Origin: an uncultured Nitrospirales bacterium
Lineage (GTDB): Bacteria; Nitrospirota; Nitrospiria; Nitrospirales; UBA8639
NCBI GenBank assembly: GCA_951812745.1
Contig: OX638327.1
Coordinates: forward strand, 248,001 to 312,000
Direction of reading: 5' to 3'
DNA length: 64,000 nt
In this document: positions 1 through 64,000 of the stretch, one piece after another
How the letters are laid out: each line of letters starts with the position of its first letter
Numbering within the stretch: the stretch's first letter is position 1
Translations under genes and position numbers: made by a program
The notes under the pieces: model-generated
Database searches by the model: none
The model's input: only the letters and a program-made list of their open reading frames with translations
What the model was told of the DNA's origin: nothing

Positions 1-993
1 ATGCAATTCTGGTGTTTGGGGGGCAATGAATACATGGAATGGACCGACCTGTTCCTCCACCCCAAGGCCATGGAATGGGTTGAAGATTTTCTGAAATACA
101 CCGACAAGAACATTCAGTTTTTCACGGTGGGCTTCGTCCACGTGCCGAAGATTCATCAGTTGGCGGCACAATATCCCGGACGGATCAATTTTGAATTATC
201 GGTCATTACCTTGAGCCAATACCGGCAACAGATGATGCCGCATGCCCCGTCCGTGCGGCACCTGATGAAAGTGCTGGACGGCCCTTCGGTATCGTCGGCC
301 AATTTTTACGCGTTCGACGAACATACCATGTCCAAGGACGCGAAGGAGATTTCGAAGATCAATCAAAAATGCGTTTTGTGGATGGGCTGTCTCACGCCCG
401 TGCGCGGTCTCAAAGAGGAGACCGCCAATCTCATGCGCCAGGGGCGGAAGGCACTGGGCATTGAAGCCGAACGGATTTATGACGCCGGGTTGCCGAATTT
501 GACGACGATTCACACCGAAGCCTATGTTACGGCGTTTCTGAATCGAAAGCGCATCGTGAGTGCGTTCGATTCCCTGGAACTGGAGAAAAAGGACACGGTC
601 GTGATGGCCGGGAGCGTCCACAAGATCCTGAACATGTATCGAAAGAACCGTGCTCGATACCTGTTCGTGCCGAATGCGACGCTGGGCGGTGATTCCGATT
701 GCACCGTGCTGCTGACGTTTGATGACATTCGTGAACGGTTGACCGATCAGAAGCGACTCCACATCCCCAAATGCGTGATGGAATCGGGACGGGGGACGAA
801 TATGGATATCAAGGGGGTGACCTTGGACGAATTTACGAAAAAGACCGGGGTGAAGGTCAAGGTCCTCCATAAAATCGACACCAAATTCGCCAATTCCCGA
901 CTTTACCGAAATGGGACCCTGCAAAATTTCGTAGAAGATTACGTCCGGAATCCCTGGGCTGCCGAATATGAAGCCCTCCCGTGCAGTGCGTAA
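1..993 (+). CDS. Radical SAM-like protein, C-terminal part (5' end cut by window)
   Basis: The reading frame is open from the first base, so the gene probably begins upstream and the ATG at position 1 need not be the true start. The first residues (LGGNEYMEW) resemble the glycine-rich GGE strand that follows the CxxxCxxC motif in radical SAM barrels; that cysteine motif would lie outside the window and is not seen. Residues 205-290 loosely recall the DUF512 C-terminal domain of NifB/MoaA-like Fe-S oxidoreductases. Assignment to the radical SAM superfamily is a weak inference; substrate unknown. It is followed 61 bp downstream by a PhzF-family gene on the same strand. Confidence 0.4.
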   Translation: MQFWCLGGNEYMEWTDLFLHPKAMEWVEDFLKYTDKNIQFFTVGFVHVPKIHQLAAQYPGRINFELSVITLSQYRQQMMPHAPSVRHLMKVLDGPSVSSANFYAFDEHTMSKDAKEISKINQKCVLWMGCLTPVRGLKEETANLMRQGRKALGIEAERIYDAGLPNLTTIHTEAYVTAFLNRKRIVSAFDSLELEKKDTVVMAGSVHKILNMYRKNRARYLFVPNATLGGDSDCTVLLTFDDIRERLTDQKRLHIPKCVMESGRGTNMDIKGVTLDEFTKKTGVKVKVLHKIDTKFANSRLYRNGTLQNFVEDYVRNPWAAEYEALPCSA

Positions 994-1053
994 CGTGGTG
1001 AGACCCTCCGGCGCCATCGTGCGGCAAGAGACGTCGCTTCCGGGTCCCTCCGT

Positions 1054-1986
1054 ATGACGACTCCCACCCGATCTCTCCAGTTTTACAAGGCGGACGTCTT
1101 TGCGGAAGAGCCGTTCGGCGGCAATCCCGTCGCCGTGATTCCCGATGGGACAGATTTGACCGAGCGGGAGTTCCAGCAGATTGCCCGTGAAATGAATCTT
1201 TCCGAGACCGTCTTTGTGGTGCCGCCGACGGACCCGGCTGCGATTGTCAAACTCCGCATCTTTACCCCAACCCAGGAAATTCCTTTTGCCGGCCATCCGG
1301 TGATCGGCACCTTTTACGTACTCAGTTCGTTACAGAAATTTTCCCTGCCGCAACCGGTGACGCGGTACGTTTTCGAATGCAACATCGGGCTCTTTCCCGT
1401 GGAGTTGCACGTGGTGGACGGGCAGGTGGACGGCGTCATGATGTCCCAGCCGAAGCCGCAATTCCTGGGAACGGTCGATGGCATCCAGGATCTCTACGAA
1501 GTCAGCCGGGCTCTGGGGATGAACAAGACCGCCATTACGGAAACGCATCTGCCCATCGAAGTGGTGTCGACCGGCTTGCCGGTCGCCATTGTCCCGGTCC
1601 GGACCCTGACCGCGGTAAAATCAATTCAGGCCGACCCGGCGGGCACCAAGGACATCTGCGATAAACTCGGTGCCAACGGCGTCATGGTCTTTACGACGGT
1701 GACCGTTGAAGAATGGGCGCACGTGCATACGCGCATGTTCGCGGCACCCATCGGGATATGGGAGGATCCGGCCACGGGAAGCGCCAGTGGAGCCCTCGGC
1801 GCGTATCTCGTCAAAAACGGAGTCGTGGACGTCGGCCCGACCACCGAAATGTTCATGGAACAAGGGTATGAAATCGACCGCCCCTCACGGATCACGGTCC
1901 AGGTGTTCTCTGATGATGATGCCATTCAAGAGGTCAAGGTGGGAGGACAAGCCGTCATGGTGGCCGAAGGGAAACTCCTGTTCTAA
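1054..1986 (+). CDS. PhzF family isomerase/epimerase-like protein
   Basis: A 310-residue protein of the PhzF (diaminopimelate-epimerase fold) family. Visible family motifs are GNPVAV near residue 24, NLSETVFV near 50 (its Glu is the general acid/base in PhzF), FAGHPVIGT near 75 and EDPATGSASGALGAYL near 235, so both pseudo-symmetrical halves are complete. PhzF itself isomerises trans-2,3-dihydro-3-hydroxyanthranilate, but most family members outside phenazine clusters have unknown substrates and no phenazine genes lie nearby. Length is normal for the family. The function beyond isomerase fold is not determinable here. Confidence 0.85.
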   Translation: MTTPTRSLQFYKADVFAEEPFGGNPVAVIPDGTDLTEREFQQIAREMNLSETVFVVPPTDPAAIVKLRIFTPTQEIPFAGHPVIGTFYVLSSLQKFSLPQPVTRYVFECNIGLFPVELHVVDGQVDGVMMSQPKPQFLGTVDGIQDLYEVSRALGMNKTAITETHLPIEVVSTGLPVAIVPVRTLTAVKSIQADPAGTKDICDKLGANGVMVFTTVTVEEWAHVHTRMFAAPIGIWEDPATGSASGALGAYLVKNGVVDVGPTTEMFMEQGYEIDRPSRITVQVFSDDDAIQEVKVGGQAVMVAEGKLLF

Positions 1987-1995
1987 AGAGAAATT

Positions 1996-2021
1996 GTCGG
2001 ATTACGCTCCGCTAATCCGAC
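1996..2021. repeat. REP-like palindrome, family A
   Basis: A 26-bp imperfect palindrome with arms GTCGGATTA and TAATCCGAC. The same hairpin recurs at 3306-3331, 3361-3386, 6627-6651, 25542-25567 and 25583-25610, always between genes. Confidence 0.7.
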
Positions 2022-2079
2022 CTACTCGCTGTTGGTCCCTCCCCTTTGTAAGGGGAGGTCAGGTGGGGTAGAGAAGCCC

Positions 2080-3111
2080 ATGAAAGCCGTCACCTTCCAT
2101 CGACACGGCGGCCCGGAACAACTTACGTTTGAAGACGTGCCGCTCCCTGCTCTCGAGGCCGGTGAAGTCCTGGTCCGGGTCAAAGCCTGCGCGCTCAATC
2201 ACCTGGACATTTGGATCCGTCAGGGGATACCCGGTTTCACGATCCCGCTTCCGCATATTTCCGGGTGCGACGTGAGTGGGGTGGTCGAACAAATCGGGGA
2301 AGGCACGGACGCGGCTTATCCGGTTGGACAACCCGTGGTCGTGTCCCCGGGCATCAGTTGTTGGCAGTGCGAATCCTGCCTGGCCGGGAAGGATAATTTC
2401 TGCCCGACGTATCATCTCCTGGGTGCCGGAGTTCACGGGGGCTATGCGGAATACGTCAAGGTGCCGGCAAGAAACCTCCTGCCCATGCCTCCCGGGTTGA
2501 CCTTTGAACAAGCGGCAGCCTACCCCCTGGTCTCGGTCACGGCCTGGCACATGGTGAAAACTCTGGCCGACGTTCGACCCGGAGAAACCGTGCTGGTGAT
2601 GGGCGCCGGGAGCGGCGTCGGCAGCATGGCGATCCAACTCGCCCGCCAGCTTGAAGCGCGTGTGATCAGCACGGTGGGGGCCAACGACAAAATCGAAAAA
2701 GCCCAAGCCATCGGTGCGGCATTGGTGATCAATCATGCCGAGGAGGACGTGACCCAACGTGTTCACGCGTTCACCGATGGCCGCGGGGTGGACGTGGTCA
2801 TCGAGCACATAGGGCAAGCGGTATGGGACCAGTGCCTGCGATCGTTGGCGCGCGGGGGACGGTTGATCACCTGCGGTGCGACGTCCGGACCGGAGAATCT
2901 CCTGGATGCGCGATACGTCTATTCCCGGCAATTGACGATCAGGGGGTCCTACATGGGCACCCGTGCCGAACTCCTGGAAGCCGGCCGGTTCATCGAAGCA
3001 GGGAGCGTCCGGCCGGTCGTGGATTCGATCTTGCCTTTGTCCGAGGCCCGTCAGGCACAGGAACGCATGCTCGCCCGCAAAATGTTCGGAAAAATCATCC
3101 TCGTGCCCTAA
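2080..3111 (+). CDS. Zinc-binding MDR-family dehydrogenase/reductase
   Basis: A 343-residue medium-chain dehydrogenase/reductase. The N-terminal GroES-like half carries the structural-zinc cluster CWQCESCLAGKDNFC near residue 95, and the Rossmann half carries GAGSGVGSMAIQLA near 175, which binds NAD(P). These indicate oxidation of an alcohol or reduction of an aldehyde/ketone, but the substrate is not predictable. I chose ATG 2080 (MKAVTFHRHGG, the canonical MDR beginning) rather than the upstream TTG/GTG-type start at 2032, because bases 2034-2066 belong to a dispersed C-rich/G-rich repeat. No obvious functional link with the upstream PhzF gene. Confidence 0.85.
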   Translation: MKAVTFHRHGGPEQLTFEDVPLPALEAGEVLVRVKACALNHLDIWIRQGIPGFTIPLPHISGCDVSGVVEQIGEGTDAAYPVGQPVVVSPGISCWQCESCLAGKDNFCPTYHLLGAGVHGGYAEYVKVPARNLLPMPPGLTFEQAAAYPLVSVTAWHMVKTLADVRPGETVLVMGAGSGVGSMAIQLARQLEARVISTVGANDKIEKAQAIGAALVINHAEEDVTQRVHAFTDGRGVDVVIEHIGQAVWDQCLRSLARGGRLITCGATSGPENLLDARYVYSRQLTIRGSYMGTRAELLEAGRFIEAGSVRPVVDSILPLSEARQAQERMLARKMFGKIILVP

Positions 3112-3457
3112 GCCCCCGAACGCTGACCCGCAAAGCCTGCCCCTACTACCCCCCTCACCCCGGCCCCCGGATCCAGTCCGGGGCAGGCTCTCTCCCTATT
3201 TCCCGCTTCATGCAGGAAATCGGGCGAGGGAGTGAATGAATAGAATTTCCTCTCCCTTGATGGGAGAGGATAAAGGTGAAGGTGATGAGTCTTGTAGTGA
3301 GATAGGTCGGATTGGCGTAGCGTAATCCGACACGGGCTGGCCTCGTCCCACCGCGAGGCTGTCAGGTTACGCTTCGCTAACCTGACTACGAACATTTCAT
3401 TCTGTCAGAGAATGAGAGCACATGTACGCTTCCCACCAATTCCACCATCAATCGTTG
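3112..3457. repeat. Intergenic stretch with two REP-like palindromes
   Basis: No gene is supported here. Two family-A palindromes lie at 3306-3331 and 3361-3386 in tandem, the second with GTCAGGTTA/TAACCTGAC arms. Being between a plus-strand and a minus-strand gene (convergent), they could act in transcription termination or mRNA protection; that role is inference. Confidence 0.6.
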
Positions 3458-3751
3458 TCAGGCAGTCGAAGCAGACGCGTGAAGCCGGAGGCCCAGGGCT
3501 CGTAAGACCTTGAGTACGGTAGCGAACTCAGGGTTGCCGTCGGGCGACAGTGCCTTGTACAGGCTCTCCCTACCCAAACCGGCTTCGGCGGCAACTTTCG
3601 TCATCCCCTTGGCCCTTGCAACGTCGCCCAACGCAGCCGCAATGAGTCCCGGGTCGCCGTCTTCGAAAGCCGCTTCAAGGTAGAGAACGATGTCCTCCTT
3701 GGTCTCCAGGTAATCCGCCGCGTCCCACGGCCGGGTCTGTATCTTTGCCAT
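3458..3751 (-). CDS. Antitoxin of a RelE/HigB-type module (HigA-like, XRE fold)
   Basis: A 97-residue protein matching the 'putative addiction module antidote' family (TIGR02684-like): an N-terminal DAADYLETKEDIVLYLEAAF segment followed by a helix-turn-helix around residues 45-75 (AKGMTKVAAEAGLGRESLYKAL) that would bind the operator. The gene lies 9 bp downstream of the toxin gene on the same strand, the toxin-first order usual for this family. It should neutralise the toxin and autorepress the operon. Confidence 0.85.
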   Translation of the reverse strand: MAKIQTRPWDAADYLETKEDIVLYLEAAFEDGDPGLIAAALGDVARAKGMTKVAAEAGLGRESLYKALSPDGNPEFATVLKVLRALGLRLHASASTA

Positions 3752-3760
3752 TGCCGCCTC

Positions 3761-4051
3761 CTATAGCGCTCGCGCCAGATTGCGCGCCTTTTCGATATCC
3801 TGATCCTGGGTACTCTTAACGCCGCCAGCCAGTAAGATCGCTAAAAATTGCCCTCGCCGTATGAAGTAAACGCGATAGCCGGGTCCGTAGTCGATGCGAA
3901 GCTCCGAGACGCCTTCCCCAACCGCTCGAACATTTCCGGGATTGCCCAATGACAGCCGCCTGATACGAGCGTTGATACGCGCCTTTGCCTGTTTATTCCG
4001 AAGCCGCCTGAACCATTGGGCATAGACATCGGTCTGGCGAATCTCAGGCAT
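3761..4051 (-). CDS. Toxin of a type II RelE/ParE-family module (HigB-like)
   Basis: A 96-residue basic protein of the RelE/ParE fold (TIGR02683-like 'addiction module killer'). It shows the family pattern ARINARIRRLSLGNPGNV, then VSELRIDYGPGYRVYF, and a C-terminal LLAGGVKSTQDQDIEKARNLA. Homologues are ribosome-dependent mRNA interferases, which is the likely role. It is first in a two-gene operon with the antitoxin. The region is flanked by repeat-rich intergenic DNA, fitting a mobile accessory module. Confidence 0.85.
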   Translation of the reverse strand: MPEIRQTDVYAQWFRRLRNKQAKARINARIRRLSLGNPGNVRAVGEGVSELRIDYGPGYRVYFIRRGQFLAILLAGGVKSTQDQDIEKARNLARAL

Positions 4052-4137
4052 TGCCTAATTGTATCCCAAAAGATACAGAAGTGCAAATAGACAAGTGAGA
4101 CAAATGCCTGTGAGGAACACAGAGGTGGCGGGAAACG

Positions 4138-4686
4138 TTACTTCCGCATTTCCCCGACGATATGCGGAAGTTCAGGAAGGATCAGGGCCTCCATGGCCAA
4201 GCGTACGGCTCCGCTCGAACCGGGAATCGAGAACAGCACGATCCCCTGATACAGGCCGGCCGTGGCACGGCTCAGCATTGCGGACGAGCCGATGTCTTTG
4301 TAGGACAGGTAGCGAAACACTTCGCCAAAACCCGGCAATCGCTTGTCCAGGAGGCCATCGACGGCTTCAAACGTGGAGTCACGCCGGGAAATGCCCGTTC
4401 CGCCGTTGATGATCAGAGCCTCGAGTTCCGGTTGCGCCCCCAATTGTCGGACCAACTCCCGGACTTCAACCGGCTCATCTTTCACCACGTGATAGGCGCC
4501 GATACGATGGCCGTGCTGCGTGAGCAACTCGCGAATAAGTTGCCCGCTTTTGTCGGTTTCCGGTGTCCGTGTATCACTGCACGTGATGATGCCGCACTCG
4601 ATGGAAACGGGCCCCCGGGCCTTGTGTTCGTCAGGGGGAGGTTGATGCCCGGGGTCATGCACGTGAGGGGCGTGTTGCGCGGGCAT
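4138..4686 (-). CDS. moaB: Molybdenum cofactor biosynthesis protein MoaB
   Basis: A 182-residue MoaB/MogA-type protein. IITCSDTRTPETDKSGQLI near residue 35 and the molybdopterin-binding loop GGTGISRRDSTFEAV near 95 are diagnostic, followed by GSSAMLSRATAGLYQGIVLFSIPGS. The family adenylates molybdopterin before molybdate insertion; MoaB is functional in some lineages and redundant in others. There is a His- and Pro-rich N-terminal extension of about 25 residues before the fold begins, so a later start is possible. The gene follows the ferredoxin gene by 15 bp, suggesting co-transcription. Confidence 0.9.
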   Translation of the reverse strand: MPAQHAPHVHDPGHQPPPDEHKARGPVSIECGIITCSDTRTPETDKSGQLIRELLTQHGHRIGAYHVVKDEPVEVRELVRQLGAQPELEALIINGGTGISRRDSTFEAVDGLLDKRLPGFGEVFRYLSYKDIGSSAMLSRATAGLYQGIVLFSIPGSSGAVRLAMEALILPELPHIVGEMRK

Positions 4687-4701
4687 GATGAGAAATCCGG
4701 G

Positions 4702-5028
4702 CTAAGTCCAAATGGAATCGGGATTGCATTGAGCGACCGGCGTTCCCTTTTTGATGTGTTCATCCAGGATCAAGGGCACGTGTTCTTCTTTGACCTGGGA
4801 ATACCAGATGCCGTCCGGGTACACGACCACGGTGGGTCCTTGCTCACAGGGACCGAGGCAGGTGCTTCCGGTCACGAGCACTTCTCCCGGTTGAACCCCC
4901 CGTTCCATCAGACCCATGTTGAGATTCATCAGGATATTTTGAGAGCCCGCTGCGCCACACGAAGGCTTCGGGTGCCCCGGGGGCCTGGTGTTGGTGCACA
5001 CGACAATATGATATTTCGGCTTGGGCAT
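4702..5028 (-). CDS. Thioredoxin-like [2Fe-2S] ferredoxin
   Basis: A 108-residue protein with the thioredoxin-fold [2Fe-2S] pattern: Cys near residue 9 (VVCTNTRPPGHPKPSCG) and a second pair in GSTCLGPCEQGPTVVVYPDG near 65-75, as in Shethna-type/NuoE-like ferredoxins. It is a small soluble electron carrier with unknown partner. I chose ATG 5028 instead of the upstream start at 5049 because AAAGGAG sits at the right distance before it. It heads a two-gene operon with moaB, hinting at redox support for a molybdoenzyme pathway (inference). Confidence 0.85.
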   Translation of the reverse strand: MPKPKYHIVVCTNTRPPGHPKPSCGAAGSQNILMNLNMGLMERGVQPGEVLVTGSTCLGPCEQGPTVVVYPDGIWYSQVKEEHVPLILDEHIKKGTPVAQCNPDSIWT

Positions 5029-5109
5029 GACGACTCCTTTCGGTATCAATACGTATGAGTGTTGGCAGAATATAACGGACTGGACAGCGTGAATGAGGCC
5101 ATTGAGGGG

Positions 5110-5556
5110 TTATTTCCTGGGTCGAAACAGTTCCCACATGTCGAGACATTCTTCCGGCAAGCCCCAGTGCGTGACTCCTTTCCTGACGAAGTTCAGGTAG
5201 TCATCCTTGACGCGAAATTTGCCGATAGGAATGGCCGCGTGGGTGGTGACCAGTTCTTTTTGTTCGTCTTCCGTCATCACGGTCACTTCCAGGTGTCGGA
5301 ATGCCCCTTCCGGGACCTCTCCGTCGAAGGCATCGAGGATTTTGAAATCTTCGTCGGTCAGTTCAAAAACCGCCCCCCACACGCGTTCTCCCGGTGACGG
5401 GGTGACGCTGGCCAAGCCGCATCGCCACTGTGAGGAAAAGCGCGGGAAGTGGATGGTGTGGTCCGGGAGGTAAGCCTTGAACAGAAACTTGTGTTCAGGG
5501 GTTCGTTTTTTTAACTGGTTCGGATGAAGATTGTCAGCATAAATAAAGACTCGCAT
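5110..5556 (-). CDS. Gamma-glutamylcyclotransferase-like (AIG2-type) protein
   Basis: A 148-residue protein beginning MRVFIYADNLHPNQL, with the internal patterns VWGAVFELTDEDFKILDAFDG and FRHLEVTV, which match the gamma-glutamylcyclotransferase/AIG2 cyclotransferase-like barrel, including an acidic residue in the EVPEGAF segment after the LDAFDG strand. The usual N-terminal YG...S/L loop is altered to YADNL, so catalytic activity is uncertain. It stands alone between moaB-ferredoxin and a YkgJ-type gene. Confidence 0.7.
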   Translation of the reverse strand: MRVFIYADNLHPNQLKKRTPEHKFLFKAYLPDHTIHFPRFSSQWRCGLASVTPSPGERVWGAVFELTDEDFKILDAFDGEVPEGAFRHLEVTVMTEDEQKELVTTHAAIPIGKFRVKDDYLNFVRKGVTHWGLPEECLDMWELFRPRK

Positions 5557-5708
5557 AGCGTGATTAGCCTCTCCTCAATCGTGATGATAAACATGTCTTT
5601 CTATCATAACGGCGCGTTTGCTTGTCAAGATTGTGTTCTTTTGGGCCGTCTGCCCAGTGGAGTTAAAAAACAGGATTGATAGGGAACTGAATTCCTTCGC
5701 GCAAGGGG

Positions 5709-6479
5709 CTAGGATTGTTGACGCAGCAATGTCAAGATTCTTGCCAGTCCCATTTCAAGCAAGGTTCCCCCGGTTTCATACGACTTGTTTTCGTCGGCAT
5801 GCCGGTCTGCCCAATCCAGGGCAACGGGGAGGGGAATCAAGCGCGCCGGGCCTCCGGTCAGCTTCGCCCACATCAGACTTAAGACCGTTGCGATGCGAAA
5901 CGGGACGGAGACAGGTTTGACGGCAGGCTGCGTCATGTCCTGGCAGAACTCAGCCGGGGATGTCACAAGGTATTCCCGGCACGCGGCTGGCCGAAACTCG
6001 TAGATGCTGCACGCTTCATCTTCGAGAAAGACACATGGCAGGCGCTGGGCGTAATAGGCTTGGTTGACGGGCTCCATATCCGCGTCGGACAACTGTGTGC
6101 GGGTTTCGGATAATTGCACGAGCCGGCCAAGGAGGCCTGCCTCGTTTAAGGTGTCCTTAAGCTTGGAAAGGCGATCAAGATAGCGGTCTCGTTGGGGTGC
6201 GGGCAATTGCTCGATCCGTTTCTTGAGAGTAAAGGCTTCCGGGGGAGAAACCGGGACCAGCACGCGGCAACAAGCGCCACACCCTTTTTTACAGGAAACC
6301 GTTTGCCCTGCCTGCTGCACTTTCGCTTCTTCGAGTTTGAGGGCTTGTTCTCCCAGGGAACGCATCAAGGGGACAATGTCGGACACTGGAATAAAACTTG
6401 TCGGCACGGAGATCTCGGCACGCAATTCGCCTGCCGGCGTCGGAACGGACAGGCGCAAGGTGTCGCGAGTTGAACTCAT
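5709..6479 (-). CDS. YkgJ-family cysteine-cluster (zinc/iron-chelating) protein
   Basis: A 256-residue protein. A CKKGCGACCR cluster near residue 65 and a second set around CVFLEDEACSIYEFRPAACREY near 150 define the CxxxCxxCC-type YkgJ/Flin domain, thought to bind zinc or an Fe-S cluster. The function of the family is unclear. ATG 6479 is preferred to the GTG at 6494 because GGAGG is spaced eight bases before it. The C-terminal 80 residues contain hydrophobic stretches but no clear transmembrane helix. Confidence 0.75.
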   Translation of the reverse strand: MSSTRDTLRLSVPTPAGELRAEISVPTSFIPVSDIVPLMRSLGEQALKLEEAKVQQAGQTVSCKKGCGACCRVLVPVSPPEAFTLKKRIEQLPAPQRDRYLDRLSKLKDTLNEAGLLGRLVQLSETRTQLSDADMEPVNQAYYAQRLPCVFLEDEACSIYEFRPAACREYLVTSPAEFCQDMTQPAVKPVSVPFRIATVLSLMWAKLTGGPARLIPLPVALDWADRHADENKSYETGGTLLEMGLARILTLLRQQS

Positions 6480-6626
6480 GGAGTCTGCCTCCACGTGGCA
6501 AGATACCCGCCGATCGTAGGGGCGGACCTATGTGTCCGCCCGATACGTTTCACTATAGGAAAACGTTCTTGCCTGACGCAAGGCCTTTCCTTTGTGTCAT
6601 TGCTACGACAATCAGCCCGAGGTTGA

Positions 6627-6651
6627 GTCGATTGGGGTAGCGTAATCCGAC
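6627..6651. repeat. REP-like palindrome, family A (degenerate copy)
   Basis: The right arm TAATCCGAC is intact but the left arm is degenerate (GTCGATTGG). It sits in the 180-bp gap between two minus-strand genes, just beyond the stop of the O-antigen ligase gene; nothing else is visible in this gap. Confidence 0.5.
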
Positions 6652-6658
6652 AATCCAA

Positions 6659-8878
6659 CTAACACGCGTTGGTTTGACACTCCTTGGCCGGCACCGTGAT
6701 CAGCGGCCATTCGACCACGGCACTGCAAAGTCCGGGGTGCCTGCATGCCTTGATGGTGTAGCGGTAGGAGCTTGGACCCTTCCTTCCGGGTGGGATAAAG
6801 GAGGTCCGGTTGGGGTTATAGGAAGTGAGGAGGAGGCGCCCTTTCCCGTTTTCTTGCCATTCCCTCACCTGGTGGTAGCCTGCGCCTTTGGAAGGTCGCC
6901 AGAGCAGCATATGGCGGCCATCGTCGAGTCGACGAACCTTGAGGAAGTCCGGCGGGTTGAGGACGGGGAGAAACACCGACCGGTAAGGGGCCAACTCCTG
7001 TGCCCGCTTGAGGTAGTGCCGTGCCACCGCGGCGTAGTCGGAGTCCGTCGACGCCACGACGTAATACAGCCGAGCTAGGCTTTGATAGATTTGCCAGTTT
7101 TCCGGCTCCGTTTGCGCGACCTCCATTGCCTCTTGCTCCGCCCATTTGAGCAGACGCATAGCGCGGTCGCTGTCCTCGGCCCGGATTTCCGTCCAATGGC
7201 GCATGAGATTGCGGAACAGTTGCCACCGGTACGTGTTCGCAAGAGGCTTGAAGCCGTCGATGCCCTCGGCCAGGACCTCCAACTGGGATGGTCTGGTCTG
7301 CACGTACTTCACGTCTGCGGCGTCGTAGATGGCCTGATGGACCCCGAGGCCGGTTACCGCTACCGCGGCCGCTGCCGCGGCAAGGGTGAGCCGCGCGCCC
7401 TTGCGGCGAAGCAGTGCTGTCCAGGCCGCGGACAGCCGTGCAGACAGCCGGGGTCGTTCGGTATCTGGGAACGTCTTTGTTTCCAGGTTGATGACGAAGC
7501 CGAGCAGCAGGATGGTTTGCAGCGAGCTAACCGCCGTTTCGAAGATGGATTGGATTTGGATCAAACCACCTGCTAACGCCGCACCGACGAATACCGTCAG
7601 GGCCTGCTCCCGTGGCTCCGCCTTTCTGGCGGCTCGCCAGACCACCAGGAACGTCGCCGACCAGAAGAATACATAGGCCGCGACACCCAGGATGCCCGTC
7701 GTGGCGGCGACTTCCACGAACTTCCCGTGGGCGTTGCCGTGAGGCTCCATGGTGGTGGCGTAGCCCGAGGCGAACCGGCCGAAGACCGTCGTGAAGTTGC
7801 CTGGTCCCCATCCCAGCACCGGACGCTCTGCGAATCCCGTGATGCCCGTTTGCCAGGCAGCCAGGCGGCTCTGAACACTTGGACGGTGCAGGTTAAGTGT
7901 GGTGATCTGCTCGCCGATTGTGACCCATGGCGTAAACGGGCTGTCGAGCACTGCCGTCGACGATGGGCCGGGGTGGAGCAAGCGGATACTGAGCAGGAGG
8001 ACGATCGCGCTGAGCGCGATCACGCGCCGCCAGCGCCCGCTGACGAGAAAGGCGTACGCGACGGCCACAAAACCAAGGCTCGCCCACAACCCCACGAATC
8101 CCGAGACCGCTCCGGCCAGCAGCAGTCCCCAGAAGTGAAGCGCGGCGACTCCTGCCCAGAAGAGTCCACCCCTCAACGGCGATTCCAGAGAAGCATGCCG
8201 CTTCGTGGGTGGTTTCCGGCGACGGCCATGCGGGTGTGGCCCCGTCGCGGTGGCAGGGATGCAGGAGTGCATTCCGAATCCCAGTGCAACGATTAGGTTC
8301 AGGAACATGTAGGTGCTGAGGTAGATTGAATTACCCAGCGGGCCGGCCATGCGTCGTGGAAATTCCTGCTCCGGCAGGTCATCATAGAAGGGCACATCCA
8401 GCTGGTGATACTTGGCAATGACCAGACAGGCCACCGTCAAGCTAACCCCTAGGTTGAGCGACAGAAGCGCCCGCCACTCGGAATCAGTGCGAAGGACCGA
8501 CACCAGGACCATCGCGAGCACGAACCAGTGTATGAGGTCCACCACGCCGAGCATTCGCTCGTACGCGGACCACATGCTGAGCTGGAAGCTGACCCCGAAG
8601 ACGGCGGAGAGCAGCGAGACGACAAGACCCACGGCAAGCAGAATCAGCAGCCAGGATCGAGGCGGGCGGTACTCCGGTTTCGTCAGCGCGAGCACCACCC
8701 ATAGCGCGAAGACGATTTCAATGATCGATCTCGACCAGATAGCCTTGCCGACCACGAACGGGAAGACGGTTCCCGTGGTGACCACGAACGGCGTGAACAG
8801 GAGGAGGGCGATGCCCGCGAGCACGCCGGTTCGCAACGCCTTGGCGGGTACTCGGAGCAAACCATCATGCAGATTCAC
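6659..8878 (-). CDS. O-antigen ligase-like membrane protein (Wzy_C family) with TPR-like tail
   Basis: A 739-residue polytopic inner-membrane protein. About a dozen hydrophobic segments precede the Wzy_C/WaaL periplasmic loop, which contains the hallmark GWGPGNFTTVFGRF and EPHGNAHGKFVEVAATTGILG. After the last membrane segment comes a soluble domain with helical repeats (WAEQEAMEVAQTEPENWQIY) and a C-terminal fibronectin-like strand region. Likely transfers or polymerises glycan. GTG 8878 (preceded by GGTGAGG) is chosen; the frame runs further upstream but there overlaps the sulfotransferase gene and reads as low-complexity Arg/Thr. It follows the sulfotransferase by 13 bp, so both may modify a surface polysaccharide. 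Confidence 0.8.
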   Translation of the reverse strand: MNLHDGLLRVPAKALRTGVLAGIALLLFTPFVVTTGTVFPFVVGKAIWSRSIIEIVFALWVVLALTKPEYRPPRSWLLILLAVGLVVSLLSAVFGVSFQLSMWSAYERMLGVVDLIHWFVLAMVLVSVLRTDSEWRALLSLNLGVSLTVACLVIAKYHQLDVPFYDDLPEQEFPRRMAGPLGNSIYLSTYMFLNLIVALGFGMHSCIPATATGPHPHGRRRKPPTKRHASLESPLRGGLFWAGVAALHFWGLLLAGAVSGFVGLWASLGFVAVAYAFLVSGRWRRVIALSAIVLLLSIRLLHPGPSSTAVLDSPFTPWVTIGEQITTLNLHRPSVQSRLAAWQTGITGFAERPVLGWGPGNFTTVFGRFASGYATTMEPHGNAHGKFVEVAATTGILGVAAYVFFWSATFLVVWRAARKAEPREQALTVFVGAALAGGLIQIQSIFETAVSSLQTILLLGFVINLETKTFPDTERPRLSARLSAAWTALLRRKGARLTLAAAAAAVAVTGLGVHQAIYDAADVKYVQTRPSQLEVLAEGIDGFKPLANTYRWQLFRNLMRHWTEIRAEDSDRAMRLLKWAEQEAMEVAQTEPENWQIYQSLARLYYVVASTDSDYAAVARHYLKRAQELAPYRSVFLPVLNPPDFLKVRRLDDGRHMLLWRPSKGAGYHQVREWQENGKGRLLLTSYNPNRTSFIPPGRKGPSSYRYTIKACRHPGLCSAVVEWPLITVPAKECQTNAC

Positions 8879-8891
8879 GGGAATCCGTACC

Positions 8892-9869
8892 TCACCAGTC
8901 CATTTCCTGCACCGGGTGGCTGGGGTGCCGTGAACCAGCGAGGGGGAGCAGGTACCTCTCGTAGATTGCCTCGTTCTTGTGGATGTCCGCGAACAAGCTG
9001 CTTTGAGCAAGTGCCTGCATGACCCGGCCTTTTTTACTTGGAGGGGAGGTGTTTCTCTTGTCCACGGATTCTTTCAAAAACGTGACACTCTCTCGAGGGT
9101 ACCCCAACTTATCGATCATCACGGCACACAATTGCTCCGTGAGGTTGTCGAAGTCGAGAAAAAAGTCGCACTTGATGTCTTGGAGATAGTGGCCACTGGC
9201 AAAGTATTCCTGCAAGGCAGCCGCTGTCAGGCCGAAGATTTTTGGAGGATCGTCAAACAACATCACGATTGTCCTGAAGGTCAGAAACCCCATGGGGTGG
9301 GGGAACGAATCCAGCCCCACCAATTTCTTCATCTTGACGGATCTCCTGATGGTTTGGGTAAACCAGATGAAAAATTCTACAGAAAGGTTTTCAAGGGATT
9401 GCGCACTGGCGTCTTCGCTCTTAAACCTGTCGACGAATTCCTGCCTGTGCCGGAACAGGAGCGTCCGGGTATTCGCATCCCATTTGCCGTTGTCGTCGTT
9501 GTCAACGAGTAATCGGATGGCCTTGGACAACAGGTTATTGGTCATGGCATGTGTATAGTAGAGGTATGACGAACAATACCAGGACTTGATGTCCCTCAAG
9601 GCACAGAGCTTGGGATACGCTTTCAGGTCGTCTGGCAACATGCTGTATCCAGCGTGACCCGTCCAGACCCGGCAATTGAGATTCCCAAATGGAAAGCCAT
9701 ACCGCTTGATGGCCTTCAAGATTTTCAGGGTGCTATGATGCGGGACGGTCAGGTCGTTCAACCTACACAGACGTTTGAGTTCCAACCAGTCCGCGGCATT
9801 TAAAAAAAAGTCGGTAAAGGTCGTCCCGGTCTTGGGGATATTCAAGCAGAATGACGGCTTGGGCAGCAT
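8892..9869 (-). CDS. Sulfotransferase-family protein
   Basis: A 325-residue protein with the 5'-phosphosulfate-binding motif IPKTGTTF near residue 10 and a 3'-phosphate-type CALRDIKSWYCSSYLYYTHAM near 90, as in PAPS-dependent sulfotransferases. The middle is diverged. It precedes the O-antigen ligase-like gene on the same strand with a short gap, so its acceptor may be a cell-surface glycan (inference). No PAPS-synthesis gene is in the window. Start ATG 9869 has no strong ribosome binding site. Confidence 0.7.
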   Translation of the reverse strand: MLPKPSFCLNIPKTGTTFTDFFLNAADWLELKRLCRLNDLTVPHHSTLKILKAIKRYGFPFGNLNCRVWTGHAGYSMLPDDLKAYPKLCALRDIKSWYCSSYLYYTHAMTNNLLSKAIRLLVDNDDNGKWDANTRTLLFRHRQEFVDRFKSEDASAQSLENLSVEFFIWFTQTIRRSVKMKKLVGLDSFPHPMGFLTFRTIVMLFDDPPKIFGLTAAALQEYFASGHYLQDIKCDFFLDFDNLTEQLCAVMIDKLGYPRESVTFLKESVDKRNTSPPSKKGRVMQALAQSSLFADIHKNEAIYERYLLPLAGSRHPSHPVQEMDW

Positions 9870-9886
9870 GGATCAATGCCTCTAGC

Positions 9887-9903
9887 CGGCGGCTTTGCCG
9901 CCG
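9887..9903. other. Perfect 7-bp stem hairpin upstream of the sulfotransferase gene
   Basis: CGGCGGC-ttt-GCCGCCG lies 18 bp before the sulfotransferase start, in the 209-bp gap after nagZ's stop. It could terminate nagZ transcription (nagZ reads toward it on the minus strand) or lie in the 5' UTR of the next gene. No poly-T tract follows on the minus strand. Confidence 0.4.
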
Positions 9904-10078
9904 TGCAAGGAGTGGACGGCTTTCATCAAGCGGTGGTGTCCAGCGGGGGGGGGCAGGTTTATGGGGGGAAGCCTAGCGTATTGGGGGCTCAAGATCAATG
10001 CCTGAAAAGCAGTGGTGGGCCCACAGCCGTAACGTCCTCTCCCCGTAAGACCACTGATGCTGATTCAATGTTGGGACC

Positions 10079-11179
10079 CTAGCGACCGCTTTCCATCCTC
10101 GCCAACAAGGCTTTGTGCCGCGGATGCCCAACGGTTTGCATGACCCGTGACGGATCGACGGGTTGGAATGGCGCGAGACGCTTCGTTTTCAAGGCCCGTA
10201 TGCGCGCCACGCTGGCCGTGAGCTTTTCCCACGAAAGCTCACCTCGTTCAAGGGCCTGCTCAATGGCTGCCACAGCCTCCTGTTGCCGTTCCTGCTGATG
10301 ACAGATTACGACCATGTCGGCACCGGCCTGTAAGGCTCGAACCGATGCGTTCCCGATGGACTGCTGGTCGAGAATGGCGCGCATTTCCATATCATCGGTG
10401 AGCGTGACGCCTTCAAAGCCCAACTGGTTCCGCAACAGATCGGTGAGAACGGGTCGGGACAGCGTCGCCGGACCTTCCGCATCGAGCGTGGGGTACCGCA
10501 CGTGCGCGGTCATGATTGTGGGCAGCCCGCGGCGGATCGCTTGCCGAAAGGGTTCGAGTTCCACGGCATCGAGTCGAGCGCGGTCGGCCTCCACCACGGG
10601 CAGGACGTGGTGTGAATCCGTCATGGTATCGCCATGCCCGGGAAAATGTTTGCCGCACGGGATGATACCATTGTCCTCAAACCCCTGCATCACGGCCAGG
10701 CCATACGTGCAGACCTGTTCGGGCTGTGTGCCATAGGCCCGATCCCCGATAATGGGATTGACCGGATTGCTGTTCACGTCCAGGATCGGCGCCAGGTTCA
10801 TGTTGATCCCGACCGCCCGCAGTTCTTGGGCCGTGACCTCCGCCGCCCCATAGGCCTCGTCCGGAGAGTGACACGCCGCAACTCTGGAAGCGGCGGGAAA
10901 CGTCGTAAAGCCTTGGGGTAAACGGGACACGCCACCACCCTCTTCATCGATGGCTATCAACAAGGGAGGGTTGGGCGCATGCTCCTGGAGGGCATTGGTC
11001 AGTCGCGCCACCTGTTCGGGATCCACGAGGTTACGCGAAAAGAGAATGACGCCACCCGGCCGACACTCTTGCAACCAATCGAGAACCGTCCGGGAGAGTT
11101 CCGTCCCCTGGAACCCCACCATCAAGAGTTGCCCGACGGTGTCTCGAATGGTCATGGAGAACTCGCTTATACCCGGCAT
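10079..11179 (-). CDS. nagZ: Beta-N-acetylhexosaminidase NagZ
   Basis: A 366-residue glycoside hydrolase family 3 enzyme that removes N-acetylglucosamine from muropeptides in the cytoplasm during cell-wall recycling. Seen are RPGGVILFSRNL, LLIAIDEEGGGVSRL and the signature KHFPGHGDTMTDSHHVLP, whose Asp/His pair is the flexible-loop acid/base, then LTDDMEMRAI carrying the nucleophile Asp. Length is normal for a single-domain NagZ. The predicted start ATG 11179 sits one base from the end of an insertion sequence; an internal ATG at 11155 (MTIRDTVGQLL) is an equally good start. Confidence 0.93.
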   Translation of the reverse strand: MPGISEFSMTIRDTVGQLLMVGFQGTELSRTVLDWLQECRPGGVILFSRNLVDPEQVARLTNALQEHAPNPPLLIAIDEEGGGVSRLPQGFTTFPAASRVAACHSPDEAYGAAEVTAQELRAVGINMNLAPILDVNSNPVNPIIGDRAYGTQPEQVCTYGLAVMQGFEDNGIIPCGKHFPGHGDTMTDSHHVLPVVEADRARLDAVELEPFRQAIRRGLPTIMTAHVRYPTLDAEGPATLSRPVLTDLLRNQLGFEGVTLTDDMEMRAILDQQSIGNASVRALQAGADMVVICHQQERQQEAVAAIEQALERGELSWEKLTASVARIRALKTKRLAPFQPVDPSRVMQTVGHPRHKALLARMESGR

Positions 11180-12248
11180 CTGTCATTCCTGTATGTGTTC
11201 AGTCATTCGTTGACAAGATTCATTCATGTGTTTCGGGGTTTGCCCCTGCAATGCCTGATGGGGGCGTACCTCATTGTAATAGAGGAGATATTGCTCCAAT
11301 TGGTCCCGGAACTCCGCCAGGGAGGCAAACGTGGTCCCGTCGATCAGGTCGTCGTTCAAGGTCCGCCAGAACCGTTCCACCTTCCCATTCGTCTGCGGCC
11401 GGTAGGGCCGGGCATACCGATGCTTAATCCCCAACTCCAACAGCATCCGTTCAAACGGGTGTGTGGCCGGCTGGGTCAGGGCCGCAAACTCCGACCCATT
11501 GTCCGTGAAGACCTCCGCAAATTGGAGCTGGTACCGCCGGTGGAGCAGATTGAAGCTCTTCAGGGCGCTGAACATCACCGTCAGATTCTTCAGATCGCTC
11601 ACTACCTCGGCCCAGGCCAGACGGATACAGGCGTCGATCACGCATGCCAGATAATAGCGCGTGGGATCGGTGGCAATCAGATCCTTACTCAAGTGATGGC
11701 AGTCCATCTGCCCTAATTCCCCGGCTTGCTGCTTCACGATGCGACGTTTCTCCTCGCGCAGCTTGGGCGTTAAGCGGTTCAGCCCGTATCACTGGGTAAT
11801 CCGATACACCGTACTCGGCGAGGGCGTCAGGTGCTTCAGTTTGGGGGCCAGAAGTTGGCAAATCTCATAGCGGTTGACGCCCTGGTGCCGGTGTTGCAAG
11901 ACTTGCTGCTCAATATACCCGTAGACCCGCCGACTTTTCCACTTCGGATCGCGCTTCTGCGGGACCAGGGCTTGATCCGCCCCGTTCTGGTGAAACCGGT
12001 GGTCATACTTGAAGAAGGTCTGCCGGTGGGTCTGATGAAACCGGTAGAAGTCGGCCACAAAGCGGAACGTGGGGTGCCGTTTCTGTTTGACCAACTCATA
12101 TTCCTGGATCAGGAATTTCCACTTCCGGACATAGTTACGGTAGAGGGTTGTATCCTCCGTATTCTTGCGCATGGCTTCGCCTCCAGATGATAGGGTGAGT
12201 CACCCTGCATGCTGTCAACGAATGACTGAACCTTTACAGGGATGACAG
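11180..12248 (-). mobile_element. IS481-like insertion sequence, about 1.07 kb
   Basis: Bounded by 36-bp imperfect terminal inverted repeats at 11180-11215 and 12213-12248 (32 of 36 positions match by hand alignment). Both begin CTGTCAT and end TTCAGTCATTCGTTGACA toward the interior. It contains one transposase gene broken by a single stop. The element is inserted exactly between the uvrA stop (8 bp away) and the nagZ start (1 bp away). No convincing target-site duplication was found. Confidence 0.85.
11183..12172 (-). pseudogene. IS481-like transposase interrupted by one in-frame TGA
   Basis: Two open segments, 12172-11789 and 11737-11183, are in the same frame and separated only by TGA at 11789-11791. 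Read through, they give one protein of about 329 residues. The N-terminal part has a DNA-binding helix-turn-helix (VNRYEICQLLAPKLKHLTPS) and the C-terminal part the rve/DDE catalytic core: MDCHHL for the first Asp, FTDNGSEF for the second, and RPYRPQTNGKVERFWRTLNDD with the Glu. The stop falls in ITQ-stop-YGLNRL and would be restored by a single C-to-T reversal (CGA Arg). Everything else looks intact, so inactivation is recent or the stop is a sequencing error. Confidence 0.85.
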
Positions 12249-12255
12249 TCCGGCG

Positions 12256-14763
12256 TCAGGCAACGTCGTCTTCGCGGAGCACCTGCGCGGTCCAGGACGT
12301 GCCGGAGCGGATCAATTCGGCAGGAGGGCCTGCCTCCACGATCTCCCCGCCGGCGTTCCCGCCGTCCGGGCCCAGGTCGAGAATCCAGTCCGCATTGCGG
12401 ATCACGTCCAGATTATGTTCGATCACGAGCACGGTATTCCCGTGTTCCACCAGCCGGTTCAACACGTCGAGCAGGCGTTGCACGTCCGCGAAATGCAACC
12501 CGGTCGTCGGCTCATCCAGCAGGTACAGGGTGCGGCCCGTGGCCCGCTTGGACAGCTCGCGACTGAGTTTCACGCGTTGCGCCTCGCCCCCGGACAACGT
12601 TGTGGCGGACTGCCCCAGCTTGACATAGTGCAGGCCCACGTCCGCCAGCGTCTGCAGTTTCCTCGCGATCGCCGGGATATGCGTGAAAAAGTCCTGCGCC
12701 TCCGCCACGGTCATGTCCAACACGTCCGCAATACTCTTGCCCTTGTGCCGCACGTCCAGCGTTTCCCGGTTATACCGCCGTCCCTTGCAGGCCTCGCAGG
12801 TCACGTACACGTCCGGCAAAAAATGCATCTCGATTTTCAGCAGCCCGCCGCCCTGGCACGCCTCGCACCGGCCACCCTTCACGTTGAAACTGTAGCGCCC
12901 TGGCCGGTACCCGCGCACGCGCGACTCGGGCAGCCCGGCGAACAGATCGCGGATGAACGTGAACACGCCCGTGTACGTGGCGGGATTGGAGCGCGGCGTG
13001 CGGCCGATGGGCGACTGATCGATATCGATCACTTTGTCCAGGGCCGCGGCCCCGTTCAGCGCCCGGCAGCCTTCCATCCGGGGTTTCTTGTGAAACAGCA
13101 CCGACGACAGCGACGGGAACAGGACCTCCAGCACCAGGGTACTCTTGCCGGACCCGGACACGCCGGTGACGCACGTCAACAGCCCCAGCGGGATCTTCGC
13201 GTTCACGGATTTCATATTATGCTTGTCGGCCCCGACCACGGTGAGAAACGTCTTGGGCCGGCGGGTGCGCGCGGGCAACGCCACGCGTTTCTCCCCGCGC
13301 AGGTACTGCCCGGTCAGCGAATCGGGATGGCGCATCACCTCCGCGGGCGAGCCCTGCGTCACGATCGACCCGCCGTACACGCCCGCGCCGGGTCCCATGT
13401 CCACGATATGATCCGCCACGCGCATGGTCGCGGCATCATGCTCCACCACCAGCACGGTATTGCCCAGGTCGCGGAGCCGCAGCAAGGTTTGCAGCAACCG
13501 GTGATTATCGCGCTGGTGCAGGCCGATACTCGGCTCATCCAGGATATACAACACTCCCACCAGCCCGGACCCGATTTGGGTCGCCAGCCGGATGCGCTGC
13601 CCTTCCCCGCCCGACAGGGTGGCGGCCGCCCGGTCCAGCGTCAGATAATCCAGCCCCACGTTCAGCAAAAACTCCAGCCGTTCCCGGATCTCCTTCAGGA
13701 TGCGCCGGCCGATCATGCGCTCCCGTTCGCTCAAGGCCAGGTCCCCGAAAAACGGCACGGCCTCGCGGATCGAAAGCTCTGTGACCTCGGCAATGGACTT
13801 TCCGCCGACCTTCACCGCCAGGCTCTCCGCCTTCAGCCGCGTCCCCCGGCAGACCGGGCAGCGGTAATGCTCGGAATACTCCTGGCCCTCCGGGCACGCG
13901 GACACCTCGTAGCCGATCCCGTCACACGCGGGACACGCGCCGTGCGGGCTGTTGAACGAAAACACCCGCGGCGCCAGTTCCGGATAACTCACGCCGCACG
14001 TGATACACGCCAACTGTTCGCTGTACAGCGTGACCTCGTCCGTCTCCGCCAGCACGCCCACCAGGCCTTGGGTCAACTTCAACGCCGTCTCCACCGAATC
14101 CGCCAATCGCCGTTGCAACGCCTCCTCGTCCTTCATCACCAGCCGGTCCACGACGATCTCGATCGTATGCTTCCGCTGCTTGTCCAGCGAGATCGTGTCG
14201 TCCAGCCCGACGATCGTGCCGTCGATACGCGCCCGCACGTAGCCCGCGCGCCGGGCGTCGGTCAACTCCTTGCGATACTCCCCTTTGCGGCCACGCACGA
14301 TGGGCGCCAGGATCTGAAACCGCGATCCCGCCGGCAGCGCGCCGATGGCATCCACCATCTGCTGCACCGTCTGCGCCGTAATCGGCTGCCCGCAATTCAC
14401 GCAAAACGGCCGGCCCACCCGGGCAAAGAGCAGGCGCAGGTAGTCGTAAATCTCCGTCACCGTGCCGACCGTGGACCGGGGGTTGTGGCTGGTGCTCTTC
14501 TGCTCGATGGAAATCGCGGGTGACAGGCCCTCGATGGAATCCACGTCGGGCTTGCCCATCTGTTCCAGGAACTGGCGCGCGTAGGCCGACAACGACTCCA
14601 CGTACCGTCGCTGCCCCTCGGCATAAATCGTGTCGAAACTCAACGACGACTTGCCCGAGCCGCTCAACCCCGTCACCACCACCAACCGGTCGCGCGGCAG
14701 CACCACGTCGAGGTTCTTCAGATTATGCTCGCGCGCGCCTTTGATATGAATGGACTGGCTCAT
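12256..14763 (-). CDS. uvrA: Excinuclease ABC subunit A, short form
   Basis: UvrA, the damage-sensing ATPase of nucleotide excision repair. Both ABC cassettes are present: Walker [10 protein letters not shown] near residue 35 and GVSGSGKST near 520; signatures [12 protein letters not shown] and [16 protein letters not shown]; Walker [12 protein letters not shown] and [11 protein letters not shown]. Zinc modules are seen as CITCG...ACPAC and CEACQGGG...CEACKG. The protein is 835 residues, about 105 short of E. coli UvrA. The gap is between [11 protein letters not shown] and [11 protein letters not shown], where the usual ~115-residue segment is reduced to under 20. The frame is continuous, so this is a real deletion or lineage variant and not a frameshift. 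Confidence 0.95.
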
Positions 14764-14775
14764 AGGTCCGTACGC

Positions 14776-14848
14776 GGCCTCTCCGTGGTCGTAGCCGCGC
14801 GATCCCGGGTCAGAGCCCGGGACATGCCTTCTCGCACCTCGAGAGGCC
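14776..14848. repeat. Direct repeat, family E, copy 1
   Basis: GTAGCCGCGCGATCCCGGGT followed by CAGAGCCCGGGACATGCC is repeated almost exactly at 14988-15060. The core GATCCCGGGTCAGAGCCCGGGA can fold. The second copy lies inside the tail of the decayed SLAM-like gene, so the repeat probably accompanied its truncation. Confidence 0.75.
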
Positions 14849-14951
14849 TCAAAATGCCCTCACCCCTGACCCTCTCCCGGAGGGAGAGGGGGAAAACCGC
14901 GTCATGAGAGGACGCGGTTACAAAATATAGAATGTGTCGGGGCCGTATCTC

Positions 14952-15655
14952 AAATGTATTTTCCAGACGCACCGCCTGCGGCCCGGCGGCCGCTCCGCAG
15001 GTGTAGCCGCGCGATCCCGGGTCAGAGCCCGGGACGTGCCTTCTCGCGCCCAGAGAGGCCGAGGAGAAGAAAGCGCCATCCCCGCTCGGAATTTACACTC
15101 GAACAGTTGTGCGTTGGACTTGCGCCGTTCGTTGGAGAACACGACCTGGGAACTGAAGCCGAACACCGTCACCGCGCGATTGAGCCGCGTGGCTGGTCCA
15201 ATCCGGTTCCGGTTCTCGCGGGCAGAGTTATCAGTCGTGAACGGAAACCACTGGCCCTCAAAATTCGTCCACCGGAACTCGCCGCCGGCGCCGATTGTAA
15301 AGCCCCAGGGCAACGCCACGTTCGTCCCCACCCGGGTCCAGCATCCGGCACGGCTCCAGGCAGGTAACTTGCCTCCTGCTGCATAGAGCCGATGCAACGC
15401 CGCAATGGCTTCATTCAGTCACGCCTCCGCGGCTTCGTCCGTCTCCATCCGGCCAGCCTCGCCGATGGCCGCCAAGCCAAGGAGAAACCGAATCTCAATG
15501 CTGTCCGGGCGATTCTGAGGCGCCAGGGGCCGCAAGATCTTCAGCGCCTTGAGAGGTTCCCGATGTTCTATCAGTGCACGGGCTTCGTTCACCCGAGGGA
15601 TTAAGGAGAGGTGAGCGTCGGCGAAAGCCGGAAGCGCAAGGAGAAGGGCGGGCAC
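14952..15655 (-). pseudogene. Decayed surface-lipoprotein assembly modifier (SLAM/DUF560-like) gene
   Basis: Two remnants of one outer-membrane gene. The 5' part (15655-15419) encodes a signal-like MPALLLALPAFADA, then an alpha-helical repeat segment (EARALIEHREPLKALKILRP, FLLGLAAIGEA). The 3' part (about 15397-15070) encodes barrel strands: LPWGFTIGAGGEFRWTNFEG, WFPFTTDNSARENRNRI, TVFGFSSQVVFSNERRKSNA. In SLAM proteins these are the N-terminal TPR-like and C-terminal 14-strand barrel regions; here most of the barrel is missing, a stop separates the halves, and the 3' end runs into a dispersed repeat. It lies downstream of a TbpB-like lipoprotein on the same strand, the typical SLAM-substrate pairing. 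Family call from pattern recognition. Confidence 0.65.
14988..15060. repeat. Direct repeat, family E, copy 2
   Basis: Second copy of the repeat at 14776-14848, 212 bp away in the same orientation, overlapping the 3' end of the SLAM-like pseudogene. Confidence 0.75.
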
Positions 15656-15696
15656 GGCACACGCCCGCCATCATCTCATGACAGGCATGAAAGAGA

Positions 15697-15726
15697 GAGG
15701 AAGGTGACCGGAAGGTCACCTTCCTC
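15697..15726. terminator. 13-bp perfect stem-loop between the TbpB-like gene and the SLAM-like remnant
   Basis: GAGGAAGGTGACC, loop GGAA, GGTCACCTTCCTC. It lies 54 bp beyond the lipoprotein stop and 42 bp before the SLAM-like start. It probably acts as a terminator or attenuator that lets the lipoprotein be expressed at higher level than the downstream gene. No U-tract is evident, so the mechanism is uncertain. Confidence 0.6.
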
Positions 15727-15779
15727 ACGGCTGAGGGGCCTTGATGGCACGCGGGGTGAGTAGGGGTGAGTAGGGGTAC

Positions 15780-17012
15780 TTAGGGGGTTGAAGATTGTTG
15801 GTACGTTCCGAAAGCCCCGATGAACGTCACGGTGGCATCCTCTTCTTGACTAGCATTTGAAGCACCAAACGTTCCGCCAACGCCCTCTGGATGCGAAGTC
15901 TCATCTTTCCCGAAAAACTCGCCACCCCATTTACCGGAGTACGTGTCGTCACCTATTATGCTAGTCCCACTGGTTTCACCCCAAAAAAACCCACCTGCGT
16001 TCTCGGTTATGGCGGCTTCTCCCAGCGTCAGTTCTGTGATGGGCAGCGGGGCGTCGGTGGTGCCATCCTTAAGCGTCAAGGGGCCGCCGGCACTGTTAAA
16101 CAAGGTAGGAGTATGCACTCTTCCGCGAATCGTTCCCATGCCATCGTCGCCGGCATCGAAGTTGGCCTCCAGATTCACCACTGCGCTGAAAAATCCGGTC
16201 GGTTGCCATGGAACGTTGTCTAAACGCTCATCCGTGGCCACAAAGCTACCGATCGCATCTCCTTGATAGGTTGCCCTCCCGGTGAGAGTCTGAATATTCA
16301 ATCCCCCAGCATCCTCGTCAAACGGATTGTTGGTATCTCCAAAAACGCCAAATACGAAAGGGATTTCCGGATTCTCTGGCACAAACCACCAGGTCCCCCC
16401 GGCCATATAGTCGGTATCGCCTGGATCTCCGACGAAGTGCGGCTGTAAGTCCGTCAAGGCGAGAACCGTCAGATCCCCTTGGGGAATCTGATCCGTTTGG
16501 TCTTCCGGCCCTATGGTTTTATGCAAAAGGGTGCCACGCCAGGTTCCAGCACCCCCTCCGGGGATGTGGGCTGGGTTCCCGCAGTGGGGGCATATCTGAG
16601 TGCCACTAGTAGTAAATACGGGAAAAGCTAGATCTTCATCAGGACCTAACTCCACTTCAGGATCCACTTCAGGATTTCCATCAGAGTCGCTATTATACGT
16701 TATATTAAAAACTGGTCGCAGTTTCCCATCCGGATAATCGTAGTTGTCTCTATACTCCGCGTCGGCAGTCACGACGTCTTTGGTTATATTATCGACGTCC
16801 GTATTTGAAGATTGTAGAATACTGCCTTGCTGGGGAATACTCTGGGCTGCTCGTGAAGCCGCGTCGGAGAGCGTGAGGTCCGACATGCCGCCGCCGCCAT
16901 CCATGACGCCGCCACCCATGAGGCCGCCGCCCCCCCCTCCTCCACCGCAGCCGGACAGGACCAAGACAACATACACCATTGCCCCCCTCCCTACCCATCT
17001 TTTCGCGCTCAT
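15780..17012 (-). CDS. TbpB-like surface lipoprotein (transferrin-binding-protein-like)
   Basis: A 410-residue lipoprotein. The N-terminus MSAKRWVGRGAMVYVVLVLSGC is a lipoprotein signal with lipobox LSGC, followed by a long glycine-rich tether (GGGGGGGG...GGGVMDGGGG). The C-terminal half has the repeated small-barrel motif of TbpB/factor-H-binding-type lipoproteins: LTGRATYQGDAIGSFVATDE and YSGKWGGEFFGKDETSHPEG with VGGTFGAS. A CPHCGNP pair in the middle may bind metal. ATG 17012 is preceded by AAGGAG. Ligand unknown; iron-protein binding should not be assumed. Expected to be displayed on the outer surface by a SLAM protein, whose gene just downstream is broken. Confidence 0.75.
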   Translation of the reverse strand: MSAKRWVGRGAMVYVVLVLSGCGGGGGGGGLMGGGVMDGGGGMSDLTLSDAASRAAQSIPQQGSILQSSNTDVDNITKDVVTADAEYRDNYDYPDGKLRPVFNITYNSDSDGNPEVDPEVELGPDEDLAFPVFTTSGTQICPHCGNPAHIPGGGAGTWRGTLLHKTIGPEDQTDQIPQGDLTVLALTDLQPHFVGDPGDTDYMAGGTWWFVPENPEIPFVFGVFGDTNNPFDEDAGGLNIQTLTGRATYQGDAIGSFVATDERLDNVPWQPTGFFSAVVNLEANFDAGDDGMGTIRGRVHTPTLFNSAGGPLTLKDGTTDAPLPITELTLGEAAITENAGGFFWGETSGTSIIGDDTYSGKWGGEFFGKDETSHPEGVGGTFGASNASQEEDATVTFIGAFGTYQQSSTP

Positions 17013-17108
17013 GACTGATGTCTCCTTGGATTTGAGGTTGTATCCTACACGGCAAGCCGTGCGTGAATATAATAAGCACACGTTATATTTAAGATAACAT
17101 ACTTTATA

Positions 17109-17675
17109 TTAAAAATTAATCATACTGGGGTCGGCATCATACTCGAACCAATGGAGGGCGTCAAGGGTTTGTATGGGGCCCCCTCTTTGGCCCTCGGGTT
17201 GGTGTTGAAGCAGGAATGGGCCCGGAGCTTGGCGGCCCAGGCGAGGGTGGGGCAACACGGTCTTGTCAGCCGGCAGTCCGTCGGCGAGTGTCCGGTTCAA
17301 GGCGGCGCGGTCGTCGAGGCGCTGCGGGAAATGGCCGAGGCCCTCCGCCCCGTTGTCGGAGAGGATGCACCGGGGGGGGGGCGGGGAGAGCGCACACAGC
17401 GAGTCGAGGGCGTGGTGGGTGTGGCCGCGGGGTCCGTTGGCTTGGGTGAACGTCTGCTGCCAGCGCTAGCGCGTGCGCCGGCTGACCCCGCAGGCCTCCC
17501 CGGTCGCGGCTTGGCCGTACCGGGCCCAGACCTGCAGAATGGTGAGTCGGTGTTGAGCCTCTTTGGGTGTCCTCTCCCAAGCATGCCCGACTTGCGCTCG
17601 TCGATTAAACCCCTTGAGGCGGAAGCCGACCTGGTGGACGTGCATGGCCCCTCCTCCTGCTTCGAGAAGTGCCAC
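17109..17675 (-). pseudogene. Degenerate IS transposase (HTH plus integrase-core remnant)
   Basis: Read on the minus strand, 17675-17466 gives MHVHQVGFRLKGFNRRAQVG then an HTH (HRLTILQVWARYGQAATGEA, CGVSRRTR) and a TAG stop; the same frame resumes RWQQTFTQANGPRGHTHHAL. After a G-rich run that breaks the frame, LSDNG-like and FNRTL-like fragments appear, ending PFLLQHQPEGQRGG, which is typical of the C-terminus of integrase-core transposases. Several stops, frameshifts and an internal deletion make it non-functional. The exact family (IS481-like) is tentative. Bases 17676-17855 beyond it hold no recognisable gene. Confidence 0.55.
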
Positions 17676-17855
17676 AGGTTTCTGAACTTATACAGGGTTT
17701 TCTGCAATGGGTTAACCCCAAGCGTCTCCTTTTCGGCAATGCAGAACGGTCCCCTCGGGCCGCGTCGCTGAGGAAGAAAGCCGCAGCGTGAGGGGTATCT
17801 GTCCGGCGACGTTGCTCGCCTTGACAAATTCGGCGGACCGGTGCTAACTGCTTGC

Positions 17856-18668
17856 ATGATGCCCTCCATGGAGGGGCGAACACGCAGATTCGCTCCTACA
17901 ACCGGTGCTTCACCAGGCCAGGCCGTGTCGCAATGGTCCGGTGCGTCGCGCGAATGGGCCGTGCAGCGCATGTTTACCGCGATTGCGACCCGGTACGATC
18001 TGAATAATTCCCTGCTCAGTTTCGGACTTCATCATCGCTGGAAGGCGCTGGCCGCGAGCCTGGTTCCCGTTCGGACGCGCGGGCGCGCCCTGGACCTGGG
18101 CGCGGGAACCGGGGATCTGGCCCTGCTGCTGGATGGTCGCATGGGGCCGTACGGCCGAGTGGCGGCCATGGATTTGAATTTCGCCATGCTGCGCGTGGGC
18201 GTGGCGAAGATTGCACGCCGCGGCCTGACTTCCCGCATCGCCTGTTTTCGCGGGAACGCGGAGCGGATCGCGTTTCTGGGCGGCACGTTCGACGCGGTGA
18301 CCACGGGGTTCTGTATCCGCAACGTGGGCGACCGGCCGCAGGCCTTTCGCGAGATTCATCGCGTACTGAAACCGGGTGGCCGCTTCGTGTGTCTGGAGTT
18401 TTCCCGGCCGGTTTCGGCCTGGCTCCGGCGCGTCTATGACTGGTATTCGTTTCGACTCCTGCCGGCCATCGGCACCTGGGTGGCCAAGGACCATACGGAC
18501 GTGTACCGCTACCTGCCTGAATCCATTCGCACGTTTCCCGATCAGGACCAGTTGGCCGCGATGCTTCGTGACGCCGGGTTCAGCCAAGTGGAGTATCGCA
18601 ATCTCAGCGGCGGGATCGTGGCCATTCACGTGGCGGTGAAGCCTGTCCCTTCGGCAGGCTCAGGATAG
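17856..18668 (+). CDS. ubiE: UbiE/MenG-type quinone methyltransferase
   Basis: A class I SAM-dependent methyltransferase of about 270 residues. The start of the fold VQRMFTAIATRYDLNNSLLSFG is diagnostic for UbiE/MenG/COQ5. The SAM-binding LDLGAGTGDLALLL, the GTFDAVTTGFCIRNVGDRPQAFREIHRVLKPGG segment and the FSRPVSAWLRRVYDWYSF region follow in order. It would C-methylate a menaquinone or ubiquinone precursor. Several candidate starts exist (GTG 17841, ATG 17856, 17859, 17868); none has a strong ribosome binding site. It is followed by a radical SAM gene after a 160-bp gap filled by repeats. Confidence 0.88.
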   Translation: MMPSMEGRTRRFAPTTGASPGQAVSQWSGASREWAVQRMFTAIATRYDLNNSLLSFGLHHRWKALAASLVPVRTRGRALDLGAGTGDLALLLDGRMGPYGRVAAMDLNFAMLRVGVAKIARRGLTSRIACFRGNAERIAFLGGTFDAVTTGFCIRNVGDRPQAFREIHRVLKPGGRFVCLEFSRPVSAWLRRVYDWYSFRLLPAIGTWVAKDHTDVYRYLPESIRTFPDQDQLAAMLRDAGFSQVEYRNLSGGIVAIHVAVKPVPSAGSG

Positions 18669-18685
18669 GCTCCGGTCCGCCCCTA

Positions 18686-18766
18686 CTGAACCCCCCGTGC
18701 CCCCCTTGTCAGGGGGGACAGGAGTTCTGCCGTCCCCCTGAGAAGGGGGATTGAGGGGGTTGTCTT
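18686..18766. repeat. C-rich/G-rich inverted repeat, family B, copy 1
   Basis: CCCCCCTTGTCAGGGGGG followed by a short spacer and CCCCTGAGAAGGGGGATTGA, then GGGGGTTGTC. Near-identical copies lie at 23710-23796 and 25620-25706, and a short derivative at 2034-2066. Each full copy precedes a plus-strand gene. Confidence 0.8.
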
Positions 18767-18794
18767 TCAAAGGAGGGGAAGGAAAAGGCCGAAA

Positions 18795-18828
18795 TTGTGA
18801 ACGAGTTAGTGAACACATACAAGGGTGA
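18795..18828. repeat. IS-end-like repeat, family C, diverged copy
   Basis: TTGTGAACGAGTTAGTGAAC followed by ACATACAAGGGTGA resembles the terminal inverted repeat of the IS481-like element. It ends 6 bp before the ATG of the radical SAM gene, and its AAGGGTGAGG supplies that gene's ribosome binding site. Confidence 0.6.
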
Positions 18829-18834
18829 GGCGTG

Positions 18835-20436
18835 ATGGATTCCGTTCTTTACGTGTTCCTGCCGTGTAAGAAGGTCTATCCCACCGGCATTACCTACCTG
18901 GCCGATTTCATTCACCGGCGCCGGCCGGAGGTCCGCCAGCAGATCCTGGACCTGTCGCTGTTTCCGCTGGCCGCGCGGTCGCGCGCGTTGCGGGAGACGG
19001 TGCAACACTTTCAGCCGGATCTCGTGTGTTTTTCGTGGCGCGACATTCAGATCTTTTCGCCGCACGAGGGTGACGCGTCGCTGGAGCAGGCGTTCAATTT
19101 TTATTACGCCAGCAATCCCCTGAAGCGCGTGGCGGCGTCGTTCCAGGGCCTGCGCAATCTGTACCGGTATTATCAGGATATCCGCCGGAACCTGTCGTAC
19201 CCGTGGCTGGTGCACCGGAAATTCCCGGACGTGCGGTTGATGATCGGCGGCGGGGCGTTCACCGCATTCGCGGATCAGTTGATCGAGCAATTGCCCGACG
19301 GCACGCTCGGGATATTAGGCGAGGGGGAGGATGCGATCCTCAAGGTGTTGAATGACGAGCCCCTGGCGGATGAACGGTTCATCGTCCGGGAGCACGGGCG
19401 CGTGAGCAAGGGCACGAAACATACACCGGCCCTGCTGGATTCGTTGACGGTGGATCTACCGTACCTGACGTCGATTTTTCCGCAATACCCCGAATACGTG
19501 GGTGAGTGCATCGGCGTGCAGTCGAAACGGGGGTGCCCGTATGACTGCGCGTTTTGTTTGTATCCGTACATTGAGGGGAAGCGCGTGCGGTACCGGCCGG
19601 CGCAGAACGTGGTGCACGATATTGCGCAGTATTATCATCAGTGGGGCGCGCGGCGGTTCTGGTTTACCGACGCGCAGTTCATCACGGGCAAGGACGCGTA
19701 CCCGCAATGCACGGAGATCCTGGAACGGATTATCCGCGAGGGCCTGGCGATTGAATGGTCGGGGTACGTGCGGACGTCGCTCATTTCCGCGGACCTGGCG
19801 ACGCTGATGGTGCGGTCGGGCGTGGGCGACCTGGAAGTGGCGATTACCGCGGGCTCGCAACAGGTGCTGAACAGCCTGCACATGGGCTTCAAGCTGGAAC
19901 ACCTGTATGACGGCTGCCGGTATTTGAAGGAGGCGGGGTTCGCGGGCCGCGTGATCCTGAATTATTCGCTCAACTCGCCGGAGGAAACCGAGGAGACGCT
20001 GTTGCAGAGTATCGAGTCATATAAAGTGGTGGCGTCGATTCTCGGGGAAGATCGCGTGTTCCCCCTGATGTTCTTTCTGGGCGTTCAGCCGAATACGGAC
20101 CTGGAACAGCGGTTGTTGTCGGACGGGTATCTGTCCTCGGGCTACAACCCGCTCAGCCTCACGCCGTGGAACATCAAGAAATTGCTGTACAATCCCGCGC
20201 CGCTGAACACCCTGATTGCGAAGGCGTGCCTGACGGCCTGGAACCGGAAGCATGGGAGCTGCGACCCCCGGCCCTGGTCCGGCAGTCTGAGTCAAAGCGC
20301 CACGCAGGACCATGGCCACACCTATGCGGACCAGAGTCTGTCCAAGGGCCTCGAGGCCAACTCGGGCCGTGACGCCCTGCTGACTCTGGAAGAGCTGTTG
20401 CGCTCCCGCCCGGCGGCGCAACGCCGCGCGTCGTAA
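18835..20436 (+). CDS. B12-binding-type radical SAM protein
   Basis: A 533-residue protein. Residues 1-200 form an N-terminal Rossmann-like part as in cobalamin-type radical SAM enzymes (DLVCFSWRDIQIFSPHEG, RLMIGGGAF, GILGEGEDAI), without a clear DxHxxG motif. The 4Fe-4S motif is KRGCPYDCAFC (Cys 234, 238, 241), followed by a TIM-barrel containing WFTDAQFITG and VILNYSLNSPEETEET. The last ~70 residues are polar and low-homology. Chemistry and substrate cannot be told. ATG 18835 has GGGTGAGG before it. It follows the quinone methyltransferase but a link is only positional. Confidence 0.8.
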   Translation: MDSVLYVFLPCKKVYPTGITYLADFIHRRRPEVRQQILDLSLFPLAARSRALRETVQHFQPDLVCFSWRDIQIFSPHEGDASLEQAFNFYYASNPLKRVAASFQGLRNLYRYYQDIRRNLSYPWLVHRKFPDVRLMIGGGAFTAFADQLIEQLPDGTLGILGEGEDAILKVLNDEPLADERFIVREHGRVSKGTKHTPALLDSLTVDLPYLTSIFPQYPEYVGECIGVQSKRGCPYDCAFCLYPYIEGKRVRYRPAQNVVHDIAQYYHQWGARRFWFTDAQFITGKDAYPQCTEILERIIREGLAIEWSGYVRTSLISADLATLMVRSGVGDLEVAITAGSQQVLNSLHMGFKLEHLYDGCRYLKEAGFAGRVILNYSLNSPEETEETLLQSIESYKVVASILGEDRVFPLMFFLGVQPNTDLEQRLLSDGYLSSGYNPLSLTPWNIKKLLYNPAPLNTLIAKACLTAWNRKHGSCDPRPWSGSLSQSATQDHGHTYADQSLSKGLEANSGRDALLTLEELLRSRPAAQRRAS

Positions 20437-20857
20437 GGCGTTCCTCTCCTGTCTTTCTAAGCCAAGGTTCTTGTCGTTGTAGGGCACGTTATCTTGTGGG
20501 GTTTCGCCCCCACGCGACGAAGGGAAGAGCGCGGGGTTTCGCCCCCGCACGACGAGGTCCTTTTGTTTCGGTAAAAGGACCCAAAACCATTGGCGCCCGG
20601 GCGTGGCCCCGAGGGGTGCCTTTGCCCCAATCCCGATTCCCTGGGCTGCGGAACTCGCTTCGCTCAGACAGTCCTCGCCTCCAAACAGGTTTCGGGCCTG
20701 GGGCGCAGCCACGCCCGCAGGCGCCGGGAAATGGCGGCATGAGATGCCGCCGCTACAATTGCGGAGAGGCCGCTAGGCAGCTTAGGATGACGCCACTACA
20801 TATGCGAGAGAAGAAGGCGGGATGGTGTGTGGCCGGTGCGCGGGATCACCGCGAAGG
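20437..20857. repeat. Intergenic region with the 265-bp dispersed repeat D, copy 1
   Basis: From about 20495 to 20758 the sequence runs parallel to 28869-29173, with blocks such as CGAGGTCCTTTTGTTTCGGT, AAAAGGACCCAAAACCAT and TGCCTTTGCCCCAATCCCGA shared. No gene is supported. The copies contain several short inverted repeats (AGGTCCTTTTGTTTCGG/AAAAGGACC). Confidence 0.8.
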
Positions 20858-21499
20858 TCAATCCGTGATCGTGAACGCCATGGTGCCGATCACGTTGGGG
20901 TCGTACAACTCCTGGCCGGGACTTTCGAAGTAGAGCTTGACGAGATACTTCCCCTTTTTCCAGCCGCCGTCCGGTCGATAGATTTCCAGGTACCCCGCCT
21001 TTTCGTTCATTTCCATGAACAGGGCATCGGTTCCCGTGAGTTCTGTTGAGGGGGTTTGTCCGTCCGGCATGTAAAACCACGCCGCTCGATATTGCGACGG
21101 GGCATCGAGGGCCGATACCGCAAAGACGAGATAGAATATTTCCGTATCCGCCGAAAATTCGGACACGCCGGGTTCCACCGGTTCCACGTAGGCGTCATCC
21201 GTCATCCACCCTTGCCGGCCGAACGTGTCCCAGGGAACTTTGATGTCCCGGGCCATGGCGATCCATTTGAAGGCGGATTGCGGGCGTTGCCAATTTACCT
21301 GGTCCAGCGCCATGAGTTCGGTCTGCGTGGTCACGCTTCCCTCACTCTCTATTGTGGCCGCTTTGGGGGTAAAGGTCTGTTCTTCCCCCGACACGATCGG
21401 GGGGGTCAGGCTGGCGAGCAGGATACCGGTAAAGGTGAGGACGCTGATGGACCGCCCGGCACGATGCGCGTGATCTGCGGAACCCGATCTTTTTTTCAT
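20858..21499 (-). CDS. Secreted protein of unknown function
   Basis: A 213-residue protein with a cationic start (MKKRSGSADHAHRAGR), a hydrophobic core (ISVLTFTGILLASLTPPIVS) and a plausible signal peptidase site after VSG, so it is exported to the periplasm. The mature part is acidic with beta-type patterns (EIFYLVFAVSALDAPSQYRA, KGKYLVKLYFESPGQELYDP). I do not recognise the family; the C-terminal half looks like an immunoglobulin-like or carbohydrate-binding beta sandwich (weak inference). It stands alone, flanked by repeats on both sides. Confidence 0.7.
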   Translation of the reverse strand: MKKRSGSADHAHRAGRSISVLTFTGILLASLTPPIVSGEEQTFTPKAATIESEGSVTTQTELMALDQVNWQRPQSAFKWIAMARDIKVPWDTFGRQGWMTDDAYVEPVEPGVSEFSADTEIFYLVFAVSALDAPSQYRAAWFYMPDGQTPSTELTGTDALFMEMNEKAGYLEIYRPDGGWKKGKYLVKLYFESPGQELYDPNVIGTMAFTITD

Positions 21500-21606
21500 G
21501 CTACCCCTCTCCCTGCCGCAACCTTACTCCTCGTGTACTGTACCCCTCTCGCAGCGTTTTCGCAATCGTTTGCCGGCGCCGGATAGCAGTGGTCTCTGCT
21601 CCTGTC

Positions 21607-21727
21607 ATCCCCGATCCTCGATTACAAACGTCAAGGACAGGCTTTGATCGGGGATCCAGAAGGTTTTTCTTTTTCCTTTGTCCGTGAAGAGAACGACACT
21701 GGATTCCCGATTACTAACGTCGGGAAT
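21607..21727. repeat. Two hairpins in the gap before the secreted-protein gene
   Basis: ATCCCCGATC (21607) pairs with GATCGGGGAT (21646), and ATTCCCGA (21703) pairs with TCGGGAAT (21720-21727). They occupy the 256-bp gap between the HAD gene stop and the secreted-protein start, both on the minus strand. Either could terminate the cbbQ-HAD transcript. Confidence 0.5.
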
Positions 21728-21755
21728 GACACAGAGGAACGAATACGAGACACCG

Positions 21756-22634
21756 TCAAGGCGGGGGGGCAGCGACGCGGGTGGCGGCGATGGCTTGACG
21801 GCGGCGTTCGACGATGCCGTCGGCGATTTCGGTCAGGTGCTGTTCGAGGATCAGGCGGAGTTGGCTCCCGCTTCGATAGTCGGCCGGGGCCATGAAATGC
21901 ACGCGGTCGGCATGATGCGTGAGGTCGTAACATTTTTTGAATGACCGGCGCGTGGGGTCGTCAGGATTGTACACGGCCACGGCGAGCCCGCCGTTCTTTT
22001 TGATGACGGTGAAACACGGCACGTCGGTGGGGCCGTCGCCCACGTAGATCATGTGCCGGAACGGCACACGCCTGGCTTCTTCGGGCATGTGGTCGTTCAC
22101 GTCCTGGTCCGCGTCCAGGAGGTTTTTGTTAACCCGGAAAAGATATTGCGTCTTTTGCGTGTGACTGATGGTGCGCTTCGGGAAACTGATGTGCCCGTCC
22201 TCCTCATCGAACCGGCAGCCCCACACGGCTTTGGTCCACTTCGCGATCTCACTGCCCGCCAGGACCGCTTCCAGTCCCGAGCTGACCACGTAATGCTCCA
22301 AATGAACGTCCCACTCCCGGTATTTGGGCTGTTGGACGATCGCGTTCAATTCCCCGAAACACTCCGGTATCCCGGGAAAAAACGAGAGTTGCGCGCCCAT
22401 GCGTTGCAGGTCCCGGTTCGACAGGGACCGGATCGCGTCGTGTTCCAGCATCCGCTTCATGTAGGCGAGTTCCTGGTCGTAGCCTCTTTCTTTGATAAGC
22501 GCGGTGCAGCTATCCCAGAACTCCTGCGGCTCGATCCCGGCATGACGCAGGATCGTCTGGTCCTGCATGTACTGCGGGCTCAGGGTGTGATCGAAGTCGT
22601 AGACGACGGCGATGATGTTTTGTGGTTCGGACAT
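21756..22634 (-). CDS. HAD-superfamily phosphatase-like protein
   Basis: A 292-residue haloacid dehalogenase-fold protein. Motif I is VVYDFDHTLS near residue 14 (nucleophile Asp), motif II VSSGLEAVL near 115, and motif IV YVGDGPTDVPCF near 205. A helical cap lies between motifs I and II. It probably hydrolyses a phosphate monoester, substrate unknown. ATG 22634 (MSEPQN) is chosen over an upstream start that reads Arg-rich and overlaps cbbQ. It begins 41 bp after the CbbQ-type gene stops, so the two are likely co-transcribed, an unusual pairing. Confidence 0.8.
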   Translation of the reverse strand: MSEPQNIIAVVYDFDHTLSPQYMQDQTILRHAGIEPQEFWDSCTALIKERGYDQELAYMKRMLEHDAIRSLSNRDLQRMGAQLSFFPGIPECFGELNAIVQQPKYREWDVHLEHYVVSSGLEAVLAGSEIAKWTKAVWGCRFDEEDGHISFPKRTISHTQKTQYLFRVNKNLLDADQDVNDHMPEEARRVPFRHMIYVGDGPTDVPCFTVIKKNGGLAVAVYNPDDPTRRSFKKCYDLTHHADRVHFMAPADYRSGSQLRLILEQHLTEIADGIVERRRQAIAATRVAAPPP

Positions 22635-22675
22635 GCGGGGCTCACAGGGCGGGAACGGTTCGCCGGGGGCGTTGC

Positions 22676-23488
22676 TCAAAAAATCGCTTTCACGAGTTCC
22701 TGGATGCTGCGGTGCATATCGACGTCGTCCGTGATGGGCTGGATCACGGCCACCTCGCACGCCCGCTCCGGGGCGACGCCTTGCTTCATCAGGGTGCCGG
22801 CGTAAATGAGCAGTCGCGTGCTGACGCCTTCTTCGAGCCCGTGGTTGCGCAGATTCCGCACCTTGCCGCCCAGTTTGACGAGCCGGTGGGCCACGTCGTT
22901 GGCGACGCCGGCTTCACGTTCGATGATTCTCGTTTCGATCTCCGCGGGCGGATACGTGAATTCGATGGCCATGAACCGTTGTTTCGTGCTTTGCTTGAGT
23001 TCCTTGAGCACGCTCTGGTAGCCGGGGTTGTAGGAAATCACGAGCATGAAGTCATCGACCGCTTCGATGACCTGCCCGCGTTTTTCGATGGGCAGGAAGC
23101 GGCGGTCGTCGCCGAGCGGGTGCACAACCACTGTGGTGTCTTTTCTGGCTTCGACGATTTCATCCAGGTAGACGATGGCCCCGTGTTTCACCCCGAGCGT
23201 CAGGGGGCCGTCCATCCACACGGTTTCTTCGCCCTTGAGGAGATACCGGCCCACCAGGTCCGACGCGGTGAGATCCTCATGGCAGGCCACCGTAATCAGC
23301 GGGCGCTTCAACCGGTACGCCAGGTGTTGCACGAACCGGGTTTTGCCGCAGCCCGTCGGGCCTTTCAGCATCACCGGCAACTGCTGCTGCGCCGCGATGT
23401 CGGCCAGCCCGATCTCGCCGTTGATCTCTTCATAAAACGGTTCTTCGGTGATCCGGTATTGCTCGATGTCGATTTCGTGGCCTTTCAC
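22676..23488 (-). CDS. cbbQ: CbbQ/NirQ/NorQ-type AAA+ ATPase
   Basis: A 270-residue MoxR-class AAA+ ATPase. Walker A is [12 protein letters not shown] near residue 45, Walker [15 protein letters not shown] near 105, and the family-specific [18 protein letters not shown] lies between. Homologues (CbbQ, NirQ, NorQ, GvpN) act with a VWA-domain partner (CbbO, NorD) to remodel RuBisCO or nitric oxide reductase. No VWA-domain partner is in the window. GTG 23488 is preceded by AGGAG at good spacing and gives the normal length. It heads a short operon with a HAD phosphatase. Confidence 0.88.
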
Positions 23489-24039
23489 GCGTCTCCTGCC
23501 TTCTTTTCCCAAAGGGCGGGGAATGGGAACAACGATCGTTGTTCCCTACTAGCTAGCTGGTGAGTCCAAGGTAGCCCACTTCCGCGCCATCGTCAACTCC
23601 GGTGGCGGGGACCTGTCTCATGCGCTTTCAGTCCTTTTCCTTGTCTCTGTAGCTGCCTCATCTTATGACGCCATTTCCCGGCGCCTGCGGGCGTGGCTGC
23701 GCCCCGGCGCTGAACCCCCTGTACCCCCCTTGTCAGGGGGGAGAGGAGTTCTGCCGTCCCCCTGAGAAGGGGGATTGAGGGGGTTGTCTGACAAAGACGG
23801 GGCACGGGGGCACAAAAGGAAGCGGGAAAATTGTCAACGAATGACTGAACACATACAAGGATGACAGAAAGAAAGTGATGCACATGCTACAACACCTGAC
23901 GGCTTGCCTCGCTTGTCTATCCGCAAGGGGTCGTGCTATCATTACCTATTGTTGGGTACTCTGTTGCAACCCTGCGAACTCCACTAACATCCATTCTTCG
24001 TCACTCCATCATTACGAACCATCGAGGTCTAACGTTCTC
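23489..24039. repeat. Intergenic region made of repeats (partial D inverted, B copy 2, C copy)
   Basis: Between the divergently placed cbbQ and ATP-grasp-like genes. 23664-23709 is an inverted partial copy of the end of repeat D. 23710-23796 is a full family-B repeat. 23831-23867 is a family-C IS-end-like repeat that matches the left end of the IS481-like element at 34 of 36 positions. From 23875 the frame of the next gene is open but reads unlike coding sequence until ATG 24040. Confidence 0.7.
23831..23867. repeat. Solo IS-end-like repeat, family C
   Basis: TTGTCAACGAATGACTGAAC then ACATACAAGGATGACAG; the reverse complement matches the 11180-11215 IS terminus almost exactly. No transposase is attached, so this is a solo end, MITE-like relic or a shared regulatory repeat. 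Confidence 0.8.
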
Positions 24040-25518
24040 ATGGCCCACGTCCCGGCGGCAGGTCCCGTGATTCCGCATTGTTCGGATACGGCGGCCCCTT
24101 CCGCCTTGTCCCCGGCTCCTCCTCTCTGCGAAGAGAGCCGGCGCTGTCTGTCCGTGCACCATGCGCTGCAAGCCGCGGGGGTGTTCGACTCGACGCCCGC
24201 ATGGCGTGTCTCGCCCGTTCCGTTCCAATTGACTGCACGCGAGGTGTCGTTCTTCGAGACCCTGGGCCCTCAACTCTGGTCGTTCTCCAAGGCGCTCAAC
24301 CGGCTGTATCTGGACAGCCTCAAGGGCCGGCAACCGTTTTGGGTGCACCAGTATCTGGACCAGGGCAAGCCGGAAGCCCTGTTGGAGTATGCCCGCATGA
24401 AGCGGTTTCGTGAGGCGATCCCCCAGGTGATCCGGCCCGACGTGATTCCGACCGAGACAGGCATGACGATCACGGAGTTGGATTCGGTGCCTGGCGGGAT
24501 CGGGATCACGGGCAGTTTGTCCGCCGCCTACGGCGCGTTGGGGGATGCGCTGGTCGGCGGAGCCGACGGCATGATCGACGGGTTTGCCACGCTGTTCCGG
24601 TCCGGGGAGGACGGCTGTGTCGCCATCGTGGTGTCCGATGAGGCCGAGGATTACCGGACCGAAATGGACTGGGTGGCGTACCGGTTGCGGGACGCAGGGC
24701 TGGACGCCTATTGTGTGCATCCCCGCGATCTCCGGTTCTCCGAGGACGAAGGATCGTTCTCCCCCGCGTTATTCGCACGCACGTCTTCCGGGGAACGGCC
24801 GGTTTCGCACGTCTATCGGTTTTTTGAACTCTTCGACCTGGACAATATTCCGAAGTCCGAATTGCTGATGTACACCGCCAAGAAGGGCCGGGTGCGCGTG
24901 ACGCCGCCGTACAAACCCTGGATGGAAGAGAAGCTGGCCTTCGCGCTCCTGCATCACCCTATGCTGGAGGGCTTTTGGACCGACTCGCTGGGGCCGGACG
25001 TGTTCGAGCAGCTCGGGCAGGTCATGCCCAAGACCTGGGTCGTGGACCCTCGTCCCTTGCCGCCATCCGCGATCATCCCGGACCTTTCGCTTGACGGGAA
25101 GGCCGTGTCCGATTGGCGACAGTTGGCTCGGGCCACGCAGAAGCAGCGGCAATGCGTGTTGAAGCCGTCGGGGTTTTCGGAACTGGCCTGGGGCAGCCGC
25201 GGGGTGGTCGTGGGTCATGATATCCCGCAGTCCGCCTGGGCCGCGAAATTAGAGCATGCGCTGGATGCCTTCACCTCGACACCCTACGTGTTCCAGGCGT
25301 TTCACAAGGGCCGGTCGTACGAGATGACCTATTGGGACGAGCGCACGGGGCAACTGGAATCCATGGAGGGCCGGGCTCGATTGTCCCCGTATTATTTCGT
25401 GTCCGGAGACGAGGTGACCCTCGGCGGGATTCTGGCGACGGTCTGCCCCAAGGATAAAAAAGTGCTGCACGGGATGCGCGATGCCATCATGGCGCCGTGC
25501 GCGTTGCCGGTTGGGTAG
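24040..25518 (+). CDS. ATP-grasp-like protein of unknown function
   Basis: A protein of about 492 residues from ATG 24040 (MAHVPAAGPVIPH); the frame is open back to 23875 but that part is Cys/Ser/His-rich and overlaps a repeat. The centre reads as a Rossmann-type domain (VAIVVSDEAEDYRTEMDW, YRLRDAGLDAYCVHPRDLRF). The C-terminal third, with CVLKPSGFSELAWGSRGVVV and FQAFHKGRSYEMTYW, resembles the ATP-binding lysine/glycine-loop of circularly permuted ATP-grasp enzymes such as the glutathionylspermidine-synthase type. That resemblance is weak. I cannot name a substrate. Glutaredoxin follows on the same strand. Confidence 0.6.
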   Translation: MAHVPAAGPVIPHCSDTAAPSALSPAPPLCEESRRCLSVHHALQAAGVFDSTPAWRVSPVPFQLTAREVSFFETLGPQLWSFSKALNRLYLDSLKGRQPFWVHQYLDQGKPEALLEYARMKRFREAIPQVIRPDVIPTETGMTITELDSVPGGIGITGSLSAAYGALGDALVGGADGMIDGFATLFRSGEDGCVAIVVSDEAEDYRTEMDWVAYRLRDAGLDAYCVHPRDLRFSEDEGSFSPALFARTSSGERPVSHVYRFFELFDLDNIPKSELLMYTAKKGRVRVTPPYKPWMEEKLAFALLHHPMLEGFWTDSLGPDVFEQLGQVMPKTWVVDPRPLPPSAIIPDLSLDGKAVSDWRQLARATQKQRQCVLKPSGFSELAWGSRGVVVGHDIPQSAWAAKLEHALDAFTSTPYVFQAFHKGRSYEMTYWDERTGQLESMEGRARLSPYYFVSGDEVTLGGILATVCPKDKKVLHGMRDAIMAPCALPVG

Positions 25519-25541
25519 AGCGGCCCCTCCAGTCGTTGTAG

Positions 25542-25610
25542 GTCGGATTAGCGCAGCGTAATCCGACAATGGCGGCGAAGGTGTCGGGTTACGCCTTCGG
25601 CTAACCCGAT
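25542..25610. repeat. Tandem REP-like palindromes, family A
   Basis: Palindromes at 25542-25567 (GTCGGATTA/TAATCCGAC) and 25583-25610 (GTCGGGTTA/TAACCCGAT), in the same tandem arrangement as 3306-3386. Confidence 0.75.
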
Positions 25611-25619
25611 CTACGGGGT

Positions 25620-25706
25620 CTGAACCCCCCGTGCCCCCCTTATCAGGGGGGTGAGAAACTCGACAGTCCCCCTGATAAGGGGGATTGAGGGGGTTGTCTG
25701 ACAAAG
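25620..25706. repeat. C-rich/G-rich inverted repeat, family B, copy 3
   Basis: Third full copy, with CCCCCCTTATCAGGGGGG and CCCCTGATAAGGGGGATTGA. It ends 19 bp before the glutaredoxin start. Confidence 0.8.
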
Positions 25707-25724
25707 GCGAAGAAGGAAGAAGCC

Positions 25725-26027
25725 ATGCACTCGGTGACGTTGTATCATACTGAATGGTGTCCGGAATGCGTCCTGGTGCGCAGCCTGTTGGATGAGTTGG
25801 AGATCGAGTATAAAAGTGTTATTGTTCCCACGGTCCGCCCGTTCAGAAAACAGGTGTTCGAGATCTCGGGACAATATTACGTCCCCGTCCTGGTTGATGG
25901 AGACACCGTCCTGACGGAAACGCCGGACATTCTGGACCACCTTGACGCCTTGGCGTCCACCGCGAGTGAGGCCACCCCAGAGGAGCAGGAACCCGTTGAG
26001 GACCCGGTGCATGAGAACCTGCCCTGA
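25725..26027 (+). CDS. Glutaredoxin-like protein
   Basis: A 100-residue thioredoxin-fold protein. LYHTEWCPECVLVRSLLDEL carries the redox pair CPEC near residue 12 (glutaredoxin-like, with Glu instead of the usual Tyr), and YYVPVLVDGDTVLTETPDIL supplies the cis-proline VP and glutathione-contact region. The acidic last 20 residues are an extension. It may act in thiol exchange or as an N-terminal glutathione-transferase-like fold. Followed 46 bp later by a KamA-family gene. Confidence 0.8.
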   Translation: MHSVTLYHTEWCPECVLVRSLLDELEIEYKSVIVPTVRPFRKQVFEISGQYYVPVLVDGDTVLTETPDILDHLDALASTASEATPEEQEPVEDPVHENLP

Positions 26028-26073
26028 GTGTACCCTGAACGAAGCGAAGGGTTTTTATCCCTCGTGACGAGGC

Positions 26074-27213
26074 ATGCCGATGGATGATTGGAAACGTGTC
26101 CTGGCCGAGAGCATCACCAAGCCCAAGGATTTGGCGAAACATCTCGGCGTGGATCCCAAAGAGGTAGAGGAGGTCGTGGGCCCGTATCCCATGCGGATCA
26201 CGCCCACGGTGCTTGCCACGATCAAGGCAAAAGGCGACGCGATCTGGAAACAGGTGGTGCCGGACGCCGTCGAGATGGAGGACTTCGACGCGCCCGACGA
26301 TCCCCTGGAAGAAGACACCGACAGCCCCGTGCCGCACCTGGTCCATCGCTATCCCGACCGCGTGCTCTTGATGGTCACGAATCAATGCCCGATCTATTGC
26401 CGGTTCTGTACGCGCAAGCGGTTGGTTGGCAAACCCGGGTTCCTGAAGAAGGGTGAATTGGATCAGGCCATTGCCTATCTCCGCGAGCATACGGAAATCC
26501 GGGACGTCATCCTGTCCGGCGGCGATCCCCTGTTGTTACCCGATCACCTGATCGAACGTATTTTGAAGGCGCTCCGGACCATCCCGCATCTCGAACTCAT
26601 CCGGTTCGGGTCCCGCGTGCCCGGCACGCTGCCCCAGCGCATCACCCCGGAACTGTGCGAGATCGTCAAACAGTATCATCCGATCTATATGAACCTGCAT
26701 TTCAATCATCCCGATGAACTCACCCCGGACGTCAAAGCGGCCTGCGGTCGCCTGGCCGACGCCGGTGTGCCGCTGGGGGCGCAAACGGTGCTGCTGAAAG
26801 GGGTGAACGATGATCCGGACATCATGAAACGGCTCATGCAGCAACTCCTGCTGGCCCGCGTGAAGCCGTATTATCTGTATCAGGCCGACCTGACCAAGGG
26901 GACCAACCATTTCCGCACGACCGTGGAGACGGGCCTGCAAATCATCCAGGCGCTTCAAGGCCATACCAGCGGCATGGCCGTTCCGCATTTCGTGATCGAT
27001 GCCCCGGGCGGCGGCGGGAAAATCCCGCTCCTGCCTCCCGACTATCTGCTGGACCTGGATGAAAACGGCGCGGTCCTGAAAAACTACGAAAACAAGACCT
27101 ACCATTATCCCCAGCCCGACCCCCAGCCCGACGCGGGTCGCCTGCGGGAACTGCCCATGGTCGGCACTTCTCCCGCCGGGGACCTCTGTAGCCTGGGCGC
27201 CATGGACGAGTGA
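26074..27213 (+). CDS. KamA-family radical SAM protein (lysine 2,3-aminomutase-like)
   Basis: A 379-residue radical SAM aminomutase. The cluster motif is CPIYCRFCTRKR (Cys 105, 109, 112), followed by ILSGGDPLLL, LIRFGSRVPGTLPQRIT and the PLP/substrate region DAPGGGGKIPLLPPDYL, all typical of lysine 2,3-aminomutase and of EpmB. The N-terminal helical part (residues 1-80) is shorter than in clostridial KamA. It could make beta-lysine as an osmolyte or for EF-P modification; the absence of a neighbouring acetyltransferase or epmA leaves this open. The next gene's start overlaps or abuts its stop. Confidence 0.85.
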   Translation: MPMDDWKRVLAESITKPKDLAKHLGVDPKEVEEVVGPYPMRITPTVLATIKAKGDAIWKQVVPDAVEMEDFDAPDDPLEEDTDSPVPHLVHRYPDRVLLMVTNQCPIYCRFCTRKRLVGKPGFLKKGELDQAIAYLREHTEIRDVILSGGDPLLLPDHLIERILKALRTIPHLELIRFGSRVPGTLPQRITPELCEIVKQYHPIYMNLHFNHPDELTPDVKAACGRLADAGVPLGAQTVLLKGVNDDPDIMKRLMQQLLLARVKPYYLYQADLTKGTNHFRTTVETGLQIIQALQGHTSGMAVPHFVIDAPGGGGKIPLLPPDYLLDLDENGAVLKNYENKTYHYPQPDPQPDAGRLRELPMVGTSPAGDLCSLGAMDE

Positions 27214-27215
27214 CG

Positions 27216-28376
27216 ATGGGCGCGATGCGCACGCCAGAAGGTATTTTACCTGATCACCACCTGAAAGGGCTTATTGCCGAAAGAGCCATTTCAGCCGACC
27301 TTCCCATTGAAGACACGCAAATTCAGCCCGCCAGTTTGGATTTACGGCTCGGCACGAAAGCCTACCGGTTGCGTAGCAGTTTTCACCCCGAACGATCAGA
27401 ATTGAATGCGCTCGATCTTTATAAGTCCGACTTTGTCGACTTAATCATGTATGAGATCGACTTAGAAAAAGGGGCCGTGCTGGAAAAAGGGAACGTGTAT
27501 CTTGTTCCGTTGTTGGAAAGATTACGCCTTCCCAAATTAATTCGAGGACGGGCTAATCCAAAAAGTTCAACAGGGCGCCTCGATATCCTCACTCGAATGA
27601 TTACTGACGTGAACGTGGGTTTTGACGAAGTACGGTCGGGATATTGCGGCCCCCTGTATCTGGAAATTGTGCCCCTCTCTTTTACGGTTCGTGTTCAAAC
27701 AGGATTAGCCTTGAATCAATTGCGTTTGATCACTGGGCGTGGAAGTCCTGCGGTTTCATACTCGAAACTTCGAGATCTATACCGTGAAGAAAATTTGCTC
27801 TATGAGAACAATGAACTGAATCGCCCTGTACCGTTAACTTCACGAAAAATCCGCGTAGACAATGGGCTATTTTTGGGCATTGATCTTCAAGGGTATTCGG
27901 CTGACGACTCCTTGATTGGTTATCGGGCGAAAAGAAATAGCAAAATTATTGATCTCTCACAGAATAGTTATTATGCGGCTCAAGACTTTTGGGAACCGAT
28001 TTATCGACACCCGAGCAATTCACTCATACTTGAGCCACAGGAATTCTATATTCTTGCTTCAAAAGAACGAATTAAAGTACCTGCAGGCTATGCTACTGAA
28101 ATGGTTGCCTATGAAGGCATGTGTGGTGAATTGCGCACGCATTACGCCGGGTTTTTCGATCCGGGCTTTGGCGCCGGGGACGGGCCGCGAAAGGGCACAC
28201 AGGTCGTGCTCGAAGTCAGACCGCATGACGTGCCTTTTTTGATTCACGACGGCCAGACATTTTTCAAGGTGGTGTACGAACGCATGTTGGACCTGCCGGA
28301 ACGCCTGTACGGGGCCTCCATCGGGTCCAGTTATCATCAACAGGGCCTCACGCTCAGTAAACATTTCAAGTGGTAG
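27216..28376 (+). CDS. dcd: 2'-deoxycytidine 5'-triphosphate deaminase (long form)
   Basis: A 386-residue protein equivalent to two fused dCTP deaminase/dUTPase-fold domains. The first contains IQPASLDLRLGTKAYRLRSS and RGRANPKSSTGRLDILTRMI; the second EFYILASKERIKVPAGYATE and HYAGFFDPGFG. It converts dCTP to dUTP for thymidylate synthesis. Codon usage and base composition from about 27240 to 28140 are visibly AT-richer than in either neighbour, so it may have been acquired horizontally. ATG 27216 follows the KamA stop (27211-27213) by two bases; ATG 27225 is an alternative. Confidence 0.88.
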   Translation: MGAMRTPEGILPDHHLKGLIAERAISADLPIEDTQIQPASLDLRLGTKAYRLRSSFHPERSELNALDLYKSDFVDLIMYEIDLEKGAVLEKGNVYLVPLLERLRLPKLIRGRANPKSSTGRLDILTRMITDVNVGFDEVRSGYCGPLYLEIVPLSFTVRVQTGLALNQLRLITGRGSPAVSYSKLRDLYREENLLYENNELNRPVPLTSRKIRVDNGLFLGIDLQGYSADDSLIGYRAKRNSKIIDLSQNSYYAAQDFWEPIYRHPSNSLILEPQEFYILASKERIKVPAGYATEMVAYEGMCGELRTHYAGFFDPGFGAGDGPRKGTQVVLEVRPHDVPFLIHDGQTFFKVVYERMLDLPERLYGASIGSSYHQQGLTLSKHFKW

Positions 28377-28379
28377 CGC

Positions 28380-28844
28380 ATGGCACCCGAGACAAAACCG
28401 CCTGACCCTTCCCAGGTCCCCGAGCAGCCCGACCCGCCCGCGCGGCAGGTGCCCGGGGTCCACGTGGGCCCGCCGAGTCAGAATTCCGACGTGGACCCGG
28501 AAGCGCACGAAGCCCTGCAAATGAAAGTGGCCATGAAGATGGTGGGCTCCGCCATGGTCTTCATCGGATTCATTCAGGTCTTCATGTCCGCCAGTACCGG
28601 CGCGGAGATTTCCATCTTTCCCATGATCCTGTATTTTTCGGGCCTGGGCCTGTGGGCACATTCGTCCGTCAAGATCCCCGCGGTCCGGTACACGGTCATC
28701 GCCTTTTCCCTCTTCTGCATCCTGGCCTTCCTCAATATCGGCGAAGTGCTCTTCTGGCACAAATACGTCATTTACTGGGGCACCATCGCCATGGTGGTCT
28801 ACTTCATGTTCCAGAACCCCAAGAAACCTTCCAAACCGTCGTAG
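28380..28844 (+). CDS. Small membrane protein of unknown function
   Basis: A 154-residue protein. The first 50 residues are Pro-rich and cytoplasmic-looking (PPDPSQVPEQPDPPARQVPG). Four hydrophobic segments follow (MVGSAMVFIGFIQVFM, IFPMILYFSGLGLWA, YTVIAFSLFCILAFLNIG, YVIYWGTIAMVVYFMF), ending in a basic NPKKPSKPS tail. It begins 3 bp after the dCTP deaminase stop, so it is probably co-transcribed. No family recognised. Confidence 0.75.
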   Translation: MAPETKPPDPSQVPEQPDPPARQVPGVHVGPPSQNSDVDPEAHEALQMKVAMKMVGSAMVFIGFIQVFMSASTGAEISIFPMILYFSGLGLWAHSSVKIPAVRYTVIAFSLFCILAFLNIGEVLFWHKYVIYWGTIAMVVYFMFQNPKKPSKPS

Positions 28845-29197
28845 CCTGCGGAAGAGGGGAAAAATGATTGCAGGGTTGCGCCCCCGCACGACGAGGGGAA
28901 GAACAGAATGTGGGGTTTCGTCCCCACACGCCGAGGTCCTTTTGTTTCGGCAAAAGGACCCAAAACCATGGGCGCCCGGGCGCGGCCCTTTGGGTGCCTT
29001 TGCCCCAATCCCGATTACTTGGGCTGCGGAACTCGCTTCGCTCAAACAGTCCTCGCCCCCATATTGGATTCGGGACCGGGGCGCAGCCGCGCCCGCAGGC
29101 GCCCTCTCGTGGCGCCATGGGATGGCGCGAGGTACGAAGCTGCGGAAGGCGGCATGAGATGCCGCCACTACAGAGGAGGGGGATAACGGAACGCGCC
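28845..29197. repeat. Intergenic region with the dispersed repeat D, copy 2
   Basis: Bases 28869-29173 parallel 20495-20758, with about 40 extra bases near the 3' end (TGGCGCCATGGGATGGCGCG palindrome). The plus-strand frame of the downstream glycosyltransferase is accidentally open through it, which would give a false N-terminal extension. Confidence 0.8.
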
Positions 29198-29902
29198 ATG
29201 CCCGCTTCGATCGCCGTCGTGATTCCTACCTTGAACGAGGAGCGCGTGCTGTCACGGACGCTCCTCGCGGTGCGGCAGCTTCGCTTCGATGAAGTGGTTC
29301 TGGTGGACGGCGGCAGCCGGGATCAGACAGTGTCCATTGCGGAGGGCCAGTTGCCAGGGCTTAGCCTGCACCCCGCGAAGGTGATGATCGCGGAGCCGGG
29401 GCGCGCCCGACAAATGAATGCTGGCGCCCGGTCCACGCGATCCGACGTCCTGCTGTTCCTGCATGCCGATACGTTGCTTCCGCCGGAGACGCGCACCGAG
29501 ATCGAGCGGGTCCTGGAGAATCCCAGGTACGTGGGGGGCCGGTTCGACGTCCGGTTCGAAGACGACCGCGGGTGGGCCTGGCTCGTCAGTCGCCTGATGA
29601 ATTGGCGTTCCCGCTGGTCGGGCATCGCTACGGGCGACCAGGCGTTGTTCGTTCGTCGTTCCGTGTTCGACGATTTGGGCGGGTTTGCCGACGTGCCCCT
29701 GATGGAAGATATCGAATTGACACGACGCCTTAAACGCGCGGGGTCCATGGCCGCCTTGCGTAGCCAGGTCACCACGTCGTTCCGGCGATGGGAGCAACAG
29801 GGCGCCCTCCGGACCATCGTGCAGATGTGGCTCCTCCGCTTGTTGTACTGGATCGGCGTCCCACCCCAAATCCTGAACAGGTTTTATGTCCCGATCAGGT
29901 AA
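29198..29902 (+). CDS. TIGR04283-type glycosyltransferase (GT2 fold)
   Basis: A 234-residue family 2 glycosyltransferase: ASIAVVIPTLNEERVLSRTL at the start, DEVVLVDGGSRDQT, then LLFLHADTLLPPETRTEI with the metal-binding DxD-equivalent, and GDQALFVRRSVFDDLGGF. This matches the family named 'arsenosugar biosynthesis glycosyltransferase' TIGR04283; the arsenosugar role was inferred from gene neighbours in other genomes and is not shown here. ATG 29198 is preceded by GAGGAGGGGG. It overlaps the next gene by 17 bp, the usual pairing. Confidence 0.85.
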   Translation: MPASIAVVIPTLNEERVLSRTLLAVRQLRFDEVVLVDGGSRDQTVSIAEGQLPGLSLHPAKVMIAEPGRARQMNAGARSTRSDVLLFLHADTLLPPETRTEIERVLENPRYVGGRFDVRFEDDRGWAWLVSRLMNWRSRWSGIATGDQALFVRRSVFDDLGGFADVPLMEDIELTRRLKRAGSMAALRSQVTTSFRRWEQQGALRTIVQMWLLRLLYWIGVPPQILNRFYVPIR

Positions 29903-30653
29903 CCCCGCCTCGTCTCGTCGAGACCGCCGCCAACGGAGAGGCGGCCCGCCTTCCGGCCACGCCGAAGGCGCGATCATTATTTTTGCCAAGGCGCCGGTGC
30001 CCGGAGCCGTGAAGACGCGCATGTGCCCGCCCCTGGCACCCGATGAGGCGGCGAGCCTGCACGGGAGTCTGGTCATGGATGCCGTGGAACGGACACGGTC
30101 GCTTCGGGGGTTCGACGTGTTTCTGGCCTGCACACCCGGGACGGACCACCCGTTCTTTCAAACGCTGGCGGCCCGGTATCGCATCCGCCTGTGCGATCAG
30201 GTGGGTGAAGATCTCGGACAGCGCATGGATCATGCGCTGTCCGCCATACTCGCCCGCGGCTACGCGCACGCCCTGCTGGTCGGCACGGACATTCCGAATC
30301 TTTCCGCTCACCACTATCAGCACGCGAAAGCGCTTTTACAGGACACGGACGTCGTGTTGGGTCCCACAAAAGACGGCGGCTATTATCTGGTGGGAGCGAA
30401 ACACCCCGTGCCGGCACTCTTTGCCGATATCCCCTGGTCGACCGGTGGCGTGCTCTCCCACAGCCAAGCCCGCGCCGAACAGGCAGGACTCGTTGTCGGG
30501 CTGCTGGACCCCGAACGCGATCTCGATACCTTCGACGACGTGCGGGCCCTGTGGCGTGAAGAAACCGGATCCGGCAAAAAGACCGTATCCACTCGAACGA
30601 GCAACGTGTTGCACACGTTGATCCAACGGCATGGGAACGCGTCGCCCGCGTAA
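29886..30653 (+). CDS. TIGR04282-type glycosyltransferase (DUF2064)
   Basis: A 255-residue nucleotide-diphospho-sugar transferase-fold protein: IIIFAKAPVPGAVKTRM near residue 30, EDLGQRMDHALSAIL, LLVGTDIPNLSAHHYQHA and LGPTKDGGYYLVGAK are the family signatures. It is the usual partner of TIGR04283 enzymes. The first 28 residues are Arg/Gly-rich and lie in the overlap with the upstream gene, so the true start may be later. Substrate unknown; neither ArsM nor the radical SAM partner is next to it. Confidence 0.85.
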   Translation: MSRSGNPASSRRDRRQRRGGPPSGHAEGAIIIFAKAPVPGAVKTRMCPPLAPDEAASLHGSLVMDAVERTRSLRGFDVFLACTPGTDHPFFQTLAARYRIRLCDQVGEDLGQRMDHALSAILARGYAHALLVGTDIPNLSAHHYQHAKALLQDTDVVLGPTKDGGYYLVGAKHPVPALFADIPWSTGGVLSHSQARAEQAGLVVGLLDPERDLDTFDDVRALWREETGSGKKTVSTRTSNVLHTLIQRHGNASPA

Positions 30654-30715
30654 CGGCCGATCGACTGTTTCCCTGATTCAGGATTTCGTAAAATCCTCAA
30701 TCCGCTCTTTTCCTT

Positions 30716-30750
30716 CTGTCATCCTTGTCTGTGTTGAGTCATTCGTTGAC
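30716..30750. repeat. Solo IS-end-like repeat, family C (inverted orientation)
   Basis: CTGTCATCCTTGTCTGTGTT then GAGTCATTCGTTGAC, the same 36-bp family as the IS481-like termini. It forms the first codons of the open frame of the Fis-type HTH gene. Confidence 0.75.
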
Positions 30751-30958
30751 CGTTTCGTCCGCAACGGCAGCCGACGAGCCGGTTCTCAGGTTGGAGATGG
30801 CGTTGGGAAAGCAAACACTGGCGGAAACCGAGTCCGCAATCATCGAAGAAGTCATGAAACTCTGCGGACAGAATAAGAGTTTAGCCGCTCAAAAATTGGG
30901 GCTCACCCGGTTTGCGCTGGACCGGCGCTTGAAAAAGATTGCCGATGAGTTAAAATGA
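30725..30958 (+). CDS. Orphan Fis-type helix-turn-helix protein (possible regulator fragment)
   Basis: A short frame of up to 77 codons. Residues 25-77 (TLAETESAIIEEVMKLCGQN, KSLAAQKLGLTRFALDRRL) are the Fis-type DNA-binding helices found at the C-terminus of NtrC-like activators. The upstream part lies in a dispersed repeat and reads as non-coding, starting at TTG. An ATG at 30797 would give a 53-residue protein. It may be the surviving C-terminus of a sigma-54 activator, or a genuine small Fis-like protein; the sequence cannot decide. Confidence 0.5.
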   Translation: MSVLSHSLTVSSATAADEPVLRLEMALGKQTLAETESAIIEEVMKLCGQNKSLAAQKLGLTRFALDRRLKKIADELK

Positions 30959-30981
30959 TCGCTCCTGCAAAGCACTGAACA

Positions 30982-31362
30982 TTGCACCCCGCCCCGGTCG
31001 ATCACGTGGACCCCTCGACCAACACCTATCAAATTTCCGGGCTGGATGACCTGGGCCGGGGCTTCAACCGGCAGGTCGAAATGAAGGTCCTGGATGGAAC
31101 GGTTCAGGCCGTCTTCCGGTATGAACGCTTCCTTCTGGAGATCGAACCGCAAGCCACCGAGCAAGCCGCCGTCGCCGTGCTTATCGACGAATTACAGGAC
31201 CGGGGCTATACCCAACTTCGCACCCGTCTCCAATTTCGGGGAGAGGCCTATTTGGGCAACCAGGAACTGTGGGCGGAACACCAGGATCCTGAGCCTAAGG
31301 GAAGACTGGCTCGACTGTTACAGACAATCCGAAGCACCTTCCTCCGAGGCTGGGCACGCTGA
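30982..31362 (+). CDS. Conserved-looking hypothetical protein
   Basis: A 126-residue frame starting at TTG 30982 (an internal GTG near 31006 is possible). Sequence: ISGLDDLGRGFNRQVEMKVL, a beta-rich middle, then AVAVLIDELQDRGYTQLRTR and FRGEAYLGNQELWAEHQDPE. No transmembrane segment or signal peptide. Codon choice matches neighbours, which supports coding. I do not recognise the family. It lies 23 bp after the Fis-type frame. Confidence 0.6.
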   Translation: MHPAPVDHVDPSTNTYQISGLDDLGRGFNRQVEMKVLDGTVQAVFRYERFLLEIEPQATEQAAVAVLIDELQDRGYTQLRTRLQFRGEAYLGNQELWAEHQDPEPKGRLARLLQTIRSTFLRGWAR

Positions 31363-31494
31363 GCAGGCTGCCTACGCTTTTATGATGCTGAGCCTGCTTC
31401 TTGTGTCACACTAGGATCTATTTTGACAGGCTCTCGTTGTTGACAAGATGGATTCTTCGCTAGACCCTCCGCTGTGCTCAGGGTGCCAAAAGGT

Positions 31495-31965
31495 TCACCC
31501 TTTTGCCTGCGACAACTGCAAAATAATGTTCCATTCGCTTTCGCGGACCGGTTGCACCGAGAGACGCGAGCCCCTTCGGAGCAGTTCCATCTTTTCGAGA
31601 CCTCTTACCCCTCGGAGGCTTTCCAAAGACATCGGCGTTCGCAGCACTTCCTTCAACCGAACGTCGACCATCACCCAGCGCGGATTCTGTTTTGAACTTT
31701 TTTCGTCGAAATACCGGCTGCCGGGTCGCCAGGCAAAATAATCGGGATACGCGGCTTTGACGATCTCGACCATACCCACGATCGCTGGAGGATCGGCGTT
31801 GCTATGATAAAAAAAGGCCAAATCCCCGACGGCCATGGCTTGCAGAAAGTTACGCGCCTGATAATTTCTCACGCCTTCCCAGCAGGTCGTCCGTTTGGGA
31901 GAACGTGCCAAATCCTCAATGGAAAACGTCGAAGGTTCCGATTTGAGCAACCAGTAACCGGGCAT
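31495..31965 (-). CDS. EVE-domain protein
   Basis: A 156-residue protein beginning MPGYWLLKSEPSTFSIEDLA, the hallmark of the EVE/PUA-like fold. WEGVRNYQARNFLQAMAVGD, AFFYHSNADPPAIVGMVEIV and RWVMVDVRLKEVLRTP follow in order. EVE domains bind modified bases in DNA or RNA and are common in restriction and defence contexts; the stand-alone form is of unsettled function. ATG 31965 is preferred to the upstream frame start at 32181, which covers repeat and transposase remnants. A fragment of its 5' end is duplicated at 34174-34278. Confidence 0.88.
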   Translation of the reverse strand: MPGYWLLKSEPSTFSIEDLARSPKRTTCWEGVRNYQARNFLQAMAVGDLAFFYHSNADPPAIVGMVEIVKAAYPDYFAWRPGSRYFDEKSSKQNPRWVMVDVRLKEVLRTPMSLESLRGVRGLEKMELLRRGSRLSVQPVRESEWNIILQLSQAKG

Positions 31966-32047
31966 CGCCTGAGCCTCCGCTCCTCGATGAATGGAACGGC
32001 ATCCTATCCTGTTCGACGACGACCATTCAACGGGTTCCCGGCGATGA
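31891..32047. repeat. Duplicated EVE 5' region, copy 1
   Basis: About 157 bp covering the first 25 codons and upstream sequence of the EVE gene. It matches 34204-34360 in the same orientation with scattered substitutions, including identical stretches such as GAAGGTTCCGATTTGAGCAA. Confidence 0.8.
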
Positions 32048-32197
32048 ATGGCGGGTAGGCTCAGCACTACGTCCAAGTCTACTTCGGAATATCGCGAAGT
32101 CAATAATCGCGGACAGTCGCTTTGGCGTATAGCCTGCCTTCGACAACACCGCATACTGATCATCCAGATCGAAGAATCCACGCTGACCTGGCATCAT
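32027..32197 (-). pseudogene. N-terminal remnant of an IS5-type transposase
   Basis: A 56-codon frame: MMPGQRGFFDLDDQYAVLSK, AGYTPKRLSAIIDFAIFRSR, then LG. This is the conserved beginning of IS5-group transposases (FDLDDRYxxLSKAGDPLERL, VVDFEVFR pattern). After about residue 42 the frame runs into the EVE upstream repeat and stops, so the rest of the transposase is lost. The breakpoint coincides with the edge of the duplicated EVE segment. Too short to be seen by length-filtered gene calling. Confidence 0.65.
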
Positions 32198-32322
32198 AAC
32201 CTACCCTCCGCGACAAGGAGATGTAAACACGCCAACCAAGCAAACGCGACAGATTTTTCATGGGATCCAGATGCTGTCGAGTTGATTTTGGACTTCGCCT
32301 GTCAGTTAGCCACTGTTCCCGA

Positions 32323-33789
32323 TTAGCATTCTTGTAATTTTTCTTTCAGGTTCGGCGACTCCAACGGCCCTATGGCTCCACCGTTTCCCTCCTCTCTCGT
32401 CTCGTTGAATTTTTCCGAATTGCACTTGAGGTCTAGGAATTGGCACTCCTCATTTTTTTCCGGTTTCCCTCTATTCGACGACTGGTCTTGATCTTCCTTC
32501 TTTTTTATCCGCATATCGTCCCTATTAGTTTGGCCAGATGAAGAGAGCACCTGCGCTGGACCTATGGTTCCTCTAACACTCTCTGTCGATGTTTCGACCT
32601 CGCTATCTTCTCCGGCTGGAGGGCTCTCCTGCGTCGTCGGCTGTCCATGTCCACGTTTATCCCCTTGTGTCAGGGGGTAGAGGAACAAGCCCTCATAACC
32701 AATCACAAGCGGACGTTCGAAGGTTTCTTCCAGCGTGATGCCGCGGGAATCTGCCGAGACAAATGAGAAACGGGATTGCGGGACCTGCGACTTGGCCAAG
32801 GCATTGAGAGAGGCACCAAGTTCGTTAAGAGCTTGGTGCGCTTGATTGATCACATCTTCTCCGTACGTCGGGTTGGCGTCGCCCACATCAGTTTTACGAT
32901 CTTTTTTCTGGATCGTCGCGTTGTTCAGGAGCCCCTGTAGCTTCTGCTGGTTCGTGACCGCCTGATTCAGCGTGACCCCAGCAACCGCACTGAGCCCAAA
33001 CACATTGTCACCGCGAAACGTGTATTGGATCGACCGTGTCATGTAGACGCGAGAGATCATCATTGGCTCCATTGTTTGCGAGGTCGGGCCGTCTGACAAA
33101 CGGGATCGTGCAATCTCAATCGTTTCCTTGTGGCAAGGGGGGGCCGATGTCGAGTAGTAGGAATACTCCTTTTCCGACGGCTGCAGTTCTCTTTTACAAT
33201 ATGCGAAAAAAAGGCTCAGCGCCTGATAGGCGTCGAGACCATAAGTCTCAACTTCCTTCACGGACAAGGAAACCGATTCAACTGACTTTGACGAGATCCC
33301 CAAAAATATTGCGATGTTCTGTAGGGGCGCTGTTGTCGCGAACTCCGCCGCATCATAAATGGCGAGCGTATATCCAGGGAACGCAACCAGCGGCAAACGG
33401 TCGAATGTGTGATTATCTTCCAGCTGTTTCTGAGCAATGTAGCGTTTCGCCGGTATAGATTTCTCAATCTGACTATTTGGCAACTTCGTGTATTTTTTAT
33501 ACTTCTCTCGTATCAAAACCCAGGGGTATGCATAACCAATTTTGAACGAATCAACTCTCTCAAAAGACTGAGGCTTTTTTGAGGATGTCGCATAGATATC
33601 ACCGACATGGATATCTTCGGTCGGAGGATAAACAGGTTGAATGCCAAGTGGATCGAGTGATTTAATCCATTGCTGTTTGATGAAATTTTTGGGTGCTTCA
33701 ATTGTCGACGAGCAACCAAGTAAGCAAAAAAAACCAATAAGGACAAGGGATCGACCGCCGCAGCTTTTCTTATTGAGCAAAATACTCAA
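32323..33789 (-). CDS. Orphan lipoprotein of unknown function
   Basis: A 488-residue protein with a lipoprotein signal (SLVLIGFFCLLGC, lipobox LLGC at about residue 26), then a mixed alpha/beta mature part and a long polar, Gln/Glu/Ser-rich C-terminal region from about residue 385. Some coiled-coil tendency near VTNQQKLQGLLNNATIQKKD. Base composition is lower in GC than surrounding genes and no relatives are recognised. It lies between two copies of the EVE 5' repeat and next to a transposase remnant, so it looks acquired. Location: outer or inner membrane leaflet facing the periplasm. Confidence 0.7.
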   Translation of the reverse strand: MSILLNKKSCGGRSLVLIGFFCLLGCSSTIEAPKNFIKQQWIKSLDPLGIQPVYPPTEDIHVGDIYATSSKKPQSFERVDSFKIGYAYPWVLIREKYKKYTKLPNSQIEKSIPAKRYIAQKQLEDNHTFDRLPLVAFPGYTLAIYDAAEFATTAPLQNIAIFLGISSKSVESVSLSVKEVETYGLDAYQALSLFFAYCKRELQPSEKEYSYYSTSAPPCHKETIEIARSRLSDGPTSQTMEPMMISRVYMTRSIQYTFRGDNVFGLSAVAGVTLNQAVTNQQKLQGLLNNATIQKKDRKTDVGDANPTYGEDVINQAHQALNELGASLNALAKSQVPQSRFSFVSADSRGITLEETFERPLVIGYEGLFLYPLTQGDKRGHGQPTTQESPPAGEDSEVETSTESVRGTIGPAQVLSSSGQTNRDDMRIKKKEDQDQSSNRGKPEKNEECQFLDLKCNSEKFNETREEGNGGAIGPLESPNLKEKLQEC

Positions 33790-34448
33790 ATTCTACTCTC
33801 AAGAACTGCCTTGCTCTAGTATGCCATAACTCATCCACAGAGCAGTGAACTGAACCGCTCTGTCGGAAAACAATGTAAAGCGTCGGCATGGTCGTGGGCG
33901 AGTTGGATCAGAAGCCTTGGCGTACCGACCGACTCGACATGCTCCGCGAATATCGTAAAATTGCACCGCAACCGATTCAGTGCTTACAGTCAGGTTCGCG
34001 CGTTCCTGAAAGCATGGATTATGAGCATGTCTTTTTTCCTTCCATCGGACAACCCCGATTTTTACCACACTGGTGCCAATTTACAACTCCTCTATCAGAA
34101 AAAGCACGTTACTCTCTATCGATAAGTGATTGTCAAGGCGGATTGTCCTTCTACGTGTTCCGCAATGACACACTTACGAACAACCTTCCTGAAGACCTTC
34201 GATCCGTTTGGGAGAACGCGCCCAATCCTCAATGGAAAACGTCGAAGGTTCCGATTTGAGCAACCAGTAACCGGGCATCGCCGGGGCTCCCGCTCCTCAA
34301 TGAACGAAATATAATTCTATCATGTTCGTCAACGACCATTCAATGAATTCCCGACGATGATTCACGGATTGGATTCCAACCGTTGTTCTACGCTTGTCGA
34401 ATCACTTCGAACGTGCTATGTCCCCTTGCGACGCAAAGAGCGCGCCCG
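33790..34448. other. Gene-poor region with a truncated EVE copy
   Basis: About 660 bp without a supported gene. It has low GC, several short open frames with no recognisable product, and the second copy of the EVE 5' repeat (34204-34360). The sequence between 33840 and 34200 shows no motif I can name. Confidence 0.5.
34174..34278 (-). pseudogene. Truncated duplicate of the EVE-domain gene (5' end only)
   Basis: Starting at ATG 34278 it reads MPGYWLLKSEPSTFSIEDWA, then RSPKR, identical to the EVE gene except one Leu-to-Trp change, and then diverges to a stop at 34174. The break is exactly after PKR. It is a gene fragment left by duplication or imprecise recombination. Confidence 0.8.
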
Positions 34449-34883
34449 ATGAACGCCATTGAATCGTTCTACAACGAACTGACTGCCCTGGTCCCCTCAG
34501 AGGCCCTGATTGCCATTACGATCATCTCGGTCGTGATGTTTTTCGGGACCATCCTGCTCATTCCCGTCATCATCATCCGTCTGCCCGTGGATTACTTTTT
34601 GCACGATGAAGAACGCGTGTGGATGGCGGACTACCATCCGATTCTGCGCTACGTGGGCTTGGCCGTGAAAAACACGGTCGGCCTCGTTTTTCTCCTTGCA
34701 GGGATCGCCATGCTCGTTCTCCCGGGCCAAGGTTTACTCACCATGGTCATTGGAGTATCCTTACTCGATTTTCCAGGCAAGCGAACGATCGAGCATCGAC
34801 TGCTCACGAAACCCATGGTCTTCAATGCTATGAACGCCATTCGACAAAAGTTCGGCCGCCCCCCGTTCTCGCAACCGATATGA
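34449..34883 (+). CDS. PGPGW-like small integral membrane protein
   Basis: A 144-residue protein with three hydrophobic segments: IAITIISVVMFFGTILLIPV, YVGLAVKNTVGLVFLLAGIA and LLTMVIGVSLL. LVLPGQGLLTMVIGVSLLDF resembles the PGPGW family motif (LPGPGWLTIxxG) of unknown function. ATG 34449 is preferred over an upstream in-frame start at 34383. Codon usage returns to the GC-rich norm here, marking the end of the rearranged region. Confidence 0.7.
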   Translation: MNAIESFYNELTALVPSEALIAITIISVVMFFGTILLIPVIIIRLPVDYFLHDEERVWMADYHPILRYVGLAVKNTVGLVFLLAGIAMLVLPGQGLLTMVIGVSLLDFPGKRTIEHRLLTKPMVFNAMNAIRQKFGRPPFSQPI

Positions 34884-34974
34884 TAGACGGGCTCACGGCC
34901 GAGACAGAGCGGGCGAAGAGTCGTTTCGCGCCACCCGGCATACACGAAACGTTCACTCGACGTTCTGAAGCCCC

Positions 34975-36927
34975 ATGAAAACCGTGAAGACGACCGCGTG
35001 GATTCTCGTCTCTCTCCTGTGCGCCGTGTCCTTCGGCTTCGTCACCGGCCTGTTGAACCCTGAGGAAAAAGTCAACGGCCTCTGGTTGGTGACGGCGGCC
35101 GGATGTTTTTACGTGCTGGCCTACCGGTTTTACGGAGGATTCTTGAGTCGCCGCGTCATGCAACTCGATGACGAACGCAGGACTCCGGCCTTTCGCCTGG
35201 AAGACGGCACCAACTATTATCCCGCGAACAAATACGTGCTCTTCGGACACCATTTCGCCGCCATTGCCGGCGCCGGGCCGCTATTGGGTCCGGTCCTGGC
35301 GGCACAGTTCGGATTTCTGCCGGGGTTTCTCTGGCTGGTGATCGGGGCCGTGCTGGCGGGCGCGGTACAGGATTTCGTCATCCTGGTCGGGTCCTTGCGT
35401 CGCAATGGCCGCTCCCTCCCGGAAATCGCACGCGCGGAGATCGGATGGGTCACCGGCACGGCCACGGCCGTGGCCGTGTTGTTCATCGTGATCGTAGCCC
35501 TGGCCGGTCTGGGACTGGCCGTGGTCAACGCGCTCGTGGCCAATCCCTGGGGCACGTTTACGATTGCCATGACCATCCCCATCGCCTTGCTCATGGGATG
35601 GTATCATCACCACGTGCGACCCGGGCGCGTGGGAGAAATGTCCCTCATGGGCATCGTGCTTCTTGTGCTGGCCGTGGCCCTGGGCAAAACAGTGGCGCAG
35701 TCGGACTTGGCGATCTGGTTTACCCACGACCGGACCACGTTGGTCTGGCTCCTGGCCGGATACGGATTTCTGGCTTCGGTGCTGCCGATGTGGATGCTGT
35801 TGGTTCCGAGAGATTACCTCTCGACCTTTATGAAACTCGGGGTCATCGGGTTGCTGGCGATCGGCGTGATTATTCTGGCGCCCGACCTGCACATGCCCGC
35901 AGTCACCGGCTTCATCGACGGGGGAGGCCCGATCATCCCCGGCCCCCTCTTTCCGTTTCTGTTCATTACCATCGCCTGCGGCGCCATCTCGGGATTCCAT
36001 TCGCTCGTGTCATCGGGCACCACGCCGAAAATGATCGCCCGCGAATCGCAGGCCATGGTGGGCTATGGCGCCATGTTGCTGGAGAGCTTTGTCGGAGTGG
36101 TCGCGCTGATCTCGGCGTCCCTGCTCATCCCGGGTGATTATTTTGCGATCAACACGCGTCTTTCGGCCGATGCCCTGGCGGCCATGGGGTTCCCCGTTCA
36201 AAACATTCACACCCTCTCGCAACTGGTCGAAGTGGACATCTCGGGCCGGCCGGGAGGCGCGGTCTCGTTGGCCGTGGGGATGGCCTGGATTTTTTCCGCC
36301 CTGCCGGGGATGGCCGGTCTCATGGCCTATTGGTATCAATTTGCGCTCCTGTTCGAGGCCCTGTTCATCCTGACGACCATTGACGCGGGCACTCGTGTGG
36401 CGCGCTACCTCGTACAGGAAATGGGCGGGCATATCTATGCCCCGCTTCGGCGGATCAATTGGTGGCCCGGCGTCATCATGTCCAGCGCGCTCGTGGTCGG
36501 AGCATGGGGATGGCTCATCGCCACGGGAACGATTTCCACGGTCTGGCCCATGTTCGGAGCCGCCAATCAGTTATTGGGGACTCTGGCGTTATGTGTCGGC
36601 ACGACCCTGTTGATCAAAATGGACAAGGCCCGCTACCTGTGGGTGACGGCCGTCCCGATGGTGTTCGTGGGCATTATTACCTTGACGGGCTGCCATGACC
36701 TGTGGTGGATCTTCTTGGATCGGGCTCGAACCGCCACGGACCCGGTGACGCGCGTCACGATGGCGCTGAATGCGGCGCTGGTCGGCCTGGTCGCCGTCCT
36801 GGCACTCGTGGTCCTGACCGAGAGCGCGATGAAATGGTACCGGTACCTGGTCCTGAAACAGCCCTATACCACCGCAGAAATTCTCGACGGCGACGGCATC
36901 AGGGTCCCGGAAGGCAAGTGTTGTTAA
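34975..36927 (+). CDS. cstA: Carbon starvation protein CstA family transporter
   Basis: A 650-residue polytopic membrane protein with about 16 hydrophobic segments. Diagnostic stretches are FGHHFAAIAGAGPLLGPVLA near residue 85, GAVQDFVILVGSLRRNGRSL, ISGFHSLVSSGTTPKMIARE near 345 and FGAANQLLGTLALCVG near 525. CstA/BtsT proteins take up pyruvate or peptides. Length is slightly below E. coli CstA (701). The gene sits before yajQ with a 18-bp gap; co-transcription is likely. Confidence 0.92.
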   Translation: MKTVKTTAWILVSLLCAVSFGFVTGLLNPEEKVNGLWLVTAAGCFYVLAYRFYGGFLSRRVMQLDDERRTPAFRLEDGTNYYPANKYVLFGHHFAAIAGAGPLLGPVLAAQFGFLPGFLWLVIGAVLAGAVQDFVILVGSLRRNGRSLPEIARAEIGWVTGTATAVAVLFIVIVALAGLGLAVVNALVANPWGTFTIAMTIPIALLMGWYHHHVRPGRVGEMSLMGIVLLVLAVALGKTVAQSDLAIWFTHDRTTLVWLLAGYGFLASVLPMWMLLVPRDYLSTFMKLGVIGLLAIGVIILAPDLHMPAVTGFIDGGGPIIPGPLFPFLFITIACGAISGFHSLVSSGTTPKMIARESQAMVGYGAMLLESFVGVVALISASLLIPGDYFAINTRLSADALAAMGFPVQNIHTLSQLVEVDISGRPGGAVSLAVGMAWIFSALPGMAGLMAYWYQFALLFEALFILTTIDAGTRVARYLVQEMGGHIYAPLRRINWWPGVIMSSALVVGAWGWLIATGTISTVWPMFGAANQLLGTLALCVGTTLLIKMDKARYLWVTAVPMVFVGIITLTGCHDLWWIFLDRARTATDPVTRVTMALNAALVGLVAVLALVVLTESAMKWYRYLVLKQPYTTAEILDGDGIRVPEGKCC

Positions 36928-36945
36928 GAAATAGGAGATAACTTT

Positions 36946-37443
36946 ATGGCGGATTCGTTTTCGTTTGACGTGACATCCACGGTGGACATGCAAGAAGTCA
37001 AAAACGCGGTTGACCAAACCATGAAAGAGATCGGGCAACGATTCGATTTCAAAGGGTCACCATCCAGGGTCACGTTCAAGGAAAAAGACCACGATCTGGA
37101 GATCGTGGCGGACGACGACTACAAACTCAAGGCGGTCATCGACATCCTCAAGGGAAAATGCGTGAAACGAAGCGTGTCGTTGAAAGCCCTGAACTACGGC
37201 AAGGTGGAACAGGCCCTTGGGGGGACCGTCCGGCAACACGTCACGGTGCAAAGCGGGATCGTCGAAGACAAAGCCAAGGCCATCGCGAAGCGTCTGAAGG
37301 AGAAAAAGTTCAAGGCGCAGGCGCAGATTCAAGGAGATCAGGTGCGCGTGCAGAGCAAAAGCAAGGACGAACTGCAGGCCGTCATCGGCTTCCTGAAACA
37401 GGAAGACTTCGGCATCGACTTGCAGTTCGTGAATTATCGCTGA
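36946..37443 (+). CDS. yajQ: YajQ-family nucleotide-binding protein
   Basis: A 165-residue protein with the full YajQ pattern: SFDVTSTVDMQEVKNAVDQT, QRFDFKGSPSRVTF, LKGKCVKRSVSLKALNYGKV, AIAKRLKEKKFKAQAQIQGD and a C-terminal EDFGIDLQFVNYR. Two ferredoxin-like RNP folds; homologues bind c-di-GMP or tRNA/nucleotides and act as regulators. A ribosome binding site AGGAGATAAC precedes the ATG. Confidence 0.94.
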   Translation: MADSFSFDVTSTVDMQEVKNAVDQTMKEIGQRFDFKGSPSRVTFKEKDHDLEIVADDDYKLKAVIDILKGKCVKRSVSLKALNYGKVEQALGGTVRQHVTVQSGIVEDKAKAIAKRLKEKKFKAQAQIQGDQVRVQSKSKDELQAVIGFLKQEDFGIDLQFVNYR

Positions 37444-37588
37444 GCCTCTTGCGCCCCGTCCAGACACGAGGTGCCGTTAAACGCCTTCAGCCTGCGTGGT
37501 TCGGCTCAGGGGCATCCTGGGTCTTGAGGGAGTCGGACGACAGAAGTGATACATTGTCGTATCAAGGACAGAGGAGGGGAGTCGAGAG

Positions 37589-38194
37589 TTACAAATACCG
37601 GCTGGTCACCGTGTGCCCCTGTTCGTCCAGTTCATACAGCAACGGGGCGCCGGTGGGGATGTTGAGTTCGAGCACGTCTTCGCGGGAGAGCCGGTCGAGG
37701 TGCATGAGGAGGGCGCGCAGGCTGTTCCCATGCGCCACCACCAAGAGCATTTCGCCATTGGCGAGGCGCGGCCAGATCCGCTCCCGGTAATAGGGCAGCA
37801 CGCGTTCGGCCGTGTCCTGCAGACTTTCTCCGCCCGGGGGCCGCACGTCGTAACTTCTCCTCCACAGTTTGACCTGGGCTTCGCCGTATTGTTCCGCGGT
37901 CTCGGTTTTGTTGAGGCCTTGCAGGTCGCCGTACATGCGTTCGTTCAACGCCTGGTCCCGCTCGACCTGCAGGCCGGGTTGGCCGATGACGTCCATCACG
38001 ATCTCCAACGTCCTGATGGCCCGCGTCAATACGGAGGTAAAGGCATAGTCGAACCGATAGGCGCGGAGTTTCTCTCCGGCTTCCCGCGCTTCCTGTTCAC
38101 CCCTGGGGCTGAGGGGGACGTCCACCCACCCGGTAAACCGGTTTTCGAGATTCCATTGGGATTCACCGTGGCGAATCAAGACGATGTGTTTCAT
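37589..38194 (-). CDS. gpmA: 2,3-bisphosphoglycerate-dependent phosphoglycerate mutase
   Basis: A 201-residue histidine-phosphatase enzyme of glycolysis/gluconeogenesis interconverting 2- and 3-phosphoglycerate. The catalytic start is IVLIRHGESQWNLENRFTGW, with LNERMYGDLQGLNKTETAEQ, RSYDVRPPGGESLQDT and VVAHGNSLRALLMHLD following. It is about 30 residues shorter than E. coli GpmA, like other compact bacterial forms, but all catalytic positions are present. Opposite strand to its neighbours. Confidence 0.92.
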   Translation of the reverse strand: MKHIVLIRHGESQWNLENRFTGWVDVPLSPRGEQEAREAGEKLRAYRFDYAFTSVLTRAIRTLEIVMDVIGQPGLQVERDQALNERMYGDLQGLNKTETAEQYGEAQVKLWRRSYDVRPPGGESLQDTAERVLPYYRERIWPRLANGEMLLVVAHGNSLRALLMHLDRLSREDVLELNIPTGAPLLYELDEQGHTVTSRYL

Positions 38195-38370
38195 GCTCCC
38201 TCCTCATGTGCGATCCCTTTGCTTCGTGTTCCTGCCCGGCTTCACCCGGGGTGGCCCGGTCGTCCGCCCTTGCTTTGCTCGCCCGCCCGCCGTACCATGC
38301 CGAGCACGTTCCTTTCCCCGATAAATCCCCGCCAAGACCTGCGAGGACACATGTCGGGGACAAGCCTCCG

Positions 38371-39219
38371 ATGACCACCGTCATGGCGCGTATGGCCCAA
38401 CCCGATCTCCCTCACCCCGATGCCCAGTGGTGGCTCAGGCTGGCGCAACGGCTCAACATCAAGGATAAAGTCGAGCAGTTCTTTCACGACGCGACCACGC
38501 CCCACAACGTGCTGGACCGCGTGGTGGAAGTCGATGGGGACATGCAGTATATCCTGTTTGTCCTGGTGCGCCATTGGATCCCCATCGTGTTGCCCCCGCC
38601 GGGCCGCGAACGCGTTACCAAACACGATCAGGATTACTGGCTGGAATCGGCGCAAATCCTCGAGGCCGCGGTGACGCGCCTGCGTGAATTAAAACCCCTG
38701 ATCGACCTTCTGACCACGGTCAACCCCTTTGAGCCCAAGCCGGCACCGTCCGCTTCTCCGGTCGTCGAGGTCGAGTTGGCCAACATGTTGCAGGACATCG
38801 CCAAGGTCGCGGGCAGTTACGGCGGGCCGGACTATACGTCGATTATCAAGAATTTCGACCCGATTCCCCTGCGACAGACGCAACCGTTCAAGCACAACAA
38901 AAAACACAGCGCCGAGTTGTGGGTCGTGTTTCTGCTCCGTGAGCATTTCCGCACCCTGAACCTGGGGAAGGACCGTTATTGGCCGCTTCTCACGGACGTG
39001 ATTACCGCCGCCGGCATTCGTCAACCCAATGACCATCCGTTTACCCCGGGTGAACTCAAATCCTGGTGGACCAAGAACTGGCCCCGGACCTACACCCTGC
39101 TGAAGGAGAAAAGCGATGACGGGCTGCCCACCGTGCATACGGCCTACCAAAGCGACTATGAATGGTTTCAGTCATGGTTCATGTGGGAGTTGTCGCAACC
39201 GGCTGGCCCCGGCCGCTGA
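38371..39219 (+). CDS. Conserved-looking cytoplasmic protein of unknown function
   Basis: A 282-residue soluble protein starting at ATG 38371 (MTTVMARMAQPDLPHPDAQW). Visible are a helical N-terminal half with VEQFFHDATTPHNVLDRVVE and ILEAAVTRLRELKPLIDLLT, and a Trp-rich C-terminus (WWTKNWPRTYTLLKEKSD, YEWFQSWFMWEL). No signal peptide, transmembrane helix or known motif. The frame is open further upstream to 38206 but that part is Pro/Ala-rich and lacks family-like features. Function not assignable. Confidence 0.65.
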   Translation: MTTVMARMAQPDLPHPDAQWWLRLAQRLNIKDKVEQFFHDATTPHNVLDRVVEVDGDMQYILFVLVRHWIPIVLPPPGRERVTKHDQDYWLESAQILEAAVTRLRELKPLIDLLTTVNPFEPKPAPSASPVVEVELANMLQDIAKVAGSYGGPDYTSIIKNFDPIPLRQTQPFKHNKKHSAELWVVFLLREHFRTLNLGKDRYWPLLTDVITAAGIRQPNDHPFTPGELKSWWTKNWPRTYTLLKEKSDDGLPTVHTAYQSDYEWFQSWFMWELSQPAGPGR

Positions 39220-39246
39220 TCCCCGGCCCGTTCAGGGGACCGCCCG

Positions 39247-39936
39247 TCATAGAATCATCCGGCGGCCCTCCATTTCTTCCCCGCCGGGTTCGCCGCCCGG
39301 CAACGGGAAGTCTTCCTCCGGCGGTGTTTCACCGAACACGGCAAAAAAGATTCCGATCTTCAACAGGAACGACGCCGCCACCAACCACAACACGTAGGGC
39401 TGGATGCCTCCTTCCTCCGTGAGCTGCCGCATGCGGGCCGCGTGGTCCAGGCCGGTCCGGGCTTTTACCTTCAGCAACAGGTCCCTCAGATGCCAGTAAT
39501 AGACGTAATTGGCGCTTGCGCTTGCGATGATCGACCACACGATCGGCACGGAGATATCGCCGGTGATAAAAACGGACACGATCGGGCCGATAAAATACAC
39601 GAACGCAAACATGTACATCTTGCGATACAGAAACCAGAGAAAGGGTTCGACTAGAAACGGAGCCCAGTTCCACGTGAGGGAAAAGCGGGGGCCTTGCGCA
39701 GTGTGAAATCGTCGAAACGCGCGCCGGTAATAGTCCCACGCCGGTCGCCACGACCAAGCTCCCCTGACCCTGAATTGGAGACAATTGCCGGGACCGATCA
39801 ACGTGCGCCAATACTGCTCTTCCTGATCGGCCTCGGAGGCCGCCGCTTCCGCTTCCGGGGGAAACTCTTTGCCGCATCGCAGGCAAAATTGGGCATCATC
39901 GGGGTTCTGTTGTTGGCAGGAATCGCAGGCTCTCAT
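39247..39936 (-). CDS. Zinc-ribbon and DUF2628-like membrane protein
   Basis: A 229-residue protein. The N-terminus MRACDSCQQQNPDDAQFCLR is a CxxC...CxxC zinc ribbon. Then a polar linker, WNWAPFLVEPFLWFLYRKMY and hydrophobic segments FAFVYFIGPIVSVFI, IVWSIIASASANYVYYW and VLWLVAASFLLKIGIFFAVF, characteristic of DUF2628 proteins. Function unknown. It ends convergently with the upstream gene. Confidence 0.75.
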   Translation of the reverse strand: MRACDSCQQQNPDDAQFCLRCGKEFPPEAEAAASEADQEEQYWRTLIGPGNCLQFRVRGAWSWRPAWDYYRRAFRRFHTAQGPRFSLTWNWAPFLVEPFLWFLYRKMYMFAFVYFIGPIVSVFITGDISVPIVWSIIASASANYVYYWHLRDLLLKVKARTGLDHAARMRQLTEEGGIQPYVLWLVAASFLLKIGIFFAVFGETPPEEDFPLPGGEPGGEEMEGRRMIL

Positions 39937-40081
39937 TGTTTTGGTTATACCATGCGACTGTTGTGGAAGGCCACTGGACTGTTGCTGCCGTGTCAACGCA
40001 AGAGGTCAGGAGCCCCATTCCATTGCGCCACTGAGAAGCCCTGTGCTAGATTCGCCTTTTCCCACGCGAGGTTTCGCCGTC

Positions 40082-41293
40082 ATGCTGACTGAAGATCTGC
40101 AACAGCGTTCCGCCCGGACGATCATGAACACCTATGCCCGTTTTCCCATCAGCCTGGTGCGGGGCAAGGGGTGTAAGGTCTATGACGCCGAGGACCGGGA
40201 ATATCTGGACTTTGTCGCCGGCATCGCGGTCAATGCGCTGGGTCACGGCCACCCCGATCTGGTCACGGCCATCGAACGACAGGCGCGCCACCTTCTGCAT
40301 ACGTCGAACCTGTATTATTCCGAACCGCAAGTACTGGTCGCCGAGCGATTGGTGGCGCATTCCTTCGCTCACAAGGTGTTCTTCTGCAACAGCGGGGCGG
40401 AGGCTAACGAAGCCGCGATCAAGCTCGCCCGCAAATATTCCTTTGACAAATACGGCCCGGACCGTCACGAGATCATCACCATGAACAACTCGTTTCATGG
40501 CCGGACCCTGGCAACCATCACCGCAACGGGACAGGCCAAAGTGCAGCAGGGATTCGCGCCGCTCCCGCAAGGGTTCAAGTACGCCGATTTCAACGACGTC
40601 TCCTCGATCGAACGCCGGATGGATCAACGTACCGCCGCGGTGATGCTCGAACCCATACAGGGCGAGGGAGGCGTGGTGGTGGCCGAGGGAGCGTTCCTGG
40701 AACAATTGCACGCGCTCTGTCGCGACCGCGACGTGCTGTTGATTTTCGACGAGATCCAGACCGGCATGGGGAGAACCGGCACCCTCTTTGCGTATGAACA
40801 GTACAACGTCCGGCCGGATATCATGACCCTGGCCAAGGGCTTGGGCGGCGGGCTCCCCATCGGGGCCTGTCTCGCCACCGACGACGTGGCGCAAGCGTTC
40901 GGCCCGGGTTCCCATGCGTCCACGTTCGGCGGAAATCCCCTGGCCTGCGCCGGCGCCCTCGCCGTGCTCAACGCCTTGCTGGACGACCGCCTGCTCGAAC
41001 GCAGCCAGGCCGCGGGGGCCTACCTGCACAAGGGGCTCCAATCCTTGCAGAACCGGTTTCCCGTGGTCACGGCGGTTCGCGGCCTGGGGCTGTTGCAAGG
41101 CATGGAACTTTCCGTGGACGGGCAACCGGTCGTCCAGGACTGTCTGGCCCGGCGCATGTTGATCAACTGCACGATGGGAAACGTGCTCCGCTTCGTGCCT
41201 CCGTTGATTGTGACCAACGGCGAGATTGACCGGTTACTGGACGTATTATCCGGTGTGTTGACTAAACGGCTCGAGTCGCTTCCGCATTCATGA
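40082..41293 (+). CDS. argD: Acetylornithine aminotransferase
   Basis: A 403-residue class III PLP aminotransferase for the N-acetylornithine step of arginine synthesis (often also N-succinyl-diaminopimelate aminotransferase in lysine synthesis, which fits the co-located dap and lysA genes). Seen: RGKGCKVYDAEDREYLDFVA, FFCNSGAEANEAAIKLARKY, SFHGRTLATITATGQ, DEIQTGMGRTG and the PLP-lysine segment LAKGLGGGLPIGACLA. ATG 40082 matches the family start; the longer upstream frame overlaps the DUF2628 gene on the other strand. First gene of a co-oriented arg-lys-dap block. Confidence 0.95.
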   Translation: MLTEDLQQRSARTIMNTYARFPISLVRGKGCKVYDAEDREYLDFVAGIAVNALGHGHPDLVTAIERQARHLLHTSNLYYSEPQVLVAERLVAHSFAHKVFFCNSGAEANEAAIKLARKYSFDKYGPDRHEIITMNNSFHGRTLATITATGQAKVQQGFAPLPQGFKYADFNDVSSIERRMDQRTAAVMLEPIQGEGGVVVAEGAFLEQLHALCRDRDVLLIFDEIQTGMGRTGTLFAYEQYNVRPDIMTLAKGLGGGLPIGACLATDDVAQAFGPGSHASTFGGNPLACAGALAVLNALLDDRLLERSQAAGAYLHKGLQSLQNRFPVVTAVRGLGLLQGMELSVDGQPVVQDCLARRMLINCTMGNVLRFVPPLIVTNGEIDRLLDVLSGVLTKRLESLPHS

Positions 41294-41339
41294 AGAAGGT
41301 AGGGCGGATGTTTCACGCAAACCGATTGGGACCTGACGT

Positions 41340-42350
41340 ATGACCCTATTGGGACGTTCCATTCCAGCCCCCGGCGTTTCGGCGGCCCCGTCCGCGACGG
41401 GCCGGACGAAAGATTTGCTGGCGGTCTCCGACCTGTCCGGCAGCCAACTTTTCCGCCTGTTCCGCATTGCCCGCGAACTCAAGGCCACCCCGCGGCCAGG
41501 TCCGGCGTCTCAATGGCTGTCGGGATTGACCCTGGGCCTACTGTTCGAGAAACCCTCGACCCGCACGCGGGTTTCCTTTGAGGCGGGTATGCACCAATTG
41601 GGAGGACAGGCCTTGTTCCTGCCGTCGGATACCATCCAACTCAGCCGTGGCGAGAGTCTCGCCGATACCGCCCTGGTGCTTTCCCGGTATCTGGACGGGC
41701 TCGTGGTCCGCACGTTCGAGCAGGCCACGTTGGAGGAGTGGGCCCGCCATGCCACCGTCCCGGTCATCAACGGGTTGACGGACCTGTGTCATCCCTGCCA
41801 GATCCTGGCCGACCTGTTCACCATCATGGAAGGCAAGGAATCTTTTACCGAGGACGCGTTCCAAGGCTTCAAACTCGCGTACGTGGGCGACGGGAACAAC
41901 GTGGCGAATTCGTTGATCGAAGCCGGGGCGAAAACGGGGATGCACGTCGCGATCGCTTGCCCGCCCCAATATCAACCCGATCCGGGCATCGTCGAACGGA
42001 GCCGCGAGGAAGCCGGCCGCACGGGCGCGACCATCGAGATCGTCCATGATCCGGCTGCGGCAGCGGAGAATGCCGATGCCCTCTATACGGACGTTTGGAC
42101 GAGTATGGGACAGGAGCACGAACAGGCCGAACGCTTGAAAGCCATGGTTCCCTACCAGTTGAACGAACATCTGCTCCGCCGAGCCAAACCTTCGGCAATC
42201 GTGTTGCATTGCCTGCCGGCCCACCGGGGTGAGGAAATCACTGCGGCGGTCTTGGACGGGCCGCAATCCGTGGTCCTGCAGCAGGCGGAAAATCGCCTTC
42301 ACGTTCAAAAAGCGATCTTAACGGAGTGGCTCGGGCGGCCCTGGCCCTGA
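41340..42350 (+). CDS. argF: Ornithine carbamoyltransferase
   Basis: A 336-residue transferase forming citrulline from ornithine and carbamoyl phosphate. [20 protein letters not shown] carries the STRTR phosphate-binding loop, followed by [35 protein letters not shown] and [14 protein letters not shown] with the ornithine-binding HCLP. A 25-residue N-terminal extension precedes the fold. It lies 46 bp after argD and 29 bp before argG. Confidence 0.95.
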
Positions 42351-42379
42351 GACCCTCACGCCCGACGCCCTGCACTACG

Positions 42380-43639
42380 ATGCCGATACGCGCACCACAT
42401 ACGATCAAGAAAGTCGTGCTGGCCTATTCCGGCGGCCTCGATACGTCGGTCATCCTGCAATGGCTCCGAACGGAATATAAGGCCGACGTCATCGCCTTTT
42501 GCGCGGATCTCGGTCAAGGCGAGGATCTCCGCGCCATCAAGCAGAAGGCTCTGGCCGTGGGGGCTGCGAAGGTCTACGTGGAGGATCTCCGGGAAACGTT
42601 CGTGAAGGACTACGTCTTTCCCATGCTCCGGGCCAATGCCGTGTACGAGGGCTGTTATTTATTGGGCACCTCGATCGCGCGTCCGCTGATCGCCCGGCGC
42701 CAGATCGAGATCGCGCAAAAAGAAAAAGCCCAGGCGGTAAGTCATGGCTCCACCGGAAAGGGGAATGACCAGGTCCGGTTCGAGCTCACGTATACGGCCA
42801 TCAACCCCGATATCGTCATCATCGCGCCGTGGCGGGAATGGTCGTTTCAATCCCGAGGCGAGTTAATCCGGTACGCCCGAAAACACGGGATTCCCGTGAC
42901 TGCCACCAAGGCCAAACCCTACAGCATGGACCTGAACCTGTTTCACGTGAGTTACGAAGGTGGGATTCTCGAAGACCCCTGGAAAGCCCCGCCCGAATCC
43001 ATCTTTCAGATGACGGTCTCACCAGAGCGCGCGCCGAACAAGCCGCAACAGATTGAAATCGCTTTTGAGCGCGGCGACCCGGTCGCGGTGAACGGCCGGC
43101 GCCTGTCCCCGGCCAACCTCCTCGATCTCCTCAACCGGCTCGGGGGGCGACACGGCATCGGACGGGTGGACTTGGTGGAAAACCGCTACGTGGGCATCAA
43201 GTCGCGCGGGGTGTATGAAACGCCAGGCGGCACGATCCTGCACGTCGCGCACCGCGGCATCGAATCCCTGACCATGGACCGGGAGGTTCTTCACCTGCGC
43301 GACAGCTTGATTTCACGGTACGCGGAACTCGTGTATTATGGTTATTGGTTCGCTCCCGAACGCGTGATGCTGCAGAAGCTTATGGATGAAGCCCAACGCG
43401 GGGTGAACGGCACGGTCCGGCTCAAGTTATACAAGGGGAACTGCACGGTCACGGGCCGGCGATCCGATTCATCGCTCTACCGGGAAGACCTCGCCACCTT
43501 CGAACAAGACCAGGGGTATCGCCAGCAGGATGCCGAAGGGTTTATCCGGCTGAATGCCTTGCGCCTGGCGATCATCAAATCCCGGAAAACGTCGCGTTCC
43601 CGGGGTACATCTAGTCGAAAGGCCAAGCGGTCGAAATGA
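42380..43639 (+). CDS. argG: Argininosuccinate synthase
   Basis: A 419-residue enzyme joining citrulline and aspartate with ATP. The P-loop-like [20 protein letters not shown] is at residue 12, then [40 protein letters not shown] and the substrate region [23 protein letters not shown] 42380 gives the canonical beginning. A Lys/Arg/Ser-rich tail of about 15 residues is unusual. Its last codons overlap argH by four bases. Confidence 0.96.
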
Positions 43640-45108
43640 ACTCCGGCAAGCGTACACAGCGTCGCTCACGGCCGACCACTCGTTCCAACCGGACGACACC
43701 CCCGGCCCCCAAAAGCGCACCTTCAAAAGCCTGGACCGGGCGAATCACCGAGCCGACGCATACGTTGGTCGAACGTTTTACGTCCTCCCTGCCTTTCGAT
43801 CGACAATTGTTCGAATACGATATCCTGGGCAGTCTCGCCCATTGCCAGGCCCTGGAAAAAGCCGGGATCCTGACCCGCGCGGAACGCCGCGTTCTGACGC
43901 GCGGGCTCGAACAGGTCCGTGACGAGCTTCGTGAAAACCGTTTCCGCTTCAAGGCTACGGATGAAGACATTCATATGGCGGTCGAGCGACGGTTGACGGA
44001 ACTCGTGGGCCCGGTGGGAGGGAAGCTCCATACCGGCCGGAGCCGTAACGATCAGGTCACGCTGGATCTCCGGTTATACCTGCGAGACCACCTCCGGATG
44101 TTGGAGGCGCGCCTGCAAGATCTGCAACGGGCGTTCCTCGGACAGGCCCGGGAACACCTCGACGTGATCATTCCCGGGTATACCCATTTGCAGCGGGCCC
44201 AGCCCGTCTCGCTGGCCCATCATTTCCTGGCGTACGTGGAAATGCTGGAACGCGACATCGCACGCGTGCGGGACGCCTGTAAACGCGTGAATGTGATGCC
44301 TCTCGGTTCGGGCGCCCTGGCCGGCAACAATTATCCGATCGACCGGGCCTTCACCGCAAAGCTGCTGGGGTTTCCCGCGCTGACCCGCAACAGTTTGGAC
44401 GGGGTGTCGGACCGGGATTACGTGGCGGAAACGCTCGGGGTACTGGCCATCATTATGATGCACCTGTCGCGGTTGAGCGAAGAACTCGTCTTGTGGGCGT
44501 CATATGAATTTTCCTTTGTCGAACTCCCGGACGGCTTTTGTACCGGCAGCAGTATGCTGCCACAGAAAAAGAACCCGGACGTGCCGGAACTGATCCGCGG
44601 CAAAACCGGACGGGTCTACGGGCATGTTCTCTCGATCCTGACGACGCTCAAGGGGCTCCCCCTGAGTTACAACCGGGATTTGCAAGAGGATAAGGAACCT
44701 CTTTTTGACGCCATGGGAACTGTGCTAGAGTGTCTTACAGTCTATGCCGAACTGATCCGGCGTCTTCGCATCCGCCGAGACGTGCTCTCGGGCGCCGTCG
44801 GATCGGGGTTTCTGCTGGCCACCGAGTTGGCCGACTACCTGGTGAACAAGGGTGTCCCCTTTCGGGAGGCCCATGGCATTGTCGGTCGATTGGTGCGATA
44901 CTGTCTGGAGCACCGGATGGAATGGCAGGATCTCTCGTTGGCCGATCTCAAGGCCGCGTCCCCGCATTTTTCCAAGGATGCGCTGTCGTGCCTGAGCCTT
45001 GAAGGGGCCGTTGACCGGAAGGCCCAAACCGGGGGCACGTCCCGGAAGCAGGTGACCCGGCAGATGAACGCATGGGAAGCACGCCTCGCCAAGAAACCGA
45101 AGAACTGA
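43636..45108 (+). CDS. argH: Argininosuccinate lyase
   Basis: A 490-residue lyase releasing arginine and fumarate. [36 protein letters not shown] and the signature [20 protein letters not shown] (flexible loop with catalytic Ser) are present. The first 30 residues are Arg/Ser/Thr/Pro-rich, an extension beyond the conserved fold. ATGA overlap with argG indicates translational coupling. Confidence 0.96.
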
Positions 45109-45113
45109 AACAG

Positions 45114-45335
45114 ATGTTGGACGATTCTCGACGCTCCGCTCTTCGACGGATCCTCGTGTTGACGGTCCTGTTTTCGGTTGCAGCGGGTTGCGGGGTGACG
45201 GGATCTCCCATTGCCCCGGAAGACATCGGGATTGAAGCCAAGATCCGGGCCCAACGACAAGCCGAAGAAAAACGCTCGACCCCGGAGGAGCCGAAGGTCA
45301 TACTGCCCCCTCTGCAACCCGTGGGGACCCAATAG
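45114..45335 (+). CDS. Small LptM-like lipoprotein
   Basis: A 73-residue lipoprotein. MLDDSRRSALRRILVLTVLF then SVAAGC gives a lipobox AAGC, followed by GVTGSPIAPEDIGIEAKIRA, which resembles the CGxKGPLxxPE pattern of LptM/YifL, a small lipoprotein that helps assemble LptD and is often encoded just before lysA. The tail is charged and Pro-rich. ATG 45114 lies 5 bp after the argH stop; an ATG at 45072 would overlap argH. The LptM relation is from motif and position only. Confidence 0.65.
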   Translation: MLDDSRRSALRRILVLTVLFSVAAGCGVTGSPIAPEDIGIEAKIRAQRQAEEKRSTPEEPKVILPPLQPVGTQ

Positions 45336-45681
45336 CCGACCTTGAGTGGAGCCACGTGATTCGGATAAGTTGTAACGACACGCAACCTTTCCAGAGATGT
45401 ACTTTTTTCTCGTCTTGTGGCTAGTTGGGCTTGAGGTTTTCCGAAGGATGCTACTATGAATCCTCAATCATCTTTTCGTAGTAGTACACCAACACCGATA
45501 CAGGCGACAGAAACTGCGAGCAGGAAAATAGCGGTTCCCGGACCTCGGCCAATCCAAGCAAATTCCATAAAAGCAACAAAAATGGCTCCGATTGAACCAA
45601 CCATCAACAGACTTTTAGCATGCTTACCCATGCATACGTCCTTAGCACATCATGTTTCGCCGCTACAAGGGAGATTGTTCC
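45336..45681. other. Gap between lipoprotein and radical SAM gene, with a small antisense ORF
   Basis: AT-richer stretch of 346 bp. The only coding-like content is a 55-codon membrane-protein frame on the minus strand (45464-45631). No other gene or clear promoter is recognised. Confidence 0.5.
45464..45631 (-). CDS. Small two-segment membrane protein (55 residues)
   Basis: ATG 45631 has AAGGA seven bases upstream. The product starts MGKHAKSLLMVGSIGAIFVA and continues FMEFAWIGRG, then PGTAIFLLAVSVACIGVGVL and LRKDD, giving two hydrophobic helices, a cationic N-terminus and a charged end. No family recognised. It is antisense to the direction of the arg-lys operon, in an AT-richer gap. Ribosome binding site and composition support a genuine gene, but this remains unproven. 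Confidence 0.55.
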   Translation of the reverse strand: MGKHAKSLLMVGSIGAIFVAFMEFAWIGRGPGTAIFLLAVSVACIGVGVLLRKDD

Positions 45682-47553
45682 ATGGACGCCAACGCAGGAC
45701 GCGATAAATCTCGAATTTTACTTCTCCTCGATCCCTATCCCAGGAATAATCCGTATCGCATGACGCCGAGCGAGCGGCGCTCCATCTGGTTTCCCAAACT
45801 CAGTCTGCCGGTGATAGCCGCGTATACGCCGCCCGACTGGGACGTGAGGCTGGTCGATGAGGCGGTCCAGACCATCGACTTCGATGAGCCTTGCGACATG
45901 GTCGGCATTTCCGTGATGACCTGCTACGCCCCACGGGCGTATGAGCTCGCCACGGAATTTCGCAAACGCGGCAAGACCGTCGTGCTCGGCGGCGTCCACC
46001 CCACCTATTGTCCCGAAGAAGCCCTGCAATATTGCGACACCATCGTGTGCGGGGAGGCCGAAGACCTGTGGCCGCAAGCCATGGCGGATTACGAGGCCGG
46101 GCAGATGAAACGTATCTACCGGATGGAGCACTTTCCTGCGCTGGACGACTATCGCGCCCCGAGGATCCAACTCCTCAGCCCGGATTCCTACATGACTCGG
46201 CATTGCACGTTCACCACGCGTGGCTGCCATTTCGATTGCGAGTTTTGCAGCGTGTCGCCCTTTAACGGGAAAACCACCAGACGGCGTCCCGTGCCGGAAG
46301 TGATCGAAGAAATCACGCGTGTCAAGGAATGGATACGGGCCGAGGTGGTCGAGCGCATGACCAAGGGCTCATTGTGGGAAGCCCTGACCATCGCGTCAAA
46401 AATCTGGGTGGGCCTCGAAGAAGGGTCGATCGTGGCCTTCGTGGACGACCTGCACAACAGTCACCGGGCGTATTGCCGGGAGTTGTGGCAGGCATTGAAA
46501 GCCCTCAACATCAAATGGGGATGCCAATCCACCCTGTTCCTGGGAGATGATCCGGAGATGGTCAAATTGGCGGCCGACAGCGGCTGCATTTCGGTCTTCG
46601 TGGGCATGGAGTCGATTTCCGAGAATTCCCTGGCCGAAACCAACAAGGGCTTCAACCAGGTCAGAAAATTCGAAGACCAGATCAAAATGTTTCACGACCA
46701 CGGCATCATGGTGAACCCGGGCATGGTGTTCGGGTTCGATAACGACGATGAATCCGTGTTCGAATCGACACTGAATTTTCTCATCCGCAATCGCGTGGAG
46801 TTGGCCTATTTCAACGTCTTGACGCCCCTGCCCGGGACCGCCCTGTTTGACCGGTATACCCGCGAAGGCCGGATCTTCGATCGGGATTGGGCGAAATACG
46901 ACGGGAAGCACGTGGTGTTCCGCCCGAAACGGATGACGCCGGAACAACTCCAGGAAGGCTTCTTCTGGGCCAACCATGAGTTCTATTCGTTGCGTTCCAT
47001 CTGGCACCGGCTCCGGCATACCAGCCAACGCCTGGTCCCCCGCATCGAAATGAATTACGAATTTCGAAAGCTGGTCAAGCGATCCTGTCCCCAGGGGACG
47101 CTCTCTCCCATTGCGGCCGTACTCAAGAACCTGCAGGCGAAACTGCCCTCGATGGACACCGCCTCGCTCATTCCGAACGCCCTGCACAAGATCAAGGTGC
47201 CCGCGAAGCCGCACGAGTTGTTCCTGAATATCAAGGGCCGGCGCCACGATGCGTCCGTGTCGCTCTTTATCGACCTGGAGGGCACGTTGGATCATTTGAA
47301 TGCCCGGGAACTCCTGAACCGCATCAAGGACGCCGCGCAACAAGCCAGGATGGACATCGTCGTCAACTTCGAGCATCTCCGCCAGGCCACCCCCGGGGCG
47401 ATCCAGATGCTCCTGGACCAGGACGTGCTCACGGCGGTGACTCCCTATGCGAAGCTGCGGTATCGTAAATTGCAAGACGCCTTTCATTCGGCGTTGGAGG
47501 GGTTGACGCTGTTCGATCCCGAACTGTTTGACGAGCTGCCGCAAGATGCATGA
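45682..47553 (+). CDS. Cobalamin-type radical SAM protein with STAS-like C-terminus
   Basis: A 623-residue protein. Residues 35-135 form a B12-binding-type domain (VVLGGVHPTYCPEEALQYCD, IVCGEAEDLWP). The radical SAM motif is GCHFDCEFCS (Cys 182, 186, 189), then a barrel with FVDDLHNSHRAY and VNPGMVFGFDNDDESVFE. The final ~90 residues (VSLFIDLEGTLDHLNARELL, IVVNFEHLRQATPGAIQMLL) resemble a STAS domain, an unusual fusion. ATG 45682 is preceded by AAGGGAG; the frame start at 45652 lacks one. It lies within the arg-lys block and overlaps lysA by eight bases, so it is translationally coupled to it. Confidence 0.82.
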   Translation: MDANAGRDKSRILLLLDPYPRNNPYRMTPSERRSIWFPKLSLPVIAAYTPPDWDVRLVDEAVQTIDFDEPCDMVGISVMTCYAPRAYELATEFRKRGKTVVLGGVHPTYCPEEALQYCDTIVCGEAEDLWPQAMADYEAGQMKRIYRMEHFPALDDYRAPRIQLLSPDSYMTRHCTFTTRGCHFDCEFCSVSPFNGKTTRRRPVPEVIEEITRVKEWIRAEVVERMTKGSLWEALTIASKIWVGLEEGSIVAFVDDLHNSHRAYCRELWQALKALNIKWGCQSTLFLGDDPEMVKLAADSGCISVFVGMESISENSLAETNKGFNQVRKFEDQIKMFHDHGIMVNPGMVFGFDNDDESVFESTLNFLIRNRVELAYFNVLTPLPGTALFDRYTREGRIFDRDWAKYDGKHVVFRPKRMTPEQLQEGFFWANHEFYSLRSIWHRLRHTSQRLVPRIEMNYEFRKLVKRSCPQGTLSPIAAVLKNLQAKLPSMDTASLIPNALHKIKVPAKPHELFLNIKGRRHDASVSLFIDLEGTLDHLNARELLNRIKDAAQQARMDIVVNFEHLRQATPGAIQMLLDQDVLTAVTPYAKLRYRKLQDAFHSALEGLTLFDPELFDELPQDA

Positions 47554-48814
47554 TTTTCACTATCACAATGATGCGCTCTTCTGTGAAGACGTCCCGCTCG
47601 AACGCCTCGCCAAAGAACAAGGCACACCCTGCTACCTCTACAGTCACGCGACGCTGACCCGGCACTTTCAAGCCTTTGACCAGGCCTTCGCTTCGGTTCC
47701 CCATCTCATCGCGTTTGCCATGAAGGCCAATTCGAACCTGGCCATTCTCCGGCTTATGGCGTCGCTCGGCAGCGGGGCCGACATCGTGTCGGGCGGTGAA
47801 CTGTTTCGCGCGTTGCAGGCCGGCATCCCGGCGAACAAGATCGTGTTCGCCGGGGTCGGCAAGAGTCCCGAAGAAATTGCCTATGCCCTCGACTCGGATA
47901 TCCTGTTGTTCAACGTCGAATCGGCCGCCGAACTTCAGGCCATCAACGACGTGGCAAGGGGAAAAGGCGCGCGGGCGCGCGTGGCGTTGCGGGTCAACCC
48001 GGATATCGACCCCATGACCCATCCCTATATCACGACGGGGTTGAAAAAGAGTAAATTCGGGATCGGCGCGGACCGGGCGTTGGAGGAATTCACAAAGGCG
48101 GCGGCACTTCCCAACGTCGAGGTCATCGGGGTGCATGCGCACATCGGCTCTCAACTGACGCAGGTCAGTCCCTTTGTCGACTCCCTGAAAAAGGTGGTGG
48201 GGCTGATCGAGACGTTGAAAGAGCAGGGCATTCCCATCCGGTATTTGAACATCGGCGGAGGACTCGGCATTACCTATTCGGACGAAACGCCGCCACATCC
48301 CACGGAGTACGCCGATGCCATCACGCCGCTGCTGGAGGCGGCGCAATGTGAAATCATCATGGAACCCGGTCGCGTGATCACGGGGAACGCCGGCGTGATG
48401 TTGACGCGCGTCCTCTACATCAAGGAGACCGGCACGAAAAACTTTGCCATCGTGGACGCGGCGATGAACGATCTGCTGCGACCCAGCCTGTACGAGGCCC
48501 ACCACGACATCCTGCCGGTTCGCCAGGTCCCGAATGCCTCGACAGCGGTGTTCGACGTGGTGGGACCCGTGTGCGAATCCGGGGATTTTCTGGCCCAAAA
48601 CCGGACCCTGCCCGTGGTAAAGGCCGGTGATCTTCTGGCGGTCATGTCCGCGGGAGCCTATGGGTTTGCCATGGCGTCCAATTATAATTCGAGACCCCGG
48701 ACTTCGGAGATCATGGTGAAGGGCGGGGAAAGCTTCGTGATCCGGGAGCGCGAGACGTTCGAGGATCTCGTGCGCGGGGAACGGATCCCCGCGTTCCTTG
48801 AGGCAAAGGTGTAA
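47546..48814 (+). CDS. lysA: Diaminopimelate decarboxylase
   Basis: A 422-residue PLP enzyme of the alanine-racemase fold that makes lysine from meso-diaminopimelate. IAFAMKANSNLAILRLMASL supplies the PLP lysine (FAMKAN), followed by GADIVSGGELFRALQAGIP, HAHIGSQLT, GGGLGITYSDE and the catalytic CESGDFLAQNRTLP. ATG 47546 overlaps the radical SAM stop (ATGCATGA), so it is coupled to the upstream gene. Confidence 0.96.
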   Translation: MHDFHYHNDALFCEDVPLERLAKEQGTPCYLYSHATLTRHFQAFDQAFASVPHLIAFAMKANSNLAILRLMASLGSGADIVSGGELFRALQAGIPANKIVFAGVGKSPEEIAYALDSDILLFNVESAAELQAINDVARGKGARARVALRVNPDIDPMTHPYITTGLKKSKFGIGADRALEEFTKAAALPNVEVIGVHAHIGSQLTQVSPFVDSLKKVVGLIETLKEQGIPIRYLNIGGGLGITYSDETPPHPTEYADAITPLLEAAQCEIIMEPGRVITGNAGVMLTRVLYIKETGTKNFAIVDAAMNDLLRPSLYEAHHDILPVRQVPNASTAVFDVVGPVCESGDFLAQNRTLPVVKAGDLLAVMSAGAYGFAMASNYNSRPRTSEIMVKGGESFVIRERETFEDLVRGERIPAFLEAKV

Positions 48815-48885
48815 CCGCGGAGTTGGCCAACGGCCGTCCGTTCGTCACGCGTAGTCACAACTATTTTTTCACCAAAGGTCGCACG

Positions 48886-49758
48886 ATGTTTTCAGGATCC
48901 CTTGTCGCTATCGTCACCCCGTTCAAGAACGGCGCATTCGACGAAACCGCGTATCGCGAGTTGATAGAGTTTCAAATCGCCAACGGCACGCACGGCATCG
49001 TTCCCTGCGGGACCACGGGGGAATCCGCCACGCTCTCGCACGAAGAACACGAGCGCGTGGTCGCGTTTACCGTGGAAGTCGTGAACCGGCGGGTCCCGGT
49101 GATTGCCGGCACCGGCTCGAATGCCACGGACGAGGCGATTGCGTTTACCGCCCACGCCAAGCAAGCCGGCGCGGACGGCGCGCTCCTCATTACGCCCTAT
49201 TACAACAAGCCCACACAGGAAGGCCTGTATCAACACTATGCGGCCGTGGCCAAGGCCGTGGACCTGCCCTTGATCCTCTACAACATTCCGGGCCGCACCA
49301 GCGTGAACATGACCCCGGCCACCGTCGCTCGGATCGCCAAACTCGACACCGTGGCGGGGATCAAGGAAGGCAGCGGGTCGTTGGGGCAGGTTTCCGACAT
49401 CATTCACCAATGCGGCGACGATTTCACCGTGCTTTCCGGCGATGACTCCCTGACCCTGCCGATGATGGCGCTGGGGGCCAAGGGCGTGATTACGGTGACC
49501 GCCAACGTGGCGCCGAAAGATATGGCCGACATGGTGAATGCCGCCCTGGCCGGGAACGTGGCCGGCGCGCGTGCCGCTCATTTCAAGCTCGCGTCGTTGT
49601 TCAATGCCCTGTTCTATGAGACCAACCCCATTCCGGTCAAAGAAGCCCTGGCCATGATGAACAAAATCGAACCGGAATTCCGTCTCCCGCTCACGGCAAT
49701 GTCGTCGGACAACCGTGAACGGCTCCGGCAAGTCATGAAAGATACCGGGCTGATCTGA
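48886..49758 (+). CDS. dapA: 4-hydroxy-tetrahydrodipicolinate synthase
   Basis: A 290-residue aldolase of the lysine/diaminopimelate pathway condensing pyruvate and aspartate semialdehyde. PCGTTGESATLSHEEHERVV, YYNKPTQEGLYQHY, LYNIPGRTSVNMTP and the Schiff-base lysine GIKEGSGSLGQ are intact. ATG 48886 matches the family beginning. Follows lysA by 71 bp. Confidence 0.97.
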   Translation: MFSGSLVAIVTPFKNGAFDETAYRELIEFQIANGTHGIVPCGTTGESATLSHEEHERVVAFTVEVVNRRVPVIAGTGSNATDEAIAFTAHAKQAGADGALLITPYYNKPTQEGLYQHYAAVAKAVDLPLILYNIPGRTSVNMTPATVARIAKLDTVAGIKEGSGSLGQVSDIIHQCGDDFTVLSGDDSLTLPMMALGAKGVITVTANVAPKDMADMVNAALAGNVAGARAAHFKLASLFNALFYETNPIPVKEALAMMNKIEPEFRLPLTAMSSDNRERLRQVMKDTGLI

Positions 49759-49798
49759 CACCATGACGGCTTCCCGGGCCTTATCACACAATTAGGTT

Positions 49799-50614
49799 AT
49801 GAACTCCCCGATCAACGTCATGATCACCGGCGCCGCCGGACGCATGGGAAAACGCCTCGTTGTCCTGGTCAACGAATCATCCCACCTGCGCCTGGCCGGC
49901 GCCACGGAAGCGCCAGGGCACCCGGCCCTGGGCAAAGATGCCGGGGAGGTGGCCGGCTGCGGACCTCTCGGTGTCTCGTTGACGGACGACCTGGCGCAGG
50001 CATTGCCTCTGAGCGACGTGGTCATCGATTTCACCGCACCAGCCGCCACGTTGCACCATCTTGCTCAAGCCGTCCAACACAAACGTGCCATGGTCATTGG
50101 CACCACGGGGTTGTCGCCCGATGAAATGGATCAGCTTCGCCAACACGCGGCGTCGATTCCGTGCGTTCAGGCGCCCAACATGAGCGTGGGGATTACGGTA
50201 CTGCTCCAGATAATCGGAAAGGTGGCCCAAGCGCTCGGCGATGGCTACGATCTCGAAATCATCGATACGCACCATAACAAGAAGAAGGACGCGCCGAGCG
50301 GCACCGCGCTGAAGCTCGCCGAAGTCCTGGCTGCGGCCAAGGACTGGGACCTGCAGGAAGCCGGCGTCTACGCGCGACACGGCCTCGTCGGGGAACGCAC
50401 GAACAACGAAATCGGCGTCCAAAGCGTGAGGGCCGGTGACATCGTGGGCGATCATACCGTGCTCTATGCCGGGCCCGGAGAACGCATCGAGATCACGCAC
50501 CGCGCCCACAATCGGGACCCGTTTGCCCACGGAGCCTTGCGCGCCGCGGAATGGGTCGTGCATCAGCCCCCGGGCCTGTACGGCATGGCCGACGTGCTCG
50601 GATTATCCCGGTAA
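49799..50614 (+). CDS. dapB: 4-hydroxy-tetrahydrodipicolinate reductase
   Basis: A 271-residue NAD(P)H reductase acting directly after DapA. INVMITGAAGRMGKRLVVLV is the nucleotide-binding start, VIDFTAPAATLHHLAQAVQ and VIGTTGLSPDEM follow, and IIDTHHNKKKDAPSGTALKL is the catalytic signature. It closes the co-oriented arg-lys-dap block. Confidence 0.97.
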   Translation: MNSPINVMITGAAGRMGKRLVVLVNESSHLRLAGATEAPGHPALGKDAGEVAGCGPLGVSLTDDLAQALPLSDVVIDFTAPAATLHHLAQAVQHKRAMVIGTTGLSPDEMDQLRQHAASIPCVQAPNMSVGITVLLQIIGKVAQALGDGYDLEIIDTHHNKKKDAPSGTALKLAEVLAAAKDWDLQEAGVYARHGLVGERTNNEIGVQSVRAGDIVGDHTVLYAGPGERIEITHRAHNRDPFAHGALRAAEWVVHQPPGLYGMADVLGLSR

Positions 50615-50656
50615 CGCATACATTTCTATTTTTTCTTGAATAAGGAGGGTTGTGTC

Positions 50657-50902
50657 ATGGATATGTTCGGGAAGATTCCACTCATTGAAATTCCGGTCCA
50701 CGTAACCCCGGACCAAAAAAAGTGGTTGGAGAAAATGGTGGAAGAAGGCCGGATCGCGGTCCCACCCGGCGGGACGTTGGAAAAGGGTTCCGTGATTTCG
50801 ATGTTCATGCGGCTATTGATTCACAACGCCATGGAAGAGCAGCAACGACAAGCCGCGATCGAAGCCGCAGAAGAAGACGATGACGACGATGATGACGAAT
50901 AA
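50657..50902 (+). CDS. Small protein with an acidic tail
   Basis: An 81-residue protein starting MDMFGKIPLIEIPVHVTPDQ, with a predicted helical middle (KKWLEKMVEEGRIAVPPGGT, ISMFMRLLIHNAMEEQQRQA) and a run of Asp/Glu at the C-terminus. A strong AAGGAGG precedes the ATG. No family recognised. It follows dapB by 42 bp. Its stop is in the same frame as the next gene, nine codons upstream of that gene's GTG. Confidence 0.7.
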   Translation: MDMFGKIPLIEIPVHVTPDQKKWLEKMVEEGRIAVPPGGTLEKGSVISMFMRLLIHNAMEEQQRQAAIEAAEEDDDDDDDE

Positions 50903-50906
50903 ACCC

Positions 50907-50925
50907 GGCGGGGGCCGTTCCCGCC
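50907..50925. terminator. GC-rich hairpin after the acidic protein gene
   Basis: GGCGGG-ggccgtt-CCCGCC lies between the acidic protein stop and the TIR-like start. It could terminate the dap-side transcript and marks the edge of the defence-type genes. No U-tract. Confidence 0.4.
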
Positions 50926-50926
50926 C

Positions 50927-51793
50927 GTGGATGAGTTGAAACGCCTCACGGTCAAGATAGTCGGTGATGAGGGCATTGAGAGCCTAAAGATAGTCGATCG
51001 AGTGATGGCACAACCGCCCAAGGCCAAGGCGATAGAACGTCTGAAGAAGGCATTGGATGCAATATCCGACTTGAGGACCCTGCAGAGCGGCTCTCCGGAG
51101 TTTATGAAATGGAGAGAAAGCACACTGGGCGCAATCAGCCGCACGTTCGGAGATAACTCAGACCACATTAGAGGATTCAAAAGCATCTACTTTTCCAAGC
51201 CTAAGCCATTCTACCCGACAGTCTATGAGTACGGTTTGAACTCAGCGGAAGCAAAGCTCAATTCCATGATTGAAGAGATCGAAGAAGATGGGGAAAGTGA
51301 CAATGAGACGCAGATCCCTTCCAGCGCCCAAGGGAACGAGCGACCAAGAACGAATGAAGTCTTTGTCATTCACGGCAGGGATGAAGGCGCCAGAGAGCTA
51401 GTGGCGAGATTCCTAGAAAAACGGGGCCTCAAGCCCGTGATACTGCACGAACAACCGAATGAGGGCCGCACTATCATCGAGAAGATCGAGGCCCATACCC
51501 AAGTCAGTTTCGCCGTGGTCTTGTTGACCCCGGACGATGTTGGATCGCTCAAGGAGGAGAAACACGATCTCACGCCACGCGCAAGACAGAACGTGATTTT
51601 TGAGTTCGGATACTTCATTGGGAAGCTCGGACGAGAACGAGTTTGCGCCTTGGTAAAGGGCGACGTGGAAAAGCCTTCGGACTTCGATGGAGTACTCTAT
51701 ATCCCATTGGACGAATCGGGTGGTTGGAATAATAAGCTTATCAGGGAGTTGAAGACCGCCGGAATCCAAGTCGACGCGAACCTGGTATTTTAG
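50927..51793 (+). CDS. TIR-like (CAP12/PCTIR-type) nucleotide-binding protein
   Basis: A 288-residue protein. Residues 143-288 show the predicted nucleotide-binding TIR-like fold: EVFVIHGRDEGARELVARFL, LHEQPNEGRTIIEKIEAH, FAVVLLTPDDVG, RARQNVIFEFGYFIGKLGRE and a C-terminal RELKTAGIQVDANLVF. The N-terminal 140 residues are helical and unique, ending in an acidic linker. Homologues of this CAP12/PCTIR type occur in CBASS-like and other anti-phage systems as NAD-consuming or signal-sensing effectors. The start is GTG 50927. It ends 2 bp before mntA, suggesting one operon with the MntA-HepT pair. Confidence 0.8.
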   Translation: MDELKRLTVKIVGDEGIESLKIVDRVMAQPPKAKAIERLKKALDAISDLRTLQSGSPEFMKWRESTLGAISRTFGDNSDHIRGFKSIYFSKPKPFYPTVYEYGLNSAEAKLNSMIEEIEEDGESDNETQIPSSAQGNERPRTNEVFVIHGRDEGARELVARFLEKRGLKPVILHEQPNEGRTIIEKIEAHTQVSFAVVLLTPDDVGSLKEEKHDLTPRARQNVIFEFGYFIGKLGRERVCALVKGDVEKPSDFDGVLYIPLDESGGWNNKLIRELKTAGIQVDANLVF

Positions 51794-51795
51794 GC

Positions 51796-52107
51796 ATGAA
51801 TGCGCATATCGACATACCACAAGACGAGCTCGCCGCCTTTTGCGAACGCTGGAAGGTGACGGAACTGGCTTTGTTCGGTTCCGTGCTGCGGGAGGATTTC
51901 AATCCCGAAAGCGACGTGGATGTGCTGGTGCGCTTCGATCCGCAAGCACGACATACTCTTCTGGATATCGCGCAAATGCAGGACGAGCTAAGCGCGACGC
52001 TCGGTCGGGCAGTGGATCTCATCGAACGCGCGGTCGTCGAACGAAGCCCAAACTACATCCGCCGCAAGGCGATCCTCCAATCCGCCGAGACGATCTATGC
52101 GTCATGA
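51796..52107 (+). CDS. mntA: MntA-type nucleotidyltransferase antitoxin
   Basis: A 103-residue minimal nucleotidyltransferase: ALFGSVLREDFNPESDVDVL carries the GSxxR...SDxDxxV motif of the MNT fold. In MntA-HepT systems it AMPylates and neutralises the HEPN toxin. The reading frame overlaps hepT by 11 bp. The downstream order mntA-hepT is typical. Confidence 0.9.
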   Translation: MNAHIDIPQDELAAFCERWKVTELALFGSVLREDFNPESDVDVLVRFDPQARHTLLDIAQMQDELSATLGRAVDLIERAVVERSPNYIRRKAILQSAETIYAS

Positions 52108-52438
52108 TGACGCCTATCTGCTCGACATGCTACTGGCGGCGCGCGAGGCGGGAACATTTACCGCCGGCCTGACCTTCCCGGAGTTCAAGCGAAACCGTAT
52201 GGCACAACTTGCGATCCTGAAGGCGGTGGAAGTCGTTGGTGAGGCCGCGTCTCAGGTCAGCCCAGAGGGCAAGGAAGCGCATCCCGAAATCCCCTGGGCC
52301 AAGATCATCGGCATGCGGAATCGTCTCGTACACGGATATTTCAATGTCAACTTGGAGCGGGTGTGGGAAACCGTGGAGCAGGATCTTCCCCATCTCATCG
52401 CCCTACTTGAGCCACTTGTCCCGCCTGAGGAAACATAG
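52097..52438 (+). CDS. hepT: HepT-type HEPN RNase toxin
   Basis: A 113-residue HEPN protein (DUF86). The RNase motif Rx4-6H is in IGMRNRLVHGYFNVNLERVW, and the AMPylation Tyr follows as GYF. It would cleave RNA when released from MntA. As the last gene of the TIR-MntA-HepT operon it ends 175 bp before the oppositely oriented helicase gene. Confidence 0.9.
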   Translation: MRHDDAYLLDMLLAAREAGTFTAGLTFPEFKRNRMAQLAILKAVEVVGEAASQVSPEGKEAHPEIPWAKIIGMRNRLVHGYFNVNLERVWETVEQDLPHLIALLEPLVPPEET

Positions 52439-52481
52439 TCGAATGGGCAGGCCGTACCGCTGTGGCTTGCGTTTAACGCGC

Positions 52482-52527
52482 GTTTCCAACCGCTTAAATG
52501 CCTCGCGAACGGCTTTGACGGTCCGTT
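52482..52527. repeat. Direct repeat of the hemL 3' end (putative att site, far copy)
   Basis: Matches 56061-56106 at 38 of 46 positions by hand alignment, same orientation. On the minus strand it encodes RTVKAVREAFKRL, a homologue of the hemL C-terminus RTIRAVHEAFRRL, but without the stop. It lies beyond the helicase gene relative to hemL. Confidence 0.75.
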
Positions 52528-52613
52528 GAATTCTGTAGCGAGCACTTCATAGTGCAATGTAAGAATTATCCGCCGTATGGCATCGGCATTATGCTTGCAC
52601 GCTGCTCAATGGC

Positions 52614-55600
52614 TCAGCCTGAGCGCCTCTGGAACCGCGTCCGTCGCATGTCTTCCCTCATATTGCGCTTCCAACCACAGCTTGCTTCACATTCAAAGTA
52701 CGGACCGTACCGACCTTCTTTAAACACTGAGTGCGAATCACAATGCCCACAACGTGGATTCTCTTGATCTGCTAAAGTTTCCCTGGCTTTCTTTGGCGAC
52801 ACCTGCCGTTTAGACATATGAGCCGCAACAGTCTGTGCAAATCCTTCATTTACTGCTCGTGTCATCATTTCGTCGGCATGGCCCATATGACTTAGCGCAT
52901 TGAGAGAACCCCACCAAACAATTTTGTTGTCAATCAGACAAACCTTCTCGTGGATCTTGGCCCGAAAATCAACCACAGCCTCGATCCCTTCCAGCATCGC
53001 AACTGCCTCTCGACCAGCCGATTCCGGAATGGATCCATTAAGTTTCGGTGGCCGAGTAACGCATCTGACCTTAACACCAGACAAAATCCTCGATCTCAGG
53101 AGATCTCCTATAACGGCAACGCGTGCAGGTGTCACGTAACCGGAAAACAGCACGACCGATTCCTTGGCGGATCGAATATCGTGTGCGAGTCCTAGCTCGA
53201 ATTGTTTCTCATCGAAGATTCCCATGCTCTTGGCCATTTCATCAAATTCAACCTGGCCAGTGAGTCCAGCCAAATCGCTGTCAATGGGACGCAACTTGAG
53301 AAGCTCCCTACCCGGGACAACGCGACCCTGTTGCTGCATCTCGTGGAGAATACTTCTCAAAAGCGCCTTCGATGGCAAGCGCTTGTCTAAGTATGTCAGA
53401 TTAGCGAGTACCACAAACTGTTCTTTTGCTCTGCTAACCGCGACGTTAATCAGGCGCGCCCCAACATCGTTGCGTGGCACTCCCTGCACAAATTGGCCTA
53501 GAGCCCAATATCCGCCATAGCTTTCGGGAATTTCCAACAGCATGATCCGACGTTCGTCACCTTGAAAACGATGGACCGTTCCAGTCTCTGCGAATTCGTC
53601 GAGGCGTCCTCCCTCTATAAGCTTTTGGATCAGGCGGGCCTGTGCGGAATAAGGTGTGCAGATACCAAGGTCGTCTTTTTTCTTCGTCACCGCGTTCTGT
53701 TGAAAGTGCCACACAAGGTTCCGCACCAACAACGCATGGAGCAGGTTGAAGCGCGAAAAGAAGGCATTCTGGCTTTCGAACGGCCAAAGTTCCGAGGTGT
53801 CGATGATCGTGAGAGGCCTTTCGAACGGATTTGGTGGCAAATCACCGCTTGGCGTTTTGCGTTCAGGGGCTGTCTTCAGGTTATGGTCGTACATTTGCCC
53901 GGAGATAAGGTCACAGATCTCAGGGCGCATTCGATACTGTGTATTCAGCATCTTCCGATCAGGAGCATTGTCTTTGTCCCGTTCCGTCGCAGTGAAAGGA
54001 TCGATTCCCAGTTCTTGGAAGATCGCTTCCTGCTTGGTCGGTACGATAGGCGGTATTTGACAAAAATCGCCTGAAATCACCACTCGTTCGCGTGCCAGAC
54101 CGGCCGAGAACCATGCCACCGGCAAGATAACCATTGACGCCTCATCGATGATAACCAAGTCAACTTGGCCGATATCTTTCTGGGAGAGATATGTTTTGGT
54201 GCAGGTCGCTCCAACAATCTTCGCGTTCCTTAGCACCGCCTCCCGAATTGCTGAGATCTCTGCCGCTGTTTCGCGGAGCTTGGCGACCAACTTATCGCGT
54301 TTTTGTTTGGCTTCGTCAACGATGGCCTGTGCGCTTGCCCTATCTTGACCAGTAACAGCGGCTCGGCGATCATCGCGTGTCCGCTTAGCCTGTTCGAAGC
54401 GCTGGCGACCTGTCGCATATTGTTCCTTCAACTCGCTGATGCGCATCTCGATCTGTCGGCGCTCATTCGAATTGCTTTGAATGTCAGACTGGATCGCTTG
54501 CTCGCTACGGCGGAAAAACTTGAAGACTGCATTACGGCGGCGTTGCAATTCTTGGGCTAGCTCATCTCGACCGGCGGCAAGATTAGACTGTTTCTCCTGC
54601 AACGCTTTCCCTTTACGGGCAAGTTGGTTAACGTTTTCTTGTTCCGACGTCAGTTCCCGATTTGCTTTGTCGAGAGATTCGAATTTGGCAAGACATTGCT
54701 GTGCACTCTGTGTGCTGGCATCGATCCGCGCGATCTCTGTCTCAAGTTGTTGCTTTTTCTCCTTAAGATCGGCTGAGCGCCGTTCCGCAATCCCATCGAC
54801 CGTCACATAGTTGTGATACTCGTTGAGTTTGTCATGGACGACTCGACCTAAACGGACAATTTTGCCCTCTTCCATGGCTTGATGCTCACGCCCAAGTACT
54901 TCGCAAATCTTGAAAAGAACCTCGTCAACGGCCTTATTCGTATTAGAGCAAATCAAGGTTTTTTTATCGTCTTTGAAGGCTGAGTGTACGATCTTGGCCA
55001 ACGTTGTGCTTTTGCCACATCCGGGAGGACCCCAAACGAACGTCACAGCTTCTCTAAGCGCATTCTCATAGGCTTTACGCTGACTCTCATTCAACTTAAG
55101 TCTGTCCGAATTGGAACCGTTGTCCGTCCGCATTGGATGAGCAGGGCTTTTTGGCAAAGTGCCGGGCCGGACTACCGCGTCAGCAAGTGTGCGATTGAGC
55201 GTAATCTCTCCTTGCTTAACTGCCTCGATTTTTTCCTTCAGTGCTTCCAACAATGCGGTCGCATCAATCAGAAGAACTGCAAAGCGCACTTCCTTGCCGA
55301 TATCCTCCTTCAGAGCCAAGGTCAGAGTGCCAGCCTCAATCGACACGATCGTCCCGTCGACCTTCCGACCCTCGACTTGAACCTCCACTTCGGCCTCCTG
55401 AAACAGCTCCGCCTCATCGCTAAACGGAAAATGGTAGAGAAACGCGCCTCCCGCTGTCTCTCCGCGCCGACCCTTCTCCAGTTCGTAGCGTTTTTGACCA
55501 GCGCCGGTCTTCTTGATTTCGCGGATTAGTTCTCGTAGCGCGACGATGAAACGGTTTGGAAGATCGGCATCGGCCGCTAGGCCTAATGAGCCCCCTCCTT

Positions 55601-55955
55601 TAGGCGGCCCTGGATATGGATCTGGCAACCCTGTCGTCCCGGGAGGACGGATCAACGTAAGCTGACTAGGTCGTTCACGGTCATCAGGCACTTGCCAATC
55701 GCCATCGAGCTCACGTCCTAATAGTTCGCCGTTAGATGGTGGCGTCGGATGGGCTGACGATCTGTCGCGGTTCCGCTGTCGCATCTCGATTTCATTAATT
55801 CTGGCTATGATCTTGGTCATTAAAGACCGGGCACTGGGAGTACGACGCTGAGCCAATTCCTCCAACAACTCTTGCAGCACCATCACATTGTCTTGGTGCG
55901 TGAGAAAAAGCTGCTGTAGTCCAGCGTTGGATTTCCGGGAGTGCGGCCGCTGCAT
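52614..55955 (-). CDS. SF1 helicase with C-terminal PLD nuclease and zinc ribbon (Mokosh type II-like)
   Basis: A 1113-residue protein. Residues 1-280: N-terminal region with a basic helix and a beta-rich part. Residues 300-860: SF1 helicase with Walker A FVWGPPGCGKSTT (309-318), Walker B VIIDEASMV (602-608), motif III GDFCQIPPI, motif V HRFQGDERRIM and motif VI NVAVSRAKEQF, interrupted by a long coiled coil at about 395-575. Residues 920-1035: PLD-type nuclease with HxKxxxxD (His1002, Lys1004, Asp1009) and GSLN. Residues 1069-1093: CxxC...CxxxC zinc ribbon. This order matches the fused Mokosh type II (MkoC) architecture of anti-phage systems. Flanked by hemL-derived direct repeats. Confidence 0.85.
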   Translation of the reverse strand: MQRPHSRKSNAGLQQLFLTHQDNVMVLQELLEELAQRRTPSARSLMTKIIARINEIEMRQRNRDRSSAHPTPPSNGELLGRELDGDWQVPDDRERPSQLTLIRPPGTTGLPDPYPGPPKGGGSLGLAADADLPNRFIVALRELIREIKKTGAGQKRYELEKGRRGETAGGAFLYHFPFSDEAELFQEAEVEVQVEGRKVDGTIVSIEAGTLTLALKEDIGKEVRFAVLLIDATALLEALKEKIEAVKQGEITLNRTLADAVVRPGTLPKSPAHPMRTDNGSNSDRLKLNESQRKAYENALREAVTFVWGPPGCGKSTTLAKIVHSAFKDDKKTLICSNTNKAVDEVLFKICEVLGREHQAMEEGKIVRLGRVVHDKLNEYHNYVTVDGIAERRSADLKEKKQQLETEIARIDASTQSAQQCLAKFESLDKANRELTSEQENVNQLARKGKALQEKQSNLAAGRDELAQELQRRRNAVFKFFRRSEQAIQSDIQSNSNERRQIEMRISELKEQYATGRQRFEQAKRTRDDRRAAVTGQDRASAQAIVDEAKQKRDKLVAKLRETAAEISAIREAVLRNAKIVGATCTKTYLSQKDIGQVDLVIIDEASMVILPVAWFSAGLARERVVISGDFCQIPPIVPTKQEAIFQELGIDPFTATERDKDNAPDRKMLNTQYRMRPEICDLISGQMYDHNLKTAPERKTPSGDLPPNPFERPLTIIDTSELWPFESQNAFFSRFNLLHALLVRNLVWHFQQNAVTKKKDDLGICTPYSAQARLIQKLIEGGRLDEFAETGTVHRFQGDERRIMLLEIPESYGGYWALGQFVQGVPRNDVGARLINVAVSRAKEQFVVLANLTYLDKRLPSKALLRSILHEMQQQGRVVPGRELLKLRPIDSDLAGLTGQVEFDEMAKSMGIFDEKQFELGLAHDIRSAKESVVLFSGYVTPARVAVIGDLLRSRILSGVKVRCVTRPPKLNGSIPESAGREAVAMLEGIEAVVDFRAKIHEKVCLIDNKIVWWGSLNALSHMGHADEMMTRAVNEGFAQTVAAHMSKRQVSPKKARETLADQENPRCGHCDSHSVFKEGRYGPYFECEASCGWKRNMREDMRRTRFQRRSG

Positions 55956-56060
55956 GGATGCTGCTTTCGTTTATGGATTAAGCAAGCTTAGCATCAGACG
56001 TTGAGCGGCGCACTTGCCGTTTTATTAATTTGCATTGTTCGGTTTCGTATTGCGTGATGA

Positions 56061-56106
56061 GTTTACAACCGTCGAAACGCCTCGTGAACGGCTCTGATGG
56101 TCCGTT
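56061..56106. repeat. Direct repeat at the hemL 3' end (near copy)
   Basis: The true 3' end of hemL. Its diverged direct copy at 52482-52527 delimits a 3.5-kb segment that contains only the helicase-PLD gene. Confidence 0.75.
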
Positions 56107-57346
56107 CGATATCTGCCGCGGTGTGCGCGGTGGAGACGAAGGTGGCTTCGAATTGGGACGGGGCGAAGTAGGACCCGCGTTTCAACGTGTGGTGGAAGAA
56201 TTTGGCGTAGCGGGCCGTATCGGACTTCTTGGCCGACTGATAATCCACCACCGGGCCTTCCGCAAAAAATCCGCCCAACAGGGAACCCACCCGCGTTTGA
56301 TAAAGGGGGACATTGGCCAGCCGGGCGGCTTGCGCCATGCCTTGCGCCAACTGGTTTCCTCGCCGCTCCAATTTTTCGTACACGCCTGAAGCTTTGAGTC
56401 TTTTCAACGTTTCGATTCCGGCGGTCACGGCCAACGGATTCCCGGACAGGGTCCCGGCCTGATACACGGGTCCTGCCGGCGCCACCATCTCCATGATCGC
56501 GTTTGACCCGCCGTAGGCGCCCACCGGCAGCCCTCCGCCGATGATCTTCCCCAGGCACGTGAGATCCGGGGCGATGCCATACAACGTTTGCGCGCCTCCA
56601 TAGGCTACGCGAAATCCGGAAATCACTTCGTCGAAGATCAGGAGGATGCCGTGTTTTCGGGTGAGGGTCCGCAGTTGCCGGAGAAAGTCTCGTCGAGGCA
56701 ACACGACACCCATGTTGCCCGCGATCGGCTCGACGATGATGCAGGCCAGGTCCCGCCAGTGTTTTTGTACCAGGCTCTTGACCGACTCGATGTCATTATA
56801 GGGCGCGGTGAGCGTCTGCCTCGCCGCAGCCTTGGGCACGCCCGGGCTATCCGGCAGCCCCAGCGTCGCGGCCCCGGACCCCGCCTTCACCAGCAGATGA
56901 TCGGCGTGGCCGTGGTAGCACCCTTCGAATTTGAGGATAGCGTCCCGTTTGGTGAAGCCCCGCGCCACGCGGATGGCGCTCATCACGGCTTCCGTGCCGG
57001 AACTCACGAGTCGAACCTTTTCGATGGACGGGAACGCCTCGCAAATCATCCGGGCCAACTCCAGTTCCTGTTGAGTCGGCGCGCCGTAGCTGGTCCCCGC
57101 ACCGGCAGCCCGCTGAATGGCCCGCACGACCCCCGGATGGGCGTGTCCCAATATCATGGGACCCCACGAGGCCACGTAATCGAGAAACGTGTTGTTGTCC
57201 GCGTCGGTCACCGTGGCGCCCTGCGCGCGTTTGATGAACAACGGATGCCCGCCGACCGACCGAAACGCGCGGACCGGACTGTTTACCCCGCCCGGAATAT
57301 ATTCTTGCGAGCGGGCAAATAACGTTTTCGACGTGGCGCTCTTCAT
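56063..57346 (-). CDS. hemL: Glutamate-1-semialdehyde 2,1-aminomutase
   Basis: A 427-residue class III PLP enzyme of tetrapyrrole synthesis by the C5 route. YIPGGVNSPVRAFRSVGGHP near residue 17, SSGTEAVMSAIRVARGFTKR, DEVISGFRVAYGG and the PLP-lysine segment CLGKIIGGGLPVGAYGG are present. Complete and of normal length. Its last codons coincide with the apparent integration repeat. Confidence 0.96.
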   Translation of the reverse strand: MKSATSKTLFARSQEYIPGGVNSPVRAFRSVGGHPLFIKRAQGATVTDADNNTFLDYVASWGPMILGHAHPGVVRAIQRAAGAGTSYGAPTQQELELARMICEAFPSIEKVRLVSSGTEAVMSAIRVARGFTKRDAILKFEGCYHGHADHLLVKAGSGAATLGLPDSPGVPKAAARQTLTAPYNDIESVKSLVQKHWRDLACIIVEPIAGNMGVVLPRRDFLRQLRTLTRKHGILLIFDEVISGFRVAYGGAQTLYGIAPDLTCLGKIIGGGLPVGAYGGSNAIMEMVAPAGPVYQAGTLSGNPLAVTAGIETLKRLKASGVYEKLERRGNQLAQGMAQAARLANVPLYQTRVGSLLGGFFAEGPVVDYQSAKKSDTARYAKFFHHTLKRGSYFAPSQFEATFVSTAHTAADIERTIRAVHEAFRRL

Positions 57347-57358
57347 TCAGTGACACTT

Positions 57359-57571
57359 CTATTCGGGATCGCTGAAGCGCTGTCCCTCTTCCCCGGACCA
57401 GCGCACAATGCCGATTTCTTCCGATTCCCACAATTTTTGTTGTTCTTCTGCAGCCATGTCGGCTTCTTTTTGTTTGTCTTCCGGACTCAGCTTAGCTTCC
57501 TGCTCACCAGAGACCCATCCCGGTGGTTTTTCCCCTTTGGGAATATCTTTGCGAAGCACGTTGACTGGCAT
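57359..57571 (-). CDS. Small hydrophilic protein of unknown function
   Basis: A 70-residue acidic protein, MPVNVLRKDIPKGEKPPGWV followed by a Glu/Lys-rich helix (KLSPEDKQKEADMAAEEQQK). A perfect AAGGAGG precedes ATG 57571. It ends 12 bp before hemL starts on the same strand, so it may be co-transcribed. No family recognised. Confidence 0.75.
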   Translation of the reverse strand: MPVNVLRKDIPKGEKPPGWVSGEQEAKLSPEDKQKEADMAAEEQQKLWESEEIGIVRWSGEEGQRFSDPE

Positions 57572-57647
57572 TTGATTCCTCCTTGTTATCCACTATGGTC
57601 CCGGCACTACGCGTTCGACTTCCATGCATGCGGCCAAGCCATAGGCC

Positions 57648-57855
57648 TTAGCTGCGGAGTCCACGGTTTGTCAAGGGGTGCTGCATACGATAGGCATAGA
57701 GCGCCATGCCCGCGACGACGGCGGCAATAAGAAAAACCGCAGGCGACCCGTATGAAATTCGTCATCGGTATGGTGCTGCTTACGGGGCTTGACGGTCTTA
57801 TGGCCATGAGCCCGAGTGTAAAGATACGTTTGATCATCATTTGACCGCTCCCAAG
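57648..57855 (-). pseudogene. Possible frameshifted small membrane-protein gene
   Basis: The minus strand has a His/Lys-rich segment (GHKTVKPRKQHHTDDEFHTG) and then, in another frame, a transmembrane-like SPAVFLIAAVVAGMALYAYR ending at TAA 57648. Each frame alone lacks a good start or stop. This fits a small membrane-protein gene broken by a frameshift, but chance hydrophobicity is possible. The rest of the 57572-57932 gap shows nothing else. Confidence 0.25.
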
Positions 57856-57932
57856 CCCCATGCTAGAGTCGAAACCCGTGACGCAACGATCAGCCGATAA
57901 GGCTTCCCTTCTTCCGCTCTCTTCCCCAGACC

Positions 57933-58721
57933 ATGCTCAAACAAGTTCTGACCATTGCCGGTTCTGATTCGGGTGGCGGAGCCGGCATCCAGGCGGACCT
58001 GAAAACCATGTCTGCCAATGGCACCTATGCCATGTCGGTGCTTACCTCGATTACCGCACAAAACACCACAGGGGTCACGGCCATTCACGACCTGCCCGAA
58101 TCCATCGTCGAAGCACAGATCGACGCGATTTTTGCTGATTTCGACGTGGTCGCGGTCAAAACCGGGATGCTGTCCTCGGCTTCACTCACGTCCTTGGTAG
58201 GCCGGAAGTTGCAACAGTACCACGGGCCTTGCGTGGTGGTCGATCCCGTCATGGTTTCAAAAAGCGGGCAGGATCTGTTGAAAGCCGATGCGATTGATGT
58301 GTTAAAACAGACGCTCATTCCCCTCGCCGACGTCATCACGCCCAACATTCATGAAGCCGAGCGGTTGACCGGCCTCACGATTCGGTCGTTGGCCGAAGCC
58401 CGGCAGGCGGCTAAGGCGCTGCACCAGCTTGGCTGCCAACATGTCCTGATCAAGGGCGGGCATTTGCTCGAACGTCCCGCTACCGACCTTTTGTATGACG
58501 GACGCTTTTTTCGCATGTATCAGGGAGAGTGGATCGATACGCCGCACACCCATGGAACGGGATGTACCTTCGCCTCGGCCCTTGCCGCTCACCTGGCTTT
58601 GGGAAAACCCCTCCCTGACGCGGTTGAGGCGGCGAAACAGTACGTCACGTCTGCGATTCGTCATGCTCTGGCAATCGGTCAGGGCCGAGGCCCAACCAAT
58701 CATTTCTATTTTCTTTCCTAA
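57933..58721 (+). CDS. thiD: Hydroxymethylpyrimidine/phosphomethylpyrimidine kinase
   Basis: A 262-residue ribokinase-like enzyme phosphorylating HMP and HMP-P in thiamine synthesis. [64 protein letters not shown] and the anion-hole [19 protein letters not shown] are present. First of a co-oriented run of genes to malic enzyme. Confidence 0.95.
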
Positions 58722-58724
58722 GCT

Positions 58725-59537
58725 ATGCTCCAGAATTCGGACATGGATTGGTCAGAGACACGCCTCGTTTTTCAAGACGGCGCCGACAATGCAGTCTCGG
58801 CAATCCTGGCGGAACCCGCTCTGAAAAGTGATCGGGCCGTCATCCTCTGCCATGGATTTCTTTCAAGTAAAGAGAGTCGCACCAACCGCCGCCTGACGCA
58901 ACTCCTGGTCGCTCAAGGGATCAGCACCTTTCGATTCGACTGGTTCGGGATGGGCGAATCCGAGGGGGAATTCGGTCATCTCACGGTTTCGAAATGTTGC
59001 GACCAGTTGCAACGCGCCATCACGCACATGCGTGCCTACGGGTATCACACAGTCGGGCTTATCGGATCGAGCTTCGGCGGGCTCGTCAGCATCTTGGTTG
59101 GTCAAGACCATCCGGAACTGCAGGCCATCGGCCTCAAATGTCCCGTGCCGGATTTTCCGGAAATGCTGGAACAGGAATTCGGGCTCGATGGAATTGAAGA
59201 ATGGAAACGCACCAATTATATTCCCGACGTCACGGGAGGCGCGGAACCGATTTTTTTGCATTTTGCATTTTACGAGAATTGCCGTGCGTCTAATGCTTAT
59301 GACGCCGCTCGCAACATCAACGCCCCTGTCCTGATCGTCCATGGCAAACAGGACGAATTGGTCCCGCTTCACCAAATCCACCGATTGGAGGACGCCTTGC
59401 CCGGGGCCAAGGAACTCGTGCTTCTTCCCGAGGCCGACCACCAGTTTGGAAGACCCGAAGACTTTCGTCACATGACCGTTCGGTTAGCTAACTGGATGCA
59501 GGCCCACCTTTCACCCTCGCCGTCGAGCCGCGCATGA
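58725..59537 (+). CDS. Alpha/beta hydrolase
   Basis: A 270-residue serine hydrolase. Oxyanion HG is in ILCHGFLSSKES, the nucleophile elbow is GSSFGGLVS near residue 118, and late Asp and His lie in VHGKQDELVP and PEADHQFGRP. Substrate unknown, probably an ester or thioester. It begins 3 bp after thiD. Its stop overlaps the next start (ATGA). Confidence 0.85.
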   Translation: MLQNSDMDWSETRLVFQDGADNAVSAILAEPALKSDRAVILCHGFLSSKESRTNRRLTQLLVAQGISTFRFDWFGMGESEGEFGHLTVSKCCDQLQRAITHMRAYGYHTVGLIGSSFGGLVSILVGQDHPELQAIGLKCPVPDFPEMLEQEFGLDGIEEWKRTNYIPDVTGGAEPIFLHFAFYENCRASNAYDAARNINAPVLIVHGKQDELVPLHQIHRLEDALPGAKELVLLPEADHQFGRPEDFRHMTVRLANWMQAHLSPSPSSRA

Positions 59538-60004
59538 CCGAGCCCGCTATCAAGTTAAGCGAGGAACAACTTGAAGTCTTTCGCGTGCTCTATCCCTGGT
59601 ATAAGGAAGAGGTGTTCCGCCGTCGGGAGCAAATGATGCGCCTGGCGGCCTTCGGTAGCGCATTTTTGGTCCTACTCCTCGTCACGATTCTCGCGCTTTC
59701 GCCTCCGTATCCGGTTCATCTCACCATCAAGGTTTTTACCATTACCGGCACCGCGCTGTTTTCGGCGTTGTTCGTCTACCTGATTTTGCAGCAACGCGAT
59801 CGCCACCGCGTAGCCAAGCAAACCTTGATCGAAATGGAACAGGTGCTCGGCCTGTACGAAGAGGGTCTCTATTTAGTGGGCAAAGCCTTGTACCCGAAAG
59901 ATTGGCAAACCGCCTGGTTGAATGACCGGAGCGTGACCGTGTACCTTGCCGTCATCACGGCGTTGACGATTCTCGTCGTGGCTTCGATTTTAAGCAAAGG
60001 CTGA
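59534..60004 (+). CDS. Small integral membrane protein of unknown function
   Basis: A 156-residue protein with an acidic N-terminus (KLSEEQLEVFRVLYPWYKEE), two central hydrophobic segments (AAFGSAFLVLLLVTILAL, ITGTALFSALFVYLIL), a charged QQRDRHRVAKQTLIEMEQVL helix and a C-terminal hydrophobic segment (VYLAVITALTILVVASIL). ATGA overlap with the hydrolase suggests coupled translation. Family not recognised. Confidence 0.75.
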   Translation: MTEPAIKLSEEQLEVFRVLYPWYKEEVFRRREQMMRLAAFGSAFLVLLLVTILALSPPYPVHLTIKVFTITGTALFSALFVYLILQQRDRHRVAKQTLIEMEQVLGLYEEGLYLVGKALYPKDWQTAWLNDRSVTVYLAVITALTILVVASILSKG

Positions 60005-60038
60005 TGGACGGGCCGCCTCTGATGCCGGAACATCCACC

Positions 60039-60548
60039 ATGATTAAAGCCTACCGAGGTATCACCCCGACCATCGCGGACACCGCCTTCGTCGAAGACAC
60101 TGCGGTGATCGTTGGCGACGTGGTCATCGAATCGGAATCAAGCGTGTGGTTTCAGAGCGTCATCCGTGGCGATGTCAATTTCATTCGGATCGGGCATCGC
60201 ACCAACGTCCAAGATCTGTCGCTTCTCCATGTCACGCACGACACGTATCCACTGATTATTGGCGACGACGTGACAGTCGGACATCACGTCGTGCTCCATG
60301 GTTGCACGATTCACAATCGAGTCCTGATCGGCATGGGTGCCGTGCTGATGGACGGCGTCGTGGTCGGAGACGACTGTCTTATTGGGGCCGGGGCGTTGGT
60401 CACCGAACACACCAAAATCCCACCGCGCAACCTGGTACTCGGCGCGCCGGCTCGCGTCAAACGTCCATTACGGGATGCCGAAGTAGCCCGGCTGAAGGAA
60501 TCGGCTCACCACTACGTCCAGTATGCGCGCCACTATATGACGGAGTAG
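60039..60548 (+). CDS. Gamma-class carbonic anhydrase-family protein
   Basis: A 169-residue left-handed beta-helix protein. Hexapeptide turns run through VVIESESSVWFQSVIRGDVN, IRIGHRTNVQDLSLLHVTHD, VTVGHHVVLHGCTIHNRVLI and GMGAVLMDGVVVGDDCLIGA. Metal-binding histidines are at HV..., HH and H positions of these turns. Homologues hydrate CO2 or act as non-catalytic CaiE/PaaY-like proteins. Length typical. Confidence 0.9.
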   Translation: MIKAYRGITPTIADTAFVEDTAVIVGDVVIESESSVWFQSVIRGDVNFIRIGHRTNVQDLSLLHVTHDTYPLIIGDDVTVGHHVVLHGCTIHNRVLIGMGAVLMDGVVVGDDCLIGAGALVTEHTKIPPRNLVLGAPARVKRPLRDAEVARLKESAHHYVQYARHYMTE

Positions 60549-60606
60549 CCTGACACCCTTGACAGGCGTGGCTTTCCCCGGGCCGCGACCGTCTCAGGCG
60601 CATCCC

Positions 60607-61437
60607 ATGAGCCGCCTCGCACATTCAGCCGTTCCGCTCGTGATCCTCGGTGCCGGGTATACCGGACGATTTATCTATCACGCTGCCCAACGGCAACGTC
60701 GTTCGGTTGTTGCCACGAGTCGTGACCCCACGGCTCACCTTTCGTTTGCGCAAGCCGACCACCGCGTCTTGTTCGATGTACGGCAACCCGCGACGTGGTC
60801 TCATCTCCCCTCGGGTTCGGACATTGTCTGGTGCTTTCCGGCTCTTCCCGCAGACGCGGCTGGAACCTTTGCCCAATACGCGATCGACCGGAAAAACCGG
60901 TTGGTCGTGCTGGGCAGCACGTCAGCTTTTCCAGCAGGCTTCCCCGACGTCATAGACGAACGCGTGCCGGTGGACCTCTCCATTCCCCGCGTGTCCAGTG
61001 AAGAGCATTTACGAACCACCTTCGGGGTGACGATTCTGAGACTCTCCGGGCTCTATGGACCAGGGCGACATGTGTTCGATTGGATACGGAAGGGAAAAAT
61101 TAAAAATTCAAACACATACGTCAACCTGATCCACGTCGAAGACGTGGCGGAGCTCTGCCTGCTCGCGCTGCGATATGCCTTGCCCGGATCGACCTATATT
61201 GTGAGTGACGGCCAGCCACGACGTTGGGCGGAAATCTGCCGATTTGCTACCGAACGCTTTCATATCGAGGTTCCACCGGCGACCGTCACCCGCGAAACGG
61301 GAAAACGGCTCTCTCCTCGGAAAATTCTGTCGGACTTCAACTACCGACTCAAGCATCCGGATCTGTTTAAAGCTCTCAGTGAGCTGGAGACCGCCGCTTC
61401 CGAACCACACCAATCATCAGCCCGGAGGGGCGGGTAG
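60607..61437 (+). CDS. NAD(P)-dependent epimerase-like (SDR) protein
   Basis: A 276-residue extended short-chain dehydrogenase fold: VILGAGYTGRFIYHAAQRQR (nucleotide-binding GxxGxxG variant), VLGSTSAF, TILRLSGLYGPGRHVFDWI and VNLIHVEDVAELCLLAL. The YxxxK is replaced by a diverged SSEEHLR segment, so it may be a YeeZ-like non-catalytic or altered member. ATG 60607 gives the natural start; the frame extends upstream to 60559. Confidence 0.8.
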   Translation: MSRLAHSAVPLVILGAGYTGRFIYHAAQRQRRSVVATSRDPTAHLSFAQADHRVLFDVRQPATWSHLPSGSDIVWCFPALPADAAGTFAQYAIDRKNRLVVLGSTSAFPAGFPDVIDERVPVDLSIPRVSSEEHLRTTFGVTILRLSGLYGPGRHVFDWIRKGKIKNSNTYVNLIHVEDVAELCLLALRYALPGSTYIVSDGQPRRWAEICRFATERFHIEVPPATVTRETGKRLSPRKILSDFNYRLKHPDLFKALSELETAASEPHQSSARRGG

Positions 61438-61544
61438 GGAACGGTGCCTACGGCCAACAGATTCCTGACAGCACGGTCATCTGGCACGGCAGGGTGCTCG
61501 AGGCCCGGCGCGAGCGGCAATGTGGTGTACAATAGAGAAAGAAG

Positions 61545-61564
61545 GAGGATACATGCACCCGTGA
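61545..61564 (+). promoter_or_regulatory. Ribosome binding site with a three-codon leader overlapping the malic enzyme start
   Basis: AAGGAGG is optimally spaced before ATGCACCCGTGATG. The first ATG (61553) encodes only Met-His-Pro-stop, and the TGA overlaps the ATG at 61564 that opens the malic enzyme frame. This could be a translation-coupling leader. An alternative is GTG 61561 as the enzyme start. Confidence 0.45.
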
Positions 61565-62874
61565 TGTCTCTCATTGATAGACCTGCCGATGAACCTGCCA
61601 ATACGAGTCTGCCAGGCATCGAGGCTCCAGAAGACAACCGGCCTCTCTCCATGACCGATCGCATTTTCATGACGCACCAAGGCGGGAAAATCCAGGTCGC
61701 CGGCAAATTTCAAATCGAAAGCCCCGATACGCTCGCCGTGGCGTATACGCCGGGTGTCGGCCGCGTGAGCCAAGCGATTGCCGAAGATCCGGCCCTGACC
61801 TATCGGTTGACCGGCAAAGGCAATAGCGTGGCCGTGGTGACGGATGGATCGGCCGTGTTGGGGTTGGGAAATTTGGGACCGCAAGCCGCGCTACCCGTGA
61901 TGGAAGGCAAGGTCATGCTCTTCCAACAACTTGCCGGGCTCGATGCCTGGCCTCTTTGCCTCGCTACGCAAGACCCCGACGAGATCGTGCGCATTGTGAC
62001 GGCGATCGCCCCAAGCTTCGGCGGGATCAACTTGGAAGACATCGGCGCGCCTCGTTGCTTCGACATCGAGCGTCGCCTGCAAGCCCACCTTGATATCCCC
62101 GTCATGCATGACGATCAACATGGCACGGCCGTCGTGGTGTTAGCCGCGCTGGTCAATGCGCTGAAAGTCACCAAGCGCCGGTTGGATCAGGTCACCATTG
62201 TCGTGAATGGATTAGGCGCCGCGGGAGTCGCTTGCTGTCAACTCTTACTCGCGGCAGGGGTCACCCATCTTCGAGGGTGTGATAAAAAAGGCCTGGTGCT
62301 TACCGGCCGGCCTGAAGCATTGCGGCATGACCGGCACAACTTGCCGGTCCTCATTCAATACGACAACCCCTCGGGCACGCTCCAGGACGCGTTGCGAGGC
62401 GCGCACGTGTTTATTGGGTTGTCCGTCGGCAACGTTCTCACGCCGGATGATCTCACATTCATGGCCGACGACCCCATTGTTTTTGCCCTAGCGAATCCCG
62501 AGCCGGAACTCGCGCCGGAACTCGGGTCTCGGCATTGCCGGATTTATGCCAGCGGGCGTTCGGACTATCCGAACCAAAGCAATAACCTGCTTGCGTTTCC
62601 CGGCCTGTTTCGCGGCGCGTTGGACGCTCGGGCCACTCTATTCAATGAAGCCATGTACTTAGCCGCCGCCGCTGCCCTGGCCGATCTCGTGCCGACCCAT
62701 TGCTTGAGCGAGCAATGCATCATTCCGAGTGCGTTCAATACGCACGTCGTGCCGACGGTGGCCAAAGCCGTGGCCCAGGCCGCCCGGGACACCGGCGTAG
62801 CCCGCCGACTGGGCATCAATCACCGAACGGGTATGTCACCGTCAACGTCACGGACACGTGACGCGGACCGCTGA
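61564..62874 (+). CDS. NAD(P)-dependent malic enzyme
   Basis: A 436-residue short-form malic enzyme. MTDRIFMTHQGGKIQVAG, LAVAYTPGVGRVSQAIAEDP, VAVVTDGSAVLGLGNLG, GGINLEDIGAPRCFDIERRL and IPVMHDDQHGTAVVVLAALV are family signatures, with the NAD-binding VNGLGAAGVACCQLLLAAG near residue 215. It oxidatively decarboxylates malate to pyruvate. The phosphotransacetylase-like C-terminal domain of some MaeB proteins is absent. Upstream 30 residues before MTDRI are variable. Confidence 0.92.
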   Translation: MSLIDRPADEPANTSLPGIEAPEDNRPLSMTDRIFMTHQGGKIQVAGKFQIESPDTLAVAYTPGVGRVSQAIAEDPALTYRLTGKGNSVAVVTDGSAVLGLGNLGPQAALPVMEGKVMLFQQLAGLDAWPLCLATQDPDEIVRIVTAIAPSFGGINLEDIGAPRCFDIERRLQAHLDIPVMHDDQHGTAVVVLAALVNALKVTKRRLDQVTIVVNGLGAAGVACCQLLLAAGVTHLRGCDKKGLVLTGRPEALRHDRHNLPVLIQYDNPSGTLQDALRGAHVFIGLSVGNVLTPDDLTFMADDPIVFALANPEPELAPELGSRHCRIYASGRSDYPNQSNNLLAFPGLFRGALDARATLFNEAMYLAAAAALADLVPTHCLSEQCIIPSAFNTHVVPTVAKAVAQAARDTGVARRLGINHRTGMSPSTSRTRDADR

Positions 62875-63088
62875 ACGCGTGGCGGGTGGTGAAGTCGAGA
62901 TCCCGTTTCTTCATCGGATGCTTCGAGGGGTGGCCCGTGTGTTCCCCCTCGTTCATAAGGGAATCCGTCAGCTTCACACCCCATACCGTTTCGTCGGTCA
63001 GGCTCTCATCCGTGCCGGCGTAGACCTTGTTCAACGCGTTCAACCTCAAGAGGCGTAACGTGCTCTCATCAAACGGCGTTCTTCCCAT
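62816..63088 (-). CDS. Possible C-terminal fragment of an outer-membrane or secreted protein
   Basis: A 90-codon frame with coding-like character: RLNALNKVYAGTDESLTDET, VWGVKLTDSLMNEGEHTG and FTTRHAFSGPRHVSVTLTV, ending TYPFGD. The alternating end looks like a beta-strand, but a Phe at the very C-terminus is not present. It overlaps the malic enzyme end by 59 bp tail to tail. It may be the remnant of a longer gene, or a short gene of its own. No family recognised. Confidence 0.4.
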   Translation of the reverse strand: MGRTPFDESTLRLLRLNALNKVYAGTDESLTDETVWGVKLTDSLMNEGEHTGHPSKHPMKKRDLDFTTRHAFSGPRHVSVTLTVTYPFGD

Positions 63089-63217
63089 TTCCCCAACCCG
63101 TGGTGGCCGGTACTTCCAGAATGAGAGCCGAAGGTCCGTCCAGCCTGATAGCAGGGACGATGCCGAACCTATGATAGAATGAATCAGGAGGTTGTTGTCC
63201 GTCGATCTCTTTGAAAC

Positions 63218-64000
63218 ATGGTGACTGCCTACGAGTTTGACGTGCTTGTGATGGGTGCCGGGCTGGCAGGGCTGCGAGCGGCGTTGGCCGCACGCGAGAC
63301 CGGTGCTGCCGTGGCGATCATCACCAAGGTCCATCCCGTTCGGAGCCATTCCAATGCCGCGCAGGGCGGCATTAATGCCGCCCTGACCGACCGTGGAGAC
63401 AAGTGGGAAGAGCATGCCTTTGAGACGGTCAAAGGCAGCGATTATTTGGGCGACCAGGATGCCGTGGAAATCCTGGCGCAGGAAGCCGGGCAGGATATTC
63501 TGACCCTGGAACACATGGGCGTGATCTTTAACCGCAACGAGGACGGACGGTTGGGGACCCGTCGCTTCGGCGGTCAGAAACGCGCCCGCACCTTTTTCGT
63601 CTCCGACTTTACCGGACAGGCGCTGTTGCACGTCCTGTATGAGCAGGTGATGAAGGCTCGCCTTCCGGTGTTTGAGGAATGGTTTGTCACGTCGTTGGTC
63701 AAGGATGAGCATGGGCAGTGCGGAGGGGTCGTGGCCTTTGAAATACGAAGCGGGCGCGTGGCGTTGTTCAAGGCCAAGGCCGTGATCATTGCCGCCGGTG
63801 GGTTGGGACGCGTGTTCGAGCCGAGTACCAATGCGCTGATCTGTACCGGCGACGGCATCGCGATTGCGTATCGGAGCGGAGCCCCGCTGATGGACATGGA
63901 GATGGTGCAATATCATCCCACGACCTTACGGGGAAAAGGATTGCTTCTGAGTGAGGCCGCTCGCGGGGAAGGCGCCTATTTGCTGAATGTCGAGGGGGAA
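63218..64000 (+). CDS. Succinate dehydrogenase/fumarate reductase flavoprotein subunit (3' truncated by window)
   Basis: 261 codons to the window edge. FDVLVMGAGLAGLRAALAAR is the FAD-binding dinucleotide fold, KVHPVRSHSNAAQGGINAAL contains the His for covalent flavin attachment, FVSDFTGQALLHVLYEQV and VIIAAGGLGRVFEPSTNALI follow, and DMEMVQYHPTTLRGKG is part of the dicarboxylate site. It is the SdhA/FrdA catalytic subunit of complex II or a quinol-linked reductase; the remaining subunits would be outside. A weak ribosome binding site precedes ATG 63218. Confidence 0.93.
   Translation, partial: MVTAYEFDVLVMGAGLAGLRAALAARETGAAVAIITKVHPVRSHSNAAQGGINAALTDRGDKWEEHAFETVKGSDYLGDQDAVEILAQEAGQDILTLEHMGVIFNRNEDGRLGTRRFGGQKRARTFFVSDFTGQALLHVLYEQVMKARLPVFEEWFVTSLVKDEHGQCGGVVAFEIRSGRVALFKAKAVIIAAGGLGRVFEPSTNALICTGDGIAIAYRSGAPLMDMEMVQYHPTTLRGKGLLLSEAARGEGAYLLNVEGE

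Follow-up and report, generated by a model that had tools for sequence, protein, structure and literature searches.

In Neisseria, the exporter Slam1 serves the surface proteins TbpB, LbpB and fHbp, although the genes for TbpB and LbpB are not located with slam1; Slam2, by contrast, has HpuA as its one substrate (PMC5449769). The Slam1 system of Neisseria meningitidis, a type 11 secretion system, thus couples a TPR plus DUF560 exporter to several lipidated cargos, some of them encoded elsewhere, that combine a handle with an eight-stranded barrel. In hemophilin/HrpC, which pair with TXISS-1B exporters, the cargo is a single handle-plus-barrel lobe; nearly every cargo in the TXISS-1B subcluster is a soluble protein with an SPI signal (PMC8406197). 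Cluster 1 T11SS cargos join a variable N-terminus to a shared C-terminal barrel; the survey that describes them covers Proteobacteria only, and sponges are unmentioned in its text (PMC12282271). The published SLAM surveys consulted are all confined to Proteobacteria (PMC5449769, PMC8406197, PMC12282271).

Here we describe a locus of this kind in the genus bin75 of GTDB, Candidatus Nitrosymbion, whose members live mostly in marine sponges, show signs of being vertically transmitted and have a mean genome size of 2.36 Mb (PMC11812461), and whose contigs include Nitrospira sp. bin75 from Aplysina aerophoba (PMC5649159). The window, the whole stretch of 64,000 nucleotides that was analysed, belongs to a complete genome of 2,346,994 bp (~2.35 Mb) in a single contig. 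On its minus strand, positions 15780–17012 hold the intact open frame of a predicted surface lipoprotein of 410 residues (LP), which starts with an ATG at 17012, preceded at a distance of 8 nt by the ribosome-binding site AAGGAGA (17021–17027). The translation opens with an SPII signal, a basic, hydrophobic leader followed by the lipobox LSGC with Cys22 (16947–16958), and continues in a glycine-rich tether (residues 23–43; 16884–16946); lipobox and tether had both been named in the initial annotation and are confirmed here. LP would therefore share lipidation with the Slam1 cargos and, in having a lipobox, differs from TXISS-1B cargos. In contrast to the N. meningitidis system, the host is a Nitrospirota sponge symbiont and the linked exporter is dead.

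LP is the sole full copy in its own genome by protein search, where a profile of its C-terminal part matched with an E value of 4.5e-41, and its nearest relatives are ~40% identical; no relatives were found in a viral contigs database. When LP and the SLAM remnants described below were scanned directly with Pfam and NCBIfam, nothing usable was returned, and profiles based on relatives were needed to detect both. The Pfam family TbpB_B_D did not match LP itself; among its relatives it matched 4 of 8 in one set and 7 of 77 in another (best E 4e-5), and the N-terminal parts of the cargos contained no informative Pfam domain. The GC3 of LP is 0.55, against 0.70–0.86 for its neighbours; this was rejected as a sign of foreign origin, as orphan relatives share this deviation.

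To describe the fold, we used an AlphaFold2 model of residues 120–410 from an alignment of 77 rows, which supersedes a model of the whole protein from eight rows that was weak (pLDDT 46) yet already matched fHbp. The C-terminal model (pLDDT 78, pTM 0.79) comprises a four-stranded handle domain (residues ~159–227; 16332–16538) and an eight-stranded barrel of the TbpB/fHbp type (residues ~245–405; 15798–16280), so that the TbpB-type barrel proposed in the initial annotation withstands the structure prediction named there as a possible refutation. The best structural match is fHbp (Z 16.7, 170 aligned residues, rmsd 2.5), followed by NHBA (Z 13.8), Acinetobacter baumannii hemophilin (Z 13.4), the TbpB C-lobe (Z 12.9) and HpuA (Z 12.1), and sequence searches with LP gave no detectable match to any solved cargo. 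As modelled, the top matches are handle-plus-barrel surface proteins, the group that contains the known SLAM cargos, and LP is predicted to be nearer in fold to the single-lobe proteins fHbp, NHBA and hemophilin than to the two-lobed TbpB. The earlier description of LP as TbpB-like consequently holds for the barrel fold and not for the two-lobed architecture, as LP, like fHbp, has one lobe in its 410 residues. A neighbouring TbpA-type receptor is also absent from the window: the genome encodes eight TonB-dependent receptors, none of them in the window, so a TbpA-like partner of LP is not indicated. Just before the handle strands, Cys141 and Cys144 (in ICPHCGNP; window positions 16581–16592) form a pair that is nearly invariant across cargos (alignment A4) and perhaps represents a disulfide or a metal site.

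Directly downstream of LP, on the same strand, are the remains of a SLAM gene. When a profile built from 15 SLAMs of the genus was searched against the genome, exactly two pieces were obtained at the locus: a TPR (N-terminal) part at 15386–15622 (profile positions 84–162, E 1.6e-15) and a C-terminal barrel part at 15092–15367 (profile positions 408–500, E 2.8e-42). Chance matching is excluded, and the profile search bears out the initial annotation, which had described two same-strand SLAM/DUF560-like remnants downstream of the lipoprotein; the Pfam PF04575 model did not report these short pieces. Because both lie in one frame on the same strand, they represent one gene and not two. The span first assigned to the pair (14952–17012) does take in LP and the remnants, but recognizable SLAM sequence occupies only 15092–15622, and the beginning of the span includes a repeat at 14986–15060.

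Several lesions separate this remnant from a working exporter. In a tblastn comparison with the genome's own intact SLAM, the TPR part is 41% identical to residues 103–167 and the C-terminal part 62% identical to residues 421–510, and residues ~168–420 (~250 codons, ~760 bp) are missing at an internal-deletion junction at 15359–15397. One in-frame stop is located at 15419–15421 and a second lies just 5′ of the signal-peptide core. The last 12 residues are gone as well and are replaced by other sequence; they include the terminal β-strand, which in SLAM genes is conserved and ends in RWVRQF. Loss of the C-terminal strand normally blocks insertion into the outer membrane by BAM, so that lesion alone would probably be disabling. 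Most of the barrel is thus lost, and neither a complete TPR domain nor a 14-stranded barrel is left: on its sequence, the remnant is a pseudogene and not a working member of the SLAM/DUF560 family (PF04575).

Comparison with relatives places these lesions in a genomic context. The island is bounded on the left by uvrA (12256–14763, minus strand), with homologues 85–95% identical in 12 of 13 genus genomes, and on the right by a ubiE-like methyltransferase gene (17841–18668, plus strand), with homologues 78–90% identical in 11 of 13. Genome G010 carries, on a single contig, uvrA (−), a hypothetical gene (+), ruvB (+), an intact SLAM gene (−), an LP homologue (−) and ubiE (+), and the order uvrA–hypothetical gene–ruvB–SLAM recurs in G001, G004 and G013. 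In G002, 4.8 kb separate uvrA–hypothetical gene–ruvB from ubiE, and neither SLAM nor cargo is present. In the genome of the window, by contrast, uvrA abuts repeats and the SLAM remnant, and the hypothetical gene and ruvB are found ~970 kb away, at ~1.238 Mb, beside a second cassette. Judged by gene order across these genomes, the uvrA–ubiE interval is an old SLAM/cargo site of the genus, and the remnant ends, at its 3′ side, where a rearrangement junction lies. We infer that a rearrangement truncated the SLAM gene; the order and cause of its lesions are likewise a reconstruction. The comparison of relatives that the initial annotation had called for thus showed that, in G010, this site holds an intact SLAM together with an LP homologue.

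The uvrA/SLAM-remnant junction is marked by an interspersed repeat of 75 nt, whose core is CGGGTCAGAGCCCGGGAC, present in two copies in the window and 14 matches in the genome. One copy (14986–15060, plus strand) is near the 3′ truncation, lying ~30 nt past the end of SLAM-remnant homology; the other (14774–14848, plus strand; 88% identical) is between uvrA and the remnant. Another match is located ~2.7 kb from the second, intact SLAM. On the far side of uvrA, a transposase-like (integrase-core) gene at 11183–12172 is broken into two open reading frames in different frames and adjoins a glycoside hydrolase gene (10079–11179).

The correspondence with G010 is one of position. In the SLAM tree, the remnant groups with the other SLAMs of the genus to the exclusion of the G010 SLAM, so sequence orthology between the two is not supported; the branch of the remnant is long, at 0.96 compared with a median of 0.24, with 32% of its columns filled. 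In G010 it is the LP homologue (L054:7436-8700) that is frameshifted, between the lipobox part and the barrel, while the SLAM is intact, so that G010 is the mirror image of the window unless this frameshift is a sequencing error. The broken SLAM in the window might likewise be an artefact of assembly that hides an intact gene. We regard this as highly improbable: ~760 bp missing internally, a 3′ end missing close to a repeat and in-frame stops do not resemble the homopolymer errors that are usual, the two pieces share one frame, and SLAM fragments occur in other genomes too.

A genome-wide search for DUF560, another check proposed at the outset, found exactly one intact SLAM, at ~1,232,496–1,234,064, ~970 kb from LP. 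It encodes 522 residues, scores 83.7 bits with PF04575 against a cut-off of 22 and lies directly downstream of its own lipoprotein cargo of 680 residues, which has the same C-terminal barrel. In this second cargo (L002:8287-10329), about ten near-identical 16-residue repeats of the RPDTDLTLAEITALMG type stand between the lipobox and the barrel and probably form a helical stalk. The exporter that the initial annotation considered lost is therefore missing locally, at LP, and not from the genome; of the fates then listed for LP (stranded inside, served by another SLAM or decaying itself), the presence of an intact second SLAM favours the other SLAM.

We consider it probable that LP is an intact SLAM cargo whose linked SLAM has decayed and which is exported by the remaining SLAM at 1.232 Mb. 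LP has a lipobox, a predicted handle and barrel, and linkage to a SLAM gene, as expected of a SLAM cargo. Most likely, LP is made, lipidated, carried by Lol to the outer membrane and flipped there by the one remaining SLAM, for which the Slam1-dependent TbpB and LbpB of Neisseria, with genes distant from slam1, are the published precedent (PMC5449769); it would have to be expressed and accepted by that SLAM, and would then face the sponge host. A protein that faces the periplasm, or is exported otherwise and was never SLAM-dependent, seems improbable. Orphan cargo loci with no nearby SLAM trace are common in the genus, which speaks for that explanation, but the barrel domain of LP is common to cargos directly upstream of SLAM genes: 61 of 85 full SLAMs across all loci (those with at least 1 kb of upstream sequence, some loci having been fetched twice) are preceded on the same strand by a barrel cargo whose end lies no more than 1.5 kb upstream. 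Moreover, the SLAM remnant adjoins LP, and an intact SLAM adjoins its positional homologue. The cargos of these related loci vary widely in length and N-terminus, an architecture like that of Cluster 1 T11SS cargos.

By profile search, 12 of 14 genus genomes, including the one studied here, contain barrel cargos, whereas all 46 genomes searched from elsewhere in the order lack them. Cargo matches outnumber intact SLAMs 6 to 2 in G001 and G005, 5 to 1 in G003, 10 to 2 in G011, 9 to 1 in G012 and 6 to 1 in G013, compared with 2 to 1 in the genome of the window and 1 to 1 in G010. This excess implies that orphan cargos are common in the genus. The sole SLAM of G012 and that of G013 have no cargo upstream, although several kilobases are available, so that any export of cargos in these two genomes must occur in trans. 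In G009, five cargo matches but not a single SLAM were detected; the assembly is 99% complete in 160 contigs, and either an assembly gap or loss of the exporter might be responsible. G007 has one cargo, broken by stops, and no SLAM, and neither cargo nor SLAM was found in G002 and G008.

These counts also bear on whether LP is instead stranded at the outer membrane, facing the periplasm, and heading for loss, which we regard as unlikely but worth weighing. Its linked SLAM is dead, its genome holds two cargos where most SLAM-bearing relatives hold 5 to 10, which suggests shrinkage, and G007, G002 and G008 indicate that genomes can lack or lose the system entirely. The five cargos of G009 suggest that cargo genes may outlive their SLAM, with the reservation that this genome is in 160 contigs, and the Slam2 precedent implies that the SLAM still present could accept no cargo but its own; both points weigh against export in trans. 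However, LP keeps 410 open codons, its ribosome-binding site, its lipobox and all eight predicted strands, the marks of decay (stops, deletions and a long branch) sit in the SLAM remnant instead, and an intact SLAM is present in the genome. Export in trans by that SLAM thus appears to be the best reading.

Beyond the genus, we scanned 84,980 species with the SLAM profile of the genus and confirmed 154 loci. Among the best 80 of these, nearly all are sponge-associated records, from several phyla outside Proteobacteria, a habitat bias that is partly built in because the query came from a sponge symbiont. They include Aplysina bins (PMC5649159) and the jk18x bins of Ircinia (PMC9531527). Candidatus Synechococcus spongiarum is also among the best loci. 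Further loci are found in the p16x, RHO/APA/CAR/COS, SB0662 and CO36 bins, which we take to be of sponge origin. Some of these codes agree with sponges named in a survey of reef demosponges (PMC8163846). The SLAM tree, from which seven wrong-frame open reading frames that had produced a false deep clade were excluded (L087, L094, L119, L124, L127, L135 and L137), contains supported clades of Nitrospirota, Nitrospinota, Cyanobacteria and Bryobacterales. Chloroflexota rows and one from Acidobacteriota (L105, L112, L114 and L119) are nested in Pseudomonadota, mostly on short contigs; they may be binning errors and were not counted.

Same-strand SLAM fragments beside an intact SLAM were observed in other sponge-associated genomes (L107:6359-6847, L112:6504-6722, L115:7050-7505, L064:7473-7676, L063:7885-8004, L093:5227-5478, L110:6048-6260 and L128:545-1195). 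All but that of L128, which is upstream, lie downstream of the intact SLAM, and they represent C-terminal or distal barrel parts, as if newer cassettes had displaced older ones.

A known SLAM/cargo system is thus found in a new setting, a genus of nitrite-oxidising sponge symbionts. None of the papers searched combined 'sponge' and 'DUF560', and Slam-type export has so far been described and surveyed as proteobacterial and largely pathogen-associated. Tentatively, SLAM and lipoproteins of the fHbp/TbpB fold could be a trait shared by transfer across sponge-symbiont phyla (Nitrospirota, Nitrospinota, several proteobacterial classes, Acidobacteriota, Binatota and Cyanobacteria), in which one hub SLAM would display many unlinked cargos toward the host and the decay of cassettes would yield orphan cargos. 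With its linked exporter lost, LP offers a natural test of the ability of a single SLAM to export cargos encoded elsewhere. Should the pattern across sponges prove true, it would provide candidate surface proteins for the recognition of symbionts by the sponge host, or for shielding from it.
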